DNA of 64,000 nt from contig NZ_BAABWK010000002.1 of the NCBI RefSeq assembly GCF_040362765.1, positions 1 through 64,000 of the forward strand, read 5' to 3'. The notes beneath the pieces are model-generated. The model was given only the letters and a program-made list of their open reading frames with translations. It was not told the origin of the DNA and did no database searches. Within the stretch, counting starts at the first letter, position 1, and each line of letters opens with the position of its first letter. This stretch comes from Pyruvatibacter sp. HU-CL02332 (GTDB lineage Bacteria; Pseudomonadota; Alphaproteobacteria; CGMCC-115125). Shown one piece after another: positions 1 through 64,000 of this stretch. The position numbers were made by a program, and so were the translations under genes.

Positions 1-211
1 AAACTACCGTCCGCAGTTCTACTTCCGTACGACGGATGTGACGGGTGTTGTGTCACTGCCGGAAGGCACTGAAATGGTTATGCCTGGCGACAACTGCGAG
101 ATGCTGGTTGAGCTGATCGTACCGATTGCCATGGAAGAGAAGCTGCGCTTCGCTATCCGTGAAGGCGGCCGCACCGTTGGTGCTGGCGTCGTTGCAGCAA
201 TCATCGAGTAA
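1..211 (+). CDS. tuf: Elongation factor Tu, C-terminal end (partial)
   Basis: Only the last 69 codons are in the window, read from base 2 to the TAA at 209-211. The peptide starts [17 protein letters not shown] and ends [14 protein letters not shown], which is the beta-barrel domain 3 of EF-Tu, the GTPase that carries aminoacyl-tRNA to the ribosome. The start of the gene lies upstream of the window. Its position directly before rpsJ is the usual str-S10 junction, which suggests this is the tuf copy of the str operon. Identification rests on the conserved C-terminus. Confidence 0.97.
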
Positions 212-220
212 CAAGTTTCT

Positions 221-249
221 GACGGGCGTGCCTTGAAGGCGCGCCCGTC
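221..249 (+). terminator. 12-bp hairpin between tuf and rpsJ
   Basis: Arms at 221-232 and 238-249 pair over 12 bp with one T-G wobble and a 5-base loop. It starts 9 bases after the tuf stop codon. No T-run follows, so it is not a standard intrinsic terminator. It may stabilise the tuf mRNA end, mark a processing site, or be part of the S10 leader. The pairing is seen directly; the function is inferred. Confidence 0.45.
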
Positions 250-315
250 GGACTTTGACTACCAAGTTCTTTCTAATGGCCCGGCAACGGGTCGCCTATA
301 CGGGAAACAGGTTCC

Positions 316-624
316 ATGCAGAACCAGAACATTCGCATTCGTTTGAAAGCATTCGATCATCGTATTCTCGATGCTTCGACGCTGGAAATCGTCAATACGG
401 CGAAACGGACGGGTGCAACGGTGCGTGGGCCAATCCCGCTGCCGAACCGGATCGAGAAGTTCACTGTGCTTCGTGGTCCGCACATCGATAAGAAGAGCCG
501 TGAACAATTCGAGATCCGTACGCACAAGCGTCTTCTCGACATTGTCGACCCAACACCGCAGACCGTGGACGCGCTTATGAAGCTCGACCTCGCCGCCGGC
601 GTTGACGTCGAAATTAAGCTCTAG
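316..624 (+). CDS. rpsJ: 30S ribosomal protein S10
   Basis: The 102-residue product starts [19 protein letters not shown] and carries the conserved [20 protein letters not shown] loop, as expected for S10, a head protein of the small subunit that also acts in NusB-dependent antitermination. Length is normal. It is the first gene of the S10 operon here, 104 bases after tuf, with rplC 28 bases downstream of its stop. Confidence 0.98.
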
Positions 625-652
625 GTTTTATTAGTAGCAAGGAGTGCGAAAA

Positions 653-1423
653 ATGCGCGCTGGCGTGATCGCACAAAAAGTTGGCATGACGCGGGTCTTT
701 ACGGACGAGGGGAAGCATATTCCCGTCACCGTTCTTAAGCTCGATGGTTGCCAGGTTGTTGGACACCGCACGGAAGAGAAGAATGGCTACACAGCCCTTC
801 AGCTCGGTGCAGGCTCCATCAAGGTCAAAAATCTCACCCGTGCTGCGCGCGGTCACTTTGCCAAGACGTCGGTGGAACCCCGTCGCCGTCTGGTCGAGTT
901 CCGTGTGACACCGGACAACCTCATCGACGTGGGCGCTGAACTTCAGGCCGACCACTTCGTTGCTGGCCAGTATGTGGATGCCTCCGGTATCTCGATTGGT
1001 AAAGGGTTTGCCGGTGCGATGAAGCGCCATAACTTCGGCGGTCTTCGCGCAACGCACGGTGTATCCATCTCTCACCGTTCCCACGGTTCGACCGGTCAGT
1101 GTCAGGACCCGGGCAAGGTGTTCAAGGGGAAGAAGATGGCCGGTCACATGGGTCAAACCCGCGTGACCACCCAGAACCTTGAGATCGTTTCTACGGATGT
1201 AGAGCGCGGCCTCATTCTGGTGAAGGGCGCCATTCCTGGCTCTAAGGGCGGCTGGGTGCAGCTGTCTGACGCTGTCAAGAAGCCGCTTCCTGAAGGTGTG
1301 CCGATGCCTGGTGCGTTCCGCACGGCTGGTTCGTCCGACGAGAAGCCTGCTGAAGAAACCGCTGCTGAAACCCCGGCTGAAGAAGTCGTGGCGGATGAAG
1401 CTGAGAACAAGGACGACGCATAG
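653..1423 (+). CDS. rplC: 50S ribosomal protein L3
   Basis: L3 is a primary 23S-binding protein near the peptidyl-transferase centre. The product begins [16 protein letters not shown] and holds the KRHNFGG and SHRSHGSTG signatures. I chose ATG 653 because the AAGGAG at 639-644 is spaced properly for it, while the in-frame GTG at 644 overlaps that site. At 256 residues it is longer than the E. coli protein because of a C-terminal tail of about 35 residues rich in Ala, Glu and Asp. That tail is acidic, unusual for an RNA-binding protein but familiar in alphaproteobacterial L3. The gene is followed after 2 bases by rplD. Confidence 0.97.
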
Positions 1424-1425
1424 TC

Positions 1426-2046
1426 ATGAAGCTGGACGTCCAGACACTCGACGCCAAGAAGGCGGGCAGCGTTGATCTGCCGGATGACGTGTTCGCGCTC
1501 AAGCCGCGTACCGACATTCTCCACCGTATGGTGACTTATCAGCTGGCCAAGCGCCGCGCTGGTACGCACAAGACAAAAGGCCGTTCCGAAATCGCCGGTA
1601 CGACCAAGAAGATGTACAAGCAGAAGGGCACCGGTGGTGCTCGTCACGGTAACAAGAAGGTTCCTCAGTTCCGTGGTGGCGGCAAGGCCTTTGGTCCGGT
1701 TGTGCGTGATCACGCACACGGCCTGACCAAGAAGGTTCGCGCGCTTGCTCTTCGTCATGCACTTTCGACCAAGGCACAGGCCGGCTCGATCATCGTTCTT
1801 GATGAAGCCAAGCTGCCTGAGCCCAAGACCAAGGTCGTGAAAGACGCTTTTGCCAAGCTGGGTATCACAAGCACGCTCATCGTTGATGGTGCGGAACTTG
1901 ATGACAACTTCGCACTGGCAGCGCGGAACATTCCGCACACGGACGTGCTGCCTGTTCAGGGCATCAACGTTTATGACGTTCTGCGCCGTGACACATTGGT
2001 GCTGACAAAGTCAGCGCTCGAAGCACTGGAGGCACGGTTCGCATGA
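1426..2046 (+). CDS. rplD: 50S ribosomal protein L4
   Basis: The 206-residue product starts [20 protein letters not shown] and contains the extended-loop region [17 protein letters not shown], which lines the nascent-peptide exit tunnel. In gammaproteobacteria L4 represses the S10 operon; no matching leader is recognised here. The stop overlaps the rplW start by 4 bases (ATGA), which suggests translational coupling. Confidence 0.98.
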
Positions 2047-2336
2047 AGGCCGAAGATCTCTACACCGTCCTTCAGGCGCCGGTGATCACTGAAAAGTCCA
2101 CCATTGCTGGTGAGAACAATCAGGTGGTTTTCCGTGTTCCGCTTGAAGCTACGAAGCCGCAGGTGAAGGAAGCTGTTGAAGCTCTCTTCAAGGTTGAGGT
2201 GAAAGCTGTCAACACGATGCGGGTCAAAGGCAAGCAGAAGCGTTTTCGCGGCACGCTTGGCAAACGTTCGGATATCAAGAAGGCAATCGTCACGCTTGCC
2301 GATGGTCACTCCATTGATGTGACTACAGGCCTTTAA
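2043..2336 (+). CDS. rplW: 50S ribosomal protein L23
   Basis: The 97-residue product has the L23 signature VITEKST near the start and [15 protein letters not shown] in the second half. L23 sits at the exit tunnel and is the docking site for trigger factor and SRP. Length is normal. It overlaps rplD by 4 bases and lies 17 bases before rplB. Confidence 0.98.
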
Positions 2337-2353
2337 GGGACGACGCAGGAACA

Positions 2354-3193
2354 ATGGCACTTAAGAAATACAATCCGATCACGCCGAGCCAGCGCCAGCT
2401 GGTGACCGTCGATCGCTCTGGTCTTTGGAAAGGCAAGCCGGTCAAGACATTGACCCAGGGCCTTACAAAGTCTGGTGGCCGCAACAACAAGGGCCGCACT
2501 ACGTCTTACCGGACGGGTGGTGGTCACAAGCGCACCTATCGGATGATCGACTTCAAGCGTCGTAAGTTCGATGTACCTGCGAAGGTGGAGCGTCTTGAGT
2601 ATGACCCCAACCGGACAGCCTTTATTGCGCTGATCAAGTACGAAGACGGTGAGCTGTCTTACATCCTCGCTCCACAGCGTCTGGCAGAAGGCGACACTGT
2701 TATCGCCGGTGCCCGCGTTGACGTGAAGCCAGGCAATGCGATGCCACTTTCTGCGATGCCAATCGGCACCATCGTCCACAATGTGGAGATGAAGGAAGGC
2801 AAGGGCGGTCAGATCGCTCGTTCAGCCGGTACTTATGTGCAGCTGGTTGGTCGCGATCAGGGTTATGCAATTCTGCGTCTTGGTTCCGGTGAGCAGCGTC
2901 TTGTTCGCGGTGAATGCATGGCGACAGTGGGTGCGGTTTCAAATCCGGACCAGTCAAATATCAAGCTTGGTAAAGCGGGTCGTTCTCGCTGGCTTGGCCG
3001 TCGTCCGACGGTTCGTGGTGTTGCCATGAACCCGGTCGATCACCCCCACGGTGGTGGTGAAGGTCGTACGTCAGGTGGTCGTCATCCAGTGACACCGTGG
3101 GGCAAGCCCACGAAGGGTCGCCGGACACGCTCTAACAAGTCCACAGATAAATACATCGTGCGCAGCCGTCACCAGCGCAAGAAGAAGCGGTAG
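2354..3193 (+). CDS. rplB: 50S ribosomal protein L2
   Basis: The 279-residue product starts [20 protein letters not shown] and ends in the conserved block with [13 protein letters not shown], the segment that contacts the peptidyl-transferase region, followed by a basic tail. L2 is needed for subunit joining. Length and order in the S10 operon are typical. Confidence 0.98.
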
Positions 3194-3204
3194 GGCTTAA
3201 GTAA

Positions 3205-3483
3205 ATGACACGCTCCGTATGGAAAGGGCCGTTTGTTGACGGCTATCTGTTGAAGAAGGCCGACGCAGTGCGCGAGTCGGGCCGTAACGAGATCATCAAG
3301 ATCTGGTCACGTCGCTCTACGATCCTGCCGCAGTTCGTTGGTCTCAATTTCGGTGTCTACAACGGCAACAAGCATGTGCCGGTGCAGATTTCTGAAGACA
3401 TGGTTGGCCACAAGTTTGGCGAGTTCGCTCCGACACGGACGTACTACGGTCATACGGCTGACAAGAAGGCGAAGAGGAAGTAA
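3205..3483 (+). CDS. rpsS: 30S ribosomal protein S19
   Basis: The 92-residue product starts [19 protein letters not shown] and has the [16 protein letters not shown] signature. S19 pairs with S13 in the head of the small subunit. Its stop is 2 bases before the rplV ATG, consistent with coupled translation. Confidence 0.98.
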
Positions 3484-3485
3484 CG

Positions 3486-3881
3486 ATGGGTAAGCCATCC
3501 AAACCCCGGAAGCTGGCGGAAAACGAGGCGCGTGCGGTTGGCCGCATGCTGCGTACGAGCCCGCGCAAGCTGAACCTGGTTGCTCAGTCCATCCGTGGTC
3601 TGAAGGTTGATCGTGCAATTGCCGATCTGACCTTCTCACCAAAGCGGATTTCAAAGTCGGTAAAGGCGGTTCTTGAAAGCGCCATTGCCAATGCTGAAAA
3701 CAACCATGATCTGGATGTCGACGAACTCGTCGTCCACGAAGCTTATGTAGGCAAGAACCTTGTCATGAAGCGCTGGAAGCCACGGGCACGTGGTCGGGTA
3801 GGCCGGATTGAAAAGCCATTCAGCCAGATCACGATTGTTGTGCGCGAGAAGAGTGCCGAGACTTCAGGGGAAGCTGCGTAA
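3486..3881 (+). CDS. rplV: 50S ribosomal protein L22
   Basis: The 131-residue product includes [19 protein letters not shown] near the start and [17 protein letters not shown] in the beta-hairpin that reaches the exit tunnel. Its last base is shared with the rpsC start (TAATG). A short N-terminal extension before the conserved core is typical of alphaproteobacteria. Confidence 0.98.
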
Positions 3882-4597
3882 TGGGACATAAGGTCAATCC
3901 AATCGGGCTCCGCCTTGGCGTCAACCGTACCTGGGACTCCCGCTGGTATGCGAACCGCGGCGAGTATGGCGAGCTGCTTCATGAGGATGTGCGCATCCGT
4001 GAATTCCTGATGAAGGAATTGAAGCAGGCCGGCATCTCCAAGGTGATTATCGAGCGTCCGCACAAGAAGTGCCGGGTAACGATCCACACCGCACGTCCGG
4101 GTGTTGTCATCGGCAAGAAGGGCGCGGACATCGAAACACTGCGTCGCAAGATCCAGTCGATGACCGCCAGCGAAGTGCACCTCAACATTGTTGAAGTGCG
4201 CAAGCCTGAAATTGATGCGCAGCTGGTGGCAGATTCCATTGCCCAGCAGCTTGAGCGTCGTGTTGCATTCCGCCGTGCCATGAAGCGCTCGGTTCAGTCT
4301 GCAATGCGTATGGGTGCCGAAGGCATTCGTATCACCTGCGGCGGTCGTCTTGGTGGTGCTGAAATTGCTCGTGTTGAGTGGTACCGCGAAGGTCGTGTGC
4401 CCCTTCATACACTGCGCGCTGACATTGACTACGCCACGTCTACGGCGTTCACCGCCTACGGTGCCTCCGGCATCAAGGTTTGGATTTTCAAGGGCGAAAT
4501 CCTTGAGCACGACCCAATGGCACATGAGAAGCGTGCCCTGTCTGCTCAGGAAGGTGGACGTCCCGGTGGCGGCGATCGTCGGCCCCGTCGCGACTAA
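3881..4597 (+). CDS. rpsC: 30S ribosomal protein S3
   Basis: The 238-residue product starts [20 protein letters not shown], has a KH domain with the [14 protein letters not shown] loop near residues 65-80, and the C-terminal S3 signature around [15 protein letters not shown]3 binds 16S rRNA at the mRNA entry site. The last 20 residues are a Gly-Arg-Asp tail. Its start overlaps the rplV stop. Confidence 0.98.
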
Positions 4598-4633
4598 TCG
4601 CGACGTTGTTTGAGAGTTTGAGGACTTAGAGAG

Positions 4634-5050
4634 ATGCTGCAGCCAAAGCGCACAAAATTCCGCAAGGCCCACAAGGGCCGCATCCATGGCGTTGCCAAGG
4701 GCGGGACGGCTTTGAATTTCGGCTCCCACGGGCTTAAGGCCCAGGAACCAATGCGTGTTACGGCACGTCAGATTGAAGCGGCGCGTCGTGCCATCACACG
4801 TCACATGAAGCGTGCTGGCCGTGTGTGGATCCGCATCTTCCCGGATGTGCCGGTTTCAAAGAAGCCGACTGAAGTTCGGATGGGTAAAGGTAAGGGTACG
4901 CCGGAATATTGGGTGGCTCGGGTCAAGCCGGGTCGCGTGATGTTCGAAATCGATGGTGTTCCACACGACGTGGCGAAAGAAGCGCTGGAACTTGGTGCTG
5001 CCAAGCTCCCGCTCAAGGTTCGCATGATCACGCGTGTTGGCGAACACTAG
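4634..5050 (+). CDS. rplP: 50S ribosomal protein L16
   Basis: The 138-residue product starts [19 protein letters not shown] and contains [20 protein letters not shown], the usual L16 motif facing the A-site tRNA. Length is normal. It lies 36 bases after rpsC, with an AGAG-type ribosome-binding site just before ATG 4634. Confidence 0.98.
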
Positions 5051-5074
5051 AGCGGCGCGAAGAGGATAGGACTG

Positions 5075-5278
5075 ATGAAGATTGCAGATGTCCGGGACAT
5101 GACGCCCGACCAGATGGACGACGAAGTGGTGAAGCTGCGCAAGGAAGCATTCAACATGCGCTTCCAGCGTGCCACGGGTCAGCTCGATAATACGGCGCGT
5201 TTGCGCGTAATCCGCCGCACGATTGCACGGATTAAAACCATTCAGGGCGAGCGCGGCAAAGCCGACGCTTCTGCCTAA
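5075..5278 (+). CDS. rpmC: 50S ribosomal protein L29
   Basis: A 67-residue two-helix protein with the [19 protein letters not shown] core typical of L29, which lies at the exit tunnel beside L23. It is preceded by an AGGA site (5064-5067) and lies between rplP and rpsQ as in other bacteria. Confidence 0.97.
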
Positions 5279-5300
5279 GCAGGACTAGAAGGAACCTAAG

Positions 5301-5540
5301 ATGCCAAAGCGCGTGCTCCAGGGCGTCGTGGTCAGCGACAAAATGAAAGACACGGTCACAGTGCTCGTTGAGCGCCGTTTTACCGACCCTGTCATGAAGA
5401 AGACCATTCGTCGTACGAAGCGGTATCACGCACATGATGCGCAGAACGCTTTCAAGACGGGTGACAAGGTGCGCATTCGTGAATGCGTTCCGATTTCCAA
5501 GACGAAGCGCTGGGAAATCTACACTGGCGAAGAGGCGTAA
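5301..5540 (+). CDS. rpsQ: 30S ribosomal protein S17
   Basis: The 79-residue product starts [19 protein letters not shown] and has an OB-fold core with the KYHAHD-like segment [19 protein letters not shown] and the ISKTKRW end. S17 is an early 16S-binding protein. A 73-base gap to rplN marks the boundary between the S10 and spc blocks; no terminator is visible there, so co-transcription is likely. Confidence 0.97.
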
Positions 5541-5613
5541 GCCCTTTTTCGTTGGTTTCGAGAATTTGAAGTTTGGTCGTAAGCGCGCTTACACAGCGTG
5601 AAGGAATTGAATA

Positions 5614-5982
5614 ATGATCCAGATGCAGTCGAATTTGGACGTCGCGGACAACTCAGGTGCCCGTCGCGTTCAGTGCATCAAGGTGCTGGGTGGCTCCAAG
5701 CGCAAATATGCCGGTGTTGGTGACACGATTGTTGTCAGCATCAAGGAAGCCATTCCCCGTGGTCGCGTAAAAAAGGGCGACGTGATGAAGGCAGTGATTG
5801 TACGCACTGCCAAGGAAATCCGCCGCCCGGACGGAAGTGCCATCCGCTTTGATAGCAATGCGGCTGTGCTCGTGAACAACAATGGTGAGCCGATCGGCAC
5901 TCGTATCTTTGGCCCGGTTACTCGTGAACTGCGTGCCAAGAACATGATGAAGATCGTGTCTCTCGCACCGGAGGTGCTTTAG
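5614..5982 (+). CDS. rplN: 50S ribosomal protein L14
   Basis: The 122-residue product starts [20 protein letters not shown] and ends in the L14 signature [20 protein letters not shown]. It is the first gene of the spc block and is preceded by AAGGAA. L14 forms an inter-subunit bridge. Length is exactly that of most bacteria. Confidence 0.98.
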
Positions 5983-5986
5983 AGCC

Positions 5987-6310
5987 ATGGCTTTGAAACT
6001 GAAAATTCGCAAGGGCGACAAGGTCGTTGTGACGACTGGTAAGGACAAGGGCAAAACGGGCGAAGTGCTAAAGGTACTTCGTGAGGAAAACCGTGCTGTT
6101 GTTCAGGGCGTGAACATTGTTCGCCGCCACACACGTCAGACGCCGCAGGCCGAAGGCGGGATCATCGCTAAGGAAGCGCCGATCCACATTTCGAATATCG
6201 CGATTGAAGATCCCAAAGAGGGCGGCGCATCGCGGGTTGGCTTTAAGACGCTTGATGACGGACGCAAGGTTCGTGTCGCGAAGCGCTCAGGAGAAGTAAT
6301 CGATGGCTGA
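5987..6310 (+). CDS. rplX: 50S ribosomal protein L24
   Basis: The 107-residue product has the KOW motif [19 protein letters not shown] near residues 9-28 and ends [15 protein letters not shown]24 starts 50S assembly. The 3' end overlaps rplE by 8 bases. Confidence 0.98.
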
Positions 6311-6875
6311 TGCTGCTGAAGCCACGGACAACTACGTACCGCGCGCCCGCGCGACCTACGAAGGTGTCGTTCGTGAAAAGCTTATTGAGGAATTCGGGTA
6401 CAAGAACCCGATGCAGGTACCCAAGGTCGAGAAGATCGTCCTGAACATTGGTGCCGGCGTCGCTGTGGGTGACTCGAAGAAGATTGGTTCTGCGGTTAAA
6501 GCGCTTGAAGCCCTTACGGGTCAAAAGGCTGTTATTACCAAGGCCAAGAAGTCTGAAGCCACGTTCAAGCTTCGCGAAGGCATGAACATCGGTGCCAAGG
6601 TCACACTGCGCAAAGAGCGTATGTATGAGTTCCTTGATCGCCTGGTGAACATTGCTCTGCCGCGCGTGCGTGACTTTAGGGGTCTGAACCCCAAGAGCTT
6701 TGACGGCAATGGCAACTACGCCATGGGCCTGAAGGAACACATCGTGTTCCCAGAGATCAACTATGACGACGTCGATCACGTATGGGGGATGGATATCATC
6801 GTCTGTACTTCGGCTGCCACTGATGACGAGGCGAGGGCTCTCCTTCGCGAACTCAACTTCCCCTTCACGTCGTAA
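6303..6875 (+). CDS. rplE: 50S ribosomal protein L5
   Basis: The 190-residue product has the L5 block [18 protein letters not shown] and the C-terminal [18 protein letters not shown]5 binds 5S rRNA and contacts P-site tRNA. It carries a short N-terminal extension ([16 protein letters not shown]) compared with E. coli. The start at 6303 lies inside the end of rplX, with AGGAGAA just before it. Confidence 0.98.
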
Positions 6876-6931
6876 ACGCACCCATCAAGACTTTGGGCCG
6901 CGAACGATACGGTCGGGACTAGGAGGACTAC

Positions 6932-7237
6932 ATGGCGAAAAAGAGCGCCATCGAAAAGAACAAGAAGCGTCAGCAGCTTGTGCAGAAGTACGCATCAAAG
7001 CGTGCAGCTCTGCGTGAGCTCATTCACAACCAGGAACTGCCCATCGAGGAGCGGATCCAGGCTCAGTTGAAGCTCAATGCGCTGCCACGGGATTCATCTC
7101 CCAGCCGCGTTCGGAACCGGTGTGAAGTATCCGGTCGTCCGCGCGGTTATTATCGCAAGCTGAAAATGTCACGCATCGCGCTGCGGGATTTTGCCTCCAA
7201 TGGGCAGGTTCCGGGCATGGTCAAGTCAAGCTGGTAG
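6932..7237 (+). CDS. rpsN: 30S ribosomal protein S14, zinc-free type
   Basis: The 101-residue product ends in the S14 block [19 protein letters not shown]. It has one Cys in the region where zinc-type S14 has two CxxC pairs, and has the longer length of the C-minus form. GGAGGA at 6921-6926 gives a strong ribosome-binding site for ATG 6932. Confidence 0.98.
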
Positions 7238-7248
7238 GGAGTTAGCAA

Positions 7249-7647
7249 ATGTCTTTTTCTGATCCCCTCGGCGATATGCTGACCCGCATCCGCAATGGCC
7301 AGATGCGCGGTAAGTCAAAGGTCCAGACCCCAGGGTCAAACCTTCGCCGCCGTGTGCTCGATGTGCTGCAGTCTGAAGGTTACATTCGCGGTTACGCGGA
7401 AGTGGCTTTCGACAATGGCCGCAAGGAATTTGAGATCGAGCTCAAATATTTCGAAGGCACGCCCGTGATCCGCGAGATCAAGCGTGTGTCCAAGCCTGGT
7501 CGCCGTGTTTATTCCGCGGTGACTGATCTTCCTCAGGTCTACAACGGCCTGGGCATTTCCATTCTGTCGACACCCAAGGGTGTGATGTCTGACCACATCG
7601 CACGTGAGGAAAATGTCGGTGGTGAGGTTCTCTGCCAGGTGTTCTAG
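7249..7647 (+). CDS. rpsH: 30S ribosomal protein S8
   Basis: The 132-residue product starts [19 protein letters not shown] and ends [26 protein letters not shown], matching S8. S8 is a central-domain 16S binder and, in E. coli, the spc repressor acting on the rplE region; no such target was recognised here. Confidence 0.98.
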
Positions 7648-7698
7648 GCCCCTTAATCGGGCCCAAGGGACAGACCAGCGGACTAGGAGCGAATAGAT

Positions 7699-8232
7699 AT
7701 GTCGCGTATCGGTAAAATGCCTATCGCCATTGCAAGTGGCGTCACTGTGACCGTCGATGGTCGAACAGTGAAGGCGAAGGGATCAAAGGGTGAGCTTGAG
7801 CTTACGCTTGTTCCAGAAGTCACAGTCAGCCAGGGCGAAGACGGTCTTACCGTTGCGCCGGTTGATGATAGCCAGCGTGCACGCGCAATGTGGGGCCTGT
7901 CGCGCTCTCTCGTTGCGAACATGGTGCAGGGTGTTGCGGAAGGCTTCAGCAAGGAGCTTGAGATCAACGGTGTTGGTTACCGTGCAGAAGTGCAGGGTAA
8001 GAGCCTCAAGCTTGCGCTGGGCTTCAGCCACGATGTGATCTACCCAGTGCCCGAAGGCATTGAGATCAAGACACCAAAGCCTACGGAAGTTGTAATTTCG
8101 GGAATCGACAAGCAAAAGGTCGGGCAGGTTGCTGCTGAGATCCGTAGCTATCGTCCGCCAGAGCCTTACAAGGGCAAGGGCGTGAAGTATGTCGACGAAT
8201 ACATCTTCCGCAAGGAAGGCAAGAAGAAGTAA
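7699..8232 (+). CDS. rplF: 50S ribosomal protein L6
   Basis: The 177-residue product starts [20 protein letters not shown] and ends with the L6 signature [18 protein letters not shown]. It consists of two repeated alpha/beta domains and sits near the factor-binding site. Length is normal. Confidence 0.98.
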
Positions 8233-8249
8233 GTGAACGGAACAGGCAG

Positions 8250-8612
8250 ATGAGCAATTCAATGAAGATGCGCGAACGCCGCAAGATGCGGGTGCGCCGT
8301 TCGCTTAAGAAGACCGCCAACGGGCGTCCGCGCCTGTCGGTTTACCGGTCGTCGAAGCACATTTCTGCACAGGTCATCGATGATGTTCAGGGTGTTACCC
8401 TGGCATCTGCATCGACCCTGGAAAAGGATCTGCGCGGTAGCCTGAAGACGGGCGCCGATGTGGCTGCAGCAAAAGCTGTGGGTGAGTTGGTGGCCAAGCG
8501 TGCGAAAGACAATGGCGTCAAGGACGTCGTCTTCGACCGTGGCGGGTACATTTATCATGGCCGTGTGAAAGCGCTGGCCGACGCTGCCCGTGAGGGCGGC
8601 TTGGAATTCTAG
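8250..8612 (+). CDS. rplR: 50S ribosomal protein L18
   Basis: The 120-residue product has the basic start [16 protein letters not shown]-like segment and the core [20 protein letters not shown], ending [20 protein letters not shown]18 binds 5S rRNA with L5 and L25. Confidence 0.97.
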
Positions 8613-8629
8613 GCGAGAGGGTTAGTCAC

Positions 8630-9214
8630 GTGGCACGGGAACAAGGCGGTCGGAATGACCGCGGACGTGGGCGCGATCGCGATGATCGTGATAGCGAATT
8701 CGTCGACAAGCTGGTGCATATCAACCGCGTCGCCAAAGTGGTGAAGGGCGGTCGCCGTTTCGGTTTTGCTGCCCTTGTGGTGGTTGGTGATCAGAAGGGC
8801 CGGGTTGGCTTTGGCAAGGGCAAGGCCCGTGAAGTGCCGGAAGCTATCCGCAAGGCAACGGAACAGGCCAAGCGCCAGATGATCCGTGTGCCGCTGCGCG
8901 AAGGCCGTACGCTGCATCACGATGTGGCTGGTCGTCATGGCGCGGGTCGTGTGTACCTGCGTGCGGCGCCTCCAGGCACCGGCATCATTGCTGGCGGTCC
9001 AATGCGTGCGGTGTTTGAAACGCTGGGCATGCAGGATCTGGTGGCGAAGTCGATCGGTACGTCGAACCCCTACAACATGGTTCGGGCAACGTTTGATGCT
9101 CTAACGCGCGAGCAGAGCCCGCGTATGGTGGCAGCACGCCGTGGCCTCAAGGTCAGCGACGTGGTTTCCCGCCGTTCCGATGCTTCTTCTGAAGCGCTCG
9201 AAGACGCTGAGTAG
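8630..9214 (+). CDS. rpsE: 30S ribosomal protein S5
   Basis: The 194-residue product starts at GTG 8630 ([19 protein letters not shown]) with a charged Arg-Asp-rich N-terminal extension of about 22 residues. The S5 core follows ([20 protein letters not shown]) and the RGTGIIAGG-like segment [19 protein letters not shown]5 helps fidelity and mRNA unwinding at the entry channel. No in-frame ATG precedes the core, so the GTG start is well supported. Confidence 0.97.
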
Positions 9215-9224
9215 GAACTGACTG

Positions 9225-9416
9225 ATGGCAGCTAAGAAAACAATCACCGTTGAGCAGATTGGTAGCCCAATCCGTCGTCCGGATCGTCAGCAGAAAGTGC
9301 TGATTGGTCTTGGCCTCAACAAGATGCATCGTCGTCGGACGCTGGAAGACACTCCAGCTGTGCGCGGCATGGTCAACAAGGTGCACCATCTGGTGCGGAT
9401 CGTGGACGAGTCCTAG
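9225..9416 (+). CDS. rpmD: 50S ribosomal protein L30
   Basis: A 63-residue protein with the L30 block [20 protein letters not shown] and the [20 protein letters not shown] segment. It follows rpsE by 10 bases and precedes rplO, as is standard in the spc operon. Confidence 0.97.
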
Positions 9417-9483
9417 GACTTAACGCCACCATCATTGGTATCTCGCCTGGGCATGTGGGCCTGAGGCAAAAGGCAGTTGAACG

Positions 9484-9981
9484 ATGAAGCTGAACGAGCT
9501 CAAAGATAACGAAGGCGCCCGCAAGGAGCGCATGCGTGTGGGCCGTGGTTACGGTTCCGGTAAGGGCGTAACTGCTGGTCGCGGCCAAAAGGGCCAGAAG
9601 TCACGCTCCGGTGTGGCTATCAAGGGCTACGAAGGTGGCCAGATGCCCATTCACATGCGTCTGCCGAAGCGGGGCTTTAACAACCCGTTCCCGACAGTCT
9701 ACGCAATCGTGAACATCGGCCGGGTGCAGCGCGCCATCGATGAGGGCACACTGGACGGCTCGAAGCCGGTCAATGCTGAAGCTCTTCGGGGTGCAGGTCT
9801 TCTGCGCCGCAAGGATGTGGATGTACGCCTGCTGGCAAAGGGCGACTTGAAGTCCAAGGTCTCTTTCGAAGTAACAAGCGCATCCAAGGGTGCCGCTGAA
9901 GCTGTTGAAAAAGCCGGTGGATCGATCAAGATCGTTGAATCAGCTCGGCCCAAGCCGGCTGCTGAAACCGCTTCTGCGTAA
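9484..9981 (+). CDS. rplO: 50S ribosomal protein L15
   Basis: The 165-residue product starts [20 protein letters not shown], has the Gly-rich [20 protein letters not shown] region and [11 protein letters not shown], as in L15. The C-terminus is extended by a short Pro-Ala tail. The intergenic 9982-10039 contains a 5-bp hairpin (9986-9990 with 10000-10004) and the secY ribosome-binding site AAGGAG. Confidence 0.97.
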
Positions 9982-10039
9982 GTCTGGCCTCAGTTTCCAA
10001 GGCCACGCATAGCGCGGGGCCTGTAAGGAGTAAGCGCAT

Positions 10040-11371
10040 ATGGCGTCGGCTGCCGAACAACTTGCGGCTAACCTCAATTTCTCTGCCTTTGCCAAGGCGG
10101 AAGAACTCAAGAAGCGCATCTGGTTCACGCTGGGTGCGCTTTTGGTGTACCGGCTGGGAACCTATATCCCGCTGCCTGGTATTGACCCGGTCGCACTTGC
10201 TCAGCTGTTTGAACAGCAGCAGGGCGGTATCGTGGGCATGTTTGACATGTTCGCCGGTGGCGCCGTTGGCCGTATGGCCATCTTTGCCCTAAACGTCATG
10301 CCGTATATTTCGGCGTCCATCATCATGCAGCTCATGACGGCGGTTGTGCCGCGTCTTGAGCAGTTGAAGAAGGAAGGCGAAAGCGGCCGCAAGCAGATCA
10401 ACCAGTATACCCGTTACGGCACAGTCCTTCTGGCGACGTTGCAGGGCTACGGCATTGCTGTGGGGCTGGAAAGCGCCGGCAATGTGGTGATTGATCCAGG
10501 ACCCTTCTTCCGCGTTTCAACGGTTATTACGCTTGTGGGCGGCACCATGTTCCTGATGTGGCTTGGTGAGCAGATCACCGCGCGCGGCGTCGGCAATGGT
10601 ATCTCGCTTATCATTTTTGCAGGCATTGTGGCCGAGCTACCGGCAGCCCTTGTGGGAACACTTGAACTTGGTCGCCAGGGTGCACTTTCCACACTGGTCA
10701 TCATCGGCTTCCTGGTCATGGCTGTTGCTGTGATTGCCTTCATCGTGTTTGTGGAGCGCGCGCAGCGTCGGCTGATTGTGCAGTATCCCAAGCGACAGGT
10801 GGGCAACCGCATGTTCGGCGGGGACTCGTCTCATTTGCCGCTCAAGCTTAATACGGCCGGTGTTATTCCACCGATTTTCGCCTCGTCATTGTTGCTCTTG
10901 CCGCTGACGGCTGCCGGGTTCTCCGGCGGGCAGGGGCCGGATTGGCTTACGACGGTCACCACGATGCTTGGCCACGGTCAGCCGCTATACATGCTGATGT
11001 ATGCAGCCGGGATCGTGTTCTTTGCGTTCTTCTACACAGCGCTTGTGTTCAACCCAGGGGACACGGCTGACAATCTGAAACAATATGGCGGCTTTGTGCC
11101 GGGCATTCGCCCTGGCGAAAGGACCGCTGAGTACATCGACTATGTGCTGACACGCCTCACTGTGGTGGGGGCCGGGTATTTGGTCATTGTGTGTCTGCTT
11201 CCTGAAATTCTGGTCTCCCAGTATTCGGTGCCGTTCTATTTCGGCGGTACGTCACTGCTCATTGTGGTGAGTGTGACCATGGATACGGTGTCTCAGGTGC
11301 AAAGCCACCTGTTGGCCCATCAGTATGAAGGCATGGTCAAGAAGTCGAAGTTGCGAGGGGGCCGTCGATGA
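10040..11371 (+). CDS. secY: Preprotein translocase channel subunit SecY
   Basis: The 443-residue product is the central channel protein of the Sec translocon with about ten membrane segments. Diagnostic parts include [14 protein letters not shown] near residue 37, [20 protein letters not shown] in the second membrane helix region, and the cytoplasmic loop with [19 protein letters not shown] near residue 350. Length matches the family. It overlaps adk by 4 bases (ATGA), as in other alphaproteobacteria. Confidence 0.98.
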
Positions 11372-11946
11372 ATCTGATTTTCCTTGGACCACCGGGTGCC
11401 GGCAAAGGCACACAGGCTGGCCGTGTCGAAACCGCTCATGGTCTCGTACAGCTTTCCACTGGCGACATGCTGCGCGCAGCTGTTGCCGCCGGTACGGAAA
11501 TTGGCAAGCAGGCCAAGGAAATTATGGAACGCGGCGACCTGGTGCCGGATGAGGTGGTCGTGAAGATCATTTCAGATCGTATCGAGGAAAAGGACTGTGC
11601 CAACGGGTTTATTCTGGATGGTTTTCCGCGCACGACAGGCCAGGCCGAAGCACTGGACAAGATGCTTGAGGAAAAGGGCCTGAAGCTCAATGCGGTGATC
11701 GAAATCCGCGTTGATGATTCAATCCTTGTGGACCGTATTCGGACCCGTGCTGCGGAAACAGGTGGTGACCGCGCGGATGACAATGAGGAAACGCTGAAAA
11801 AGCGCCTCGAGGTCTATCACGCTCAGACGGCGCCGCTGATCCCGTATTATGAGTCGCAGGGCAAACTTCTGGTTGTGGATGGCATGAGTGCCATTGATGA
11901 CGTGACCCGAGACATTGAAGACAAGATTGGACTGGCAACTGCATAA
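11368..11946 (+). CDS. adk: Adenylate kinase
   Basis: Adenylate kinase interconverts ATP plus AMP and two ADP. The 192-residue product has the P-loop [10 protein letters not shown] at residues 7-16, the AMP-binding [10 protein letters not shown], the [14 protein letters not shown] motif near residue 80, and a short LID (no zinc Cys). This is the short form common in alphaproteobacteria. It overlaps the end of secY and closes the spc transcription unit; a small hairpin (11998-12003 with 12015-12020) follows. Confidence 0.98.
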
Positions 11947-12029
11947 GGCTAATTTGGCTTATTTTGCAGTGGTTTAGGCTGATTCGCTGAACATTTTCCC
12001 AGGGCGACCTTTTACCTGGGTTTGAATGG

Positions 12030-12057
12030 TTGACTGAGACTGAACGAAACCTATAAT
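12030..12057 (+). promoter_or_regulatory. Sigma70-type promoter for the alpha operon
   Basis: TTGACT at 12030-12035 and a perfect TATAAT at 12052-12057, separated by 16 bases, form the clearest housekeeping promoter seen in the window. Transcription would start near 12064, giving a leader of about 140 bases before rpsM. An 8-bp inverted repeat (12055-12062 with 12082-12089) overlaps the -10 box and start region. The elements are visible; activity is inferred. Confidence 0.75.
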
Positions 12058-12081
12058 CCGCGCCTCCGCAAAGGTCAGAAT

Positions 12082-12142
12082 CGCGGATTTCCGCGCCGTT
12101 CCCGCTCCTAATCTGAGGGCCGGGCACGCGAGCGGTTTTTTT
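12082..12142 (+). terminator. Terminator-like leader element before rpsM
   Basis: CCGCTC at 12102-12107 pairs with GAGCGG at 12130-12135 across a 22-base loop and is followed at once by seven T (12136-12142). A small hairpin CGCGG-ATTT-CCGCG lies just upstream (12082-12095), and another (12055-12059 region CCCGA/TCGGG at 12155-12167) lies just downstream. It sits about 40-80 bases after the predicted start of the alpha-operon transcript and 60 bases before rpsM, so it could attenuate that operon or end a short leader RNA. The long loop makes it weaker than a standard terminator. Confidence 0.5.
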
Positions 12143-12202
12143 GTGTATCTGAACCCCGATTTTCGGGCGAGGAATTAGCGGCACTTTTGGAGAAACGAAG
12201 CA

Positions 12203-12571
12203 GTGGCTCGTATCGCAGGCGTCAATATCCCGACGAACAAGCGCGCATTGATCGCGCTTACTTACATTCATGGCATCGGCGACACGAAGGCCGCCGAAAT
12301 CCTGGACAGCGTGAACATCTCGCATGAGCGGCGTGTCAACGAGCTGTCGGATGCCGAAGTCATTCAGATCCGTGAAGCGATCGACCAGAACTATCTGGTG
12401 GAAGGCGACCTTCGCCGTGAAACATCCATGAACATCAAGCGTTTGATGGATCTTGGGTGCTATCGCGGTCTGCGTCACCGTCGTGGCCTGCCGGTTCGTG
12501 GCCAGCGCACGCACACCAACGCCCGTACCCGCAAGGGTCCGGCCAAGGCGATCGCCGGTAAGAAGAAGTAA
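12203..12571 (+). CDS. rpsM: 30S ribosomal protein S13
   Basis: The 122-residue product starts at GTG 12203 ([20 protein letters not shown]) and ends [18 protein letters not shown] plus a basic tail, as in S13. S13 contacts P-site tRNA and forms inter-subunit bridges. TTGGAGAAA upstream is the ribosome-binding site. First gene of the alpha operon; neither rpmJ nor infA is in front of it, which is normal for alphaproteobacteria. Confidence 0.98.
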
Positions 12572-12653
12572 TACAGCTTTTGCCAGCGCGACTTGGGCCC
12601 CGGGGCGGGGCATTCAGGGATCCGCGGCTGGCTGACAAGGACGAACTAACAAG

Positions 12654-13043
12654 ATGGCAAAAGAAGCAACCCGCGTACGCCGCCGTGAACGCAAGAACAT
12701 CTCTTCAGGTGTGGCGCACGTGAACTCGACCTTCAACAACACCATGATCACCATAACGGATGCTCAGGGAAATGCGATTTCCTGGTCTTCTGCGGGTACC
12801 ATGGGGTTCAAGGGGTCACGTAAGTCCACGCCGTTTGCCGCACAGGTTGCAGCAGAAGACGCTGGCAAGAAGGCTGCCGAGCACGGCATGCGCACGCTTG
12901 AAGTCATGGTTTCCGGTCCGGGTTCTGGACGTGAATCAGCCCTTCGCGCGCTGCAGGCTGCAGGCTTCACCATCACGACCATTCGTGACGTTACGTCCAT
13001 CCCGCACAACGGTGTGCGCCCGAAGAAGAAGCGCCGCGTCTAA
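12654..13043 (+). CDS. rpsK: 30S ribosomal protein S11
   Basis: The 129-residue product contains [19 protein letters not shown] and ends in the S11 signature [17 protein letters not shown]11 lies on the platform of the small subunit. Length is normal. Confidence 0.98.
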
Positions 13044-13146
13044 CGCAGCTCTTCGGCGGACGGTACGTCCTACTACGGACTTAAATTCGCGGCCTTCCCC
13101 CTTGGTGATTTCACCATCCTGGCTTTATGCCAAGCGGGGCCGCTAG

Positions 13147-14181
13147 ATGAACGAGGCTAACAAATTGATCCAGAAGAACTGGCAAGAACTGATTAAGCCC
13201 AACAAGCTGGACATTCAGCCGGGCCGTGATGCCCAGCGGATCGCAACGGTCGTTGCAGAACCGCTTGAGCGCGGCTTTGGCCTGACGCTCGGCAACGCAT
13301 TGCGTCGTGTTCTGCTGTCATCGCTGCAGGGTGCTGCAGTGACGTCTGTTCAGATTGATGGCGTGCTGCACGAGTTCTCATCTGTTGCGGGTGTGCGTGA
13401 GGATGTCACCGACATCGTTCTCAACATCAAGCAGATGGCGATCCGTTTGCACTCTGAAGGCCCGCGTCGGATGACGCTCAAGGCTGACAAGGCGGGCGCT
13501 GTGACGGCCGGCATGATTGAAACGGGTGCGGATATCGACATCCTCAACCCGGATCTCGTGCTCTGCACGCTCGATGAAGACTCTGAAATCCGTATGGAAT
13601 TCACTGTTGACCTTGGCAAGGGCTACGTTGCGGCAGATCGCAACCGTCCCGAAGATGCGCCGATCGGTCTGATCCCTGTGGACAGCCTGTTCAGCCCATG
13701 CCGCAAGGTGTCCTACAAGGTTGAGAACACCCGTGAGGGCCAGATTCTTGACTATGACAAGCTCACGCTCACAGTCGAAACCGATGGTTCACTGACGCCG
13801 GATGATGCGGTTGCGTATGCTGCCCGTATCCTTCAGGACCAGCTGCAGACCTTCGTGAACTTTGAAGAGCCTCGCCCGGAACAGCCTGTTGAAGAGCGTC
13901 CCGAGCTTGAGTTCAATCCGGCACTGCTGAAGAAGGTGGATGAGCTTGAGCTCTCTGTCCGTTCAGCCAACTGCCTGAAGAACGACAACATCGTCTACAT
14001 TGGCGACCTTATTCAGAAGACAGAAGCGGAAATGCTCCGTACGCCGAACTTCGGTCGTAAGTCGCTGAATGAAATCAAAGAAGTGCTTGCCCAGATGGGT
14101 CTCCACCTCGGTATGGAAGTACCGAACTGGCCACCGGAGAACATCGAAGACCTGGCTAAGCGTTACGAGGATCAGTACTAG
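13147..14181 (+). CDS. rpoA: RNA polymerase alpha subunit
   Basis: The 344-residue product has the N-terminal assembly domain with [20 protein letters not shown] near residue 38-57 and the C-terminal domain from about residue 255, with [20 protein letters not shown] and [20 protein letters not shown] for UP-element and activator contact. Length is that of alphaproteobacterial alpha. It sits between rpsK and rplQ. Confidence 0.98.
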
Positions 14182-14223
14182 GCGCCTGCCCAACGGGGTA
14201 ACTGCGCTTAAGGAGAGAAGAAG

Positions 14224-14643
14224 ATGCGTCACGGCAAAGCCCACCGCAAACTTAACCGGACCACGCCTCACCGCAAGGCGATGCTGGCCAACATGGCAAT
14301 CGCGCTCATCAAGCATGAGCAGATTGTGACCACGCTGCCAAAAGCAAAGGAGCTTCGCCCGTATGTGGAGAAGCTGATTACGCTTGGCAAGCGCGGCGAC
14401 CTGCATGCGCGCCGTCAGGCCTACTCCAAGCTGCCTGAGCAGAAGTGGGCTCAGAAGCTCTTTGATGTGCTTGGTCCGCGTTACGCAGACCGCAAGGGTG
14501 GGTACACCCGCATCATGCGGGCTGGCTTCCGCTATGGTGACAATGCGCCAGTTGCAGTCATCGAGCTTGTGGACCGCGATCCATCTGCCAAGGGCCAGGA
14601 CTCTGGTCCGGACCTGACATCGGACGAGCAGGACGCAGCGTAA
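14224..14643 (+). CDS. rplQ: 50S ribosomal protein L17
   Basis: The 139-residue product starts [20 protein letters not shown] and contains the L17 core with [15 protein letters not shown], followed by an acidic tail of about 20 residues. GGAGAGAAGAAG before the ATG supplies the ribosome-binding site. It is the last gene of the ribosomal cluster. Confidence 0.98.
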
Positions 14644-14670
14644 GCATCAGCTGGTACGAACGACCAAGAA

Positions 14671-14697
14671 GGCGGCTCAGTAAGAGCCGCCTTTTTT
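14671..14697 (+). terminator. Intrinsic terminator after rplQ
   Basis: GGCGGCTC (14671-14678) pairs perfectly with GAGCCGCC (14684-14691) over a 5-base loop and runs straight into TTTTTT (14692-14697). It lies 28 bases after the rplQ stop and ends the ribosomal protein cluster. Confidence 0.95.
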
Positions 14698-14855
14698 GTT
14701 TGTGTCGGGTCAGGTTCAGTTCATCGGCGTCGTTCATCATCTCGGACAACAATGCTTGATGTGAGCAGATGTGCTTTTGCAAAATCGATGCGCGCCCTAT
14801 CTTTAGGTCAGGGTGCCGCTGGTAGAGCCTCTGGGAGATTTTTGGAGTGAGACGC

Positions 14856-16286
14856 ATGATAATGCGCAAAGTTACCGGATATGTTTGTGCTGTCGGGCTC
14901 AGCCTCATGGCAATAGTTGCTGCGACACAGAACGCGCAGGCTCAAACGGTTCCAACGTCCAAAGCCCAGATTGATCTGAGCTTTGCTCCATTGGTCAAGC
15001 AGGTTGCACCTGCCGTGGTGAATGTCTTCACCAAGCGCGTGGTGCGTGAACAGGCGCGGTCACCGTTTGCAAATGATCCATTCTTCCAACGCTTCTTTGG
15101 AGACCGTTTCTCGTTCGGCATGCCGCGGGAGCGGGTGCAGAGCTCGCTGGGGTCGGGGGTCATTGTTGCTGCCAATGGCATCATCGTAACGAACAATCAT
15201 GTGATCGCAAATGGTGACACATTCACTGTTGCCCTCTCAGATCGTCGCGAGTTTGAGGCGGAAGTGCTGCTGGCTGATGAGCGCACCGACCTTGCGATTT
15301 TGAAGATCGATACGAAGGGTGAGGTGCTGCCCACTTTGCAGTTTGGTGACTCCGATGGTCTGGAGGTGGGTGATCTTGTCCTGGCCATTGGTAACCCGTT
15401 TGGTGTGGGGCAGACGGTGACCAGCGGTATCGTGTCCGCCCTTGCACGCACGCAGGTCGGTGTAACGGACTACCAATTCTTCATTCAGACGGATGCGGCT
15501 ATCAACCCGGGCAACTCGGGCGGCGCCCTGGTGACCATGGATGGTCAGCTTGTGGGCGTGAACACCGCCATCTTTTCGCGCTCTGGTGGGTCGATCGGTA
15601 TCGGCTTTGCCATTCCGGCAAATATGGTCCGGCTCGTGGTGGCGTCTGCTCAGGACGGCAATGACGGACGGGTCGTGCGTCCCTGGCTGGGCGCGTCCGT
15701 TCAGACTGTGACGTCTGAGCTTGCCCAGTCGCTTGGGCTTGATCGTCCCGGTGGAGCGCTGATCGGAGATGTCTATCGGGGTGGGCCTGCCGACCGCGCC
15801 GGCCTGGAAACCGGTGATGTCATCCGCAATCTGGATGTCCATGACGTGGTGGATGAAAACGCACTTAGATATCGTCTTGCAACGCGTGAGGTTGGCACCA
15901 GCGTGTCGATTGATTACCTGCGCAACGGTATTGCCCGCAAAGGCTCGTTGACGCTCACAGCGCCGCCAGAGCGGCCTGTGCGTGACACCACCAAGCTTGA
16001 AGGAGCACACCCATTTTCGGGCGCGACAGTGGCCAACCTTTCACCGGCTCTGGCTGAGGAAATCCGGCTGGATCCCATGTTGTCCGGTGTGGTTGTGACT
16101 GAAGTGGTGCGTCGCAGTGCCGCCAATCGTCTGGGGGTTCAGCCCGGCGATATCATTCTCGGTGTCAATGACACGCGTGTGGCTGATGTAGACGCCCTGG
16201 AGAGTGCTTTGACGGGCGGCGGTCGCAATTGGCAGGTATCAGTCCGTCGTGGCGAGCAGGTGTTCAACACCAACGTTCGCCTTTAA
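14856..16286 (+). CDS. DegP/HtrA-family periplasmic serine protease
   Basis: A trypsin-like quality-control protease of the Do family. The N-terminus has a signal peptide (hydrophobic stretch, then AQAQ). The catalytic triad is visible: His in VTNNHVIANGD, Asp in ERTDLAILKID and Ser in NPGNSGGALV. Two PDZ domains follow, about residues 275-365 and 385-475. I placed the start at ATG 14856 because GGAG (14844-14847) is 8 bases upstream; ATG 14862 is a second option and the in-frame GTG 14847 overlaps the binding site. At 476 residues it fits DegP/DegQ; which paralogue cannot be told. Confidence 0.93.
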   Translation: MIMRKVTGYVCAVGLSLMAIVAATQNAQAQTVPTSKAQIDLSFAPLVKQVAPAVVNVFTKRVVREQARSPFANDPFFQRFFGDRFSFGMPRERVQSSLGSGVIVAANGIIVTNNHVIANGDTFTVALSDRREFEAEVLLADERTDLAILKIDTKGEVLPTLQFGDSDGLEVGDLVLAIGNPFGVGQTVTSGIVSALARTQVGVTDYQFFIQTDAAINPGNSGGALVTMDGQLVGVNTAIFSRSGGSIGIGFAIPANMVRLVVASAQDGNDGRVVRPWLGASVQTVTSELAQSLGLDRPGGALIGDVYRGGPADRAGLETGDVIRNLDVHDVVDENALRYRLATREVGTSVSIDYLRNGIARKGSLTLTAPPERPVRDTTKLEGAHPFSGATVANLSPALAEEIRLDPMLSGVVVTEVVRRSAANRLGVQPGDIILGVNDTRVADVDALESALTGGGRNWQVSVRRGEQVFNTNVRL

Positions 16287-16337
16287 CTACTCCTATACAA
16301 CTGACCCAATGGCGGCCAAATCGGATATGGTGCAGCC

Positions 16338-17648
16338 ATGTCCGATCTCTTCCAACAGGCTGGTCTTGAGAGTGACGCGCCACGCCCCTTGGCGGATCGC
16401 TTGCGGCCTGCTGCTCTATCGGAAGTTACCGGTCAGGATCATCTGGTGGCGGAGGACGCCCCTCTGGGGCGGATGCTGGCAACGGGCCGCCTTAATTCGG
16501 TGATTTTGTGGGGACCTCCGGGCACTGGGAAAACGACCATTGCCCGGTTGCTGTCATCCGCGGTGCCGGAAATGGAGTTTGTCCAGATATCGGCGATCTT
16601 CTCAGGCGTCGCTGATCTGAGAAAAGTCTTTGATGCCGCCAAGACCCGGCGCGGCATGGGCAAGGGTACCCTTTTGTTTGTGGATGAGATCCACCGCTTC
16701 AACCGGGCGCAGCAGGATGGCTTTCTGCCCTATATGGAAGACGGGACAATCATCCTGGTGGGGGCCACCACAGAAAACCCGTCGTTTGAGCTGAATGCCG
16801 CTGTTTTGTCACGTGCGCAGGTGCTCGTGCTCAAGCGTCTTGAAGAGCAGGCGCTGGAGACACTTCTGGTGCGCGCTGAGGCTCTTGAAGGCACAGCATT
16901 GCCGCTCACAAGCGACGCACGTGATGCCCTCAAGGCGATGGCTGATGGCGATGGCCGGTTCCTGCTCAATCTGGCTGAGGAATTGCTGACGCTTCCAGCA
17001 GGGGCGGAGCCGTTGGACAGTGCCGCCCTGGCGGAGGCGGTCCAACGCCGGGCGCCAGTCTATGACAAGGGGCAGGACGGTCACTACAATCTCATCAGTG
17101 CGCTGCATAAATCCGTACGCGGATCAGACCCTGACGCCGCTCTTTATTGGCTTGCGCGGATGTTGACGGCTGGAGAGGATCCGCTTTTTCTCGCCCGGCG
17201 GCTGGTGCGCATGGCGATTGAGGATATTGGTCTGGCTGATCCGCAGGCGGTTGTTCAGGCAAATGCGGCGAAAGAGGTCTATGACTTTCTGGGGAGCCCC
17301 GAAGGCGAACTGGCGCTGGGCCAGCTTGTGGTGTATCTCGCCACTGCCCCCAAATCCAATGCCGCCTATGTAGCCTATAAATCCGCCACACGCCTTGCCA
17401 AGGAGACTGGCTCTTTGATGCCGCCCAAACATATTCTCAATGCGCCGACCAAGCTCATGAAGGAGCAGGGGTATGGCGAGGGCTATGAGTACGATCATGA
17501 TGCTGAAGGCGGTGTCTCAGGTCAGGACTATTTCCCAGATGAGATCGGCGAGCGGCCCAGTTTTTATCAGCCGCCGGACCGAGGTTTTGAACGCGAGTTG
17601 AACAAACGTTTGGCCTATTTCGCAAAGATCAGGAGTGGCCGGTCATGA
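16338..17648 (+). CDS. rarA: Replication-associated recombination protein A
   Basis: RarA (MgsA) is a clamp-loader-like AAA+ ATPase acting at stalled replication forks. The 436-residue product has Walker A GPPGTGKTT near residue 58, Walker B LLFVDEIHRFN near 113, sensor GATTENPSFELN and the C-terminal tetramerisation part with YLATAPKSNAAYVAYKSA. Length is normal. The stop overlaps crcB (ATGA), and it opens an operon of five genes with overlapping ends (rarA-crcB-rluC-HAD-atp12). Confidence 0.96.
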   Translation: MSDLFQQAGLESDAPRPLADRLRPAALSEVTGQDHLVAEDAPLGRMLATGRLNSVILWGPPGTGKTTIARLLSSAVPEMEFVQISAIFSGVADLRKVFDAAKTRRGMGKGTLLFVDEIHRFNRAQQDGFLPYMEDGTIILVGATTENPSFELNAAVLSRAQVLVLKRLEEQALETLLVRAEALEGTALPLTSDARDALKAMADGDGRFLLNLAEELLTLPAGAEPLDSAALAEAVQRRAPVYDKGQDGHYNLISALHKSVRGSDPDAALYWLARMLTAGEDPLFLARRLVRMAIEDIGLADPQAVVQANAAKEVYDFLGSPEGELALGQLVVYLATAPKSNAAYVAYKSATRLAKETGSLMPPKHILNAPTKLMKEQGYGEGYEYDHDAEGGVSGQDYFPDEIGERPSFYQPPDRGFERELNKRLAYFAKIRSGRS

Positions 17649-18025
17649 ACATGATTGTTGCCATTGCACTGGGCGGCGGGCTTGGCGCCGTTGGACGATA
17701 TGTCGTTGGGGCAGGGGCCCTTGCTGTGTTTGGCCCGGGCTTTCCAATGGGCACACTGATGGCAAATGTCATTGGTGGCTTTTTGATGGGTGTGGTTGTA
17801 GAGACCGGTGCATTGAAGTTTTCGTACAGCCCGGAGCTGCGTGCGTTCTTGACCGTTGGCCTGCTTGGCGGGTTTACGACGTTCTCTGCCTTTTCGCTTG
17901 AAAGCGCTTTGATGATGGAGCGCGGCGAGTGGGGACTGGCCTTCATCTATATTGTTGGCTCGGCGGTGCTTGCCATCGCAGCCTTGTTTGCGGGCCTTTG
18001 GCTCGTTCGGAGTGTCATGTCATGA
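17645..18025 (+). CDS. crcB: Fluoride exporter CrcB/Fluc
   Basis: A 126-residue protein with four predicted membrane helices. Family signatures seen: GGGLGAVGRY in helix 1, GTLMANVIGGFLMG in helix 2 and GLLGGFTTFSAFSLE, which holds the phenylalanine/TM3 break of the dual-topology fluoride channel. No fluoride riboswitch is in front of it; it is embedded in the rarA operon with 4-base overlaps at both ends, so expression is probably constitutive. Confidence 0.95.
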   Translation: MNMIVAIALGGGLGAVGRYVVGAGALAVFGPGFPMGTLMANVIGGFLMGVVVETGALKFSYSPELRAFLTVGLLGGFTTFSAFSLESALMMERGEWGLAFIYIVGSAVLAIAALFAGLWLVRSVMS

Positions 18026-19017
18026 GCGGTGTTCAAATCATCGATGTTGAACCCGGCGAAGACGGGTTGCGTGTGGACCGCTGGTTCAAGGGACGGTTTC
18101 CGGGGCTTGGCCATGGACGTCTTGAAAAGCTTTTGCGTACCGGTCAGGTGCGTGTTGATGGCGGTCGGGTCAAGGCATCAACACGGGTGGAGCAGGGACA
18201 GACGGTCCGTGTTCCTCCATTGCCGGAAGATTCATGGGCTGCCCAGTCCCGGCCAAAACGCCAGAGCTCCGCACCTCAGGACGGAGCCTTTCTGCGCGAC
18301 CTGGTCCTGCACCGCGATGACGATGTAATCGTGATCAACAAGCCTGCAGGCCTCGCGGTCCAGGGAGGGTCCCGCACAGACAAGCACATTGATGCGATGC
18401 TGGACTCTCTGACATTTGATGCACCTGAACGTCCGCGGCTTGTGCACCGTCTGGACAAGGACACATCTGGCGTTCTCATGCTGGCACGCTCACGCGATGC
18501 AGCTGCCAAGATTGGCCGGGCATTAAAGCGTCATGACACCCGCAAAATTTACTGGGCCCTCACCAAAGGCGTGCCGCGTCCTCATCAGGGGACGATCAAT
18601 CTTGCGCTTGCCAAGGCAGGCTCGGAAGGCCGCGAACGCGTACATGCTGCCAATGAAGAAGACATGGATTCCAAAGAGGCGATCACCCATTACGCGGTTG
18701 TCTCTCAGGCAGGGCAGAAACTGGCATGGGTGGCTTTCAAGCCGGTCACAGGGCGTACCCATCAAATCCGTGCCCACGCCGTTGCCCTTGGCACACCTAT
18801 TGTGGGCGACGGCAAATATGGTGGGGCCGAGGCGCATCCCGGTGGGGAGATTCCAAGGCGGATGCATCTGCATGCCCGCGAACTGACACTACGCCATCCC
18901 AAGGGACACATGCTGACGGTGAGTGCACCCCTGCCCGAACACATGCAAAGCACCTGGTCTTTGCTCGGCCTTAGTCAGACGGATGATGAAGACCCTTTTG
19001 CGGAGTTGGAAGGGTGA
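18022..19017 (+). CDS. rluC: RluA-family 23S rRNA pseudouridine synthase
   Basis: The protein has an N-terminal S4 RNA-binding domain (about residues 15-75, with RLEKLLRTGQVRVDG) and a PseudoU synthase domain with the catalytic Asp in HRLDKDTSGVLML and the GRTHQIRAHAV motif. I start it at ATG 18022, which overlaps the crcB stop as ATGA; an upstream in-frame GTG at 17929 lies deep in crcB. The resulting 331 residues match RluC, which modifies positions 955/2504/2580 in E. coli. RluC versus RluD is judged from length and operon, so the symbol is a moderate call. Confidence 0.88.
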   Translation: MSGVQIIDVEPGEDGLRVDRWFKGRFPGLGHGRLEKLLRTGQVRVDGGRVKASTRVEQGQTVRVPPLPEDSWAAQSRPKRQSSAPQDGAFLRDLVLHRDDDVIVINKPAGLAVQGGSRTDKHIDAMLDSLTFDAPERPRLVHRLDKDTSGVLMLARSRDAAAKIGRALKRHDTRKIYWALTKGVPRPHQGTINLALAKAGSEGRERVHAANEEDMDSKEAITHYAVVSQAGQKLAWVAFKPVTGRTHQIRAHAVALGTPIVGDGKYGGAEAHPGGEIPRRMHLHARELTLRHPKGHMLTVSAPLPEHMQSTWSLLGLSQTDDEDPFAELEG

Positions 19018-19700
19018 GCCTGAGTTTCATTGTCTTTGATTGCGACGGCACATTGGTGGACAGCCAGCACGCGATTACCAGTGCCATGGTTCAGGCCTTT
19101 GAGGCACACGGCCATACGCCACCGTCAAATCATGACATCCTGTCTGTCGTTGGTATCTCACTTGAGCCTGCCATTGCGCGCTTGATGCCGGATCATGAAG
19201 CGCATGTTCATGGAACGCTGGCAGAAACCTACAAAGATGTTTTCTCCGGTATGCGCGCAAGCGGAGACATCGGCGAATATCTCTATGATGGTGCCCATGA
19301 TGCTGTGACACGTCTGGCCGCAACGGATGCGCTTCTTGGCGTGGCAACGGGCAAGTCGAGACGTGGCGCGGAGAATGTTCTCAAAGAACACGGGTTGCGA
19401 GATCATTTCATCAGTGTGCGAACAGCTGATGACGGGCCGGGGAAGCCGCACCCACACATGCTCAACCTTGCGATGGGCGATGTGGGCGCTGATCCGCACG
19501 AGACGATCATGATTGGCGATACCAGCTACGACATGGAGATGGCGCGTGCGGCGGGGGCTGGCGCCGTTGGCGTCAGCTGGGGCTATCACACCGTGGAGGT
19601 GTTGAAGCAGACAGGCGCTCACGTTGTTATTGATGACTTCAGCGCACTTGATGGTGCTTTGGCTCAGGTGCGCCATATGATGCATGAAGGCAAAAGCTGA
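19014..19700 (+). CDS. HAD-family hydrolase, phosphoglycolate-phosphatase-like
   Basis: The 228-residue product starts at GTG 19014, overlapping the rluC stop. It has HAD motif I FDCDGTLVDSQ, motif II in GVATGKSRRGAEN, and motifs III/IV with KPHP and MIGDTSYDMEMARAAG, plus a helical cap between I and II. Such proteins dephosphorylate small sugar phosphates such as 2-phosphoglycolate; the substrate here is unknown. The pairing with rluC and atp12 is widespread in alphaproteobacteria. Confidence 0.9.
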   Translation: MSLSFIVFDCDGTLVDSQHAITSAMVQAFEAHGHTPPSNHDILSVVGISLEPAIARLMPDHEAHVHGTLAETYKDVFSGMRASGDIGEYLYDGAHDAVTRLAATDALLGVATGKSRRGAENVLKEHGLRDHFISVRTADDGPGKPHPHMLNLAMGDVGADPHETIMIGDTSYDMEMARAAGAGAVGVSWGYHTVEVLKQTGAHVVIDDFSALDGALAQVRHMMHEGKS

Positions 19701-19702
19701 CT

Positions 19703-20473
19703 ATGAGTGATACGGATAAACCTACCTTCGTCGCGACATATGATCCTGAGGGAGAGCGCGACGCACGGCTGTCCAAGCGGTTTTACAAGGTGGCTGCCAG
19801 CGCAAAACGAGATGATGGGTTTGCCATTATTCTCGATGACAGAGAACTCAAGACGCCAGGCCGTACGGCGGTTCGTGTGCCCAACGCAGAGCTGGGCGAG
19901 GCTGTCGCTGCTGAGTGGGAGGCGCAGGCGTCTCATATTGATCCCTCAACCATGCCCCGGACACGCATTGTGACGACCGCCATTGATCGTGTGTCGCTGG
20001 ATAATGGACCTGCGATCGACGAGATTGTCGGTTATGCCGGTACAGATCTCGTCTGCTATCGCGCGGATGACCCCGAGGAGCTTGTCGCCTTGCAAGGGCA
20101 AGCGTGGGATCCATTGCTGGAGTGGTTTGCCGGGGCTACCGGGACCCGCCTGAAAGCAACCAGCGGCATTATTCATGTGCAGCAGGATGACGACGCACTG
20201 CGTCAGGTTGGGCTTCTTTTGAATGAAGTCGATCCGATCAGCCTGACTGCTTTGCATACTCTGGTGACACTCTCCGGCAGCGCAGTCGTTGGTCTGGCGA
20301 TGCTCAAAGGGCATCTCAATGCCAAAGACGCATATGCGGCGTCGCGCGTCGACGAAACTTTCCAGATCAAAAAATGGGGCGAAGACGAAGAAGCGGCAGA
20401 ACGTGCTGCGTTTCACAAAGTAGAGTTTGATGCCGCCGCAGAAGTTTTGCGCCTTTTAGGCAGACTCTCCTAA
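19703..20473 (+). CDS. ATP12-family F1-ATPase assembly chaperone
   Basis: The 256-residue product starts 2 bases after the HAD stop. It has the ATP12 features RFYKVA near residue 27, [21 protein letters not shown] and the phrase [15 protein letters not shown]; these match the mitochondrial and alphaproteobacterial chaperone that binds the F1 alpha subunit. Being restricted to alphaproteobacteria and mitochondria, it is a lineage marker for this window. It converges on lipB with a 4-base overlap of the ends. Confidence 0.92.
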
Positions 20474-21186
20474 GTCGCTTCGTCGATCGTCGGGCCAAAC
20501 ACACGTTCGAACTCGGTTCGCAGCGCCATGTCGAGGTCAGGCATGGAGGCTGTGAGGCCCATATCCTCAAAGCTCGTAACGCCATGTTGCTGGATGCCGC
20601 ACGGTACGATGCCTGAAAAATGCTCGAGGTCCGGGTCCACGTTGATGCTGATGCCATGGAAGGTGACCCAGCGGCGGACCCGCACGCCGATGGCGGCAAT
20701 CTTGTCTTCTGTTTCGAGACCACGATCCGGGCGTTTGACCCACACACCGACCCGGTCGGTGCGCACTTCGCCGCTGATGTGAAAGTGGGCGAGGGTGCCG
20801 ATGATCCAGTCCTCCAGACCTGCCACAAATGCCCGGACGTCCTGTCCGCGCGTCTTGAGGTTGAGCATGGCATAGCCGACGCGCTGACCTGGCCCGTGGT
20901 AGGTGTATTGGCCGCCACGCCCGGTCTCATAAACCGGGAACCGGTCGGGTGTCAGAAGGTCCTTGGGATCGGTACTGGTGCCGGCAGTGTAGAGGGGCGG
21001 GTGTTCCAGCAGCCAGACAAGTTCAGGCGCCTCACCGGCGGCAATGGCGGCGGCACGTGCTTCCATTTCCGCCAGTGCCACAGGGTAGGGCACCTGGTCT
21101 GGTGAAATACGCCACTCCACGTTCGCAGCGTCTGTATAGAGCCGGGCTACGGGTGCGCGGGCGGATATGTCTTCGGAAACGCTCAT
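20470..21186 (-). CDS. lipB: Lipoyl(octanoyl) transferase
   Basis: LipB moves octanoate from acyl carrier protein to lipoyl domains. The 238-residue product has [30 protein letters not shown] near residue 90, the catalytic Lys region [18 protein letters not shown] and the acyl-accepting Cys in SGIVPCGI. Length is normal. It faces the atp12 gene tail to tail and the FliN-domain gene head to head. Confidence 0.96.
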
Positions 21187-21296
21187 GAGGGTCTCTATAT
21201 CATTATTCGCGTTTACGTATGGGTAACCCTGTTTTGCGAGGTTGGGGAACCGGATCGCCCGATGAAGGGCTTGATCATGCAGTCGGGACCCGACCT

Positions 21297-21533
21297 ATGA
21301 GCGCCATTGAAAAAGTTGATGTTGAGATTTCCGTTGTTCTCGGCAAGGCGACCATGCCTATCCATCAGCTCCTGAAAATGGGCCGTGGGGCTGTGATTGA
21401 GCTGGATGCGGGAGAAACTGAGGAAGTCTGGCTCCTGGCCAACAATCAGCCCATCGCACGCGGCGAAATCGTCGTTCAAGGCGACCATGTGGGCGTTTCC
21501 ATCACAGAAGTCCTGCAGCAGCACACTTTCTGA
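21297..21533 (+). CDS. Short orphan FliN/SpoA-domain protein
   Basis: A 78-residue protein that is almost nothing but a SpoA (FliN C-terminal) domain: VDVEISVVLGKATMPIHQLL, GRGAVIELD, PIARGEIVV. FliN forms the flagellar C-ring switch with FliM and FliG. I start it at ATG 21297; an in-frame ATG at 21219 would add 26 residues without family resemblance. No other flagellar gene is in the window. It could be the flagellar FliN of the cell or a degenerate paralogue. Confidence 0.8.
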   Translation: MSAIEKVDVEISVVLGKATMPIHQLLKMGRGAVIELDAGETEEVWLLANNQPIARGEIVVQGDHVGVSITEVLQQHTF

Positions 21534-21662
21534 TCCAGAGTATGCCTGCATCACACAAATAACGCATGATTAGTGTGGTTTGTTGTATTTCACGCCTTTT
21601 ACTTGAACAAAGTGCGGTTACCCCTTAACTCTTGGTCAATAGGCCGCTTCCTCCTGATTGGA

Positions 21663-21689
21663 TTGGGCGGAAATCAGCCATTCCGCCAA
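21663..21689 (+). repeat. Inverted repeat before the siroheme-synthase-like gene
   Basis: GGCGGAA (21666-21672) pairs with TTCCGCC (21681-21687) over an 8-base loop, and the stem extends to TTG/CAA with one bulged G. It ends 24 bases before ATG 21713, so it lies in the leader or promoter of the cys genes. It could be an operator or an RNA hairpin. Confidence 0.4.
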
Positions 21690-21712
21690 GTGTTTTGTTG
21701 GGTAGCCTTTGC

Positions 21713-22273
21713 ATGTTTCCCGTTTCGCTAGATTTGGACCTGCTGAAGGTAGCTGTCGCTGGGAGCGGTGCTGCCGCCCGTCAGCGTATCCGGCTGTTGA
21801 CGGAAGCTGGTGCAGGCGATTTCAGCGTGTATGCGCCCAATGCTGACGCAGAGATGGTGGAAGCGGCTGGCGCCCGGTTGGTGAACCATCTGCCGGACGA
21901 CAGTGATCTGGACGCTTTGGACGTCTTGTTCATAGCCGACCTCGCGGAAGCAGATGAAACACGGCTGGCGGCAGCTGCGCGCTCCCGGAAGGTGCTGGTC
22001 AATACCGAGGATGTTCGGCCGCTGTGCGATTTTCATGTCCCGGCCATGGTGCGGCGGGGAGACCTGCTTCTGGCGATCTCCACCGGTGGCGCATCTCCGG
22101 GACTTGCACGTCGTCTGAAGGCACATCTGGGTCAGGCATTCGGTGAAGAGTGGGCTGACCACATAAATGAAATTGCGAGCGCCCGAACGCGCTGGCGCGA
22201 AGAGGGGGTGCCTCTGCCTGAACTGGGCAAGCGCACCAATGCTCTTATTGATGAGAAAGGCTGGCTGTCATGA
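21713..22273 (+). CDS. Siroheme synthase N-terminal-like protein (precorrin-2 dehydrogenase/ferrochelatase)
   Basis: The 186-residue product begins MFPVSLDLDLLKVAVAGSG and follows the CysG N-terminal/Met8 plan: an NAD-binding Rossmann part, then LLLAISTGGASPGLARRLK, the typical dimerisation-domain motif. This enzyme oxidises precorrin-2 and inserts iron to make siroheme for sulfite or nitrite reductase. ATG 21713 was chosen over the upstream in-frame TTG because homology starts there. The glycine-rich loop is GSGAAARQR rather than GGGxVAxRK, a small deviation. Overlaps cysH by 4 bases. Confidence 0.85.
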   Translation: MFPVSLDLDLLKVAVAGSGAAARQRIRLLTEAGAGDFSVYAPNADAEMVEAAGARLVNHLPDDSDLDALDVLFIADLAEADETRLAAAARSRKVLVNTEDVRPLCDFHVPAMVRRGDLLLAISTGGASPGLARRLKAHLGQAFGEEWADHINEIASARTRWREEGVPLPELGKRTNALIDEKGWLS

Positions 22274-23067
22274 CCGCATTGCAGGCCACCACGACAGAAC
22301 AGGCAACGCCTGTGCAACGTCAGGCAATGGATTCTGAAACCGTTACGTCTGCACGATTGGAACAGCTGCGCCGTGACTTTGGTCACCTGGAAGGTGCTGA
22401 GTTGCTGGATGCCATGGTGCACAAGGCGTTCCCGGACAAGATCGCCATGGTTTCGTCCTTCGGGTCGGAAGCTGTCGTGCTCTTGCACTTGCTCTCAGAA
22501 GTAAACCCGACGGTGCCGGTGCTGTTTCTGAATACCGGTAAGCTATTTGGCGAAACGCTGCGCTATCGCGACCGGCTGCAGGACAAGCTCGGTTTGACGG
22601 ATGTTCGGTCGCTTGGCCCGGATCCCCGCGTGGAAGCTATCTCTGACCCTGCCGGCGATCTGTGGGCCCGAGATGCGGATGGCTGCTGCCATTTCCGCAA
22701 GGTGCTACCGCTGGCACATGGTCTGAAAAATTTCGAAGCGTCGATCACCGGACGCAAACAGTTTCAGACGGGCGCACGCGCCGGCATGCCCACAATTGAG
22801 CAGGAGGCGAACGCGGACGGTACGCCTGGAAGGTTCAAGATCAATCCGCTGGCGAACTGGAACCTCGATGACCTCAAGACCTACATCGAGGATCACAAGC
22901 TGCCACGGCATCCGCTGGTGAAGGATGGATACCTCTCAATCGGCTGCATGCCGTGCACGGACCGTGTGAAAGAGGGCGATGATTACCGCTCTGGCCGGTG
23001 GGCTGGAACCGACAAGGATGAGTGCGGAATCCATGTGCCAGGCCTCGTCGACGGCGACGGCATTTAG
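22270..23067 (+). CDS. cysH: Phosphoadenylyl/adenylyl-sulfate reductase
   Basis: The 265-residue product reduces activated sulfate to sulfite. It has the PP-motif-like SSFGSEAVVLLHLL near residue 59 and two Cys pairs, CCHFRKVLPL and GCMPCT, which bind a 4Fe-4S cluster; this marks the APS-type enzyme rather than the cluster-free PAPS type. It is coupled to the siroheme gene (ATGA). The usual alphaproteobacterial partners cysI, DUF2849 and DUF934 are not next to it. A stem-loop (23095-23102 with 23107-23114) follows the stop. Confidence 0.93.
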   Translation: MTALQATTTEQATPVQRQAMDSETVTSARLEQLRRDFGHLEGAELLDAMVHKAFPDKIAMVSSFGSEAVVLLHLLSEVNPTVPVLFLNTGKLFGETLRYRDRLQDKLGLTDVRSLGPDPRVEAISDPAGDLWARDADGCCHFRKVLPLAHGLKNFEASITGRKQFQTGARAGMPTIEQEANADGTPGRFKINPLANWNLDDLKTYIEDHKLPRHPLVKDGYLSIGCMPCTDRVKEGDDYRSGRWAGTDKDECGIHVPGLVDGDGI

Positions 23068-23199
23068 GAACCCGGCCTGGGCTAGATCGAACCTCTGATC
23101 TGTGTCCAGATCAGGGCCTTGTGTTGGGCCCGGCAGTTTGCTACACGGCGGTCCCTGCTTTGTTTGGCCGCTTCTGGCGGCATTTGCAGGTTCTACCGT

Positions 23200-23286
23200 G
23201 CGGTCGTGGCGGAATTGGTAGACGCGCAGCGTTGAGGTCGCTGTGGGGTAAAACCCGTGGAAGTTCGAGTCTTCTCGACCGCACCA
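23200..23286 (+). tRNA. tRNA-Leu (anticodon GAG)
   Basis: An 87-base class II tRNA with encoded CCA. The acceptor arms are GCGGTCG (23200-23206) and CGACCGC (23276-23282), with A as discriminator at 23283. The anticodon stem CAGCG/CGCTG encloses the loop TTGAGGT, giving GAG at 23234-23236. A long variable arm follows, then the T-arm with TTCGAGT. CCA is at 23284-23286. A T-rich run (23287-23300) directly after the CCA may end the transcript. Confidence 0.97.
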
Positions 23287-23318
23287 TTTTTCTTCTTTTT
23301 CATGCATTTATGCCTGCT

Positions 23319-23465
23319 CACCGGCATTGCCGGTGGACAGCAGCCCTGCGGCTGCACATCTTTGTGTCATTGGTCCCCAATGGCCGATTTGGGCTGGTTA
23401 CTTGCCAGCGGTTCAGTTAGCAAAAGCATAGGCTGGACGGCTTTCGGGTTGGCCCCGATAGCCTG
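23319..23465 (+). promoter_or_regulatory. Hairpin-rich leader in front of mgtE
   Basis: Three consecutive hairpins are visible: CACCGG/CCGGTG (23319-23335), GCAGCC/GGCTGC (23340-23355) and CATTGG/CCAATG (23368-23382). A fourth, AGGCT/AGCCT (23430-23434 with 23460-23464), closes 9 bases before the mgtE GTG. Such a series before a magnesium transporter suggests a cis-acting RNA. I do not recognise a known Mg2+ riboswitch class. Confidence 0.4.
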
Positions 23466-23473
23466 ACCTTGAG

Positions 23474-24886
23474 GTGGAGAAGGCGCTGAACGATATCGCA
23501 CCAGATCTGAACCGGGCTTCTGACCCGGACCCCATTGCAGACGATGAGATCGGCCTGTCGCCGGACTTCGTGCGCAATGTGGTCGACCGGATTGATGCGG
23601 GCGATGCGCCATCTGTGCGCGCTGCCGCTGATGGTCTTCATCCCTCAGACGTTGCGGAGCTTCTGGAGCTTTTGCGACCAGATGAGCGTCGCACGCTTGT
23701 TGCGATTCTGGGGCCTGACCTCGACATAGCCGCGTTGTCTGAACTGGACGAGGGGCTGCGTGACGAAGTTCTGGACTATATCGGTCCAGGGCGCGTTGCC
23801 GAAGCACTGGCTGATCTGGATACGGATGATGCGGTCTATCTGCTTGAGGACATGGACGAGTCCGAGCAGAAGGCCTTGCTCTCACGCATGCCCGACGAAG
23901 ACCGCGCGCAGATTGAGCGGTCACTCGAATATGAAGAAGACAGTGCCGGCCGTCTTATGCAGCGCGACATTGTCGTGGTGCCGCCGCACTGGAATGTCGG
24001 TCAGGTGATTGACCATCTGCGCGAAGCGGATGACCTGCCTGAAACCTTCTTTGAAATTTTCGTTGTCGATGAAATGTACCACGCCATTGGCACGGTTCCC
24101 CTGTCGCGATTGATGCGAACAAAGCGCCCGGTGCCGATCCAGGACATCATGGATGTGGAGCAAACGCTTATTCCTGCTGACATGGATCAGGAAGAAGTTG
24201 CTCACCAGTTTGAGAAATACAATCTGGTTTCCGCCGCCGTTGTGGATGAAGACGACCGGCTGGTCGGTATGGTCACCGTTGATGACGTCGTTGAGGTCAT
24301 TCAGGAAGAAGCAGGTGAAGACCTGCGCCGTCTTGCAGGTGTTGGTGACGAAGCTCTGACGGATACCGTCATCAAGACAGCGCGCAGTCGTTTTCCGTGG
24401 TTGTTTGCCAACCTGTTCACTGCGGCCATAGCTGCAATCGTGATTTCTGCGTTCGGCGTAAGCATCGAGAAGATGGTGACGTTGGCCATCCTGATGCCTG
24501 TGGTCGCTGCTCTTGCCGGGAATGCAGGGACACAGACCATGACGGTGACCGTGCGGGCCATGGCGACCCGGGACCTGGTGGATTTTAACGTTGGCCGGGT
24601 GATTTCACGTGAGGTTCTTGTTGCCTTCATCAACGGCTTTATTTTTGCCGTACTTATGGGGCTGGGTGTGGGCGTGATATTTGGTGACTGGGAACTAAGC
24701 GGTGTTATCGCGGTTTCCATGGTCATCACACTGGGGTTTGCCGGTCTGTCAGGTATCCTCATTCCGCTAGCGTTGGACAGGGCAGGGGCTGACCCTGCCA
24801 TCTCATCCAGTGTTTTTCTGATCGCGCTGACAGACGCGGTTTCATTTCTTGCATTTCTTGGATTGGCCACATGGTTGCTGCTTTGA
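23474..24886 (+). CDS. mgtE: Magnesium transporter MgtE
   Basis: The 470-residue product has the MgtE N domain of charged helical repeats (about residues 35-145), two CBS domains (about 150-270) that sense Mg2+, and five C-terminal membrane helices with the pore motifs around LAGNAGTQTMTVTVRA near residue 350. It is the Mg2+-gated channel for Mg2+ uptake. The GTG start at 23474 lacks a clear ribosome-binding site but no better start precedes the N domain. The end overlaps the Kelch gene by 16 bases. Confidence 0.95.
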   Translation: MEKALNDIAPDLNRASDPDPIADDEIGLSPDFVRNVVDRIDAGDAPSVRAAADGLHPSDVAELLELLRPDERRTLVAILGPDLDIAALSELDEGLRDEVLDYIGPGRVAEALADLDTDDAVYLLEDMDESEQKALLSRMPDEDRAQIERSLEYEEDSAGRLMQRDIVVVPPHWNVGQVIDHLREADDLPETFFEIFVVDEMYHAIGTVPLSRLMRTKRPVPIQDIMDVEQTLIPADMDQEEVAHQFEKYNLVSAAVVDEDDRLVGMVTVDDVVEVIQEEAGEDLRRLAGVGDEALTDTVIKTARSRFPWLFANLFTAAIAAIVISAFGVSIEKMVTLAILMPVVAALAGNAGTQTMTVTVRAMATRDLVDFNVGRVISREVLVAFINGFIFAVLMGLGVGVIFGDWELSGVIAVSMVITLGFAGLSGILIPLALDRAGADPAISSSVFLIALTDAVSFLAFLGLATWLLL

Positions 24887-25833
24887 CGAAGCTTCGTTCC
24901 ACATTCCTGGGAGGCGTCCTGTTCGGCGCTATGTTTACGGTAGTGCCTGCTGCGGCGGGCAGCTGGAGTGAAGGGGCGCCCATCGGTGAAGCTCGGGCTT
25001 TTGGCGCGGCCGCAGCACAGGGTGAGACGATTTATGTGGCCGGTGGCGCGGGCCTCAAGGAACCTGTCGCGGATTTTGCAGCATATGACGTCCTGGGTGA
25101 TATCTGGCGTCCGCTGCCCACCATGCCGATTGGCCGCCAGGGTTTTGGCATGGCAACCGCCCTTGATGGCGGTGTCTATGTAGCCGGCGGGTATGCAGGT
25201 GAGGATTTCGACACGCCCTCATCCGAGCTTTGGCGCTACGACATGGCCAACGCCGTGTGGGTTAGGATGGCCGACATGCCTGCAGGACGTGCCCGTCATG
25301 GCATGGCATCGCTCGACGGCAAGCTGTATGTGGTCGGCGGCGAAGGTCCAAATGCGTCGCGTGTTTTTGTATATGACACCTTTCAGGCTGCATGGTCAGA
25401 ATTGGGTGCGGACCTTCCAGCACCCCGCAAGGACTTGGGCGTGGTCGCCGCTGCAGGCAAAATTTACGCTTTGGGTGGACGGACCGGTAATGGCGTGACC
25501 GCGCAGGTTCATGTGCTGGATGTAGAGGCCGCCAGGTGGCGTCAGGGCAGTGCACTGCCGTCGCCACGTGCAGATGCCGCTGTAGGTGTGGTCGCGGGCC
25601 AAATCCACCTGGCCGGTGGACGGTCAAATGATCCCATGAGGACATTTTCAGAGCACTATGTGCTCGACGCATCTGGTGGCGGATGGCGTAAGGCTGAACC
25701 GCTGCCACTGCCGCGTCTGGGTGCTGCATCTGCCGGTTCTGGCGGGGCATTTGTCATTGTCGGGGGATCCGGCGGCGCAGGTGTCTTTTCCCTCTTCACC
25801 ACCAGCGATGTGGTCGATATCTACAAGCCATAA
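24871..25833 (+). CDS. Secreted Kelch-repeat beta-propeller protein
   Basis: The 320-residue product has a signal peptide (hydrophobic residues about 10-27, cleavage near PAAAGS). Five to six Kelch repeats follow, recognisable from repeated GG doublets after a beta strand (IYVAGG, VYVAGG, LYVVGG, IYALGG, IHLAGG, FVIVGG) and W in the next strand. It is probably a periplasmic or surface propeller; ligand unknown. It starts inside the end of mgtE and overlaps the next gene by one base (TAATG), so the three genes are likely co-translated. Confidence 0.88.
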   Translation: MVAALTKLRSTFLGGVLFGAMFTVVPAAAGSWSEGAPIGEARAFGAAAAQGETIYVAGGAGLKEPVADFAAYDVLGDIWRPLPTMPIGRQGFGMATALDGGVYVAGGYAGEDFDTPSSELWRYDMANAVWVRMADMPAGRARHGMASLDGKLYVVGGEGPNASRVFVYDTFQAAWSELGADLPAPRKDLGVVAAAGKIYALGGRTGNGVTAQVHVLDVEAARWRQGSALPSPRADAAVGVVAGQIHLAGGRSNDPMRTFSEHYVLDASGGGWRKAEPLPLPRLGAASAGSGGAFVIVGGSGGAGVFSLFTTSDVVDIYKP

Positions 25834-26441
25834 TGACTGATCATGTGATTCATCGTGCCGGGCCGGATGATGCCCGCCTTGTTGGACGTCTCATTGGCGA
25901 AGCATTCGCTGACGATCCAATATCCCTGTGGATACTCCAGAAGCCTGAACTCATCACCCGGATCATGACCCGGCTGGCCACGCATGTTTACGTCCCGGAC
26001 GGGTTTGCCGAGTATCTGGACAATCAGCTTGGCGCGACCATGTGGATGCCGCCAGGCGGACATGGACAGCTTGCCGGGTTTCAAAGTCTGGCTGCCTTGT
26101 TTGACATGATGGTCTGCGGTGTTCCGTCCGCCCTTGGACGCAGCAGTACCTTTGGCTCCGTCATGCACAAGGTCACGCCGAAGGAGCCACACTTCTACCT
26201 CTTTACGATTGGCGTTGTCCCTGAGGGGCAGGGTAAGGGACTTGGCGGGGCTTTGCTGCGATCGGGGCTTGCCCAGGCGGATCGGGCCAGCATGCCGACC
26301 TATCTGGAATCGAGCAAGGCAGACAACATACCCATCTATCAGCGCTATGGTTTTGAGCTACGCGATGTACCGGCGGGCCTCCCGGAAGGGTGTCCGCCGA
26401 TCTATCCCATGTGGCGCCCTGTCAAAGGCGGGGCTGGCTAG
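25833..26441 (+). CDS. GNAT-family N-acetyltransferase
   Basis: The 202-residue product has the GNAT core with the acetyl-CoA loop FTIGVVPEGQGKGLGGAL near residue 128 and the ESSKADNIPIYQRYGFELR end, typical of acyltransferases acting on small molecules. The substrate is not known. Its start overlaps the Kelch stop; its end overlaps the convergent Nudix gene by 4 bases. Confidence 0.88.
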   Translation: MTDHVIHRAGPDDARLVGRLIGEAFADDPISLWILQKPELITRIMTRLATHVYVPDGFAEYLDNQLGATMWMPPGGHGQLAGFQSLAALFDMMVCGVPSALGRSSTFGSVMHKVTPKEPHFYLFTIGVVPEGQGKGLGGALLRSGLAQADRASMPTYLESSKADNIPIYQRYGFELRDVPAGLPEGCPPIYPMWRPVKGGAG

Positions 26442-27052
26442 AGCGCACTTCTAAAATCTTCGAGTGTCGGCTCGGTCATGATCTTGTGTCGGGCCGACAG
26501 CATGATTCCGGCGTGAGCAATGGCGATGTCTGTGCTGCCATCGGCAAACACCCGAAAGGCCTCTTTCAGAGGCATTGTGATGACTTCCAGATCTTCATCG
26601 TCTTCCAGTGCCTGCTCATGGGCTTTGACGGCGCCAATTCCAAGATACGGATAGGCCATCTGGCGGAAGCGGCCGGGGTAGGGGTGTATGGGCGGCAATG
26701 GGAACACACGCTCGGCCGAATATCCCGTCTCCTCGCGCAGCTCACGGGCAACCGCATGCTCCGTATTCGGATCATCGTCGTCAATGATTCCGCCGGGCAG
26801 TTCCAGCATCACCCGCTGTGAGCCATGTCGGTAGTTTCGGACCAGGACAGCCTGATGGTCCATTGTGATGGCCAGCATTGCAGCCCAGTTTGGCAGGTCG
26901 AAGACGTGATAGGGGTCGACGATGGCACCGCGCATGGTTTCGCAACGTTGCTGACGGGCGCGGATGTAGGGTGTTTCAAAAACGATTTCTTCTGAATGGA
27001 CTTTCCATGCACCGGGCTTGGACGGGGGCTTGATGGAATTGGAAGAACTCAT
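26438..27052 (-). CDS. Nudix hydrolase, ADP-ribose-pyrophosphatase-like
   Basis: The 204-residue product begins MSSSNSIKPPSKPG at ATG 27052, which overlaps the end of the upstream aminopeptidase gene (ATGA). The Nudix box runs LPGGIIDDDDPNTEHAV then ARELREETGYSAE, with one extra residue between the GG and the RE compared with the consensus. The N-terminal part (YIRARQQRCE, YRHGSQRVMLELPGG) resembles NudF/ADPRase enzymes that cleave nucleoside diphosphate sugars. Substrate not proven. Confidence 0.88.
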   Translation of the reverse strand: MSSSNSIKPPSKPGAWKVHSEEIVFETPYIRARQQRCETMRGAIVDPYHVFDLPNWAAMLAITMDHQAVLVRNYRHGSQRVMLELPGGIIDDDDPNTEHAVARELREETGYSAERVFPLPPIHPYPGRFRQMAYPYLGIGAVKAHEQALEDDEDLEVITMPLKEAFRVFADGSTDIAIAHAGIMLSARHKIMTEPTLEDFRSAL

Positions 27053-28017
27053 GGGATGTCTTTCAGAATATGTGGGTTGAGGGCGGCCAGCAGGGCTTGC
27101 GTGTTGGACGGGTCGCGCCACGTATGGCCTGCATCCGGCACCACGGTCAGACTTGTATGTGGAACGGCACGCGCAAAATCAAATGCTGTTTGGGGTGGGC
27201 ACACGATGTCGTAACGCGATGTCACCAGATCGATTTGGATTTCAGCAAGTGTCTCTGCGGCCTGCTTCAGAATGCTGTCGCCGTCGATAAAGCCGTGATG
27301 GCGAAAGTAGTGGTTTTCGATCAGGGAGTGCGCCAGCACGAAGTCCGGATCTGCAAGTTCGGCAGACATGCGTGTTGTGTCGACCACCAACCGCGACACG
27401 GCTTTTTCCAGAGCTGTCCACCTGTGCAGGGCATCAAGGCGTTTTGCATTGTCGGCGTCCGCAAACAGGTCTGCGTAGGCTGCGATGGGGTTTTGGTGTT
27501 GCGGCGGTGTGAGTGGCTTCAGGAAGTCCGCAAAGACATCGGGGAACAGGGCTGCGGCAATGCCGTTTGGATAGTAGAGCGCTTCGAGTTCGCTTTGGCG
27601 TGCCAGAAACAATCCATAGAGGATCATATGCGTCACGCGATCGGGGTGAGCCATGGCTGCTGCTACCGCCAGAGTGGCGCCCCATGAGCCGCCAAAGAGC
27701 ACCCAGCGTTCGATGTTCAGATGGATGCGGAGCCGCTCAATGTCTTGGATCAGGTGCGGGGTGGTGTTGGCCGCGAGGTTCCCGTGGGGGCGTGACCGTC
27801 CAGCGCCTCGCTGATCGGCAAGGATGATGCGATAGCGGGTTGGATCAATGAGCTGGGTGATGTCGGTGGAGAATCCGCTGCCCGGCCCACCGTGCAGGTA
27901 CATGAGCGGAATGCCTGAGGGATTGCCACATTCTTCGTAGTAGATTTCATGGCCATCCTCTGGCGGGAGGAAGCCACTGGCGTAGGCATTGCTTTTGGGA
28001 AAGAGGGGCAGGGCCAT
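27049..28017 (-). CDS. pip: Prolyl aminopeptidase (proline iminopeptidase)
   Basis: A 322-residue alpha/beta-hydrolase of peptidase family S33 that removes N-terminal proline. Visible features: the oxyanion motif HGGPGSG near residue 43, DQRGAGRS, the nucleophile elbow GGSWGATLA near residue 110, and the late His in PDAGHTWRDPS. Length matches Pip. It is followed by the overlapping Nudix gene. Confidence 0.94.
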   Translation of the reverse strand: MALPLFPKSNAYASGFLPPEDGHEIYYEECGNPSGIPLMYLHGGPGSGFSTDITQLIDPTRYRIILADQRGAGRSRPHGNLAANTTPHLIQDIERLRIHLNIERWVLFGGSWGATLAVAAAMAHPDRVTHMILYGLFLARQSELEALYYPNGIAAALFPDVFADFLKPLTPPQHQNPIAAYADLFADADNAKRLDALHRWTALEKAVSRLVVDTTRMSAELADPDFVLAHSLIENHYFRHHGFIDGDSILKQAAETLAEIQIDLVTSRYDIVCPPQTAFDFARAVPHTSLTVVPDAGHTWRDPSNTQALLAALNPHILKDIP

Positions 28018-28072
28018 GTGAACCTGTCGCGTGGTTGTGGTTCATGCCGCCGCTGTGCAGCAGATACGAATA

Positions 28073-28101
28073 CGGCCCGGACGCTGGAAGCGTCCGGGCC
28101 G
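28073..28101 (-). terminator. Strong hairpin between the cold-shock gene and pip
   Basis: A perfect 13-bp stem (28073-28085 with 28089-28101) and 3-base loop lie 32 bases after the cold-shock stop. On the minus strand the sequence after the stem is only moderately T-rich (TATTCGTATC), so termination would depend mainly on the GC-rich stem. It likely separates csp transcription from pip. Confidence 0.7.
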
Positions 28102-28132
28102 CGAATTCGTCAAATCCTGGAGTGGAGGCTAA

Positions 28133-28339
28133 TTAGCCAACAACTTTCAGGTTTTCGGCAGACATCTTGCCGTTGCGGCCTTCCTGGAGTTCAAACTCCA
28201 CGACCTGGCCTTCGTCAAGGCTTGCCAGTCCGGCAGCCTGAACAGCTGTGATGTGCACGAAGGCGTCTTTGCCGCCATCATCGGGCTGTACGAAACCGTA
28301 GCCCTTTTTCATGTCGAACCACTTAACGGTTCCCTGCAT
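28133..28339 (-). CDS. Cold-shock-domain protein (CspA family)
   Basis: A 68-residue single OB-fold protein: MQGTVKWFDMKKGYGFVQPD carries RNP1 (KGYGFV) and DAFVHI carries RNP2. It binds single-stranded RNA and DNA as an RNA chaperone. The ribosome-binding site AAGGA is at 28348-28352. The leader is structured (see separate entry). Whether it is cold induced cannot be told. Confidence 0.95.
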   Translation of the reverse strand: MQGTVKWFDMKKGYGFVQPDDGGKDAFVHITAVQAAGLASLDEGQVVEFELQEGRNGKMSAENLKVVG

Positions 28340-28359
28340 CTTGATAGTCCTTCAATTCC

Positions 28360-28405
28360 GATCGTCACACGATCTTGTACCGTCCTTGGCAACATGCCTG
28401 GACGG
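28360..28405 (-). promoter_or_regulatory. Structured 5' leader of the cold-shock gene
   Basis: Two hairpins precede the start: GATCGT/ACGATC with a CAC loop (28360-28374), and CCGTCC/GGACGG (28380-28385 with 28400-28405) with an inner GGC/GCC. The first lies 7 bases upstream of the ribosome-binding site. Folded leaders are typical of cspA mRNAs, where they change with temperature; that role is inferred here. Confidence 0.4.
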
Positions 28406-28825
28406 GCATTCGCAACCCCTTGCCGAAAGTCCTGATTGCGTCTTTGCATTGTGACGTCGTCGGAGGAGGCCAGAGAAGTCGAATAGGCACGGGGACCATG
28501 CTCGTTTTTCGTGATTTTTGCAATGTCTTTCGGGGGTTGCCTTATTTGCCCATGATTGGGCATCGAATGGCTGCGTGAGCCCGAGGCTTGGCACTTCAAA
28601 GGATGTCACGCTTTCGGGTTGATCCCCCTGTGTGCCTAAGGGAGTTTGGCACCCCCATGGAATTACGCAAAACCGGCGGTTTCCTGCGCATTGCTCCTAT
28701 GTGACACATCACTTGCGTGCGGTTTGGGGCTATGCTCCCTTGCCATACACACCTGTCAGATTCAGGTGCATTTTGAAGCGGGCGCATCCTCAACAGACGC
28801 CGGCGCAGGAAGTGTTTCAGGGACC
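28406..28825. other. Intergenic region csp-mccB
   Basis: About 420 bases between the divergent csp and mccB genes with no convincing coding sequence. It holds one perfect 16-bp palindrome-like site, TGCCCA-TGAT-TGGGCA (28547-28562), 264 bases before mccB, which could be an operator. The mccB ribosome-binding site is CAGGGA at 28817-28822. No clear -35/-10 pair was found. Confidence 0.5.
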
Positions 28826-30445
28826 ATGCCGAAGCTAAAATCGTCCATCCAGACCAAGAGTAGCAGTTTCAAGGAAAACGCAGCGGCCATGCAGGCGCTG
28901 ATTGCAGACCTCGAAACCAAGACAGCGCAGGCCTCTTTGGGCGGCAATGAGCGATCGCGCGACCGGCATGTTTCGCGAGGCAAACTATTGCCGCGGGACC
29001 GTGTTGCCCGCTTGCTTGATCCAGGCACGCCATTTCTTGAACTGTCTCCGCTTGCGGCCAACGGCATGTATGACGATGACATTCATGCAGCTGCGATCAT
29101 CACCGGCATTGGGCGTGTCTCTGGCCGCGAATGCATGATTGTTTGCAATGACGCGACCATCAAAGGCGGCACCTACTATCCGGTCACCGTGAAGAAGCAT
29201 CTTCGCGCGCAGGAAGTGGCGCGGGAAAACAGACTGCCCTGCATCTATCTGGTGGATTCCGGCGGCGCCAATCTTCCCAATCAGGCGGACATCTTTCCGG
29301 ATCGCGAACACTTCGGTCGCATCTTCTTCAATCAGGCGGCCATGTCGGCCGAAGGTATTGCGCAGATCGCGGTCGTGATGGGGTCGTGCACAGCCGGTGG
29401 GGCTTATGTGCCGGCCATGTCTGACGAGACCATCATCGTGCGCAATCAGGGCACGATTTTTCTGGGTGGTCCGCCGCTTGTAAAGGCGGCCACCGGTGAA
29501 GTTGTGAGTGCTGAAGATCTGGGTGGTGCGGATGTGCACTCACGCAAGTCCGGCGTGACGGATCACTATGCGGAAGATGACGCCCATGCATTGGCGATCG
29601 CCCGGCAGATTGTGAGCAATCTGAACACGCGCAAGCCATGCGAGGTTGAAACGCGGGTGCCTCGTGCGCCGCTCTATGATCCGGCAGAGCTTGCGGGCGT
29701 CGTGCCGGAAACACTGACGACCCAGTATGACGTGCGCGAAGTCATCGCGCGGCTGGTGGATGGCTCGGAGTTTGACGAGTTCAAGAAACTCTATGGCACG
29801 ACACTGGTTACCGGCTTTGCCCGGTTGATGGGATATCCCGTCGGTATCGTCGCCAATAACGGCATCCTGTTTTCGGAAAGCGCGCAGAAAGCGGCTCACT
29901 TCATTGAGCTGTGCTCCCAGCGCGGCATTCCTTTGATCTTCCTGCAGAACATCTCCGGCTTCATGGTTGGCAGCCAGTATGAGGCGGGCGGCATTGCCAA
30001 GGACGGCGCCAAGATGGTGACGGCGGTTGCCACGGCGCAGGTGCCAAAGTTCACGGTTATTATCGGCGGCTCCTATGGGGCAGGGAATTACGGCATGTGT
30101 GGGCGTGCTTACTCGCCGCGTTTCATGTTTGCCTGGCCCAATGCGCGTATTTCCGTCATGGGCGGGGAGCAGGCAGCAAGCGTGCTTGCAACCGTCAAAC
30201 GTGATGGTATGGAAGCGCGCGGCGAAGAGTGGAGTGCCGACGAAGAAGATGCCTTCAAGGCGCCCATTCGTGAGGCCTATGACGAAGAGGGGCATCCCTA
30301 TTTCGCCACAGCGCGCCTTTGGGACGACGGCATCATCGCGCCGCAGGACACGCGCATGGTGCTTGGACTTGCCATCTCGGCCTCGCTGAATGCGCCAATC
30401 CGCAACCCTCTTGCGCCGGATCGTTTCGGCGTCTTCCGGATGTAG
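28826..30445 (+). CDS. mccB: Acyl-CoA carboxylase carboxyltransferase subunit, methylcrotonoyl-CoA type
   Basis: The 539-residue product transfers CO2 from biotin to an acyl-CoA. Its start [20 protein letters not shown] and [34 protein letters not shown] and [18 protein letters not shown] are characteristic of the MCC beta subunit of leucine breakdown. ATG 28826 was chosen over an in-frame start 60 codons upstream, because CAGGGA precedes it and homology starts there. Followed 56 bases later by the biotin-carrying subunit. A related geranyl-CoA carboxylase is the main alternative. Confidence 0.88.
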
Positions 30446-30501
30446 GGCGGGGTTATGAGCAACACTTCATCCAAAACAACAAAGCCAAAACGGCGGGCGC
30501 A

Positions 30502-32514
30502 ATGATCACATCTGTTCTGATTGCCAATCGCGGTGAGATTGCCTGCCGCGTGATTGAAACCGCCCGGTCCATGGGATTGCGGACCATCGCTGTTTATTCA
30601 GAAACTGACGCAAACGCTTTGCATGTGGAAATGGCCGACGAGGCCTATCTGCTTGGGCCTGCGGCGGCGGCTGAAAGCTATCTGCGGCAGGACAGGATAC
30701 TGGATGCCGCGCGCAAGAGCGGGGCTGATGCCATACACCCGGGATACGGCTTTCTCTCGGAGAACGCAGAGTTTGCAGAAGCCTGTGCTGACGCCGGCGT
30801 GCTTTTTGTTGGTCCGCCTGCTGACGCGATCCGCGCCATGGGCCTCAAGGACCGTGCGAAAGTCCTGATGCAGGATGCCAATGTGCCGGTGGTTCCCGGT
30901 TACCATGGGGACAACCAAGACCCCGTGTTTCTGGCCGCTGAAGCTGAGAAAATTGGTTATCCTGTTCTCATCAAGGCTGTTGCTGGTGGTGGCGGCAAGG
31001 GCATGCGTCGTGTCGATGCTGCTGGCGATTTTGACAAGGCGTTGGCGTCTGCTCAGCGCGAAGCAAAAGCCGCCTTTGGTGACGATCACGTATTGATTGA
31101 AAAGTTCGTTTCCCGTCCACGTCACATCGAGGTTCAGGTCTTCGCGGATGCCCATGGCAACGTGGTGCATCTCTTCGAGCGGGACTGTTCAGTTCAAAGA
31201 CGTCACCAAAAGGTGGTGGAAGAAGCACCGGCGCCGGGCATGCCTCAGGACATGCGCGATGCGATGGGCAAGGCTGCCTGCGAAGCGGCGCGCGCGATCG
31301 GCTATCGCGGAGCGGGGACCGTTGAGTTCATCGCAGACGCGTCAGAAGGGCTGCGTGCAGATCGCTTCTACTTCATGGAAATGAACACGCGTCTGCAGGT
31401 TGAGCACCCGGTGACAGAGATGATCACCGGTCAGGACCTTGTTGAGTGGCAGTTGCGCGTTGTGTCCAACGAGGAATTGCCGCTGAAGCAGGATGAGATC
31501 CTGCTCGACGGACACGCGGTTGAAGTTAGGCTCTACGCGGAAGACCCGAACAAGCAGTTCTTCCCATCGACCGGCAAGCTCAAAGAGTTCTGGATGCCGG
31601 AAGAGGGCGACGGGGTACGGATTGACGCCGGGGTTCAGCTTGGTGACGAAATAAGCATCTACTACGACCCTATGATCGCAAAGGTGATTGCCTGGGGCGA
31701 TACGCGCGATGCGGCGCGTCAGCTGTTGATAAAGGCGCTGTGTGACGTCGAAGTTGTGGGTGTGACCACCAATGCTGCGTTTCTGAAGGACGTTGTCAGT
31801 CATCCGGTTTTTGCGTCCGGCGAGATGGATACGGGCTTTATTGAGGCGCACACGACCGAGTTGCTGCCGGGCAAACAGGCGGCGCCGGCTGACATTGCAG
31901 CTTTTGCAGCCCTCGCGCTGGCGCAGAACAGAACTTTGCAGGCTGCCCGAGGCAGTGATGCTGACCCTTACTCTCCATGGAATGATGTGGGCGGTTGGCG
32001 TTTGGTTGGTACTGCTGGCGAAACGATCACTTTGCTGGACCGCGACACCCCCCTTGCTGCAGAGGTGACTTATGGCGCAGACGACATCGCGGTCTCGCTT
32101 GAAGGCGCCGAAGGCCGCGTTAGTACCTACCGTGTGGCTGAAGGCGTGATTGAAGCCGTCGTGAATGGTGCCCGCATGTCAGCGGGTGTTCATATTGAAG
32201 ATGACACAGTCTCCGTCATGAAAGACGGCGCGACGTGGACATTTGATGTTCCCGATCCGCTGGATGTTGATGCTGCGGATGCCGCTGCACTGGGAGGTGT
32301 TGAAGCACCCATGACCGGCAAGATCACACAGGTCTGGGTCAAGGCAGGAGATAGTGTTCAGCGCGGTGCGCCCTTGATTGCGCTGGAAGCCATGAAGATG
32401 GAGCACACCCTTAATGCACCGGCTGACGTGACCGTGGCGGAGGTTCTGGCGGTAGCCGGTGACCAGGTTGAAGGCGGTGCGGCCCTCGTGGTGTTTGACG
32501 CGTCAGACGAATAG
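30502..32514 (+). CDS. mccA: Acyl-CoA carboxylase biotin-carboxylase/BCCP subunit, methylcrotonoyl-CoA type
   Basis: The 670-residue product begins MITSVLIANRGEIACRVIET. The biotin carboxylase part (about residues 1-445) has the ATP-grasp loop AVAGGGGKGMRRV and EMNTRLQVEHPVTE; the C-terminal BCCP domain carries the biotin site EAMKMEH with Lys at about 632. The in-frame upstream extension from 30319 lies inside mccB and was rejected. It works with the preceding carboxyltransferase; the rest of the leucine pathway is not adjacent. Confidence 0.9.
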   Translation: MITSVLIANRGEIACRVIETARSMGLRTIAVYSETDANALHVEMADEAYLLGPAAAAESYLRQDRILDAARKSGADAIHPGYGFLSENAEFAEACADAGVLFVGPPADAIRAMGLKDRAKVLMQDANVPVVPGYHGDNQDPVFLAAEAEKIGYPVLIKAVAGGGGKGMRRVDAAGDFDKALASAQREAKAAFGDDHVLIEKFVSRPRHIEVQVFADAHGNVVHLFERDCSVQRRHQKVVEEAPAPGMPQDMRDAMGKAACEAARAIGYRGAGTVEFIADASEGLRADRFYFMEMNTRLQVEHPVTEMITGQDLVEWQLRVVSNEELPLKQDEILLDGHAVEVRLYAEDPNKQFFPSTGKLKEFWMPEEGDGVRIDAGVQLGDEISIYYDPMIAKVIAWGDTRDAARQLLIKALCDVEVVGVTTNAAFLKDVVSHPVFASGEMDTGFIEAHTTELLPGKQAAPADIAAFAALALAQNRTLQAARGSDADPYSPWNDVGGWRLVGTAGETITLLDRDTPLAAEVTYGADDIAVSLEGAEGRVSTYRVAEGVIEAVVNGARMSAGVHIEDDTVSVMKDGATWTFDVPDPLDVDAADAAALGGVEAPMTGKITQVWVKAGDSVQRGAPLIALEAMKMEHTLNAPADVTVAEVLAVAGDQVEGGAALVVFDASDE

Positions 32515-32523
32515 ACTGCGCAG

Positions 32524-32961
32524 ATGGCACTTAACCTCATAAAGCTCTGCGTTGGCGCGTCCTCCATTGAAGATCTGGCTGACTGGCAGGGCAGGGTGCT
32601 GGCGGGCAAGACCGGATACGGAAAAGTCGACAAGCTTTTCCATACGACCCGGATGACACCTAAACGCGGTGAGGAGCTTCTTGATGGCGGCTCTCTTTAT
32701 TGGGTTATGTCCGGCACCATACGGGTGCGGCAGAAACTGCTGGATATCGAGCAGTACAAGGATTCAGAAGGCATCAAACGTTGCCGGCTGGTCCTTGATC
32801 CACCGTTGATCCAGACACGCCCTGCGCCTCGGCGGCCTTTTCAGGGGTGGCGGTATCTTGAAGCCAAGGACGCACCAGCGGACCTTGATATGTCGAACGC
32901 GGGGGCAGACGATATGCCTGCTGAGATGCAGGCGGAACTCATGGAGCTCGGATTGCTATGA
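32524..32961 (+). CDS. DUF1489-family protein
   Basis: A 145-residue soluble protein (MALNLIKLCVGASSIEDLAD; YWVMSGTIRVRQKLLDIE; RPFQGWRYLEAKDAPADL) that matches the DUF1489 family, known almost only from alphaproteobacteria and of unknown function. It follows mccA by 9 bases and overlaps the next gene by 4 bases. No catalytic motif is recognised. Confidence 0.85.
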   Translation: MALNLIKLCVGASSIEDLADWQGRVLAGKTGYGKVDKLFHTTRMTPKRGEELLDGGSLYWVMSGTIRVRQKLLDIEQYKDSEGIKRCRLVLDPPLIQTRPAPRRPFQGWRYLEAKDAPADLDMSNAGADDMPAEMQAELMELGLL

Positions 32962-33764
32962 CTTTGCGATTTTGCGCACCCCTTGCAGCCGGGGTTGGAC
33001 TTGCAGTTGCAGCGCTTTTGCCCAACGGGCCAGCCCACGCGGCCGGTGCGTGCCTGAGCATGCCTTTGGTTTTTGAAACCGAGACCGCAAGTGGTTGCCC
33101 TGACGCCGCGACATTGGCGCGGCTAATGGATGCGCCGCTGCCCATCGGGACCCGCTCACCCAGTACCGGTAAGTCCGAAGGCGTTGAGCTGACAGCATCT
33201 GACGATAGCGCCAAGCGCCATGTGCGGACCTGCCGCGCCTACGCAGATGCCGTCGGTGCGGGGTGGTATGCGGCTACCCAGATGGATATGAACTTTGAAG
33301 GATTCATGCGTGTCGCCTGTGGCTCTGTCATGGCTCTGGCGGCGTCTGGCGAGGCCACCACGTCGCGGATTGATGACGAGCAGGTAGGGTTTCAGACCCT
33401 GTCACTTCTTCCGGTAGATGTGTTGCCAGCGCTTGCACCCGACACGGAAGATACGCTGGCCACACTGAAAGCTGCGCAGTTCAGTGTGGGTAGCATGGTG
33501 GCGACTGGTGATGTGCTGACCAGGGGCAGTTCACCGGAACAACTGGAACTGGCCTATGCCGGGTCCGCCTCGACCTATGGTGAAGTGGCTCGGGGTGATT
33601 TCAACGGCGACGGCGAAATGGACATCCTTGTGTATGCACGCCATGAGGCCGTGAATGGATCACTTCGGTGGTACGAGCTGTTTGCGCTGTCCTACCCGGA
33701 CCAGTCCTTGACCTTTGAACGGTTTGAGCCTGCAGGCTTAGGGGCGCTGTCATCGGGAAATTGA
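32958..33764 (+). CDS. Secreted protein of unknown function
   Basis: The 268-residue product has a signal peptide (about residues 1-28, ending PAHAAG). Five Cys residues lie in the mature part; near the C-terminus GDFNGDGEMDILVY resembles the calcium-binding FG-GAP/EF-hand-like loop D-x-D/N-x-D-G. I do not recognise the family. It starts inside the DUF1489 stop (ATGA) and converges on panC 9 bases later. Confidence 0.7.
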   Translation: MTLRFCAPLAAGVGLAVAALLPNGPAHAAGACLSMPLVFETETASGCPDAATLARLMDAPLPIGTRSPSTGKSEGVELTASDDSAKRHVRTCRAYADAVGAGWYAATQMDMNFEGFMRVACGSVMALAASGEATTSRIDDEQVGFQTLSLLPVDVLPALAPDTEDTLATLKAAQFSVGSMVATGDVLTRGSSPEQLELAYAGSASTYGEVARGDFNGDGEMDILVYARHEAVNGSLRWYELFALSYPDQSLTFERFEPAGLGALSSGN

Positions 33765-33773
33765 CGGCGAAGC

Positions 33774-34637
33774 CTAGTTGTTGGCACGCGGATTGACGTT
33801 GTCGATCAGGCGCGTTGTGCCCAAATGGGCCGCCGCGAGAACACGAAGAGGGCTGCCCTCTTTGACTTCGGCCTGAGACACCTTTGCCAGACTGTCGGCG
33901 TTGCGGATGGCGACATAGTCGATTTTCTCAAAACCTGCGGCGAGCAGAGCTGCACCCGCCGCATCCTCGGTAGCCTGCGGGTCGCCGCCGGCCAGGACCT
34001 GCTTTCCAGCGTCATCAATGATGCGCTTCATGCTGGGTGCGACAGCCCGGTGCTCCTTACTCAGATAGGCGTTACGTGACGACATGGCCAAGCCGTCTGT
34101 TTCTCGAATGGTTGGGCCTCCAATCACCTCCACCGGGATATCAAGATCACGCACGAGGCGGCGGATCACCTGCAACTGCTGATAATCCTTCTCGCCGAAG
34201 ACTGCGACATCCGGCAGGACCTGCAAGAGCAGTTTTGCGACAACTGTGGCGACGCCCCCGAAGAAGTGGGGACGATGATCAGTTTCAAGTCCTTGCGAAG
34301 GCCCGTCGACATGCACCGACGTGGCAAATCCATCTGGGTACATTTCCTGAGGGTCCGGTGCCCATAGGAGGGATGTGCCCCGGCTTTCCAGTTTTGCCTT
34401 GTCACCGTCTTCATCGCGAGGGTAGCGGTCCAGATCTTCGCCTGGGGCAAATTGGGTAGGGTTAACAAACAGGCTGACGGCAACAACCTCAGAGTGGTTT
34501 GAGGCAATATCGACCAGTGCGAGATGTCCCTCATGTAACGCGCCCATGGTCGGGACCAGTCCAATACGACGACCAGCCTGCCGGTGGGCTGAAATGGAAT
34601 CACGAAGCTCGCTTAAGGTTCTGACTGTCTCGATCAT
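33774..34637 (-). CDS. panC: Pantothenate synthetase
   Basis: PanC joins pantoate and beta-alanine using ATP in coenzyme A synthesis. The 287-residue product begins MIETVRTLSELRDSISAHRQ at ATG 34637, then GLVPTMGALHEGHLALV with the HxGH motif, FVNPTQFAPGEDLDRYPRD, FFGGVATVVAKLL, FGEKDYQQLQVIRR and MSSRNAYLS. A longer in-frame extension upstream is not conserved in the family. panB is not adjacent. Confidence 0.96.
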   Translation of the reverse strand: MIETVRTLSELRDSISAHRQAGRRIGLVPTMGALHEGHLALVDIASNHSEVVAVSLFVNPTQFAPGEDLDRYPRDEDGDKAKLESRGTSLLWAPDPQEMYPDGFATSVHVDGPSQGLETDHRPHFFGGVATVVAKLLLQVLPDVAVFGEKDYQQLQVIRRLVRDLDIPVEVIGGPTIRETDGLAMSSRNAYLSKEHRAVAPSMKRIIDDAGKQVLAGGDPQATEDAAGAALLAAGFEKIDYVAIRNADSLAKVSQAEVKEGSPLRVLAAAHLGTTRLIDNVNPRANN

Positions 34638-34958
34638 GATCTCGATATTCCGGGTACGGAGTGCCTGAATTCTGGGCTTTTTGGTGCCTGCATGTTCACC
34701 ATACCGATGTGGAATCTGGCACGGCTTTCGCAGGTTTTGGATCGTACAAAGCAGGAAAATGGCTGTTTTCCAAGCCATGCAGTTTTTGGGTGTGTAGAAT
34801 GTGTGCCATTGCGGGATTTCAGACGGCTTGCGTGTTGACTTGTGGACCCTCGCCCGACCAATATCTGCGCATTGTTGGGGGTGAGTAGCGTGCATTCGGG
34901 GAAAGTCATAAGCGTGCGTTCGCGCACGAAAGGGAAGCGGTCCAGCGCTGAAGCGCGC
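34638..34958. other. Intergenic region panC-mipZ
   Basis: 321 bases between divergent genes with no gene I can support. A candidate promoter toward mipZ is TTGACT (34833-34838) with CAATAT (34857-34862), spacer 18. In the expected mipZ leader lies a perfect hairpin CGTGCG-TTCG-CGCACG (34913-34928). A second small stem GGAAAA/TTTTCC is at 34754-34771. Confidence 0.5.
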
Positions 34959-35807
34959 ATGGGCCATGTCATCGTTCTTGGCAACGAGAAGGGCGGCTCG
35001 GGCAAATCCACGAGCGCCATGCATCTTATTGCCGGATTGATGAAAGCTGGGTTCAAGGTCGGCTGCATTGATCTGGACAGTCGCCAGCGCTCCATCTCAC
35101 GTTATCTCGAGAACCGCCGCCAGCTGTGTGATCGCACGGGGCTGCGTCTGAGTTTTCCGCGCCATGAAGTCATCGACCCTTCCACGCTTGATAGCCGTGA
35201 AGCGGCCCAGCGCGAAGAAGAGGCTGAATTCGAGCAGGCGCTGTTCGAGCTGCGTGCCACATGCGACTTCGTCGTTGTTGATTGTCCGGGGTCGGACGTT
35301 TTTCTGTCGCGCGTCGGGCATCGGGCTGCCGATACACTCATCACGCCGATGAATGACTCATTTGTCGATTTCGATCTGTTGGGCAAAGTTGACCCTGATA
35401 CCAATGAGGTGAAGGGCCCGTCCATCTACAGTGAGATGGTCTGGGAAGCGCGCAAGCGCAAAGCCATGGTCGAAGGCAAGTCCATTGACTGGGTGGTGAT
35501 GCGAAATCGCCTGTCTCACCTGGACGCCAAGAACAAACGCCGCGTCCAGCAGGTTGTGACGAACCTGGCCGGCCGCATCGGTTTTCGTCTCGCACCAGGC
35601 TTTGGCGAGCGGGTGATCTTCCGCGAAATGTTCCCGATGGGATTGACGCTGCTGGATATCATTGACGACAAGGCGGGCGTTCAGCTTTCCATGTCACATG
35701 TTGCCGCGCGTCAGGAAGTCCGGGATCTGCTTACAGCTCTTCGGCTCCCCGGCGTTGAAGTCGGCAGCAATGACGACAAGGACGCGCAGGCGGCGCGGGC
35801 CGTCTAG
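34959..35807 (+). CDS. mipZ: Cell-division positioning ATPase MipZ
   Basis: A ParA-type ATPase that forms a polar gradient, bound by ParB, and blocks FtsZ assembly away from mid-cell. The 282-residue product begins MGHVIVLGNEKGGSGKST, with the deviant Walker A and signature Lys at residue 11 and Lys16. MipZ-specific blocks follow: IDLDSRQRSISRYLENRR, TPMNDSFVDFDLLGKVDP, DWVVMRNRL, GFGERVIFREMFPMGLTLLD. ATG 34959 leaves the short N-terminus seen in Caulobacter; an in-frame GTG at 34915, inside the hairpin, is an alternative. Confidence 0.95.
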   Translation: MGHVIVLGNEKGGSGKSTSAMHLIAGLMKAGFKVGCIDLDSRQRSISRYLENRRQLCDRTGLRLSFPRHEVIDPSTLDSREAAQREEEAEFEQALFELRATCDFVVVDCPGSDVFLSRVGHRAADTLITPMNDSFVDFDLLGKVDPDTNEVKGPSIYSEMVWEARKRKAMVEGKSIDWVVMRNRLSHLDAKNKRRVQQVVTNLAGRIGFRLAPGFGERVIFREMFPMGLTLLDIIDDKAGVQLSMSHVAARQEVRDLLTALRLPGVEVGSNDDKDAQAARAV

Positions 35808-35930
35808 GCCAAATTCAGCATTTTGCCAAGGTTTCCCGGCTATTTCCGTCTCATGGGGCGGGGGTTGGCAAGGGTGCCTGCGCGGCCCATCTTTAACATA
35901 TGACAATGCTCCAACAGCCTGTGCACTAGT

Positions 35931-36650
35931 ATGGCCAAGCCTCGTAGCCCTGTGGGCCATACGGCGGGTAAAACGCTCGCTTCTGGCAGTGTGGATGCTT
36001 TCCTTCAGAAAGTGTCCGCAACGCCTCTACCTGCTCATGGCAATGGGCGCGGCCGGTTGCTGTTTGTGATGGATGCCACCATGAGCCGACAGCCCACATG
36101 GGATGCGGCTGTGTCCTTGCAGGCAAAGATGTTTGACGTGACAGCGGACATTGGCGGACTTGACGTGCAGCTCGCTTTTTTCCGAGGTCTGGGTGAGTTC
36201 AAAGCCTCGCAATGGGTCAGTGATCCGGCGACCCTGGGAAAGGCTATGAGCGGCGTTCGGGTCCGTGGTGGCCACACGCAGATATGCCGTGTCCTGCGTC
36301 ATGCAATTGCTGAAGCGCGGACCACACCGGTTCAAGCCCTTGTATATGTCGGGGATTGCGTTGAAGAGGCGGCAGATGATGTCTGTGCTGTTGCAGGGGA
36401 GTTGGGTTTGCTTGGAACCCGTGCCTTTATGTTTCAGGAGGGTCATGAGCGGCAAGCAGAGATGACTTTCCGGGAAGTGGCTAGGCTGACCGGTGGTGCC
36501 TTTGCCCGGTTCGATGCGAATGCAGTCAACCAGCTAAGGGAGTTGCTGCAGGCGGTTGCTGTTTATGCGGCGGGGGGCCGCAAAGCACTTGCTGGTCACT
36601 CGGCTCAGGCGTCGCGCGCGGTTCAGCAACTGACGCATCAGGTGCGCTGA
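35931..36650 (+). CDS. VWA-domain-like protein paired with a J-domain gene
   Basis: The 239-residue product has a core that looks like a von Willebrand A domain: GRLLFVMDATMSRQPTWDAA, where the MIDAS DxSxS is changed to DATMS, then GGHTQICRVLRHAI and VQALVYVGDCVEEA. No signal peptide or membrane segment. It lies 25 bases before a membrane-anchored J-domain gene, so the two probably act together. Function unknown; DNA-binding or chaperone-linked roles are open. Confidence 0.7.
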   Translation: MAKPRSPVGHTAGKTLASGSVDAFLQKVSATPLPAHGNGRGRLLFVMDATMSRQPTWDAAVSLQAKMFDVTADIGGLDVQLAFFRGLGEFKASQWVSDPATLGKAMSGVRVRGGHTQICRVLRHAIAEARTTPVQALVYVGDCVEEAADDVCAVAGELGLLGTRAFMFQEGHERQAEMTFREVARLTGGAFARFDANAVNQLRELLQAVAVYAAGGRKALAGHSAQASRAVQQLTHQVR

Positions 36651-36675
36651 TGTTCAACACGATTGAGGATTACTA

Positions 36676-37434
36676 GTGGGATTTTTTGCTCTTTTTGTCT
36701 GCCTGCTCGGTGCGGCGATCTTGCTGGTCTATGCGGCAGGCTCCATGCCGCCGGCCTCTCTTGCCCGCATTGTGCGTTACACGGGTGGGGGATTGCTGAG
36801 CATTGCGGCGTTGTTCTTGTTGCTCACCGGTCGGATGGGTCTTGCTATCCCTGCAGCAGTGGCGGCATTTGCGCTGTTCCAAGGCAATCTGAGCCGTCTG
36901 GCAACCTTTGCGCGGAACATTCCAGGTGCTGACCGGTTTGCTGGGGGGCCAAGCGCCGGCCAAAAGTCTGACATAGAGACTGCGTGGCTTTCCATGTGGC
37001 TGGATCACGACACAGGCCAGATGGGGGGGCGTGTTAAGCAGGGTGTACTGGCTGGTGCCCAACTTGAGCAATTGTCCCTCGATGATCTCCTATCGCTCAG
37101 GACAGAACTGATTGCCAATGCAGAGTCACTTCGATTGCTGGATAGCTTCATTGAGCGTGTTCACGGGCATAGCCCCGGCGAGGGTGGTTCGGGGGATGCT
37201 GGAAAAAATCCAGGTGCAGGTGACAAGAGCACCAGCAGGAGCGATGGGGCGGGGATGACCCGGGAGGAAGCTCTTGACGTTCTGGGGCTCTCATCGGGCG
37301 CCAGTGTTGAGGATATCAAGCAGGCTCACCGGTCTTTGATGCAAAAGGTTCACCCTGACCGCGGCGGATCATCTTATCTCGCAACAAAGCTCAACCAAGC
37401 CAAGGATATGCTCCTTGCCGGGCTCAAGGCCTAA
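36676..37434 (+). CDS. Membrane-anchored J-domain protein
   Basis: The 252-residue product starts at GTG 36676. Two or three hydrophobic segments lie in residues 1-75, then a linker with Gly/Ser/Asp-rich stretch, then a C-terminal J domain (about 195-250) with the HPD motif in MQKVHPDRGG. J-domain proteins stimulate DnaK. The layout, with membrane anchor first and J domain last, resembles Tim14/DjlA-like proteins. It converges on the DacC-like gene 7 bases later. Confidence 0.85.
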   Translation: MGFFALFVCLLGAAILLVYAAGSMPPASLARIVRYTGGGLLSIAALFLLLTGRMGLAIPAAVAAFALFQGNLSRLATFARNIPGADRFAGGPSAGQKSDIETAWLSMWLDHDTGQMGGRVKQGVLAGAQLEQLSLDDLLSLRTELIANAESLRLLDSFIERVHGHSPGEGGSGDAGKNPGAGDKSTSRSDGAGMTREEALDVLGLSSGASVEDIKQAHRSLMQKVHPDRGGSSYLATKLNQAKDMLLAGLKA

Positions 37435-37441
37435 TCCGCAT

Positions 37442-39097
37442 CTAGTTGGCGGATGGCGCATACCAGTCGTCTGGTGGAACGGTGATGCAGCTGATGCCTT
37501 CTCGGATCAACGCCGTACATGCATTCCGGGCCTGGTCTTCGCCGGTAAATCCTGTGAAACGAGATCTGAAAAGTGTGCGGGAGGCGGTTTTAACCGGCAC
37601 AGTCGCTGGCCCTTTGCCTTTGAGCACGCTTGGTGCGCGTGACATCGCGGCCTGAATACGACGACCAGCTTCTGCAGCATCTGCATACGCACCAATCTGA
37701 ATACGCCATGCAGCACCCACAGGTGCCGCAGTGTAGGGCTGTGGCTGGGCGAGACTGGCATAATTGGTTTCGGTTGGTGGCGTATAGTCGCCAGCACCAA
37801 GAGTGCTTGTGAGCCCCGGCTCGCTTTCACGTGCATTTGCAGGGGAGACGAGCCATGCCGTTACGTCTTCAAAAACCTTCGCGTCTGCTGCTGGTGCGCT
37901 TGCAACGGCGAGGCGTCGCTGCTCGGGAACCTGAGGTGTCGGCGGTGTAAGGGTTGTCGTCTGACGCAGTGCCGGCGTTGGAATAGGCGCTGTATCAGCA
38001 AGAAGGTTTGCGGCCACATCTATGGGCAAATTGTTGGACGCCGCAGCAGGCGTTGGCACAGGAGTCGCTGCAGGTTGCTGCAGGCTGGCAAGGACCGGTG
38101 ACGGAGTGGGCGATGGCGCCGCAGCAATCGCCGGCTGAGGGGCAGCTTGTTGTGGCCGCATGCGTGGAATAGGGGCGGCAGATGCAATGGACATGTGACC
38201 CCGGCGCGGAACGCGACCGAAAGCTTCATCCAGAATATCAACCATGTGGTCATCACGAGCACGAGGTGTCTTGCCACCAAGCACGACACCGACCAGATGC
38301 TTACCATCACGGATGACCGATGCGGTCAGGTTGAACCCTGATGCGCGGGTGTACCCGGTCTTGATGCCGTTGGTGCCTTCGTAGTCACCCAACAGGTTGT
38401 TGTGGTTGTTGAATATCCGACCGCGGAAATTGAAACTCTCAGTGCTGAAATAGGCGTAGTACTGAGGGAAGTCGTCCATCACGCGCTGAGCCAGGGTTGC
38501 CATGTCGCGTGCAGTTGTGACCTGACGCTTGTCAGGAAGCCCATGTGGATTGCGGAACGTCGTGCGGGCCATGCCGAGCTCGCGGGCTCGCTTGGTCATC
38601 TTCTGCGCAAATTTGCGTTGCGTCCCACCGATGTTTTCGGCAACCACCATCGCAACGTCGTTCGCCGACTTGGTGACGAGGGCGAGGATAGCCTCTTCGA
38701 CAGTAATCGTGTCACCGGCATCAAGGCCGAGCTTGGATGGAGCCTGACCCTCAGCATTCTTGGATACAAGCCAAGGGGTGTTGAGTTTGATGTTTTCCTG
38801 AGCCAGCTCATCAAAGACGATGTAAAGGGTCATGATCTTTGTGAGGGAGGCGGGGTAGCGCGGCGCATCGGCATTGCGCGCGAACAGCACGCGGCCGGAA
38901 TACTTGTCGAGAACCAGAGCGGCATATTTGGGTTTTGCGACCGCAGGCGTGGTTGCAATGAGCGCAAGGCTCAGTACCGCAGCAAAGCAAGCCAATACCA
39001 GCGCGCTCAAACGCGAGGTCTGGTGTGATGAGTGACTAGATCCAAACGATCCGGTCCCCAAGGCTATTGCCCCTCTTACGCAGCCCATAAAGTCCAT
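37442..39097 (-). CDS. D-alanyl-D-alanine carboxypeptidase with SPOR domain
   Basis: A 551-residue class C-type low-mass PBP (peptidase S11) that trims peptidoglycan pentapeptides. Signal segment about residues 30-54, then SxxK as SLTK (Ser84, Lys87), SxN as SAN in VTKSANDVAM and KTG in GIKTGYTRASG. After about residue 300 comes a long Pro/Ala/Thr linker, then a C-terminal SPOR domain (about 470-545, WRIQIGAYADAAEAGRRIQ) that binds denuded glycan at the septum. The start at 39097 is the longest; the true start could be slightly later. Confidence 0.9.
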   Translation of the reverse strand: MDFMGCVRGAIALGTGSFGSSHSSHQTSRLSALVLACFAAVLSLALIATTPAVAKPKYAALVLDKYSGRVLFARNADAPRYPASLTKIMTLYIVFDELAQENIKLNTPWLVSKNAEGQAPSKLGLDAGDTITVEEAILALVTKSANDVAMVVAENIGGTQRKFAQKMTKRARELGMARTTFRNPHGLPDKRQVTTARDMATLAQRVMDDFPQYYAYFSTESFNFRGRIFNNHNNLLGDYEGTNGIKTGYTRASGFNLTASVIRDGKHLVGVVLGGKTPRARDDHMVDILDEAFGRVPRRGHMSIASAAPIPRMRPQQAAPQPAIAAAPSPTPSPVLASLQQPAATPVPTPAAASNNLPIDVAANLLADTAPIPTPALRQTTTLTPPTPQVPEQRRLAVASAPAADAKVFEDVTAWLVSPANARESEPGLTSTLGAGDYTPPTETNYASLAQPQPYTAAPVGAAWRIQIGAYADAAEAGRRIQAAMSRAPSVLKGKGPATVPVKTASRTLFRSRFTGFTGEDQARNACTALIREGISCITVPPDDWYAPSAN

Positions 39098-39497
39098 CCC
39101 CCGATGGCACAGTTGTTAGCACGATATGTGCCCAACATGCCTCGTTTTGGTACCCGAAACTCAGGTCCAGCAAGGCTCCCCAATACAATGTCCTTAGCGT
39201 ATGCAGGTTCAATGCCGAGGGCAACAGCGGTCCCGCCTGCAACTGGCGCAATTGCACTCTTCGTGCGGTCCAGTGGTTTATGTCTGCGCATGGACAGGAG
39301 GGCCGCAAAAAGTGGGAAAGACATCGGGATTCCGTGAGTTTTCCAAGTTATGCGTCGAGATTGCGGTTTTGGTGTTACAAATTGGTTAACGAAGCTTAAC
39401 GTTTGCCTGTATCTCGGTGTGCCCTGTCGCGCTAAGAAGGCGTTCATCAGTGGTTCTTTGGGTTGGGGAAACCAGCCACGCGTAATAGGGTCGAAAA
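39098..39497. other. Intergenic region dacC-DUF1499
   Basis: 400 bases between divergent genes. The only marked sequence is a pair of TTAA half sites (39386-39389 and 39396-39399) with C after each, spaced 6 bases apart; the CtrA consensus is TTAA-N7-TTAA(C), so this is a near match only. No clear promoter or RNA was seen, and a 123-codon minus-strand reading frame here is judged a shadow. Confidence 0.45.
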
Positions 39498-39929
39498 ATG
39501 GCTAGATCAAAGGCAATCAAATCAGGCACTCCGGCGCTTGATTTTACAAAACTCAAGCTAAAGGGCTCGCCAAACGAGTATCTGGTGGCTCCTGAAGACC
39601 TGTGTAAGAACGCGGTGCCGCATCTTCCTGCAGATGTCTATGACGTTTCGGCAGAAGATCTGCGTGATGCGGTTATGCATGTGGTGTCACACCAGTCTCG
39701 CGTTGAGCTGGATGGCATGGATGAAGCCGCCAAAGCCTTCGAGTTTGTCCATTATTCGGCGGTTTTGAACTTCAAGGACATGATTTCCATCCGCGTCCTG
39801 CCGGTCGGTGCCAAGCAGTCTACGATTGCCATCTACAGCCGCTCCAAATCGGGCTACTACGATTTTGGTGTGAACAAGAACCGTGTTGAAGCCTGGCTTG
39901 AAGAGCTTGAAGGTGAAGTTATCCGCTAA
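39498..39929 (+). CDS. DUF1499-family protein
   Basis: The 143-residue product starts MARSKAIKSGTPALDFTKLK and has the family end ISIRVLPVG...STIAIYSRSKSGYYDFGVN-K-NR, in which the SRSxxGxxDFGVNxxR pattern is the hallmark of DUF1499. No signal peptide is visible, unlike many members. Function unknown. A perfect GCCTCATGAGGC palindrome (39936-39947) follows the stop. Confidence 0.82.
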   Translation: MARSKAIKSGTPALDFTKLKLKGSPNEYLVAPEDLCKNAVPHLPADVYDVSAEDLRDAVMHVVSHQSRVELDGMDEAAKAFEFVHYSAVLNFKDMISIRVLPVGAKQSTIAIYSRSKSGYYDFGVNKNRVEAWLEELEGEVIR

Positions 39930-40073
39930 GACGAGGCCTCATGAGGCTGAATCCCGCAGGAAAACGGGCAAAACGCCCTGACAACCTTCACATTTTCGCA
40001 TTTGCACCCATATTATCAGAACACTGCCGGGAGTTCTCCATGGCGGCGGCTTCCCAGTGATATAATCGAGTCT

Positions 40074-40454
40074 ATGAACACGACTGACCACAGCATTATT
40101 CGCCACGTCTTGTTGCCAGAAGAGCCCGGTGCGCCCGATGAGCCGCCAGGTCGTGGCGGCACGGATACGGGCGTTATCACCAAGACGCAGCCGAAGACCA
40201 AAAAGCCGTCGCTGTACAAAGTGCTGCTGCTCAATGACGACTACACACCCATGGAATTTGTCATTCATGTTCTCGAGCGGGTGTTTCACATGGGCAGTGA
40301 AGATGCCACGCGGGTGATGCTGCATGTGCATCAAAACGGCGTCGGGGTCTGCGGTGTGTTCACCTACGAAGTCGCGGAAACCAAGGTGACGCAGGTGATG
40401 GACCTTGCAGGCCAGCACCAGCACCCCCTGCAATGCACGATGGAGAAAGAGTAA
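40074..40454 (+). CDS. clpS: ClpAP adaptor ClpS
   Basis: ClpS delivers N-degron substrates to ClpA. The 126-residue product has a flexible N-terminal tail of about 45 residues and the folded core with [20 protein letters not shown] and [22 protein letters not shown], including the DD pair that reads the substrate alpha-amine. ATG 40074 is preferred over an upstream in-frame start that would add 24 unconserved residues. It lies 92 bases before clpA. Confidence 0.95.
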
Positions 40455-40546
40455 ATCTCCACATCATTGCGCAATGCCTATTCCGGCGTCAGACTGACTA
40501 AGCGGGGCATGAGTCCGGCCCTCGCGTTTATGAGGAGTTGAGTGCG

Positions 40547-42868
40547 TTGCCATCATTTTCACGCAGCCTTGAAGAAGGTCTCCATCGCGCACTGGCCTTG
40601 GCCAATGAGCGGGGTCACGAATACGCAACGCTAGAGCATCTGCTGCTGGCGCTGCTCGATGATCAGGACGCTGCCGCTGTCATGCGCGCGTGCTCCGTTG
40701 ATCTCGACAAGCTGCGGACCGACCTTTCGTCCTACATCGACAACGAGCTTGCGAACCTCATCATCACCAGCGGTGAGGACTCAAAGCCGACTGCCGGTTT
40801 CCAGCGCGTCATTCAGCGCGCCGTAATTCACGTGCAGTCTTCTGGCCGTGAAGAAGTGACCGGTGCGAATGTGCTGGTCGCGATCTTTGCTGAACGCGAA
40901 AGCCATGCTGCGTACTTCCTGCAGGAGCAGGACATGACGCGCTATGACGCGGTGAACTACATCAGCCATGGCATTGCGAAGCGTGGCGAAATGAGTGAGA
41001 CGCGGACGCCGCGCGGTGCAAACGAAGAAGAGCCTTCAGGTGAGGGTGCTGCCAAGGATGGTACCGAAGCGCTTGAGACCTATTGCGTCGATCTCAACAA
41101 GAAGGCCATGGACGGCAAGATCGATCCGCTGATTGGTCGTGACTCTGAAATCGACAGAACCATTCAAATCCTTTGCCGCCGCTCCAAAAACAACCCGCTA
41201 TTCGTGGGTGACCCTGGCGTTGGCAAGACAGCCATCGCAGAAGGTCTTGCGCGCAAAATCGTCAATGGGGAAGTGCCGGAAGTCCTGAAGGACGCCACCA
41301 TCTTCTCGTTGGACATGGGCGCACTGCTTGCGGGCACACGTTATCGCGGTGACTTTGAGGAACGTCTCAAAGCGGTTGTGAAGGAACTTGAAGAGTTCCC
41401 CGGCGCTGTGATGTTCATTGACGAGATTCATACGGTCATTGGTGCGGGTGCCACATCCGGTGGTGCCATGGACGCGTCAAATCTTCTGAAGCCTGCGCTT
41501 CAGAATGGTGAGCTGCGCTGCATCGGGTCAACGACCTACAAGGAGTACCGTCAGCATTTTGAGAAGGACCGGGCGCTCGTTCGTCGGTTCCAGAAAATTG
41601 ATGTGGCGGAACCATCTGTTCCCGACGCGATCAAGATCCTCAAAGGGCTCAAGCCATATTTTGAGGACTATCACAAAATTCGCTACACGAACGATGCCAT
41701 CAAGACGGCAGTCGAATTGTCTGCGCGGTACATGCACGACCGTAAGCTGCCGGACAAAGCCATTGATGTGATCGATGAAGTCGGTGCGTCACAGATGCTG
41801 CTTCCTGAAAGCCGCCGCAAAAAAACGGTGGGTGTGAAGGAAGTGGAAGCGGTTGTGTCCACCATGGCCCGCATTCCGCCAAAATCGGTCACCAAGACCG
41901 ACACTGAAAAGCTGTCCAGTCTGGACAAGGATCTCAAACGCGTCGTGTTTGGTCAGGACGATGCGATTGTCGCCTTGTCTGCGGCCATCAAGCTGGCGCG
42001 GGCAGGCTTGCGGGAGCCTGAAAAGCCAATCGGGTCCTATCTGTTCTCCGGTCCCACAGGTGTCGGTAAAACAGAAGTCGCCCGTCAGCTCGCCTCGATC
42101 ATGGGTGTCGAGCTACTTCGGTTCGACATGTCTGAGTACATGGAACGGCACACGGTTTCCCGGCTGCTTGGTGCGCCTCCCGGCTATGTAGGCTTTGATC
42201 AGGGCGGGTTGCTCACGGATGGTGTGGACCAGCATCCGCATTGTGTGCTGCTGCTTGATGAAATCGAAAAAGCCCATCCGGACCTGTTCAACATTTTGCT
42301 GCAGGTGATGGATCACGGCTCGCTGACCGATCACAACGGCAAGAAGATCGACTTCCGTAATGTGATCCTGATCATGACCACCAATGCGGGTGCCAGCGAT
42401 ATGCAAAAGCCACCGATCGGCTTTGGCCGCACCAAGCGGGAGGGCGAGGACGAAGAAGCGATCAAGAAGCTGTTCACGCCGGAGTTCCGTAACCGTCTGG
42501 ACGCTGTCATTCCGTTCTCCGGCCTGTCCGAAGAAATCATTGCACGCGTCGTCGAGAAGTTTGTGCTTCAGCTTGAAGTACAGCTTGCTGACCGCAACGT
42601 GACGATTGAGCTGTCCAAGGCTGCTAACAAATGGCTTGGCGAACGTGGGTTTGACGAAAACTTTGGTGCTCGTCCACTGAGCCGGATCATTCAAGAACAC
42701 GTCAAAAAGCCACTGGCCGAGGAGCTGCTGTTCGGCAAGCTCAAGCGCGGCGGTGTGGTGCACGTGGATGTCAAAGACGACGCATTGTCCTTCGCTGTGG
42801 AGGCAGCAGCGCCGCCGCCCAGCAAAAAGAAGGGCGGCAAGAAGGCTCCAGCGAAGGCCGCCAAGTAG
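40547..42868 (+). CDS. clpA: ATP-dependent Clp protease ATPase subunit ClpA
   Basis: A double-ring AAA+ unfoldase for ClpP. The 773-residue product starts at TTG 40547 ([20 protein letters not shown]), as in other alphaproteobacteria; GAGGAG (40532-40537) is 9 bases before this TTG but abuts the upstream in-frame TTG at 40538. Walker A motifs are GDPGVGKTA near residue 225 and GPTGVGKTE near 504. The Clp N domain (1-145) that binds ClpS is present. A basic Lys/Ala tail of about 15 residues ends the protein. Confidence 0.96.
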
Positions 42869-42888
42869 GCTGGTCTTGCAGAAGTATG

Positions 42889-42919
42889 AAAAGGGCGTCT
42901 TTCACGAGGCGCCCTTTTT
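42889..42919 (+). terminator. Intrinsic terminator after clpA
   Basis: AAAAGGGCG (42889-42897) pairs with CGCCCTTTT (42910-42918) over a 12-base loop; the stem's 3' arm runs into TTTTT. It lies 20 bases after the clpA stop. The A-rich 5' arm would also let it act in reverse, ending the convergent WYL-regulator transcript. Confidence 0.88.
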
Positions 42920-42928
42920 CTTTGGACG

Positions 42929-43627
42929 TCAGGTGGGGCGTTCGTGGCCTTCGAGTTCCATCTGGCGGTAGAAGTCGGTCAGCGACTTGCCTGGCTCATG
43001 GGTAAATTTTCCATCGGGCTTCATGGCGCTGATCCTGTCGAGGCGGAACATCCGAAAATCGTTGCGTAGCTCACACCAGCCCACCAGGGTCCAGACACGC
43101 CCCCAATACCAAAGACCCAGGGGACGAACTGTGCGGCTGCTTGCGTCACCTGCAGCGTCTTCATAGTCGAAGCTCAGTCTCGTCCTTGATTCAACGGCAC
43201 GCTCAAGGTCATCAAGGCGCTTGCGGTAATCGTCATTGATTTGTGGGGGGGCAAATGCGTGGATCTGAACTTGCCGACCATGGTCACGAGCAGACGGCGG
43301 CAGAACGGTTTCAATCTTGACCAGAGCTTCCTGTGCAGCCTTGGCCATGTCAGCACCACCCCAGGCCCTGATTAGCCGTGCACCGGCCACGAGAGCCACG
43401 ACTTCATCCTTGGAAAACATCATGGGCGGAAGGTCAAAACCTTCGCGCATCAGGTAGCCAATGCCGGCCTCACCATCAATGGGGACCCCGGCACCAATGA
43501 GATCAGCGATGTCTCGATAGATTGTACGCTCGGATACTTCCAGCCGTTCTGACAATTGGCGGGCCGTGGTGAGCCGACCACCTCTGAGATGTTGAACAAT
43601 CTGAAAAAGGCGGTCGGCTCTGCGCAT
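42929..43627 (-). CDS. WYL-domain transcriptional regulator (YafY-type)
   Basis: The 232-residue product has an N-terminal winged helix (about 1-55, MRRADRLFQIVQHLRGGRLT and SERTIYRDIADLIGAG) and a WYL domain (about 135-215) with GLWYWGRVWTLVGWCE and FRMFRLDRI. WYL regulators sense ligands or nucleic acids and often control VOC or stress genes beside them. It lies 18 bases downstream of a VOC gene in the same direction; the inverted repeat at 44069-44092 is its likely operator. Confidence 0.92.
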   Translation of the reverse strand: MRRADRLFQIVQHLRGGRLTTARQLSERLEVSERTIYRDIADLIGAGVPIDGEAGIGYLMREGFDLPPMMFSKDEVVALVAGARLIRAWGGADMAKAAQEALVKIETVLPPSARDHGRQVQIHAFAPPQINDDYRKRLDDLERAVESRTRLSFDYEDAAGDASSRTVRPLGLWYWGRVWTLVGWCELRNDFRMFRLDRISAMKPDGKFTHEPGKSLTDFYRQMELEGHERPT

Positions 43628-43645
43628 GGGGTTACCCGCTGGTGG

Positions 43646-44023
43646 TTATCCGATTGTCTCAAACAGCCCGATGGAATTTCCATCCGGGTCAATAGCATAG
43701 GCAAACCGCCCGGCGGGAATTGTCACTGGTTCGCCAAGGACCTTGCCGCCTGCTTTGCCTGTGCGAGCCATGGCGTCTTCCAACTTGTCGGGAATTGCGA
43801 AATGAGCCGTTGGGCCTTCACCTGCCTTGGCGGGGGTGCCGGGGTAGATGTGCCCGGCAACACCGGTTCCATCTGCCGTGGGGAACATGGCCATGGGGTT
43901 GGGTCCGCTGTCATCGCGCTTGAGATCAAGACCAAAGACGTCGTTGTAAAATGTGATGGCGCGGTCAACATCTGTGACCGGGATCTCAGTCCAGACTGTA
44001 AAATTCTGCGGTGCGTGTGCCAT
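43646..44023 (-). CDS. VOC-family protein (glyoxalase/dioxygenase fold)
   Basis: A 125-residue protein with the two beta-alpha-beta-beta-beta modules of the VOC fold: FTVWTEIPVTDVDRAITFYN at the start and GRFAYAIDPDGNSIGLFE at the end, where the late Glu is a usual metal ligand. Function not known. AAGGAGAG precedes the ATG. It is the first gene after the inverted repeat and is co-directional with the WYL regulator. Confidence 0.85.
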   Translation of the reverse strand: MAHAPQNFTVWTEIPVTDVDRAITFYNDVFGLDLKRDDSGPNPMAMFPTADGTGVAGHIYPGTPAKAGEGPTAHFAIPDKLEDAMARTGKAGGKVLGEPVTIPAGRFAYAIDPDGNSIGLFETIG

Positions 44024-44068
44024 GTCCGTCTCTCCTTTTGGGGTATGGAGAGATACAGTGACAGACCG

Positions 44069-44092
44069 CTCCTGACAGCATGGTGTCAGGAG
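44069..44092 (-). promoter_or_regulatory. Perfect inverted repeat, probable operator
   Basis: CTCCTGACA (44069-44077) and TGTCAGGAG (44084-44092) are perfect 9-bp arms around a 6-base centre. It lies 45 bases before the VOC start, where the -35 box would be, and 8 bases after the stop of the preceding VOC gene. The core CTGACA-N6-TGTCAG looks like a dimeric regulator site; the WYL protein two genes away is the obvious candidate. It could also form an RNA hairpin. Confidence 0.6.
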
Positions 44093-44100
44093 GGTTCTCC

Positions 44101-44529
44101 TTACTGGCTTTCCTGGACAGCAAACTCAACTGACTGTCCGTAACTGACTTCCAGTGTGTGCCCGTCCGGGTCCTGTATGAAGGCCCAGTAACCCACTGGC
44201 GGACCTGTATCTGTCGGGCCGCTGAAGGCACGTCCTTCTGTAGCTGCGAGCGCGACGAGTTCGTCCACGCGTGCCCGACTTTCAACGCATACGCCGAGAT
44301 GTCCAAAGGGGCCTAATGGCGCTTCACCCTGTTTGGCCTCAAGAAACACGACGGCGAAGGCGCGTCTTAGATCAGACAGCCAGAAGACACGGGTGCCTCC
44401 ATCAGTGCGATCATGGATCAGCTTCATGCCGGCAAAGCGCGTGTAGAAATCGATCGTCTTGTCAGCATCTGTGCAGACGAGGGCAATGTGGGTGAACCCG
44501 ATGTCTGTACCGGGCGCAGCCATGCTCAT
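44101..44529 (-). CDS. VOC-family protein (glyoxalase/dioxygenase fold)
   Basis: The 142-residue product has FTHIALVCTDADKTIDFYTR and, at the end, GYWAFIQDPDGHTLEVSYG, the two metal-binding halves of a VOC protein. The His near residue 14 and late Glu are in ligand positions. It differs clearly from the neighbouring VOC protein, so this is not a recent duplication. Its ATG overlaps the stop of the SMP-30-like gene. Confidence 0.85.
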   Translation of the reverse strand: MSMAAPGTDIGFTHIALVCTDADKTIDFYTRFAGMKLIHDRTDGGTRVFWLSDLRRAFAVVFLEAKQGEAPLGPFGHLGVCVESRARVDELVALAATEGRAFSGPTDTGPPVGYWAFIQDPDGHTLEVSYGQSVEFAVQESQ

Positions 44530-46145
44530 TCTGCCCGGTTCAACCGGAAGACCTGTGCCAGTACTTCTGAAGAGAAATAGAGGTTGCCCTCACCATCTTC
44601 GGCCACGCCGGTGGGCATAAACACTTCTGGCCCTTCTTCGGGAATGACACCGAAGGGGAGGCCGGATGCAACAGTCACTCGATCACCTTCTGGCGTTACC
44701 ATGGTGATCTGCTGCTTTGCAGCTTCCACAATCGCCATGCCGCCATTGGCCAGGAAGGTGAACCCTTCCGGATTGGCGAGATCATCAATGACGGTTTCAA
44801 CGCCGCCGCTATCGGTCAGTCGTGAAATGCGACCGCCTTTGGTCTCTGAAAAATAAATCGCGCTGTCCGGACCCTGTTGCATCATGGCCGGGCCGTCGAG
44901 CTTGTCTGCGAGTGTGATGCGGTCTTCATGGTTGTCCGGATTGACCCTGACGATGGCACCGCGGGCATATTCTGTTACGAGGATGCCGCCATCCTCCAGG
45001 GGCAGGGCTTCTGTGGGCGTGGTGAAGCCGTGCATGAGGTCGATGGATTTCCCGGTGGGACCGTCAAACAGCTGCACGGCACCGGCGGTCAATCCCGCCA
45101 CGGCAAACTTGTTGTGTGCCACTGCCATGCTGGTGGGGTAGTCCATCTCTTGCGCAAAGACGCGGGCGATTTCTGTCACGTCGCCCGTCTGCGTATCGAT
45201 GGAGCGAATGGCGAACACGTCGGCCACATACAGCGTCTTGCCGTCCGGGCCCATGGCGATGTCCGCAGCGACTGCCAGTGGGCCTGAGACCAGAGCGGTG
45301 CTTTCGCCGGTTTCAACGTTCACCTCAATAATGGCGTTGTCGGCCATGTTGGAGATGTAGAGCGTGTCATCCGGTGCGAATGCCAGATTGTCGATGGCGG
45401 GTTTGACCTGCGCTACAATTGTCTTGGCACCTGACGCCACGTCCACTCGGATGACTTCGCCGGCCTGCGTGTCGACTGCGTACAGCTCGTTCTTGGAGTT
45501 GAAGTTGACAGCAGCTGGTGTCTGGAAGCCGTCGGCAATGACTTCAAGGGTGCCTGCATCTACGTTGACGCGGGCAATCTGGCTCTTGAACCAGATTGGG
45601 CCGTAGAGATGTCCGTCGGGGCCAAAGTCAAACCCATTGAGGCCACCCATGTCTTTCATGATGAGGCGGGGGTCTTCCTTGCCGGTGGGGTCGAGTTCCC
45701 ACAAGGCGTCACCTGCAAAGACCTGTGTCATGAACAGGCGGCCATCGTCCGTCCATGCAATTGAGTTTGTGCCGGGCAGGCCTTCAGCGAGCGTGAGCAA
45801 GTCACCGGCCGGCGTGCGGGCAAATACTTTTCCCTGCAGGAAAGCCGTCCAGGCAATCGTCCCGTCGGGGCCTTGTTCCACATCGTCCGCCATGCCGTCT
45901 GGGGCTGCTTCGGCCACGGTGACTGCGCCGGTCTCCCGGTCGATTTCATAAAGTGTTGCGCCAACCACGGATCCTGCCAGGAGCCGGCCTTCTGGCGTCA
46001 CGGTCAAGCCGTGGATGCCGTGGAACGGGGAAGGGCCTGTCAGAGCTTCCAGCGTCCATCCGTCAGCGATGGTGGGTTCGGCGTAGGCCGGAGCAGCAAG
46101 AAGGCTGGCGGCAAGCATGGTTGCCGCGACATGTGAAAGGCGCAT
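44526..46145 (-). CDS. Secreted SMP-30/NHL-type beta-propeller protein
   Basis: The 539-residue product has a signal peptide (residues 1-22, ending APAYAEP). Many propeller blades follow, with repeated GPDG/TPEG turns and patterns such as HGLTVTPEGRLLAGS, NGFDFGPDGHLYGP and NLAFAPDDTLYISN. Such proteins include lactonases and sugar-binding propellers; no catalytic call is possible. It is translationally coupled to the downstream VOC gene (ATGA overlap). Confidence 0.85.
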   Translation of the reverse strand: MRLSHVAATMLAASLLAAPAYAEPTIADGWTLEALTGPSPFHGIHGLTVTPEGRLLAGSVVGATLYEIDRETGAVTVAEAAPDGMADDVEQGPDGTIAWTAFLQGKVFARTPAGDLLTLAEGLPGTNSIAWTDDGRLFMTQVFAGDALWELDPTGKEDPRLIMKDMGGLNGFDFGPDGHLYGPIWFKSQIARVNVDAGTLEVIADGFQTPAAVNFNSKNELYAVDTQAGEVIRVDVASGAKTIVAQVKPAIDNLAFAPDDTLYISNMADNAIIEVNVETGESTALVSGPLAVAADIAMGPDGKTLYVADVFAIRSIDTQTGDVTEIARVFAQEMDYPTSMAVAHNKFAVAGLTAGAVQLFDGPTGKSIDLMHGFTTPTEALPLEDGGILVTEYARGAIVRVNPDNHEDRITLADKLDGPAMMQQGPDSAIYFSETKGGRISRLTDSGGVETVIDDLANPEGFTFLANGGMAIVEAAKQQITMVTPEGDRVTVASGLPFGVIPEEGPEVFMPTGVAEDGEGNLYFSSEVLAQVFRLNRAE

Positions 46146-46193
46146 TTTGGATTCCCCCCGGATGGTCGTTCTTTGATCTTGTTGCCGAGCAGT

Positions 46194-46625
46194 CTAACCC
46201 AAATTGCCGGTTATGCGACCGGCATGATCTGCCAGTATGTCAGCTTCCTGCATGGTGCGGGCGTGCAGGTTCATTTCAACGCCTTCCCACCGGGGGATGA
46301 CGTGGAAGTGGATGTGAAAAACCGTCTGACCCGCCGGCGCGCCTGAGAACTGGGCGCAAATGACGCCGTGTGGATCAAAGGTGGTGCGAACGGCATGGGC
46401 CACTTTGCGGGTGGTGCGGATCATTGCCTCTGCTGCAGCTTCGCTGAGATCAAACATGTTGACCGCTGGTTCGCGCGGGATCACCAGCGTATGGCCTTCA
46501 GCCATAGGCATGATGTCCATGAAAGCGAAGGTGTGCTCATCCTCATAGACTTTGTGAGCCGGTGCTTCGCCACGCAGAATTTTGGCGAAGATATTGTTTT
46601 CGTCATAAGGCGTGTTGAGGCTCAT
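46194..46625 (-). CDS. HIT-family nucleotide-binding protein
   Basis: The 143-residue product begins MSLNTPYDENNIFAKILRGE at ATG 46625 and has the histidine triad HIHFHVIPR near residue 99, typical of Hint-like hydrolases that cleave nucleoside phosphoramidates. The longer in-frame upstream extension overlaps the preceding gene and is not conserved. It lies 10 bases after the FemAB-like gene. Confidence 0.92.
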   Translation of the reverse strand: MSLNTPYDENNIFAKILRGEAPAHKVYEDEHTFAFMDIMPMAEGHTLVIPREPAVNMFDLSEAAAEAMIRTTRKVAHAVRTTFDPHGVICAQFSGAPAGQTVFHIHFHVIPRWEGVEMNLHARTMQEADILADHAGRITGNLG

Positions 46626-46635
46626 GGCGGTGTCC

Positions 46636-47826
46636 TTAGTCCTGAGGAGTGGTCTGATTTGTCTTTTTGAAGGGTGCGTGATCCAGCAGCATGTCAGCAT
46701 CTGCCGCGACGTGTCGTCGTTCGCTTGCAAGATAGTTGTCCACGGCGTCGCGGAAGCTGGGGTTGGGAATATAGTGGGCTGAATAGGTCAGCTTGGGCAC
46801 GTAGCCGCGTGCCAGTTTGTGTGACCCCTGAGCACCCGCCTCAACGCGCTTCAGCCCGCGCGACAGGGCAAAGTCGATTGCCTGATAGTAACAGACTTCA
46901 AAATGCAGGAAGTCATGATGTTCGATGCACCCCCAGTAGCGGCCGAACAGTGTCTCTGAGCCGATCATGTTGAGGGCACCGGCGATGTAGCGACCGTGGC
47001 GCTTGGCAAGGATGAGCAATAGATCGTCGGGCACCGCTTCGCCGAGCATGGAGAAACAGGTGCGGGTCAGGTAGGGCGTTCCCCATTTCCGGCTGCCAGT
47101 GTCCATGTAAAACGTGAAGAATGCATCCCAATGGTCTTCGGTTATGTCCGAGCCGGTAACCCACTCAATCTCAATGTCGTTTTCGATCGCACGCGCACGT
47201 TCCTTCTTCAGGTTTTTGCGTTTGCGCGATGCAAGTGCGTTGAGGAACCCATCGAAATTTCCATAGCCGTCATCTTCCCAGTGGAACTGCTGATCGGTGC
47301 GTTGCAGAAAACCAATATCTCCCAAGTGGTTCCACTGATCTTCGGGCAGGAACGTCATGTGGCATGAGGACAGATCCAGCTGATTGGTTATCTCAACAAG
47401 GGCGGCAGCGACCTGATCTTCCGTTTGCTGCATGTTTGGGCCTGAACGAGCTAGCAAGCGACGGCCTGTGGCAGGTGTGAAGGGCACGGATACCTGAAGC
47501 TTGGGATAGTATTGGCCGCCAGCGCGTTCCCAGGCATCGGCCCATCCGTAGTCAAATACGAATTCACCCTGAGAATGGCCTTTGAGGTAGGCAGGCGCGC
47601 ATCCCGCAATGTTGCCATGTCCGTCCTCCACCAGCACGTGATACGGCTTCCAGCCGGTTTGGGCTGTTGCGGACCCGGACTCTTCCAGAGCTTTCAGGAA
47701 TGCGTGTGAGAGAAACGGATTGTACGGAACATCGCCGCCGGGATTTGCGCACGCGTCCCACTGAGCAGCATCGATGCTGCTCATGCTTTCCGCTGCGCGT
47801 GCAATGATTTTTTCGGCGTCGCCCAT
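46636..47826 (-). CDS. FemAB-like GNAT-superfamily protein (PF04339 type)
   Basis: The 396-residue product matches the family annotated as peptidoglycan biosynthesis or GNAT protein: PYNPFLSHAFLKALEESG near residue 35, ASRKRKNLKKERARAIENDI near 205, DTGSRKWGTPYLTR and EAGAQGSHKLARGYVPKLTY near 340. Members have two GNAT-like folds; the acyl donor is unknown and the peptidoglycan name is not experimentally based. It lies between GDPD and HIT in a minus-strand operon. Confidence 0.85.
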   Translation of the reverse strand: MGDAEKIIARAAESMSSIDAAQWDACANPGGDVPYNPFLSHAFLKALEESGSATAQTGWKPYHVLVEDGHGNIAGCAPAYLKGHSQGEFVFDYGWADAWERAGGQYYPKLQVSVPFTPATGRRLLARSGPNMQQTEDQVAAALVEITNQLDLSSCHMTFLPEDQWNHLGDIGFLQRTDQQFHWEDDGYGNFDGFLNALASRKRKNLKKERARAIENDIEIEWVTGSDITEDHWDAFFTFYMDTGSRKWGTPYLTRTCFSMLGEAVPDDLLLILAKRHGRYIAGALNMIGSETLFGRYWGCIEHHDFLHFEVCYYQAIDFALSRGLKRVEAGAQGSHKLARGYVPKLTYSAHYIPNPSFRDAVDNYLASERRHVAADADMLLDHAPFKKTNQTTPQD

Positions 47827-47876
47827 GTGACCTCAGTCTAACTGCCCTAGGTATGTAAATGAAAGTAGGGCGGTAC

Positions 47877-48620
47877 TCACGGGCGGAAAGTTTCAAAGAT
47901 GATCTGGTCCGCATGAACTGCTGCCGTATCCCGATGGGCGTCTGTGCGGACAGTCCAGGTCAGGACAGGCAGGCCCAGACGACGTCGCAGGGCAACAGAC
48001 CATTGTGGCAATGCATTGATGTCAAAGCCGATGAAATGCGGGCGGCTTTGCACGTTGTAGAGCATGTGGCGCAGGGCAAATCTTTGGGCCGCAGGCATTT
48101 GCAGGGCCGGGCCGCTTGAGTAGCCATAGGACAATTGTCCCCGCGTGATGTCCGGTGCATTGGCAGCGAACCATCCCATGGAACGCGGATTGAATGACAT
48201 GACTGCTGCGCGGTCGCGATAGCTTGCAAGAACCTCGGCAGTTCGTTTTTCCAGTGGGCCTTCATGTCCTGTTCTGATCTTCAGCTCGATCACCGGCACG
48301 ACCTTGCCGCTGACCTGGTCGAGAAACTCACCCAGGGTCTGCATGCGATCAGACGATGCTTTGAAGGAGATGGTTTTCAGTTCAGCCGATGTGCGCTTGA
48401 ACACTGCACCGGTTTCTTCGGTCAACCGGTCGAGGGTGGCATCGTGAAACACCATTGCCTCTCCGTCTGCTGACAGCTGCAGGTCGCATTCAATTGCATA
48501 CTGACTGTCAATGGCGGCTTGAAATGCCTTTGGCAGATTTTCGACCACACCGTCTTCAAGGCCATGTAGCCCGCGATGGGCGACCGGGGTTGATGTGAGC
48601 CAGGAAAGATCGCGTGCCAT
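47877..48620 (-). CDS. Glycerophosphodiester phosphodiesterase
   Basis: The 247-residue product has the GDPD start VAHRGLHGLEDGVVENLPKA (His-Arg and Glu-Asn metal/catalytic residues), IECDLQLSADGEAMVFHD with the second catalytic His, and VIELKIR. It lacks a signal peptide, so it is the cytoplasmic type that releases glycerol-3-phosphate. ATG 48620 is one base after the RidA stop. Confidence 0.92.
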   Translation of the reverse strand: MARDLSWLTSTPVAHRGLHGLEDGVVENLPKAFQAAIDSQYAIECDLQLSADGEAMVFHDATLDRLTEETGAVFKRTSAELKTISFKASSDRMQTLGEFLDQVSGKVVPVIELKIRTGHEGPLEKRTAEVLASYRDRAAVMSFNPRSMGWFAANAPDITRGQLSYGYSSGPALQMPAAQRFALRHMLYNVQSRPHFIGFDINALPQWSVALRRRLGLPVLTWTVRTDAHRDTAAVHADQIIFETFRP

Positions 48621-48621
48621 A

Positions 48622-49089
48622 TCAGGTGATCTCAAACACGGCGTCGATTTCAACCGCGACGCTGAAGGGGAGGTTGCTTGCCCCCAGGGCAAACCGCGCG
48701 TGCTTTCCGGCGTCGCCAAATACATCGACCATCAAATCGGAGCAGCCGTTGATTACCGCGGGGTGTTGATCAAAGTCGGGGGTTCCATTCACGAAGCCAC
48801 CAAGTTTTACGCAACGGGTTACGCGATCAAGGTCGCCGTCACATGCCTGGCGCAGGGCCGCGAGTATGTTGATGCCGCACAGGCGCGCCGCCTTGACCGC
48901 ATCGTCCTGACTTACATCGTCACCGACCTTGCCGCGATAGGGCAGTCCGGTCGCATCCACTGGTACCTGACCGGAAATGAAGACGAGACTTCCCGTCACC
49001 ACGAATGGTACGTAGTTGGCGGCTGGCGCAGCTGGATCTGGCAGTTCGATTCCAAGTTCGCTCAGCCTTTTCTCAATCTTGCCGACCAT
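48622..49089 (-). CDS. RidA/YjgF-family protein (YjgH-like subgroup)
   Basis: The 155-residue product begins MVGKIEKRLSELGIELP and has the RidA core VFISGQVPVDATGLPYRGKV and LDRVTRCVKLGGFVN. RidA proteins hydrolyse reactive imines, but this subgroup, recognised by LSELGIELPDPAAPAANYVP, lies apart from true RidA and has no proven activity. It is the first gene of a minus-strand series running to the WYL regulator. Confidence 0.9.
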   Translation of the reverse strand: MVGKIEKRLSELGIELPDPAAPAANYVPFVVTGSLVFISGQVPVDATGLPYRGKVGDDVSQDDAVKAARLCGINILAALRQACDGDLDRVTRCVKLGGFVNGTPDFDQHPAVINGCSDLMVDVFGDAGKHARFALGASNLPFSVAVEIDAVFEIT

Positions 49090-49184
49090 GTGTCTGTCTC
49101 CCGTGATGTCTTTGTTTGCCACCCTTTTTGGCATGCCCGTGCAAATGGTTAAAGTGCGCGCCGAAGAACAATTGGCGAGATTCC

Positions 49185-50228
49185 ATGACTGACCCCTTTG
49201 CAAATTCACCTGTCGCCCATGGCATGTTCATGCCTGCGGAGTGGGAGCCGCATGCACGTTGCTGGATGCAGTGGCCGCGCAGGGGCGACCTGTGGGGGCC
49301 CTACATGCCGCAGGCCATTGTGGCCTATGCCCATGTCGCACGGACGATTTCCCAATTTGAGCCGGTCACGATGATTGTGCATCCCGATGATGCGGCAGAA
49401 GCGCGGTTTGCGTGTGGGGCGGGCGTTGAAGTCGTGGCGTTGGAAACAGACGACAGCTGGGCGCGGGACACTGGCCCCACCTTTGTGAAGGATCCGGCTC
49501 GAGGTGTGGCGGGCGTCCATTGGCAGTTCAATGGCTGGGGTGCCAAGTACGGGCATGTGGAACGTGATGCGCGGGTGGGCGGCGAGGTTTTGTCCCGACT
49601 CGGCATGAAGAACTATCGGGCACCGGTGGTGATGGAGGGTGGCAGCTTCAGCGTTGATGGCTACGGCACTTTGCTTACGACCGAGCAATGCCTGTTGAAC
49701 GCCAACCGTAACCCGGAGCTCCAGCCGCGTGAGATTGCCGAGATGCTGGCGATGTATCTGGGTGTGCGTCGTGTCTTGTGGCTTGGCGACGGCCTGGAGG
49801 GTGACGAAACGGATGGCCATGTGGACATGGTGGCTTGTTTCGCTGGACGTGGACGTGTGCTTCTCAACATGCCCAAACCCGGTGAGCCTAATCATGCCGC
49901 TATGCAGGACAATCTGCAGCGACTTGGCGAGATGAAAGATGCCGGAGGCCGGGAACTGGAAGTAATCGCGGTGCCTCAACCACAGCAGGCGCAGCATGAT
50001 GACGGACGGATGATGCCCCTGTCATACATCAACTTCTACATAGCCAACGGCGCTGTCATTGTTCCGGCCTTTGGTGACGAGGCGGATGATGAGGCTGCCA
50101 GCATTATTGGTGCAGCCTTTCCCGGGCGCGAATGTGTGCAGGTGCCCTCGTTTGACATTGCGCGTGGCGGCGGGGTGATCCACTGCATCACGCAACAGCA
50201 ACCGGAAGGTGACCCGGTTCAAGAGTAA
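49185..50228 (+). CDS. aguA: Agmatine deiminase
   Basis: AguA turns agmatine into N-carbamoylputrescine for polyamine synthesis. The 347-residue product begins MTDPFANSPVAHGMFMPAEW at ATG 49185. Signatures: DSWARDTGPTFV near residue 88, EGGSFSVDGYGTLLTTEQC, ETDGHVDMVACF near 207 and the catalytic Cys in GGGVIHCITQQQP near the end. No aguB is adjacent. Confidence 0.95.
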   Translation: MTDPFANSPVAHGMFMPAEWEPHARCWMQWPRRGDLWGPYMPQAIVAYAHVARTISQFEPVTMIVHPDDAAEARFACGAGVEVVALETDDSWARDTGPTFVKDPARGVAGVHWQFNGWGAKYGHVERDARVGGEVLSRLGMKNYRAPVVMEGGSFSVDGYGTLLTTEQCLLNANRNPELQPREIAEMLAMYLGVRRVLWLGDGLEGDETDGHVDMVACFAGRGRVLLNMPKPGEPNHAAMQDNLQRLGEMKDAGGRELEVIAVPQPQQAQHDDGRMMPLSYINFYIANGAVIVPAFGDEADDEAASIIGAAFPGRECVQVPSFDIARGGGVIHCITQQQPEGDPVQE

Positions 50229-50234
50229 CCGGTG

Positions 50235-50957
50235 CTACTCAGCCGCCTGGAAAGAGCGCAATCGCGTCGGCTGTGGTGAGCGGCGGCGTTTGTCGTGATA
50301 CATCGCAACATCAGCCATGTGCATAATCTGCTCGGCAGAGGCGTCGCTGTCATATGGCGCAATGCCAAAGCTGGCATTCATGGGAATGCGCTGGTTGCTG
50401 ATCATGGCCGTTGCGCGATTGAGTTCTGCCTTCAACTCGACGGCGCGATGTCTGGCAGGTGCAAGATCACCATTGACCATCAGGATTGCGAATTCATCTC
50501 CGCCGGTACGGGCGAGATAATCTGTATTGCGGACGCGCGCTTTGAGAAAATCAGCGACGTGTTTGAGCATGGCGTCGCCGGCTGCATGGCCCATGGTGTC
50601 ATTGATCGGTTTGAAACCATCAAGGTCGATGGCGACCAGCAACCCTTGCTCTTCATGCCGTCTGGCATTTCCGAGGGCGCGTGTGATGGCATCCTTGAAG
50701 CCGCGGCGATTGAGCAGGCCGGTGAGTTCATCTGTCATGGACAGAGTTTCAAGCTGCTCGATGCGTGATTGCTGCTCGGTGATGGTGCGCTGGGCCTCAG
50801 CTGCATAGTTCAACGCACGTTCGATGAGCTCGCGCGTCTCGCGGGTCATGTGAAGCGCAGGCTTGCTAACGCGGCTGAGGAGACTGCCTGTCTCTTCAGC
50901 AGGCTTCATGCCTGGAATGGGCACTACGCCATCTGATGGTGTGAATGCGTGATACAT
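50235..50957 (-). CDS. Diguanylate cyclase (GGDEF), soluble
   Basis: The 240-residue product makes cyclic di-GMP. A short helical N-terminus with a coiled coil (about 40-75) leads to a GGDEF domain with the intact active site RTGGDEFAIL and an I-site RxxD (RNTD) five residues before it, so product inhibition is expected. No sensor domain is recognised. ATG 50957 is used because AGGAG lies 10 bases before it; the in-frame GTG 50978 precedes that site. Confidence 0.92.
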   Translation of the reverse strand: MYHAFTPSDGVVPIPGMKPAEETGSLLSRVSKPALHMTRETRELIERALNYAAEAQRTITEQQSRIEQLETLSMTDELTGLLNRRGFKDAITRALGNARRHEEQGLLVAIDLDGFKPINDTMGHAAGDAMLKHVADFLKARVRNTDYLARTGGDEFAILMVNGDLAPARHRAVELKAELNRATAMISNQRIPMNASFGIAPYDSDASAEQIMHMADVAMYHDKRRRSPQPTRLRSFQAAE

Positions 50958-51134
50958 CGCTTGTGTACTCCTGTTCACTGCGCCAACCGATACCCCATCG
51001 ATGACAGGTATCTTTAGGTGTTGGGGCTACAGGAGCAAGCTGCATGCCTGTTCATGTTAATCAAAATTGTCAGGCATTTCCTCATTTTTTGGGTCCATAG
51101 ATTCACCACATTGGGTGGCAAGAGTTGCGTGATT

Positions 51135-51172
51135 ACCCGGCAAGGCGGCACTTCTTGCCGGGTTAGGTTTTT
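51135..51172 (+). terminator. Terminator-like hairpin in the eipB upstream region
   Basis: ACCCGGCAAG (51135-51144) and CTTGCCGGGT (51154-51163) form a perfect 10-bp stem with a 9-base loop, followed by TAGGTTTTT (51164-51172). No plus-strand gene lies before it, since the GGDEF gene points away. It must therefore end an unseen short transcript or act in the eipB leader, 27 bases before its start. Confidence 0.6.
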
Positions 51173-51198
51173 GCCCGCACACGCGTTAGGTTACCGAA

Positions 51199-52020
51199 AT
51201 GTTCAAGAAATCAACCAACACAGCTCTTGCCTCTGCATTGGCCGGAATATTTTTTTTGATCCCGGCTCAAAATGCGGCTGCGGGTAATCTTGCGCCTCAC
51301 CGTGCCGTCTATTCGATGAAAATGTTAGGCAGTGAGGGTGGGTCTGATATTGCCTCTGTGAGCGGCCGATTGGTGCTCGAATGGCAGGGCTCATCCTGTG
51401 ATGGTTTCATAACCAGCCAGCGGATCGTCAACCGGATGGGAAGCAAGCAGGGCAACGACTTTGTCAGCGACTTTCGGGTTACATCCTGGGAGTCCGGGGA
51501 TGGTGATGAGTTCACATTTTCCATGACTCACCTCATGAATGGAACGCCGGTTGAGGAGATCGAAGGGTCCGCAGAACGGCTTGATGGTGGTGGGCAGGTC
51601 AGGCTTTCCAAGCCTGAGAATCGTGACATTCCGTTGCCGTCCGCGATTGTATTTCCCACCGAGCAGATCAAGGCGCTGATGGCGTCTGCTGAAGCCGGCA
51701 AGAAAGTGCATTCGGCGCCGGTCTTTGATGGGTCGGACACGGAACATCATTTTGATACGACAACGATCATTGGCAAGGCGGGTTCCGGGGCACCCAAGGC
51801 TGATGAGGCAGAGCCGGGCGAAAGCCTTTCTTCACTTGGCTACTGGCCGGTTCAGGTCAGCTATTTTGATCCAAATGATGTGACTGGTTTGCCGGACTAT
51901 GAGGTCTCCTTTCGTTTTTATGAGAATGGGGTCTCGACGGGGCTGATTATGGACTACGGGGATCTGACAATCGGCGCTGATCTTGTGGCGCTGGATATGC
52001 TGCCGCAGCCTGAGTGCTGA
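51199..52020 (+). CDS. eipB: Periplasmic envelope integrity protein, EipB/DUF1849 family
   Basis: The 273-residue product has a signal peptide (about 1-28, ending NAAAGN), then LAPHRAVYSMKMLGSEGGSD, the family start, and VSGRLVLEWQGSSCDGF. In Brucella EipB a spiral beta domain is locked by one disulfide; here the two Cys (near residue 67 and the last residue) match that layout. It is needed for envelope integrity in Brucella; the same role is inferred. Ends 10 bases before the convergent dinB. Confidence 0.9.
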   Translation: MFKKSTNTALASALAGIFFLIPAQNAAAGNLAPHRAVYSMKMLGSEGGSDIASVSGRLVLEWQGSSCDGFITSQRIVNRMGSKQGNDFVSDFRVTSWESGDGDEFTFSMTHLMNGTPVEEIEGSAERLDGGGQVRLSKPENRDIPLPSAIVFPTEQIKALMASAEAGKKVHSAPVFDGSDTEHHFDTTTIIGKAGSGAPKADEAEPGESLSSLGYWPVQVSYFDPNDVTGLPDYEVSFRFYENGVSTGLIMDYGDLTIGADLVALDMLPQPEC

Positions 52021-52030
52021 GGCACCGCTT

Positions 52031-53293
52031 CTAGTCGGGCTTTATGCCGCGTCCGCGATCAATGATCTTCTTACCGAACTTTTCTCGCACTTTGTCCACG
52101 GCGCGTTCAGCAGCTGCACGTCTGTTTGCCTCTGGGTCGAGTAGGTCAGCCATCTGCGTGCCGCCTGTGGCGGTTACAAGATTGGCAACGCCAATACCAA
52201 TAAGGCGATAGGCAGTACCATCTGCCTCGGGTTTCAAAAGTTTCTGTCCGGCTCGATAGATGACATCTGCCAATTGCGTTGGATCACTGAGTGTCAGATT
52301 GCGGGTTTTGGTCTTGAACTCAGCTGACTTGAGCTTCAAAGCCACCGTATGGCCGGCAAGGTCTGATGCCTTGCAGCGCCCAGCGACCTTGTCGCTGAGA
52401 CGCCAGAGAATGCGCTCAAGGTCATCGTAGGATGCAATGTCTTCGTTGAAGGTGGTTTCAGCACTGACGCTTTTCGTCTCGCGGACAGGTTTGACGGTAC
52501 GCGTGTCGTCGCCCCTCGATAGCCGGGCGAGGCGCAGGCCCAGTTGCCCATAGGTGGCCATGAGGTCGCGCTCGTCAGCTCGTTGGAGGTCGGCAATCAT
52601 GGTGATGCCATTTGCTTCCAGTTTGCGGCGCATGGCTTTGCCGACGCCCCAAATCTTGCCGACCGGCAAAGCGGCAAGGGTGCTCATGGTTTCTTCGCGA
52701 CCGATAATTGAGAACCCGCGAGGCTTGTCAAAGTCCGATGACAGTTTGGCCAGAAATTTGTTGTGGCTCAGCCCGACCGAAACAGTGATGCCGATTTCGT
52801 CTTCGATACGCTGCGCAAGGCGCATGAGCGTTTCCGCCGCACTCATGCGGTGCAGGCGCTCCGTGCCCGTGAGGTCGAGGAAGGCTTCATCAATTGAAAT
52901 GGGTTCGACCATCGGCGTGACGTCGCGCATAAGTGCCCGCACTTCTTTGCCTGCGGCTGCGTACTTGTCCATCTGGGGTTTGACAACCGTCGCGTGGGGG
53001 CAGGCCTTGAGGGCCTTGAACATAGGCATGGCAGAACCGACGCCATAGGTGCGTGCGATGTAGCAGGCCGTCGAAACTACGCCACGGCGACCACCACCAA
53101 TGATGAGTGGCTTGTCTCGCAACTCGGGATTGTCGCGTTTTTCAATCGCTGCATAAAACGCATCACAGTCAATGTGGGCGATTGTCAGATCAAGCAGTTC
53201 GTCATGTCTGGCCAAACGTGGCTTGCCGCACGATGCGCAGCGGCGAGCGTCGTCACTGTTGGGTGCGTAGCAGTCTCTGCACAGGGCGGGCAC
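52031..53293 (-). CDS. dinB: DNA polymerase IV with N-terminal zinc ribbon
   Basis: A 420-residue Y-family translesion polymerase. The palm carries AHIDCDAFYAAIEKRD and SIDEAFLDLTG (catalytic acidic residues), with GKIWGVGKAMRRKLEANGI in the thumb. Ahead of the polymerase lies a CxxC-x10-CxxC zinc ribbon (Cys 5, 8, 19, 22), an alphaproteobacterial variation absent from E. coli DinB. It starts on the last base of the ROK gene. No LexA box was recognised upstream. Confidence 0.94.
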   Translation of the reverse strand: MPALCRDCYAPNSDDARRCASCGKPRLARHDELLDLTIAHIDCDAFYAAIEKRDNPELRDKPLIIGGGRRGVVSTACYIARTYGVGSAMPMFKALKACPHATVVKPQMDKYAAAGKEVRALMRDVTPMVEPISIDEAFLDLTGTERLHRMSAAETLMRLAQRIEDEIGITVSVGLSHNKFLAKLSSDFDKPRGFSIIGREETMSTLAALPVGKIWGVGKAMRRKLEANGITMIADLQRADERDLMATYGQLGLRLARLSRGDDTRTVKPVRETKSVSAETTFNEDIASYDDLERILWRLSDKVAGRCKASDLAGHTVALKLKSAEFKTKTRNLTLSDPTQLADVIYRAGQKLLKPEADGTAYRLIGIGVANLVTATGGTQMADLLDPEANRRAAAERAVDKVREKFGKKIIDRGRGIKPD

Positions 53294-54210
53294 TAGCGCG
53301 CCTCAATTGCAGCATCAGCTGGCCAAAGCCACGCAGCACCGCGAATGCCGCTTGAGGCGCCGTGATGGTTCTTCAGGATTGGTGTGACAACGGTATCGGA
53401 GAACACGTGGTGTGGCAGACGTGCTGCAACCGCGCCGTAGAGATGCTCAAGCTCGCTTAGGCCGCCACCCAGAACGATTGCGTGAGGGTCAATGATGTTA
53501 ATCACGGTCGATAGCGCGCGCGCTAGACGGTCTGCGTGCCTGTCCAGCGTGGACTGAGCATCGGTGTCTCCTGCGATGGCTTCCGCGACGATCTTTTCCG
53601 GCGACAGGGACATCTGTGTCATACGCATATGGTCGGCAGCCAATGCCGGGCCGGAGCACCATGCTTCGACACACCCATGCTTCCCACAGTAGCAGGCCGG
53701 GCCCGGGTGTTCCGCGTCGCTCATCCATGCCAGTGGGGTATGTCCCCATTCGCCTGTGATGGAGTTTGGGCCGGAGACCAGTTTGCCATCCACAACAAGG
53801 CCGCCGCCGACGCCGGTTCCCAGGATTACGCCGAACACTGTGTGATGGTCGGCACCGGCACCGTCGCTTGCTTCAGACAACGCAAAACAATCAGCATCGT
53901 TGGCGAGCCGCACCCGTGGGCCGATGCGCTGTTCAAGGTCGGCGAGGAGGGGGTGACCGATGAGCCAGGTCGAATTGGCGTTTTTTATGAGGCCGGTTTG
54001 AAGTGACATGGCCCCGGGCATGCCAATGCCGACAGAACAGGGACGACCGGCTTTGTCGTCGAGTTGGGCGACCAGTGACGCGAGCATGTCGAGATTGGCT
54101 GCATAGTCCTTGGCGGGCGTTGGGACGCGCAGTCGCAGGACATCGCTTCCATCTGGCGCCATAAGCAGGGCTTCGGTCTTTGTGCCACCAAGATCAATGC
54201 CAATGCGCAT
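53293..54210 (-). CDS. ROK-family sugar kinase
   Basis: The 305-residue product has the phosphate-binding start MRIGIDLGGTKTEALLMAPD, GVILGTGVGGGLVVDGK, and the zinc-type ROK signature GEWGHTPL plus CYCGKHGCVEAWCSGP. It is probably a fructokinase or N-acetylglucosamine kinase; the substrate cannot be told. It lies between a HAD gene and dinB in one operon. Confidence 0.9.
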   Translation of the reverse strand: MRIGIDLGGTKTEALLMAPDGSDVLRLRVPTPAKDYAANLDMLASLVAQLDDKAGRPCSVGIGMPGAMSLQTGLIKNANSTWLIGHPLLADLEQRIGPRVRLANDADCFALSEASDGAGADHHTVFGVILGTGVGGGLVVDGKLVSGPNSITGEWGHTPLAWMSDAEHPGPACYCGKHGCVEAWCSGPALAADHMRMTQMSLSPEKIVAEAIAGDTDAQSTLDRHADRLARALSTVINIIDPHAIVLGGGLSELEHLYGAVAARLPHHVFSDTVVTPILKNHHGASSGIRGAAWLWPADAAIEAR

Positions 54211-54220
54211 GGGTGTCGCC

Positions 54221-54901
54221 TTAGGCAGCTACATGCGCGCGGATGCGATCACTGATGTGGCTGGCCGTATGCTCCCAGTCGCCAGAGCTTATGTGGTCGG
54301 CTTTTGGCGAGGGCACCAGCTTGCGAAGGCGAGGGTCCGCCACGAAATGTACAAGCTGGACGTCATTGACCGCCTCATGCACGGACTGGAGATTGTGGGG
54401 AATGTCGTCCAGGAAGAAGATCGGTCGTCCACCAAGACTTGCGAGTGACGACATGGCAGGGCCCTTCAGGCCGCTGTTGGCCACAAGCGGATAGGGCATA
54501 CCGCTGTCTTCAAGCGACCTGGCGCGGGCATCGCGCTGGGCAAAGGGAACGTTTGACAGAACAACAATGTCGGCTTCGTCTGACAGTCGAGCCAGGGCAT
54601 CGGCCGCGCCTGAAACAGGGGCAAGCCGATGGGTTTCTTCTTCGAAGAAGCCGCCAAGGAGCTGCTTCATGTCAGCGGGCTCCACGACGACGCCGGTTTC
54701 ACGGTGCTTCACGTTGCCGGTGATGGCAAAACTCTTGAGGGAAATCTCGTAGCCCTGCCTATCCAGATAGCTCTCAAGCCCTGCCATGAACTGGAACAGG
54801 ACCTCGTCAGCGTCGGTCACGATCAAGGGACGGTCCTTGCTCAAGGATAGGGCTGCGATCTGTTCTGTGACAAACGGGTCGAGTGTGGCGTGTTCGGTCA
54901 T
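54221..54901 (-). CDS. HAD-superfamily protein of unknown substrate
   Basis: The 226-residue product has a HAD-like motif I in LIVTDADEVLFQF (DAD in place of DxD), VVLSNVP as motif II, GLKGPAMSSLA with the Lys of motif III, and FFLDDIPHNLQSVHEA as motif IV, so catalysis is possible. ATG 54901 overlaps the stop of the DUF3572 gene by 4 bases. The pair DUF3572-HAD occurs beside divK-pleD in related genomes. Confidence 0.82.
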   Translation of the reverse strand: MTEHATLDPFVTEQIAALSLSKDRPLIVTDADEVLFQFMAGLESYLDRQGYEISLKSFAITGNVKHRETGVVVEPADMKQLLGGFFEEETHRLAPVSGAADALARLSDEADIVVLSNVPFAQRDARARSLEDSGMPYPLVANSGLKGPAMSSLASLGGRPIFFLDDIPHNLQSVHEAVNDVQLVHFVADPRLRKLVPSPKADHISSGDWEHTASHISDRIRAHVAA

Positions 54902-55185
54902 GCAGACGTCCAGTCTTGGGTCATGGCGCGGCCTCCAAGGGCCTTGCGGGCAAGGGCGGGGTCCTGATCGTGGCAACCTTCTTCGGCGGTAAAGGCGAGC
55001 AGGAGCGTTTCGTTACCCAATAGATAATCCAGAATTGCCGCCTGTCCGTGTTTCTCGGCCACCATTTCCCTCAAATCATGGGGCTCGATCCCCGTCATCC
55101 GCAGAAACCCTTCAATGCGCTGGGAATCTTCCAAAAGGAACGTCAACGCGTGGAGGGCCAAAATCTGTGCATCTTCACTATTCAA
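54898..55185 (-). CDS. DUF3572-family protein
   Basis: A small helical protein matching DUF3572: AQILALHALTFLLEDSQRIE, RMTGIEPHDLREMV, LDYLLGNETLLLAFTAEEG, ALARKALGG. I put the start at TTG 55185, 95 residues, because the family begins there and AGGGA lies 10 bases upstream; the longer frame to 55302 has no family resemblance before it. Function unknown. It is divergent from divK and coupled to the HAD gene. Confidence 0.75.
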   Translation of the reverse strand: MNSEDAQILALHALTFLLEDSQRIEGFLRMTGIEPHDLREMVAEKHGQAAILDYLLGNETLLLAFTAEEGCHDQDPALARKALGGRAMTQDWTSA

Positions 55186-55365
55186 AACGCCGTTTTCCCT
55201 TGTTTTTAGGCCTGATTCTCTCGGTGAAACCTGCCTGCTTAAACAGTGCCTTAAACCTTTTAGCCCACAGTCGGCAAAGTTGAAGGGGAAGAGTGTCGCC
55301 AATCCGGGTGGGCCAATTCTCCGAAATCAGAGATTTTGCCTGTTAAGGCACCAGGAGAGACCAGA

Positions 55366-55731
55366 ATGTCGAAGCGCGTTTTGATCGTCGAGGACAATGA
55401 GCTGAACATGAAGCTGTTTCATGATCTGCTTGACGCCCATGGGTATGAAACCCTTCAGACACGAGACGGCATGGAAGCGCTGGAGATTGCGCGCTCCGAA
55501 CGCCCTGATCTCATCTTGATGGATATTCAGCTGCCGGAAGTGTCGGGCCTTGAGGTCACCAAGTGGCTCAAGGAAGACGACACCCTCAAGCAGATCCCCG
55601 TGGTGGCGGTTACGGCCTTTGCTATGAAGGGTGACGAGGAAAAGATCCGCCAGGGTGGCTGCGAAGCGTACATTGCCAAACCGATTTCGGTTGCGCAGTT
55701 CATGGAGACCGTTCAGCGGTTCCTCAACTAG
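55366..55731 (+). CDS. divK: Cell-cycle response regulator DivK
   Basis: A 121-residue single-domain receiver. Acid pocket Asp10 and phospho-acceptor Asp53 ([13 protein letters not shown]), Thr in [14 protein letters not shown] and Lys in AYIAKPISV are all present. DivK connects the kinases DivJ, PleC and DivL to CckA-CtrA. CAGGAGAGA precedes ATG 55366. It lies 25 bases before pleD, the standard alphaproteobacterial pair. Confidence 0.96.
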
Positions 55732-55756
55732 GGCACGGTAACCGGGAGAGTAACTG

Positions 55757-57130
55757 ATGACGGCACGTGTCCTGGTGGTTGATGACATCCCTGCGAATGT
55801 CAAACTGCTCGAAGCAAAACTGACTGCTGAGTATTTTGACGTTTCAACGGCATTCAACGGTCGTGAAGCGCTTGAAGCTGCGACAACTGAAAAACCCGAT
55901 ATCATTCTTCTTGACGTTATGATGCCTGAGATGGACGGCTTTGAAGTCTGCCGCCGTCTTAAATCCATGCCGGAAACTCAGCATGTTCCCGTCATCATGG
56001 TGACGGCGCTTGATCAGCCTGCTGATCGCGTGACAGGGCTTGAGGCTGGCGCTGACGATTTTCTGACAAAACCAGTCGATGACATCGCGCTGATGGCGCG
56101 GGTGCGCAGCCTGGTACGGCTCAAGCTCATGACGGACGAGCTACGTATGCGCGAGACGACCAGCAACCAGCTGGGTCTTATGGATGAAGCCGAAGCTCTG
56201 CACAGAGCTGACGCCGCCATGGGGCGTGTTCTGGTGGTTGAGGACCGTGAGACATCTGCACGCCGTATTGCAGAGAGCCTACGTGAGCAAAACCGTGTCA
56301 CGATAGAGAGCGATGCCCGTGAGGCATTGGTTCGCGTAAGCGGTGAAGATTATGACCTTGTGGTGGTCAGTCTGTCTCTTGAGCGCTCGGATGGGCTTCG
56401 TTTCTGCTCGCATTTGCGATCTGAAGAGCGCACGCGAAATACTCCAATTCTGGCCATCGTTGAGAATGGCGACACGACGCGGCTGGTGCGCGCACTCGAT
56501 ATGGGTGTGAACGACTATCTGATGCGTCCGGTGGATCGCAACGAACTGACGGCCCGTGTCCGCACGCAGCTCAAGCGTAAGCGGTATCAGGATGTGCTGC
56601 GGCAGAACCTGCAGTTGAGCCTGGAAATGGCCATTACGGACCCGCTGACGAACCTGTACAACCGTCGCTACATGGAAAGCCATCTGAGCACGCTTGTGCA
56701 GCGGGCGGCTGACCGGGGTAAGGCAATTTCATTGCTGATCGTCGATATCGACTTCTTCAAGGCCGTGAACGATACCCATGGCCATGATGTGGGCGATGAT
56801 GTTCTGCGGGAGTTCGGTGAACGTCTGGCGCGCAATGTGCGCGGAATCGACCTGGCTTGCCGGTATGGCGGGGAAGAATTCGTGGTCGTGATGCCTGATA
56901 CGGACGTGGCTTTTGCGAATACGGTGGCAGAACGGCTGCGCAAGGGCATCGCGGACGAATCGTTCAATGTGGGCGGCGGTGTAGGGGCACTCGACATCAC
57001 AGCCTCCATCGGCGTGACGTCACTTCAGAGCCCCACCGAAAGTGTGGACCAGTTCCTCAAGCGGGCTGATCAGGCGCTGTATCGCGCGAAGCGCGAAGGT
57101 CGCAACCGGGTCGTTTCCGAAGCTGCCTAA
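55757..57130 (+). CDS. pleD: Response-regulator diguanylate cyclase PleD
   Basis: The 457-residue product has a first receiver (1-120) with Asp53 in IILLDVMMPEMDG, a second, degenerate receiver (about 155-280) in which the phospho-acceptor region reads VVVSLSLERSDG without the Asp, and a C-terminal GGDEF domain with RYGGEEFVVV and the I-site RGID five residues before it. This is exactly the PleD plan, a pole-development cyclase activated by phosphorylation-driven dimerisation. Follows divK. Confidence 0.97.
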   Translation: MTARVLVVDDIPANVKLLEAKLTAEYFDVSTAFNGREALEAATTEKPDIILLDVMMPEMDGFEVCRRLKSMPETQHVPVIMVTALDQPADRVTGLEAGADDFLTKPVDDIALMARVRSLVRLKLMTDELRMRETTSNQLGLMDEAEALHRADAAMGRVLVVEDRETSARRIAESLREQNRVTIESDAREALVRVSGEDYDLVVVSLSLERSDGLRFCSHLRSEERTRNTPILAIVENGDTTRLVRALDMGVNDYLMRPVDRNELTARVRTQLKRKRYQDVLRQNLQLSLEMAITDPLTNLYNRRYMESHLSTLVQRAADRGKAISLLIVDIDFFKAVNDTHGHDVGDDVLREFGERLARNVRGIDLACRYGGEEFVVVMPDTDVAFANTVAERLRKGIADESFNVGGGVGALDITASIGVTSLQSPTESVDQFLKRADQALYRAKREGRNRVVSEAA

Positions 57131-57579
57131 TCGGCCGGATATTTTTTCAGATCAATCCATCAAGTGATGCATTTGCTTTTGCAGCAGATGCATCTCAACA
57201 ACTCCGCACACCTATGTGTGGAAAGAATGTGGATAACAACGCGTTTGCATGAAGAAAGATGGTTAACGTCATAATACTTTTGCAGTTTTCGTTCCGAAGT
57301 ATCCATTAAATACTTGCCAGTTCTCGGACGGCTGATAGGTTTTTGGTGCTGGTGTCTTTTTGGGGGAGATGCTGGCAATAGCGCCTTGGGACTGCGAGTG
57401 GGGATTTGCGGGACCGGTGCCGGACGGGGATCAGTTTTCTGATATTCAGTCTGGCAAATGGCTGCTGAAAACGGGGGGCGTTGCCTTTTTAGTGAGGGGA
57501 TCGCCGTTACGAGCTCCTGTTTCGATCAGGCTGCCGCATCGCCAGATCACATGAAGCAGGAAAGCAGGTGGACCGCAGG
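57131..57579. other. AT-richer intergenic region after pleD with DnaA-box sequences
   Basis: No gene is supported here. A perfect DnaA-box sequence, TGTGGATAA (TTATCCACA on the minus strand), is at 57228-57236, with a weaker TGTGGAAAG at 57217-57225, one helical turn away on the same strand. Two inverted repeats flank them: GATGCA/TGCATC (57166-57194) and AAGTAT/ATACTT (57297-57315). The block is richer in A and T than its surroundings. Confidence 0.5.
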
Positions 57580-57733
57580 TTTCCGGGGTTGAATAGGCCT
57601 CTTTTGGGCCCGGAAAAATGCACTATCGGCTTTAACGCTCGTCACCGTGGCATTCGCCGGGCACCAGCCGCATCTGGTCCGGCACTTGCGGTGGACTTAC
57701 CGGCCGGGGACAGGTCTTTGACCGACCCCGGCC
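57580..57733 (+). ncRNA. Candidate structured RNA upstream of the rpmG terminator
   Basis: Three strong helices follow one another. TTTCCGGG/CCCGGAAA closes at 57580-57616. A bulged rod runs 57641-57696, with GTC-ACCG/CGGT-GAC outside and GCCGG-ACCAG/CTGGT-CCGGC inside. GGCCGGGG/CCCCGGCC with an inner GGTC/GACC lies at 57702-57733. The bidirectional terminator at 57781-57815 follows. This density of helices without a reading frame suggests a non-coding RNA; the strand is uncertain. No known family was recognised. Confidence 0.35.
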
Positions 57734-57777
57734 GCCCGGTTTCTTAGGAACTGTCTTCAAGTATTTGATTTTTAACG

Positions 57778-57816
57778 ACAAAAACGCCGCCGCGATTTCT
57801 CGCGACGGCGTTTTTG
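57778..57816 (-). terminator. Bidirectional terminator after rpmG
   Basis: ACGCCG-C-CGCGA and TCGCG-A-CGGCGT form a stem with one C-A mismatch and a short loop, flanked by AAAA on the left (57780-57784) and TTTTT on the right (57811-57815). It thus works in both directions. On the minus strand it ends the rpmG transcript, 48 bases after its stop. Confidence 0.9.
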
Positions 57817-57863
57817 TATTCGTTCCAGTCTCCGACCGCTGGTGAGATATCCAGCGCTTCAGG

Positions 57864-58031
57864 CTACTTGATTTTTGCTTCCTTGAACTCGACGTGCTTG
57901 CGCACGACGGGGTCATATTTTTTCACGACCATCTTCTCGGTCATGGTGCGCGCGTTCTTTTTGGCAACGTAGAAGTAGCCAGTGTCCGCGGTGCTCTGAA
58001 GCTTGATCTTGATCGTTGTTGGCTTAGCCAT
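57864..58031 (-). CDS. rpmG: 50S ribosomal protein L33
   Basis: A 55-residue protein read from ATG 58031 to TAG 57864-57866: [20 protein letters not shown], then [20 protein letters not shown] and a basic end EFKEAKIK. It has no CxxC pairs, so it is the zinc-free form. The position near pleD and rnr is normal in alphaproteobacteria. It is followed by a strong terminator. Confidence 0.96.
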
Positions 58032-58151
58032 TGGCCAGGTCCTGCAGAAGAATTGTGGGGCCCGAAATCCTCCAAAGAGGCAGGCGAAGCGCGCAACCTA
58101 CTGATCATGCTGCTGGTGTCAAGTTTGTTGCGCTGCGAATGGACGAAAACC

Positions 58152-59363
58152 TTATGTATCGCGGGCATCTGGCGGTAATGCCGGGCCTGCCGTACGGCGT
58201 CGCCAGAGTGTCAGAACAAGGCCGAATCCCGCGATTGTGGCCAGTGAGATGGTAAGGCCGTTGGGGTCGTTGATATCCATGGCAGTCCCTCCCGCGATAG
58301 GGCCGACAAGAGCGCCAAGGGAGTACATGACCACGAAGGCTGCATTGGCCGCGGCAAGGTCCGCGCCGGTGAACCGCTGTCCCAGAAGGGCTAGCCCTAC
58401 CGTGTACATGCCAACCACCACGCCGCCATAGATGAACAGGATGGGGTAGAGGACCCAGGGCTGTCCGGCGGCAAGAGGCAGCAGCATGGGGCCAGCCACG
58501 CCGACTGCGGCGCACCCGGCCAGAACATGGCGACGATCAAATCTGTCTGCCAGGTAACCGATCGGCACCTGCATCGCTACATTGCCTGCCGCGAAGATGC
58601 TGAGCACGAGGGCAGCCACGGTCTCTGTCGCGCCGGTGCGAATTGAATAGACCGGCAGCAGGTTGAAAACCTGCGTTTCGATGGCGCCATAGGCTAACGC
58701 AGCAAAAGTGGCCGCCGGCGCCACCAGGATGAAGGACATGAAGCTCTGAGACGGCTTCTCGTGAATGTTGGGCATCAGGCCGCGGGCCAGCTGCAGGGGC
58801 AGAATGGCGACGAGTGTCATGCCAGCGGTGATCATGAAGGGAAGGGAGCCATCCGTGCCGACCGCGAGCAGGATGACAGGTCCCAAGGCGAACGACCCGG
58901 CGAAAACGGTCGCGTAGAGGCCAATGATGCGGCCTCTGGTTCTGTCCTCCGCAATCTGGTTGATCCAGATCTCGCTGACGATGAAGAGCCCCGCCAGTGA
59001 TGCAGAGGTGAGGAAGCGCAAAGGGAACCAGACCCAGATATTGGGAAAGGCCACATAGCCCATTATTCCGATGGATGCTGCGACGGCGCATATCAGCAGG
59101 AAGGGCATCATGTTGATGTGCCGAAGGATGCGCGGCACGAGCGGCGTAAAAATGAGATGCGAGAGACCCACCATGGCGGTGTTGAGGCCGATCATGGTGG
59201 CTGTTGCACCCATGGAATCCATGCGCAGGGCAAGCAGCGGCAGCGTAGCGCCTAGGCCGATACCCACAGCGCCGATGCAGCCAAGGGCGGCCAGGATGGA
59301 CCGTCTGCGTTCATCGTCTGTCAGGTTGTGGGTGGCGCTTGAGCCGGTCTGCACGTCCGTCAA
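58152..59363 (-). CDS. Major facilitator superfamily transporter
   Basis: A 403-residue protein with about 12 hydrophobic segments. The first half begins ILAALGCIGAVGIGLGATLP and LNTAMVGLSHLIFTPLVPRI; IWINQIAEDRTRGRIIGLYA and PIGYLADRFDRRHVL are MFS loop motifs. It resembles the YcaD-like group of uncharacterised efflux proteins; the substrate is unknown. It starts 3 bases after the stop of the Nudix gene. Confidence 0.88.
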   Translation of the reverse strand: MTDVQTGSSATHNLTDDERRRSILAALGCIGAVGIGLGATLPLLALRMDSMGATATMIGLNTAMVGLSHLIFTPLVPRILRHINMMPFLLICAVAASIGIMGYVAFPNIWVWFPLRFLTSASLAGLFIVSEIWINQIAEDRTRGRIIGLYATVFAGSFALGPVILLAVGTDGSLPFMITAGMTLVAILPLQLARGLMPNIHEKPSQSFMSFILVAPAATFAALAYGAIETQVFNLLPVYSIRTGATETVAALVLSIFAAGNVAMQVPIGYLADRFDRRHVLAGCAAVGVAGPMLLPLAAGQPWVLYPILFIYGGVVVGMYTVGLALLGQRFTGADLAAANAAFVVMYSLGALVGPIAGGTAMDINDPNGLTISLATIAGFGLVLTLWRRRTAGPALPPDARDT

Positions 59364-59366
59364 TGA

Positions 59367-59999
59367 TCAGCCCTCGTATGACAGGATGGGGGTGCCAGAG
59401 CGGTAACGCCAGAATGCGACCGGTCCTTCGAGGCTGTTTTTTTGCGCGCGTTCGGAGACTTCCTTCAGGACGAATTCAGTGACGTCGATGATGGGAAGCG
59501 TCTTGGCGTGGTTCAGTGGATACCAGTCGAGATCCAACAACTCGCCAGACCCTTTGAGTTCACCTGAGACACTGGCGTTGTGCGCGGTGAAGAACCTGGC
59601 GTGAAACCGAATGGGGCTTTCTGCCGGCGTAATGGCCCGAGCAAGGAGCCGAAGCTTCTTTGCATCAGGAACAAGGCCCTGATCGCGGAACTGTCCCCAT
59701 GTGCCTTCAACGGGTGCGCCGATGTCTCCGGGGCAGGCGAGTAGGAGGCCGGTCTCCTCAAAGGTCTCGCGAATGGCAGCCGCTTCCAGCGCCTGTTTGG
59801 CTGGTGATGCCTTGCTTGATGCGGATTGCGCGGTCGTCACGCGTTTGTCGTCGGCGTCGAGTTTCCCGCCGGGAAAGACGAATGCGTCTGGAATAAAGGC
59901 ATGGCGTGAATGGCGACGACCCATAAGGACTTCGGGACCATCGGATGCATCGCGCAGCAGGACAAGACTGGCGGCATCCCGGGGCTTAACGGCACTCAT
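59367..59999 (-). CDS. Nudix hydrolase with insertion in the Nudix box (copy 1)
   Basis: The 210-residue product has FVFPGGKLDADDKRV and then AAIRETFEETGLLLA; the GG and RE halves of the Nudix box are separated by about 18 more residues than in the consensus. This resembles the NUDT19-like group, active on CoA esters in animals, but bacterial function is unknown. It is a divergent paralogue of the gene immediately upstream, which it overlaps by 4 bases. Confidence 0.85.
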   Translation of the reverse strand: MSAVKPRDAASLVLLRDASDGPEVLMGRRHSRHAFIPDAFVFPGGKLDADDKRVTTAQSASSKASPAKQALEAAAIRETFEETGLLLACPGDIGAPVEGTWGQFRDQGLVPDAKKLRLLARAITPAESPIRFHARFFTAHNASVSGELKGSGELLDLDWYPLNHAKTLPIIDVTEFVLKEVSERAQKNSLEGPVAFWRYRSGTPILSYEG

Positions 60000-60802
60000 A
60001 CTTTGATCTTGTCCTGAATTGGTTTGGCGCCGCGAAAGTAGACAAACGGCACAGGGCGTTTGGCTGCATCCTTTGGCGCCTGAAGGCGAGATTCAATCTC
60101 GGCAATCACCATGCGGGTGATGTTGGGAAGGTCTACGTCACGGGCCTCGTCAACAGTTAGCCAATGCAGGTCGAGCAATTCTCCGGATGCTCCGGCGGTG
60201 TCGTGCATGTCGCTGAGAATGGTCGAGGCATCGCCCATTAAGAAGCGGGTATCAAACCGGCGGTTGCGATAGGGCGGTGTAATGGCGCGGGCGATCATGT
60301 CGAACTTTGAAAGGTCGGGCAGGGCGCCCTGCTGGAAGTAAGCGTGCCAGTCTGCGTGGCGAGACTTGGGAGCGGCGCCTGTATTCGGGGCGCCTACCAC
60401 AAGGCCGGTTTCCTCGAAGGTCTCGCGCACTGCCGCCAGGGCGTAAGAGCGGGCGCGGGCGAGTGATGGGGTGCCGCGCATGCGGTCCATCAGCTGCCGC
60501 TGAACAGTACGGGTCAGGTCCCTGGCTGGTTTGATACGGCTGTCGGCAATGTCCACACGTCCACCTGGGAACACATATTTGTTCGGCATGAACTTGTGGC
60601 TGGCGGCACGTTTTCCCATAAGAATGCGCGGTGCGTTGTCGTCATGGCGCACAAGGATCAATGTGGCTGCATCTTTGGGACGTACGGCCGGTGTCTTTTC
60701 CTCGCGATACTCGCTGGGCCGCATATAGGCCGGATCGAAGGGGCCACCTTTTTTGGATGGGACCTGTTTGGTCGATTTTGCTGTCTTTTGATTTTTTGTC
60801 AT
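59996..60802 (-). CDS. Nudix hydrolase with insertion in the Nudix box (copy 2)
   Basis: The 268-residue product has a Lys-rich N-terminus of about 40 residues, then RPKDAATLILVRHDDNAPRI, YVFPGGRVDIADSRI, and AAVRETFEETGLVVG, with about 31 extra residues between the halves of the Nudix box. It aligns along its length with the downstream copy (RPKDAATLILVR versus KPRDAASLVLLR; ARAITPP versus ARAITPA; SGELLDLHW versus SGELLDLDW). Substrate unknown. Confidence 0.85.
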   Translation of the reverse strand: MTKNQKTAKSTKQVPSKKGGPFDPAYMRPSEYREEKTPAVRPKDAATLILVRHDDNAPRILMGKRAASHKFMPNKYVFPGGRVDIADSRIKPARDLTRTVQRQLMDRMRGTPSLARARSYALAAVRETFEETGLVVGAPNTGAAPKSRHADWHAYFQQGALPDLSKFDMIARAITPPYRNRRFDTRFLMGDASTILSDMHDTAGASGELLDLHWLTVDEARDVDLPNITRMVIAEIESRLQAPKDAAKRPVPFVYFRGAKPIQDKIKV

Positions 60803-60849
60803 GGCGAGGGACGATGCCTCGCATTGTCAGGTCTGTCTAGGACTTGAAA

Positions 60850-61335
60850 TCAGCTAATGCCTGTGCGGGCCCCTGAGGCATCAGCTGGCTCTTCGTCATA
60901 TTCAAAGCCGTGCATGCGAAAAGCCCACTGCAGGCCGACCAGAGCGCCTTTAATGGGCGGGAGCAGGGCCATGCACATGATCAGCGTTACCGGCAACCAT
61001 ACCGCCATGTGAATCCACAAGGCGGGCTCCCAGATTCGTTCCACCACGATCATCAGTGGAATGATGATATGGCCGGATACAAAAATAGTGAAATAGGGTG
61101 GCGCGTCGTCTGCACGATGGTGGTGCAATTCCTGTCCGCAGCTGTCACAAGAATCAACAACCTTCAGATAAGCGCCAAAAAGAGCACCTTTGCCGCATTT
61201 CGGGCATCTGTGCTTCAGGCCTTTCATCATCGCCGGCCAAACGGGACGTGCTGTCTGGCCTACAGACGTTACTGGTGTGACCAGGGTGGGGTCGGTACCA
61301 GGCGATGCAATCGGGGCTGTTGTTTCCACTGTCAT
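60850..61335 (-). CDS. DUF983-family membrane protein
   Basis: The 161-residue product has a zinc ribbon, HRCPKCGKGALF then SCDSCGQEL (two CxxC pairs about 17 residues apart), followed by HHHRADDAPPYFTIFVSGHI and two membrane helices, as in DUF983. Function unknown. It lies between rnr and the Nudix genes, its usual place. ATG 61335 was chosen since homology begins there; the frame runs 18 codons further up. Confidence 0.88.
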   Translation of the reverse strand: MTVETTAPIASPGTDPTLVTPVTSVGQTARPVWPAMMKGLKHRCPKCGKGALFGAYLKVVDSCDSCGQELHHHRADDAPPYFTIFVSGHIIIPLMIVVERIWEPALWIHMAVWLPVTLIMCMALLPPIKGALVGLQWAFRMHGFEYDEEPADASGARTGIS

Positions 61336-61410
61336 GAAAGACAAAATGATCTGTAGGGTCTTGGGTCTCAAGGTGTCCGATTGCCGCACAGCCTGCCAAA
61401 CGGTCGCAGG

Positions 61411-63801
61411 TCACTTGCGGCGGGAGGAGGATTTCTTTTTGCCTGAGCGAGGCAGTTTTGGGCGTCTGGAGGGGTTTGCCCGTCCATGTTTTCCGCCTGC
61501 CTGCGAGCGTGCGTTCTGGCGATCCTTGCGCGCGTGCTTCTGCTCGGATGGGTCTGCCTTGCGGCCGCCGGCAATCATCTCAAAGCGCATACCGCCTTTC
61601 AGCGGCGCTACTTCTTCGAGGCGCACAGTAACGTCGTCGCCAAGGCGGAACATCATGCCTGTGCGCTCGCCGATGAGGGCGTGAAGGCTCTCTGAATGAT
61701 GATAGTAGTCGCCATTCAAGGATGAGATGAGTACCAGGCCGTCAGCGCCGGTTTCGTTCAGTCGAACGAATAATCCAAATCGGGTGACGCCTGAGATGCG
61801 ACCTTCAAACTCGGCACCGATGCGATTGGACAGGAATTGAGCAAGATAGCGGTCCTTGCTTGCGCGTTCGGCTGCCATGGCGCGCCGCTCAGTCGACGAA
61901 ATATGTTCGGCAATCTGCGCGAGGTTCTTCTCCTCGTCGTCGGTAAGCCCGTCTTTTGCAACGTTGGGCGTGAGTCCGAGTGCGCGAATGAGAGATCGGT
62001 GGACCAACAGATCCGCATACCGACGAATGGGTGATGTGAAATGCGCATAGCGTTGCAGGTTCAACCCGAAGTGCCCAAGGTTCTCAGGGTTGTATTCTGC
62101 TTGAGCCATGGATCGCAGCACGACTTCACTGACCATGTCGGAGGTTTCGGTATCGGCGGCGCTTTCAAGAATACGGTTGAGATGGCCGGGCTTGATAACT
62201 GCGCCACGGGGTATGGACATATCCAGTGTCTGCAGAAACTCCGCCAGCGCCGTCAGCTTTTCAGGGGAGGGTGCATCATGGATCCGATACACTACCGGCG
62301 CCTTCTTGCTCTCAAGGGTTTCGGCAGCGCACACGTTCGCTGAAATCATGAACGCCTCAATAAGGCGCATGCTGTCGAGCCGCTCCACGTCGCGAATTTG
62401 CGCGATGTGGCCATCGGGGCCCATTTCAATTTTTCGTTCTGGCAAATCAAGCGCGAGGGGCGCTCGTTTTTCCTGAGCGCGTGTGATCGCCTCATAGGCT
62501 TGATAGAGCGGCACGATGACGTTTTGTGTCAGTGCGTCGGGTACATCAGATTCAACATCTGATGTCAGGCTGTCATACGCTCGTTGGGCCTGCTGATAGG
62601 ACAGCTTGGCAGCTGAGCGCATGATGGCGCGCATGAACTCATGGCTCTTCTTGTTGCCATGCTTATCAAACACCATGCGAACCGCGATGCAGGGGCGGTC
62701 TTCACCCTCAACAAGCGAACACAGATTGTTTGAAATGCGTTCAGGCAACATAGGAATGACGCGGTCAGGGAAGTAGGCCGAGTTGCCGCGCTTTTCAGCA
62801 TCGCGGTCCAGTGCAGAGCCCGGGCGGACGTAACCTGCGACGTCGGCAATGGCTACGATAACTTCGAAACCGCCTTTGTTGTTCTGTTCTTCGCTGGGTG
62901 TTGCCCAGACCGCATCATCGTGATCGCGCGCATCTGCCGGGTCGATGGTGATTAGAGGAATGTCGCGAAGATCGGTTCGCCCGCGGGCGTTGGCAGGCTT
63001 TGCCGCTTCGGCTTCAGCAAGTGCTGCCGGGTCAAAGTCTACGGGAATACCCTGTTCATGCACGGCAATGAGGCTGATGGCGTGGGTGCCCTCGAGGGGA
63101 CCAAGTGACTTGATGACCTTTGCGGAGTGCCGGTGGTACTGGCGACCTGAAAGAACTTCTGCTTCAACCAGATCTTCAGGCTTTGCATCGGCGACATCGC
63201 TTGATGCAATCCGGTAATCGTTTCGTTCGCGTTTATCTACTGGTTCGAGGGTCCAGTCCTTGCCTGGACCCGAGCGCAGGACACCGATGACGGTCTTGGC
63301 GCCATCCCCGAGTTTCTTGATGACACGGGCTTCGTAGTCAAAGCCTTCAGTTGCCTTGTTGAGCCGGGCGAGGACACGGTCACCAACGCCGAAACTACCA
63401 GGGTCCTTGTGACCTGCAGGTGCCAGAACGATTGTCGGTGGGTCTGTTTCTGCCGTCCAGTTGGCAGGCTTGGCGATCAGCTCTCCATCGGCATCGCGGT
63501 CCACAATGTCGACTACGCCAACCGGCGGAAGTTCGCCCACGCGGGTGAACTTTTTGTTGGACGCCTTTTCAAGAAGGCCTTCTTCTTCCATCTGCCGCAA
63601 CAAACCTTTCAGGGCTACGCGCTGCGGACCCTGAATGCGGAAGGCGCGAGCGATTTCGCGTTTGCCCGGAACGCCCTGATAGGTCGCCATGAACTCAAGG
63701 ACCTGGTCCTTAGTCGGCAAAAAGTTGGCAGACGCAGCTTTGGCTTTGCCGCGTTTTGCAGGTTTTTTCCGAGGGCGAGGGCTATTGGGTTTTTTGGCCA
63801 C
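61411..63801 (-). CDS. rnr: Ribonuclease R
   Basis: A 796-residue 3'-5' exoribonuclease that degrades structured RNA. Basic N-terminus, winged-helix and cold-shock domains (to about residue 240), RNB catalytic domain with LITIDPADARDHDDAV near 275, DRVIPMLPERISNNLCSL, and FTSPIRRYADLLVHR near 600; then S1 domain and a Lys/Arg tail. It starts at GTG 63801, directly after the topA stop with no gap. Length fits RNase R rather than RNase II. Confidence 0.96.
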   Translation of the reverse strand: MAKKPNSPRPRKKPAKRGKAKAASANFLPTKDQVLEFMATYQGVPGKREIARAFRIQGPQRVALKGLLRQMEEEGLLEKASNKKFTRVGELPPVGVVDIVDRDADGELIAKPANWTAETDPPTIVLAPAGHKDPGSFGVGDRVLARLNKATEGFDYEARVIKKLGDGAKTVIGVLRSGPGKDWTLEPVDKRERNDYRIASSDVADAKPEDLVEAEVLSGRQYHRHSAKVIKSLGPLEGTHAISLIAVHEQGIPVDFDPAALAEAEAAKPANARGRTDLRDIPLITIDPADARDHDDAVWATPSEEQNNKGGFEVIVAIADVAGYVRPGSALDRDAEKRGNSAYFPDRVIPMLPERISNNLCSLVEGEDRPCIAVRMVFDKHGNKKSHEFMRAIMRSAAKLSYQQAQRAYDSLTSDVESDVPDALTQNVIVPLYQAYEAITRAQEKRAPLALDLPERKIEMGPDGHIAQIRDVERLDSMRLIEAFMISANVCAAETLESKKAPVVYRIHDAPSPEKLTALAEFLQTLDMSIPRGAVIKPGHLNRILESAADTETSDMVSEVVLRSMAQAEYNPENLGHFGLNLQRYAHFTSPIRRYADLLVHRSLIRALGLTPNVAKDGLTDDEEKNLAQIAEHISSTERRAMAAERASKDRYLAQFLSNRIGAEFEGRISGVTRFGLFVRLNETGADGLVLISSLNGDYYHHSESLHALIGERTGMMFRLGDDVTVRLEEVAPLKGGMRFEMIAGGRKADPSEQKHARKDRQNARSQAGGKHGRANPSRRPKLPRSGKKKSSSRRK

Positions 63802-64000
63802 TTAGGAATCGTCTGACGACGTATCGGCTGTTTCATCAGCCTTTGGTGACGCGGATTTGGCCTTGGCTTTGGTTTTAGCTTTAGCCTTTGTTTTCGCCTT
63901 GGCTTTGGTTTTTGACTTCGCCTTCGCCTTCGCCTTCGCCTTCGTTTTGGTTTTCGCCTTGCTCTTGGCTTTTGTCTTTGCCTTCGACTTTGCCTTGGGT
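63802..64000 (-). CDS. topA: Lys/Ala-rich C-terminal tail of a large protein, probably DNA topoisomerase I (partial)
   Basis: Read upstream from TAA 63802-63804, 66 codons are in the window, ending SPKADETADTSSDDS. Most of it is an alternation of Lys with Ala, Thr or Ser (KAKSKAKTKAK and so on), like a histone H1 tail. The rest of the gene lies outside. Gene order topA-rnr is common in alphaproteobacteria and TopA there often ends in such a tail, so the name is inferred from context, not from a domain I can see. Confidence 0.7.
   Translation of the reverse strand, partial: PKAKSKAKTKAKSKAKTKTKAKAKAKAKSKTKAKAKTKAKAKTKAKAKSASPKADETADTSSDDS
63916..63944 (-). repeat. Hexanucleotide tandem repeat in the basic tail
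   Basis: CTTCGC is repeated four times in tandem and then partly (CTTCG), encoding Lys-Ala repeats on the minus strand. Around it the same alternation continues with altered codons. Perfect short repeats can change copy number by slippage; here a change of one unit adds or removes Lys-Ala without a frameshift. Confidence 0.8.

Follow-up and report, generated by a model that had tools for sequence, protein, structure and literature searches.

What is encoded between pleD and rpmG in Pyruvatibacter sp. HU-CL02332, in a spacer of 734 nt lying within the window that we analysed (the whole stretch of 64,000 nucleotides)? The initial annotation, made from the letters of the DNA, had placed a possible new small RNA there, with three GC-rich helices, one of them a bulged rod reminiscent of 6S or other structural RNAs, and a bidirectional terminator. 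Our best explanation, which we consider probable, is that the spacer encodes one trans-acting sRNA, a diverged orthologue of EcpR1 with two tandem SL1-SL2 units behind a genus-specific leader, which would be transcribed and would act as an antisense regulator in the manner of EcpR1. The spacer is flanked by two convergent genes, and a DivK-like response regulator (55336-55731) lies upstream of pleD:

55757-57130, plus strand: pleD, the upstream flank (NCBIfam PRK09581 PleD, 681 bits against a cut-off of 474)
57864-58031, minus strand: rpmG, ribosomal protein L33, the convergent flank (NCBIfam TIGR01023, 73 bits against a cut-off of 23.95)

The helices and the bidirectional terminator claimed for 57580-57816 were all found at their positions, as a bulged rod (~57575-57621), a hairpin (57643-57693), a GC hairpin (57701-57734) and a terminator hairpin, whose 18-bp arms are 94% complementary, lie 4 nt apart and have T-runs on either side:

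57778-57817, both strands: bidirectional intrinsic terminator, common to the sRNA and to rpmG on the minus strand, called from its arms, T-runs and conservation

A pattern scan for terminators did not list 57778-57817; the hairpin persists in the other genomes of the genus despite altered sequence. Folding also exceeds chance: 57560-57822 is more stable than its shuffles on both strands (z = -4.6 on the plus strand and -5.7 on the minus strand, with 0/200 shuffles equally stable), the terminator hairpin adding to both scores, and 57345-57740, which leaves the terminator out, gives z = -3.9 with 0/100 shuffles as stable. That there is no RNA gene at all, only a GC-rich spacer of the ordinary sort that shares a terminator and forms hairpins by composition, would fit a GC content similar to that of the rest of the window (56.6% versus 57.3%). 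It is nonetheless very improbable given the stability that remains even without the terminator, the covariation in excess of shuffles and slides, and the conservation of one hairpin loop, that of SL1a, on wholly different stems.

These last two points come from comparison within the genus, which makes it very probable that the folded stretch is a real small-RNA gene. This genome is assigned to an order that is sampled by four genomes, all of one genus (G000, G001, G002 and G003), and the element occurs at the same place in the four of them. Its pairings are kept, with compensatory changes, in 3/3 of the other genomes. In the four-genome alignment, 95.9% of the cells of the consensus structure pair, versus 38-49% with partners slid; two-sided pair changes amount to 17, against a shuffled mean of 7.8 (0/500 shuffles reach 17), and the covariation score is 0.272 versus 0.195, statistics that are supportive and not overwhelming because the sample is small, with 93% identity between two of the four genomes, and because the same sequences served to derive the structure. 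The SL1a loop sits in a hairpin in 4/4 genomes, on differing stems; in G001, whose SL1a is misplaced by the multiple alignment, a wholly different stem (GGUUUUGGGG/UCCCAGGACC) surrounds an unchanged GCCGCAUC loop. Of the initial annotation, the structured small RNA with a bidirectional terminator at its end is supported by conservation, covariation and a family of homologues at the same place, and the helices are confirmed, while the extent it gave covers only the 3' half of a conserved sequence that spans 57313 to 57817. Coding content was rejected: a 64-aa ORF starting with TTG (57360-57554) is intact in G003 and frame-broken in G002 and G001.

Regarding the kind of RNA, the bulged rod is of about the right kind for the 6S RNA that had been suggested. 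However, the real 6S RNA is located elsewhere in the same genome, above cut-off (G000:C1:661802-661959, 65.7 bits), and Rfam gives no 6S match (RF00013) in the spacer, which refutes this reading and leaves it a negligible probability. No other Rfam family comes near its gathering score in the spacer either, lax settings included; CrfA, RcsR1, Cyano-2 and other sub-threshold matches were rejected, being far below gathering and mostly lying over the terminator or the GC hairpins.

A conserved RNA is seen in several spacers of pleD relatives, and Rfam assigns it to RF02500 (Atu_C6), that is, EcpR1, also named SmelC291, SmrC10 or sra33. EcpR1 is a regulatory RNA by which stressed rhizobia slow their cell cycle. 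In Sinorhizobium it is encoded between divK-pleD and rpmG; stationary phase, stress and the stringent response (ppGpp) all induce it. It consists of an SL1 with the invariant loop UCCGCCGCAUCU, an SL2 whose loop has the motif UCCUCG, and a terminator, with loop 1 repressing dnaA and gcrA (PMC4414408; the family is surveyed in PMC3927594). RF02500 is present in nine of the 385 sampled genomes of the class, from three families, and it occupies the same spacer and strand in Mesorhizobium, Rhizobiaceae and Rhodobiaceae loci. The same search gives none in the four genomes of our genus; in the window, RF02500 has no match up to E 10 (the Rfam gathering score being 60 bits). The element studied here does lie where EcpR1 lies, between pleD and rpmG. 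Among the pleD-rpmG spacers read, CCGCATC occurs in all those with EcpR1 and in 4/4 of the genus; among spacers lacking EcpR1, most of which are shorter than 300 nt, it occurs only in the 73-nt L143. The genus spacers carry it twice, 127-134 nt apart, and the distance from the first copy to GCCTC is 56-63 nt, versus 50-54 in typical EcpR1. In dinucleotide shuffles, two copies of CCGCATC in the spacer have P ~0.001, and CCGCATC followed by GGCCTC at 40-75 nt has P 0.0003-0.00075 in each of three spacers. Compared with the canonical UCCGCCGCAUCU, the core GCCGCAUC is found in two hairpin loops in 4/4 genomes, with the flanking loop letters altered in both. The loop pattern RATAGGCCTCTTTTGRNCC, searched in 385 genomes of the class, gave this genus and three hits with one mismatch (L102-L104) in surroundings that seem unrelated.

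We then have to ask whether homology can be detected in both directions. Model R1 is a covariance model made from 12 EcpR1s and holding no sequence of this genus. Run without filters on the 734-nt spacer, R1 has its best match at 57640-57740 (17.3 bits, E 5.5e-4) and its second-best at 57511-57605 (11.0 bits, E 0.011), in tandem and both on the plus strand; these scores of 11-17 bits lie far below the 60-bit Rfam gathering score and owe their significance solely to the restriction of the search to the orthologous spacer. When R1 is run on 75 kb comprising test and control loci, a Hyphomicrobium EcpR1 comes first and the genus fills ranks 2-4, with G001 scoring lower, at 11.7 bits, among the controls. 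The Hyphomicrobium EcpR1 (L021:6074-6187, 31.1 bits with R1) is itself below the Rfam gathering threshold and has an altered SL2 loop motif. Genome-wide, R1 scores 15-20 bits elsewhere, and the listed hits of this search lack the spacer, which its pre-filtering of candidates evidently dropped. No second EcpR1 turned up in the order, since the listed R1 hits (L208-L211) sit at unrelated loci that differ from genome to genome, and a search of 327 genomes of the class with R1 added no further families with EcpR1. Model R2, built from the downstream unit (unit b, below) of the four genus genomes only, gives just 19 hits in 58.8 kb; among them, EcpR1 is matched end to end in 8/11 loci (binomial probability ~2e-9 with a generous target area). 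Homology is hence detected both ways for unit b and in one direction for the upstream unit a, on which R2 gives a partial match of 1.9 bits. Weak scores and genome-wide rivals mean that the case rests on orthologous position together with the two-way match, and not on score alone.

Since it is absent from Rfam yet appears as a diverged relative of EcpR1, the element is probably a strongly diverged, doubled variant of a known family rather than a new kind of RNA. The description as a new small RNA therefore holds in that nothing in Rfam matches at a useful score, and gives way in that a known family, RF02500, has a diverged relative here. EcpR1 has so far been described from several families of Rhizobiales; a relative missed by Rfam would now be present in a separate alphaproteobacterial order, and it would show that the locus can alter its architecture and keep the seed loop.

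From 5' to 3', the element is arranged as a leader (57348-57508), SL1a, SL2a, SL1b, SL2b and the terminator (57778-57817). Its two candidate units are the following:

57511-57621, plus strand: EcpR1-like unit a, with SL1a at 57515-57561 (loop UGCCGCAUC) and SL2a at ~57575-57621 (motif GGCCUCUUUUG); second-best R1 match, and motifs
57640-57740, plus strand: EcpR1-like unit b, with SL1b at 57643-57693 (loop CCGCAU) and SL2b at 57701-57734 (variable stem, loop motif lost); best R1 match, and R2

Unit b is a well-supported orthologue of EcpR1. Unit a is likely to be a second such unit, though with less certainty, as this comes from one weak match and motifs, with R2 giving only 1.9 bits. Alternatively, there could be a single EcpR1 orthologue (unit b and the terminator) with an unrelated structured leader or a separate sRNA ahead of it, in which case the GCCGCATC and GGCCTCTTTTG hairpins would not make a second unit. 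This would agree with unit b being the stronger match to R1 and the sole unit backed by R2, and with the fact that EcpR1 of S. meliloti is itself a 101-nt form processed out of longer transcripts (PMC4414408). However, SL1a aligns with the canonical SL1 as TCAGG-C-GCCGCATC-CC, the loop motif of SL2a is SL2-like and nearly canonical in its spacing (GGCCUCUUUUG where EcpR1 has GGCCUCCUCG), and it is unit a that R1 picks as its second-best match in the spacer, so that we regard a single unit as unlikely. In SL2b, the stem is variable and compensated and the motif is missing. The SL1a loop and the core of that of SL1b are 78-100% unpaired in the predicted ensemble.

Taken as a doubled EcpR1, the element shares with RF02500 the pleD-rpmG location, the strand of pleD, an SL1 with GCCGCAUC in its loop, an SL2 with a variable stem, an intrinsic terminator and a noncoding nature. 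It differs from it in having two SL1-SL2-like units that RF02500 does not detect, an SL1b loop cut to 6 nt by extra pairs, no loop motif in SL2b and GGCCUCUUUUG as the motif of SL2a, a leader of ~170 nt with G-rich loops and a predicted length of ~470 nt (versus 171 nt), and in belonging to a genus from an order distinct from that of the sampled genomes bearing EcpR1. Extra seed copies are not unique to this genus: the EcpR1 of G243 (L124:1493-1622), a member of another family, has a second GCCGCATCTCT inside its SL2, although it is a single SL1-SL2 unit recognised by RF02500.

Upstream of the units, conserved hairpins extend to ~57348, behind a promoter-like element:

57313-57339, plus strand: promoter-like element CTTGCC ... 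GATAGG, conserved in 4/4 genus genomes
57348-57376, plus strand: leader hairpin La, loop ...UUUUUGGGGGAG..., folding in 4/4 genomes
57391-57411, plus strand: leader hairpin Lb, loop GUGGGGAU, folding in 4/4 genomes, with an invariant loop
57471-57508, plus strand: leader element Lc, ACGGGGGGCG ... GGGGAUCGCCGUU, nearly invariant in the four genomes

The promoter-like element reads CTTGCG ... GCTAGG in two relatives, and a scan for the sigma-70 consensus did not report it, so the call of a putative promoter is made from conservation only. Together with the plus-strand matches of R1, it points to transcription in the direction of pleD. Helix 1 of La shows 97.9% pairing, its pair changes being one-sided, and among the pleD-rpmG spacers read La is found in this genus only. 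The GGCG/CGCC pairing predicted in Lc is invariant, so covariation gives no test of it. Motifs AAAACGGGGGGCG and GGGGATCGCCGTT are conserved after La and Lb. Over the whole leader (57348-57508), the G-rich loops GGGGGAG, GUGGGGAUUUGC, AAAACGGGGGGCG and GGGGAUCGCCGUU are almost invariant and, among the spacers read, confined to this genus.

Such loops recall RNAs of the CsrB/RsmZ type, which likewise have several G-rich hairpin loops, and the element could be a sequestering RNA whose GGGGA-bearing loops bind an RNA-binding protein. The leader loops UUUUUGGGGGAG, GUGGGGAU and GAGGGGAUCGCC are indeed its most conserved parts. Still, CsrA is found in 0/4 of the genus genomes, in a search where control genomes having CsrA do score, so the G-rich leader cannot serve CsrA; moreover, the 3' half has no G-rich loops. 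We deem this reading, which would now call for an unknown protein partner, improbable.

Under the EcpR1 reading, a plus-strand transcript of ~470 nt, or shorter pieces processed from it, would start from a promoter near 57313-57339 and stop at the terminator (57817), and its GC-rich loops would pair with the leaders of cell-cycle mRNAs, by analogy with EcpR1. The most likely function would hence be that of an EcpR1-type antisense regulator. CcnA of Caulobacter, an sRNA that uses a C-rich loop to act on cell-cycle regulators (PMC8959179), offers a likeness of kind. As to the target, the best candidate is dnaA, whose translation SL1a could block by kissing the loop of a leader hairpin ~20-30 nt upstream of the start codon. 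In 3/4 genomes this hairpin has a loop with GCGGCAG complementary to SL1a, the perfect complement being of 7, 7 and 11 nt in G000, G003 and G002, where 2, 7 and 0 of the 81 leaders of window ORFs that served as controls pair equally well. G001 shows no such preference of SL1a for dnaA (54/81 control leaders are as good), so that dnaA is a candidate and not a demonstrated target. It is possible, and we propose it only tentatively, that the RNA is a tandem EcpR1 in which the ancestral loops have been split (SL1 and the SL2 motif in unit a, SL1 only in unit b) and a genus-specific G-rich leader fused, giving a multivalent molecule that would kiss the loop preceding the dnaA start. In our best explanation, unit b would be a duplicated copy that lost its SL2 loop motif. 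Duplication of an sRNA and partition of its loops, with a possible action on the initiation of replication, can be put to the test at this locus.

The dnaA leaders (L109 in G000, L204 and L110 in G003, L111 in G002, the minus strand of L205 in G001) have their hairpin directly 5' of the ribosome-binding region, with a varying stem and a loop that contains GCGGCA in 4/4 genomes. As a target, gcrA finds no support, the duplexes predicted for its leaders being no better than those of controls in all four genomes. The gcrA leaders (L105, L106, and the minus strand of L107, L108) share a long inverted repeat, CCACAACATCTC ... GAGATGTTGTGG, in 4/4 genomes, and in 3/4 of them a TTAA-N7-TTAA box resembling a CtrA site lies between the arms of the repeat.
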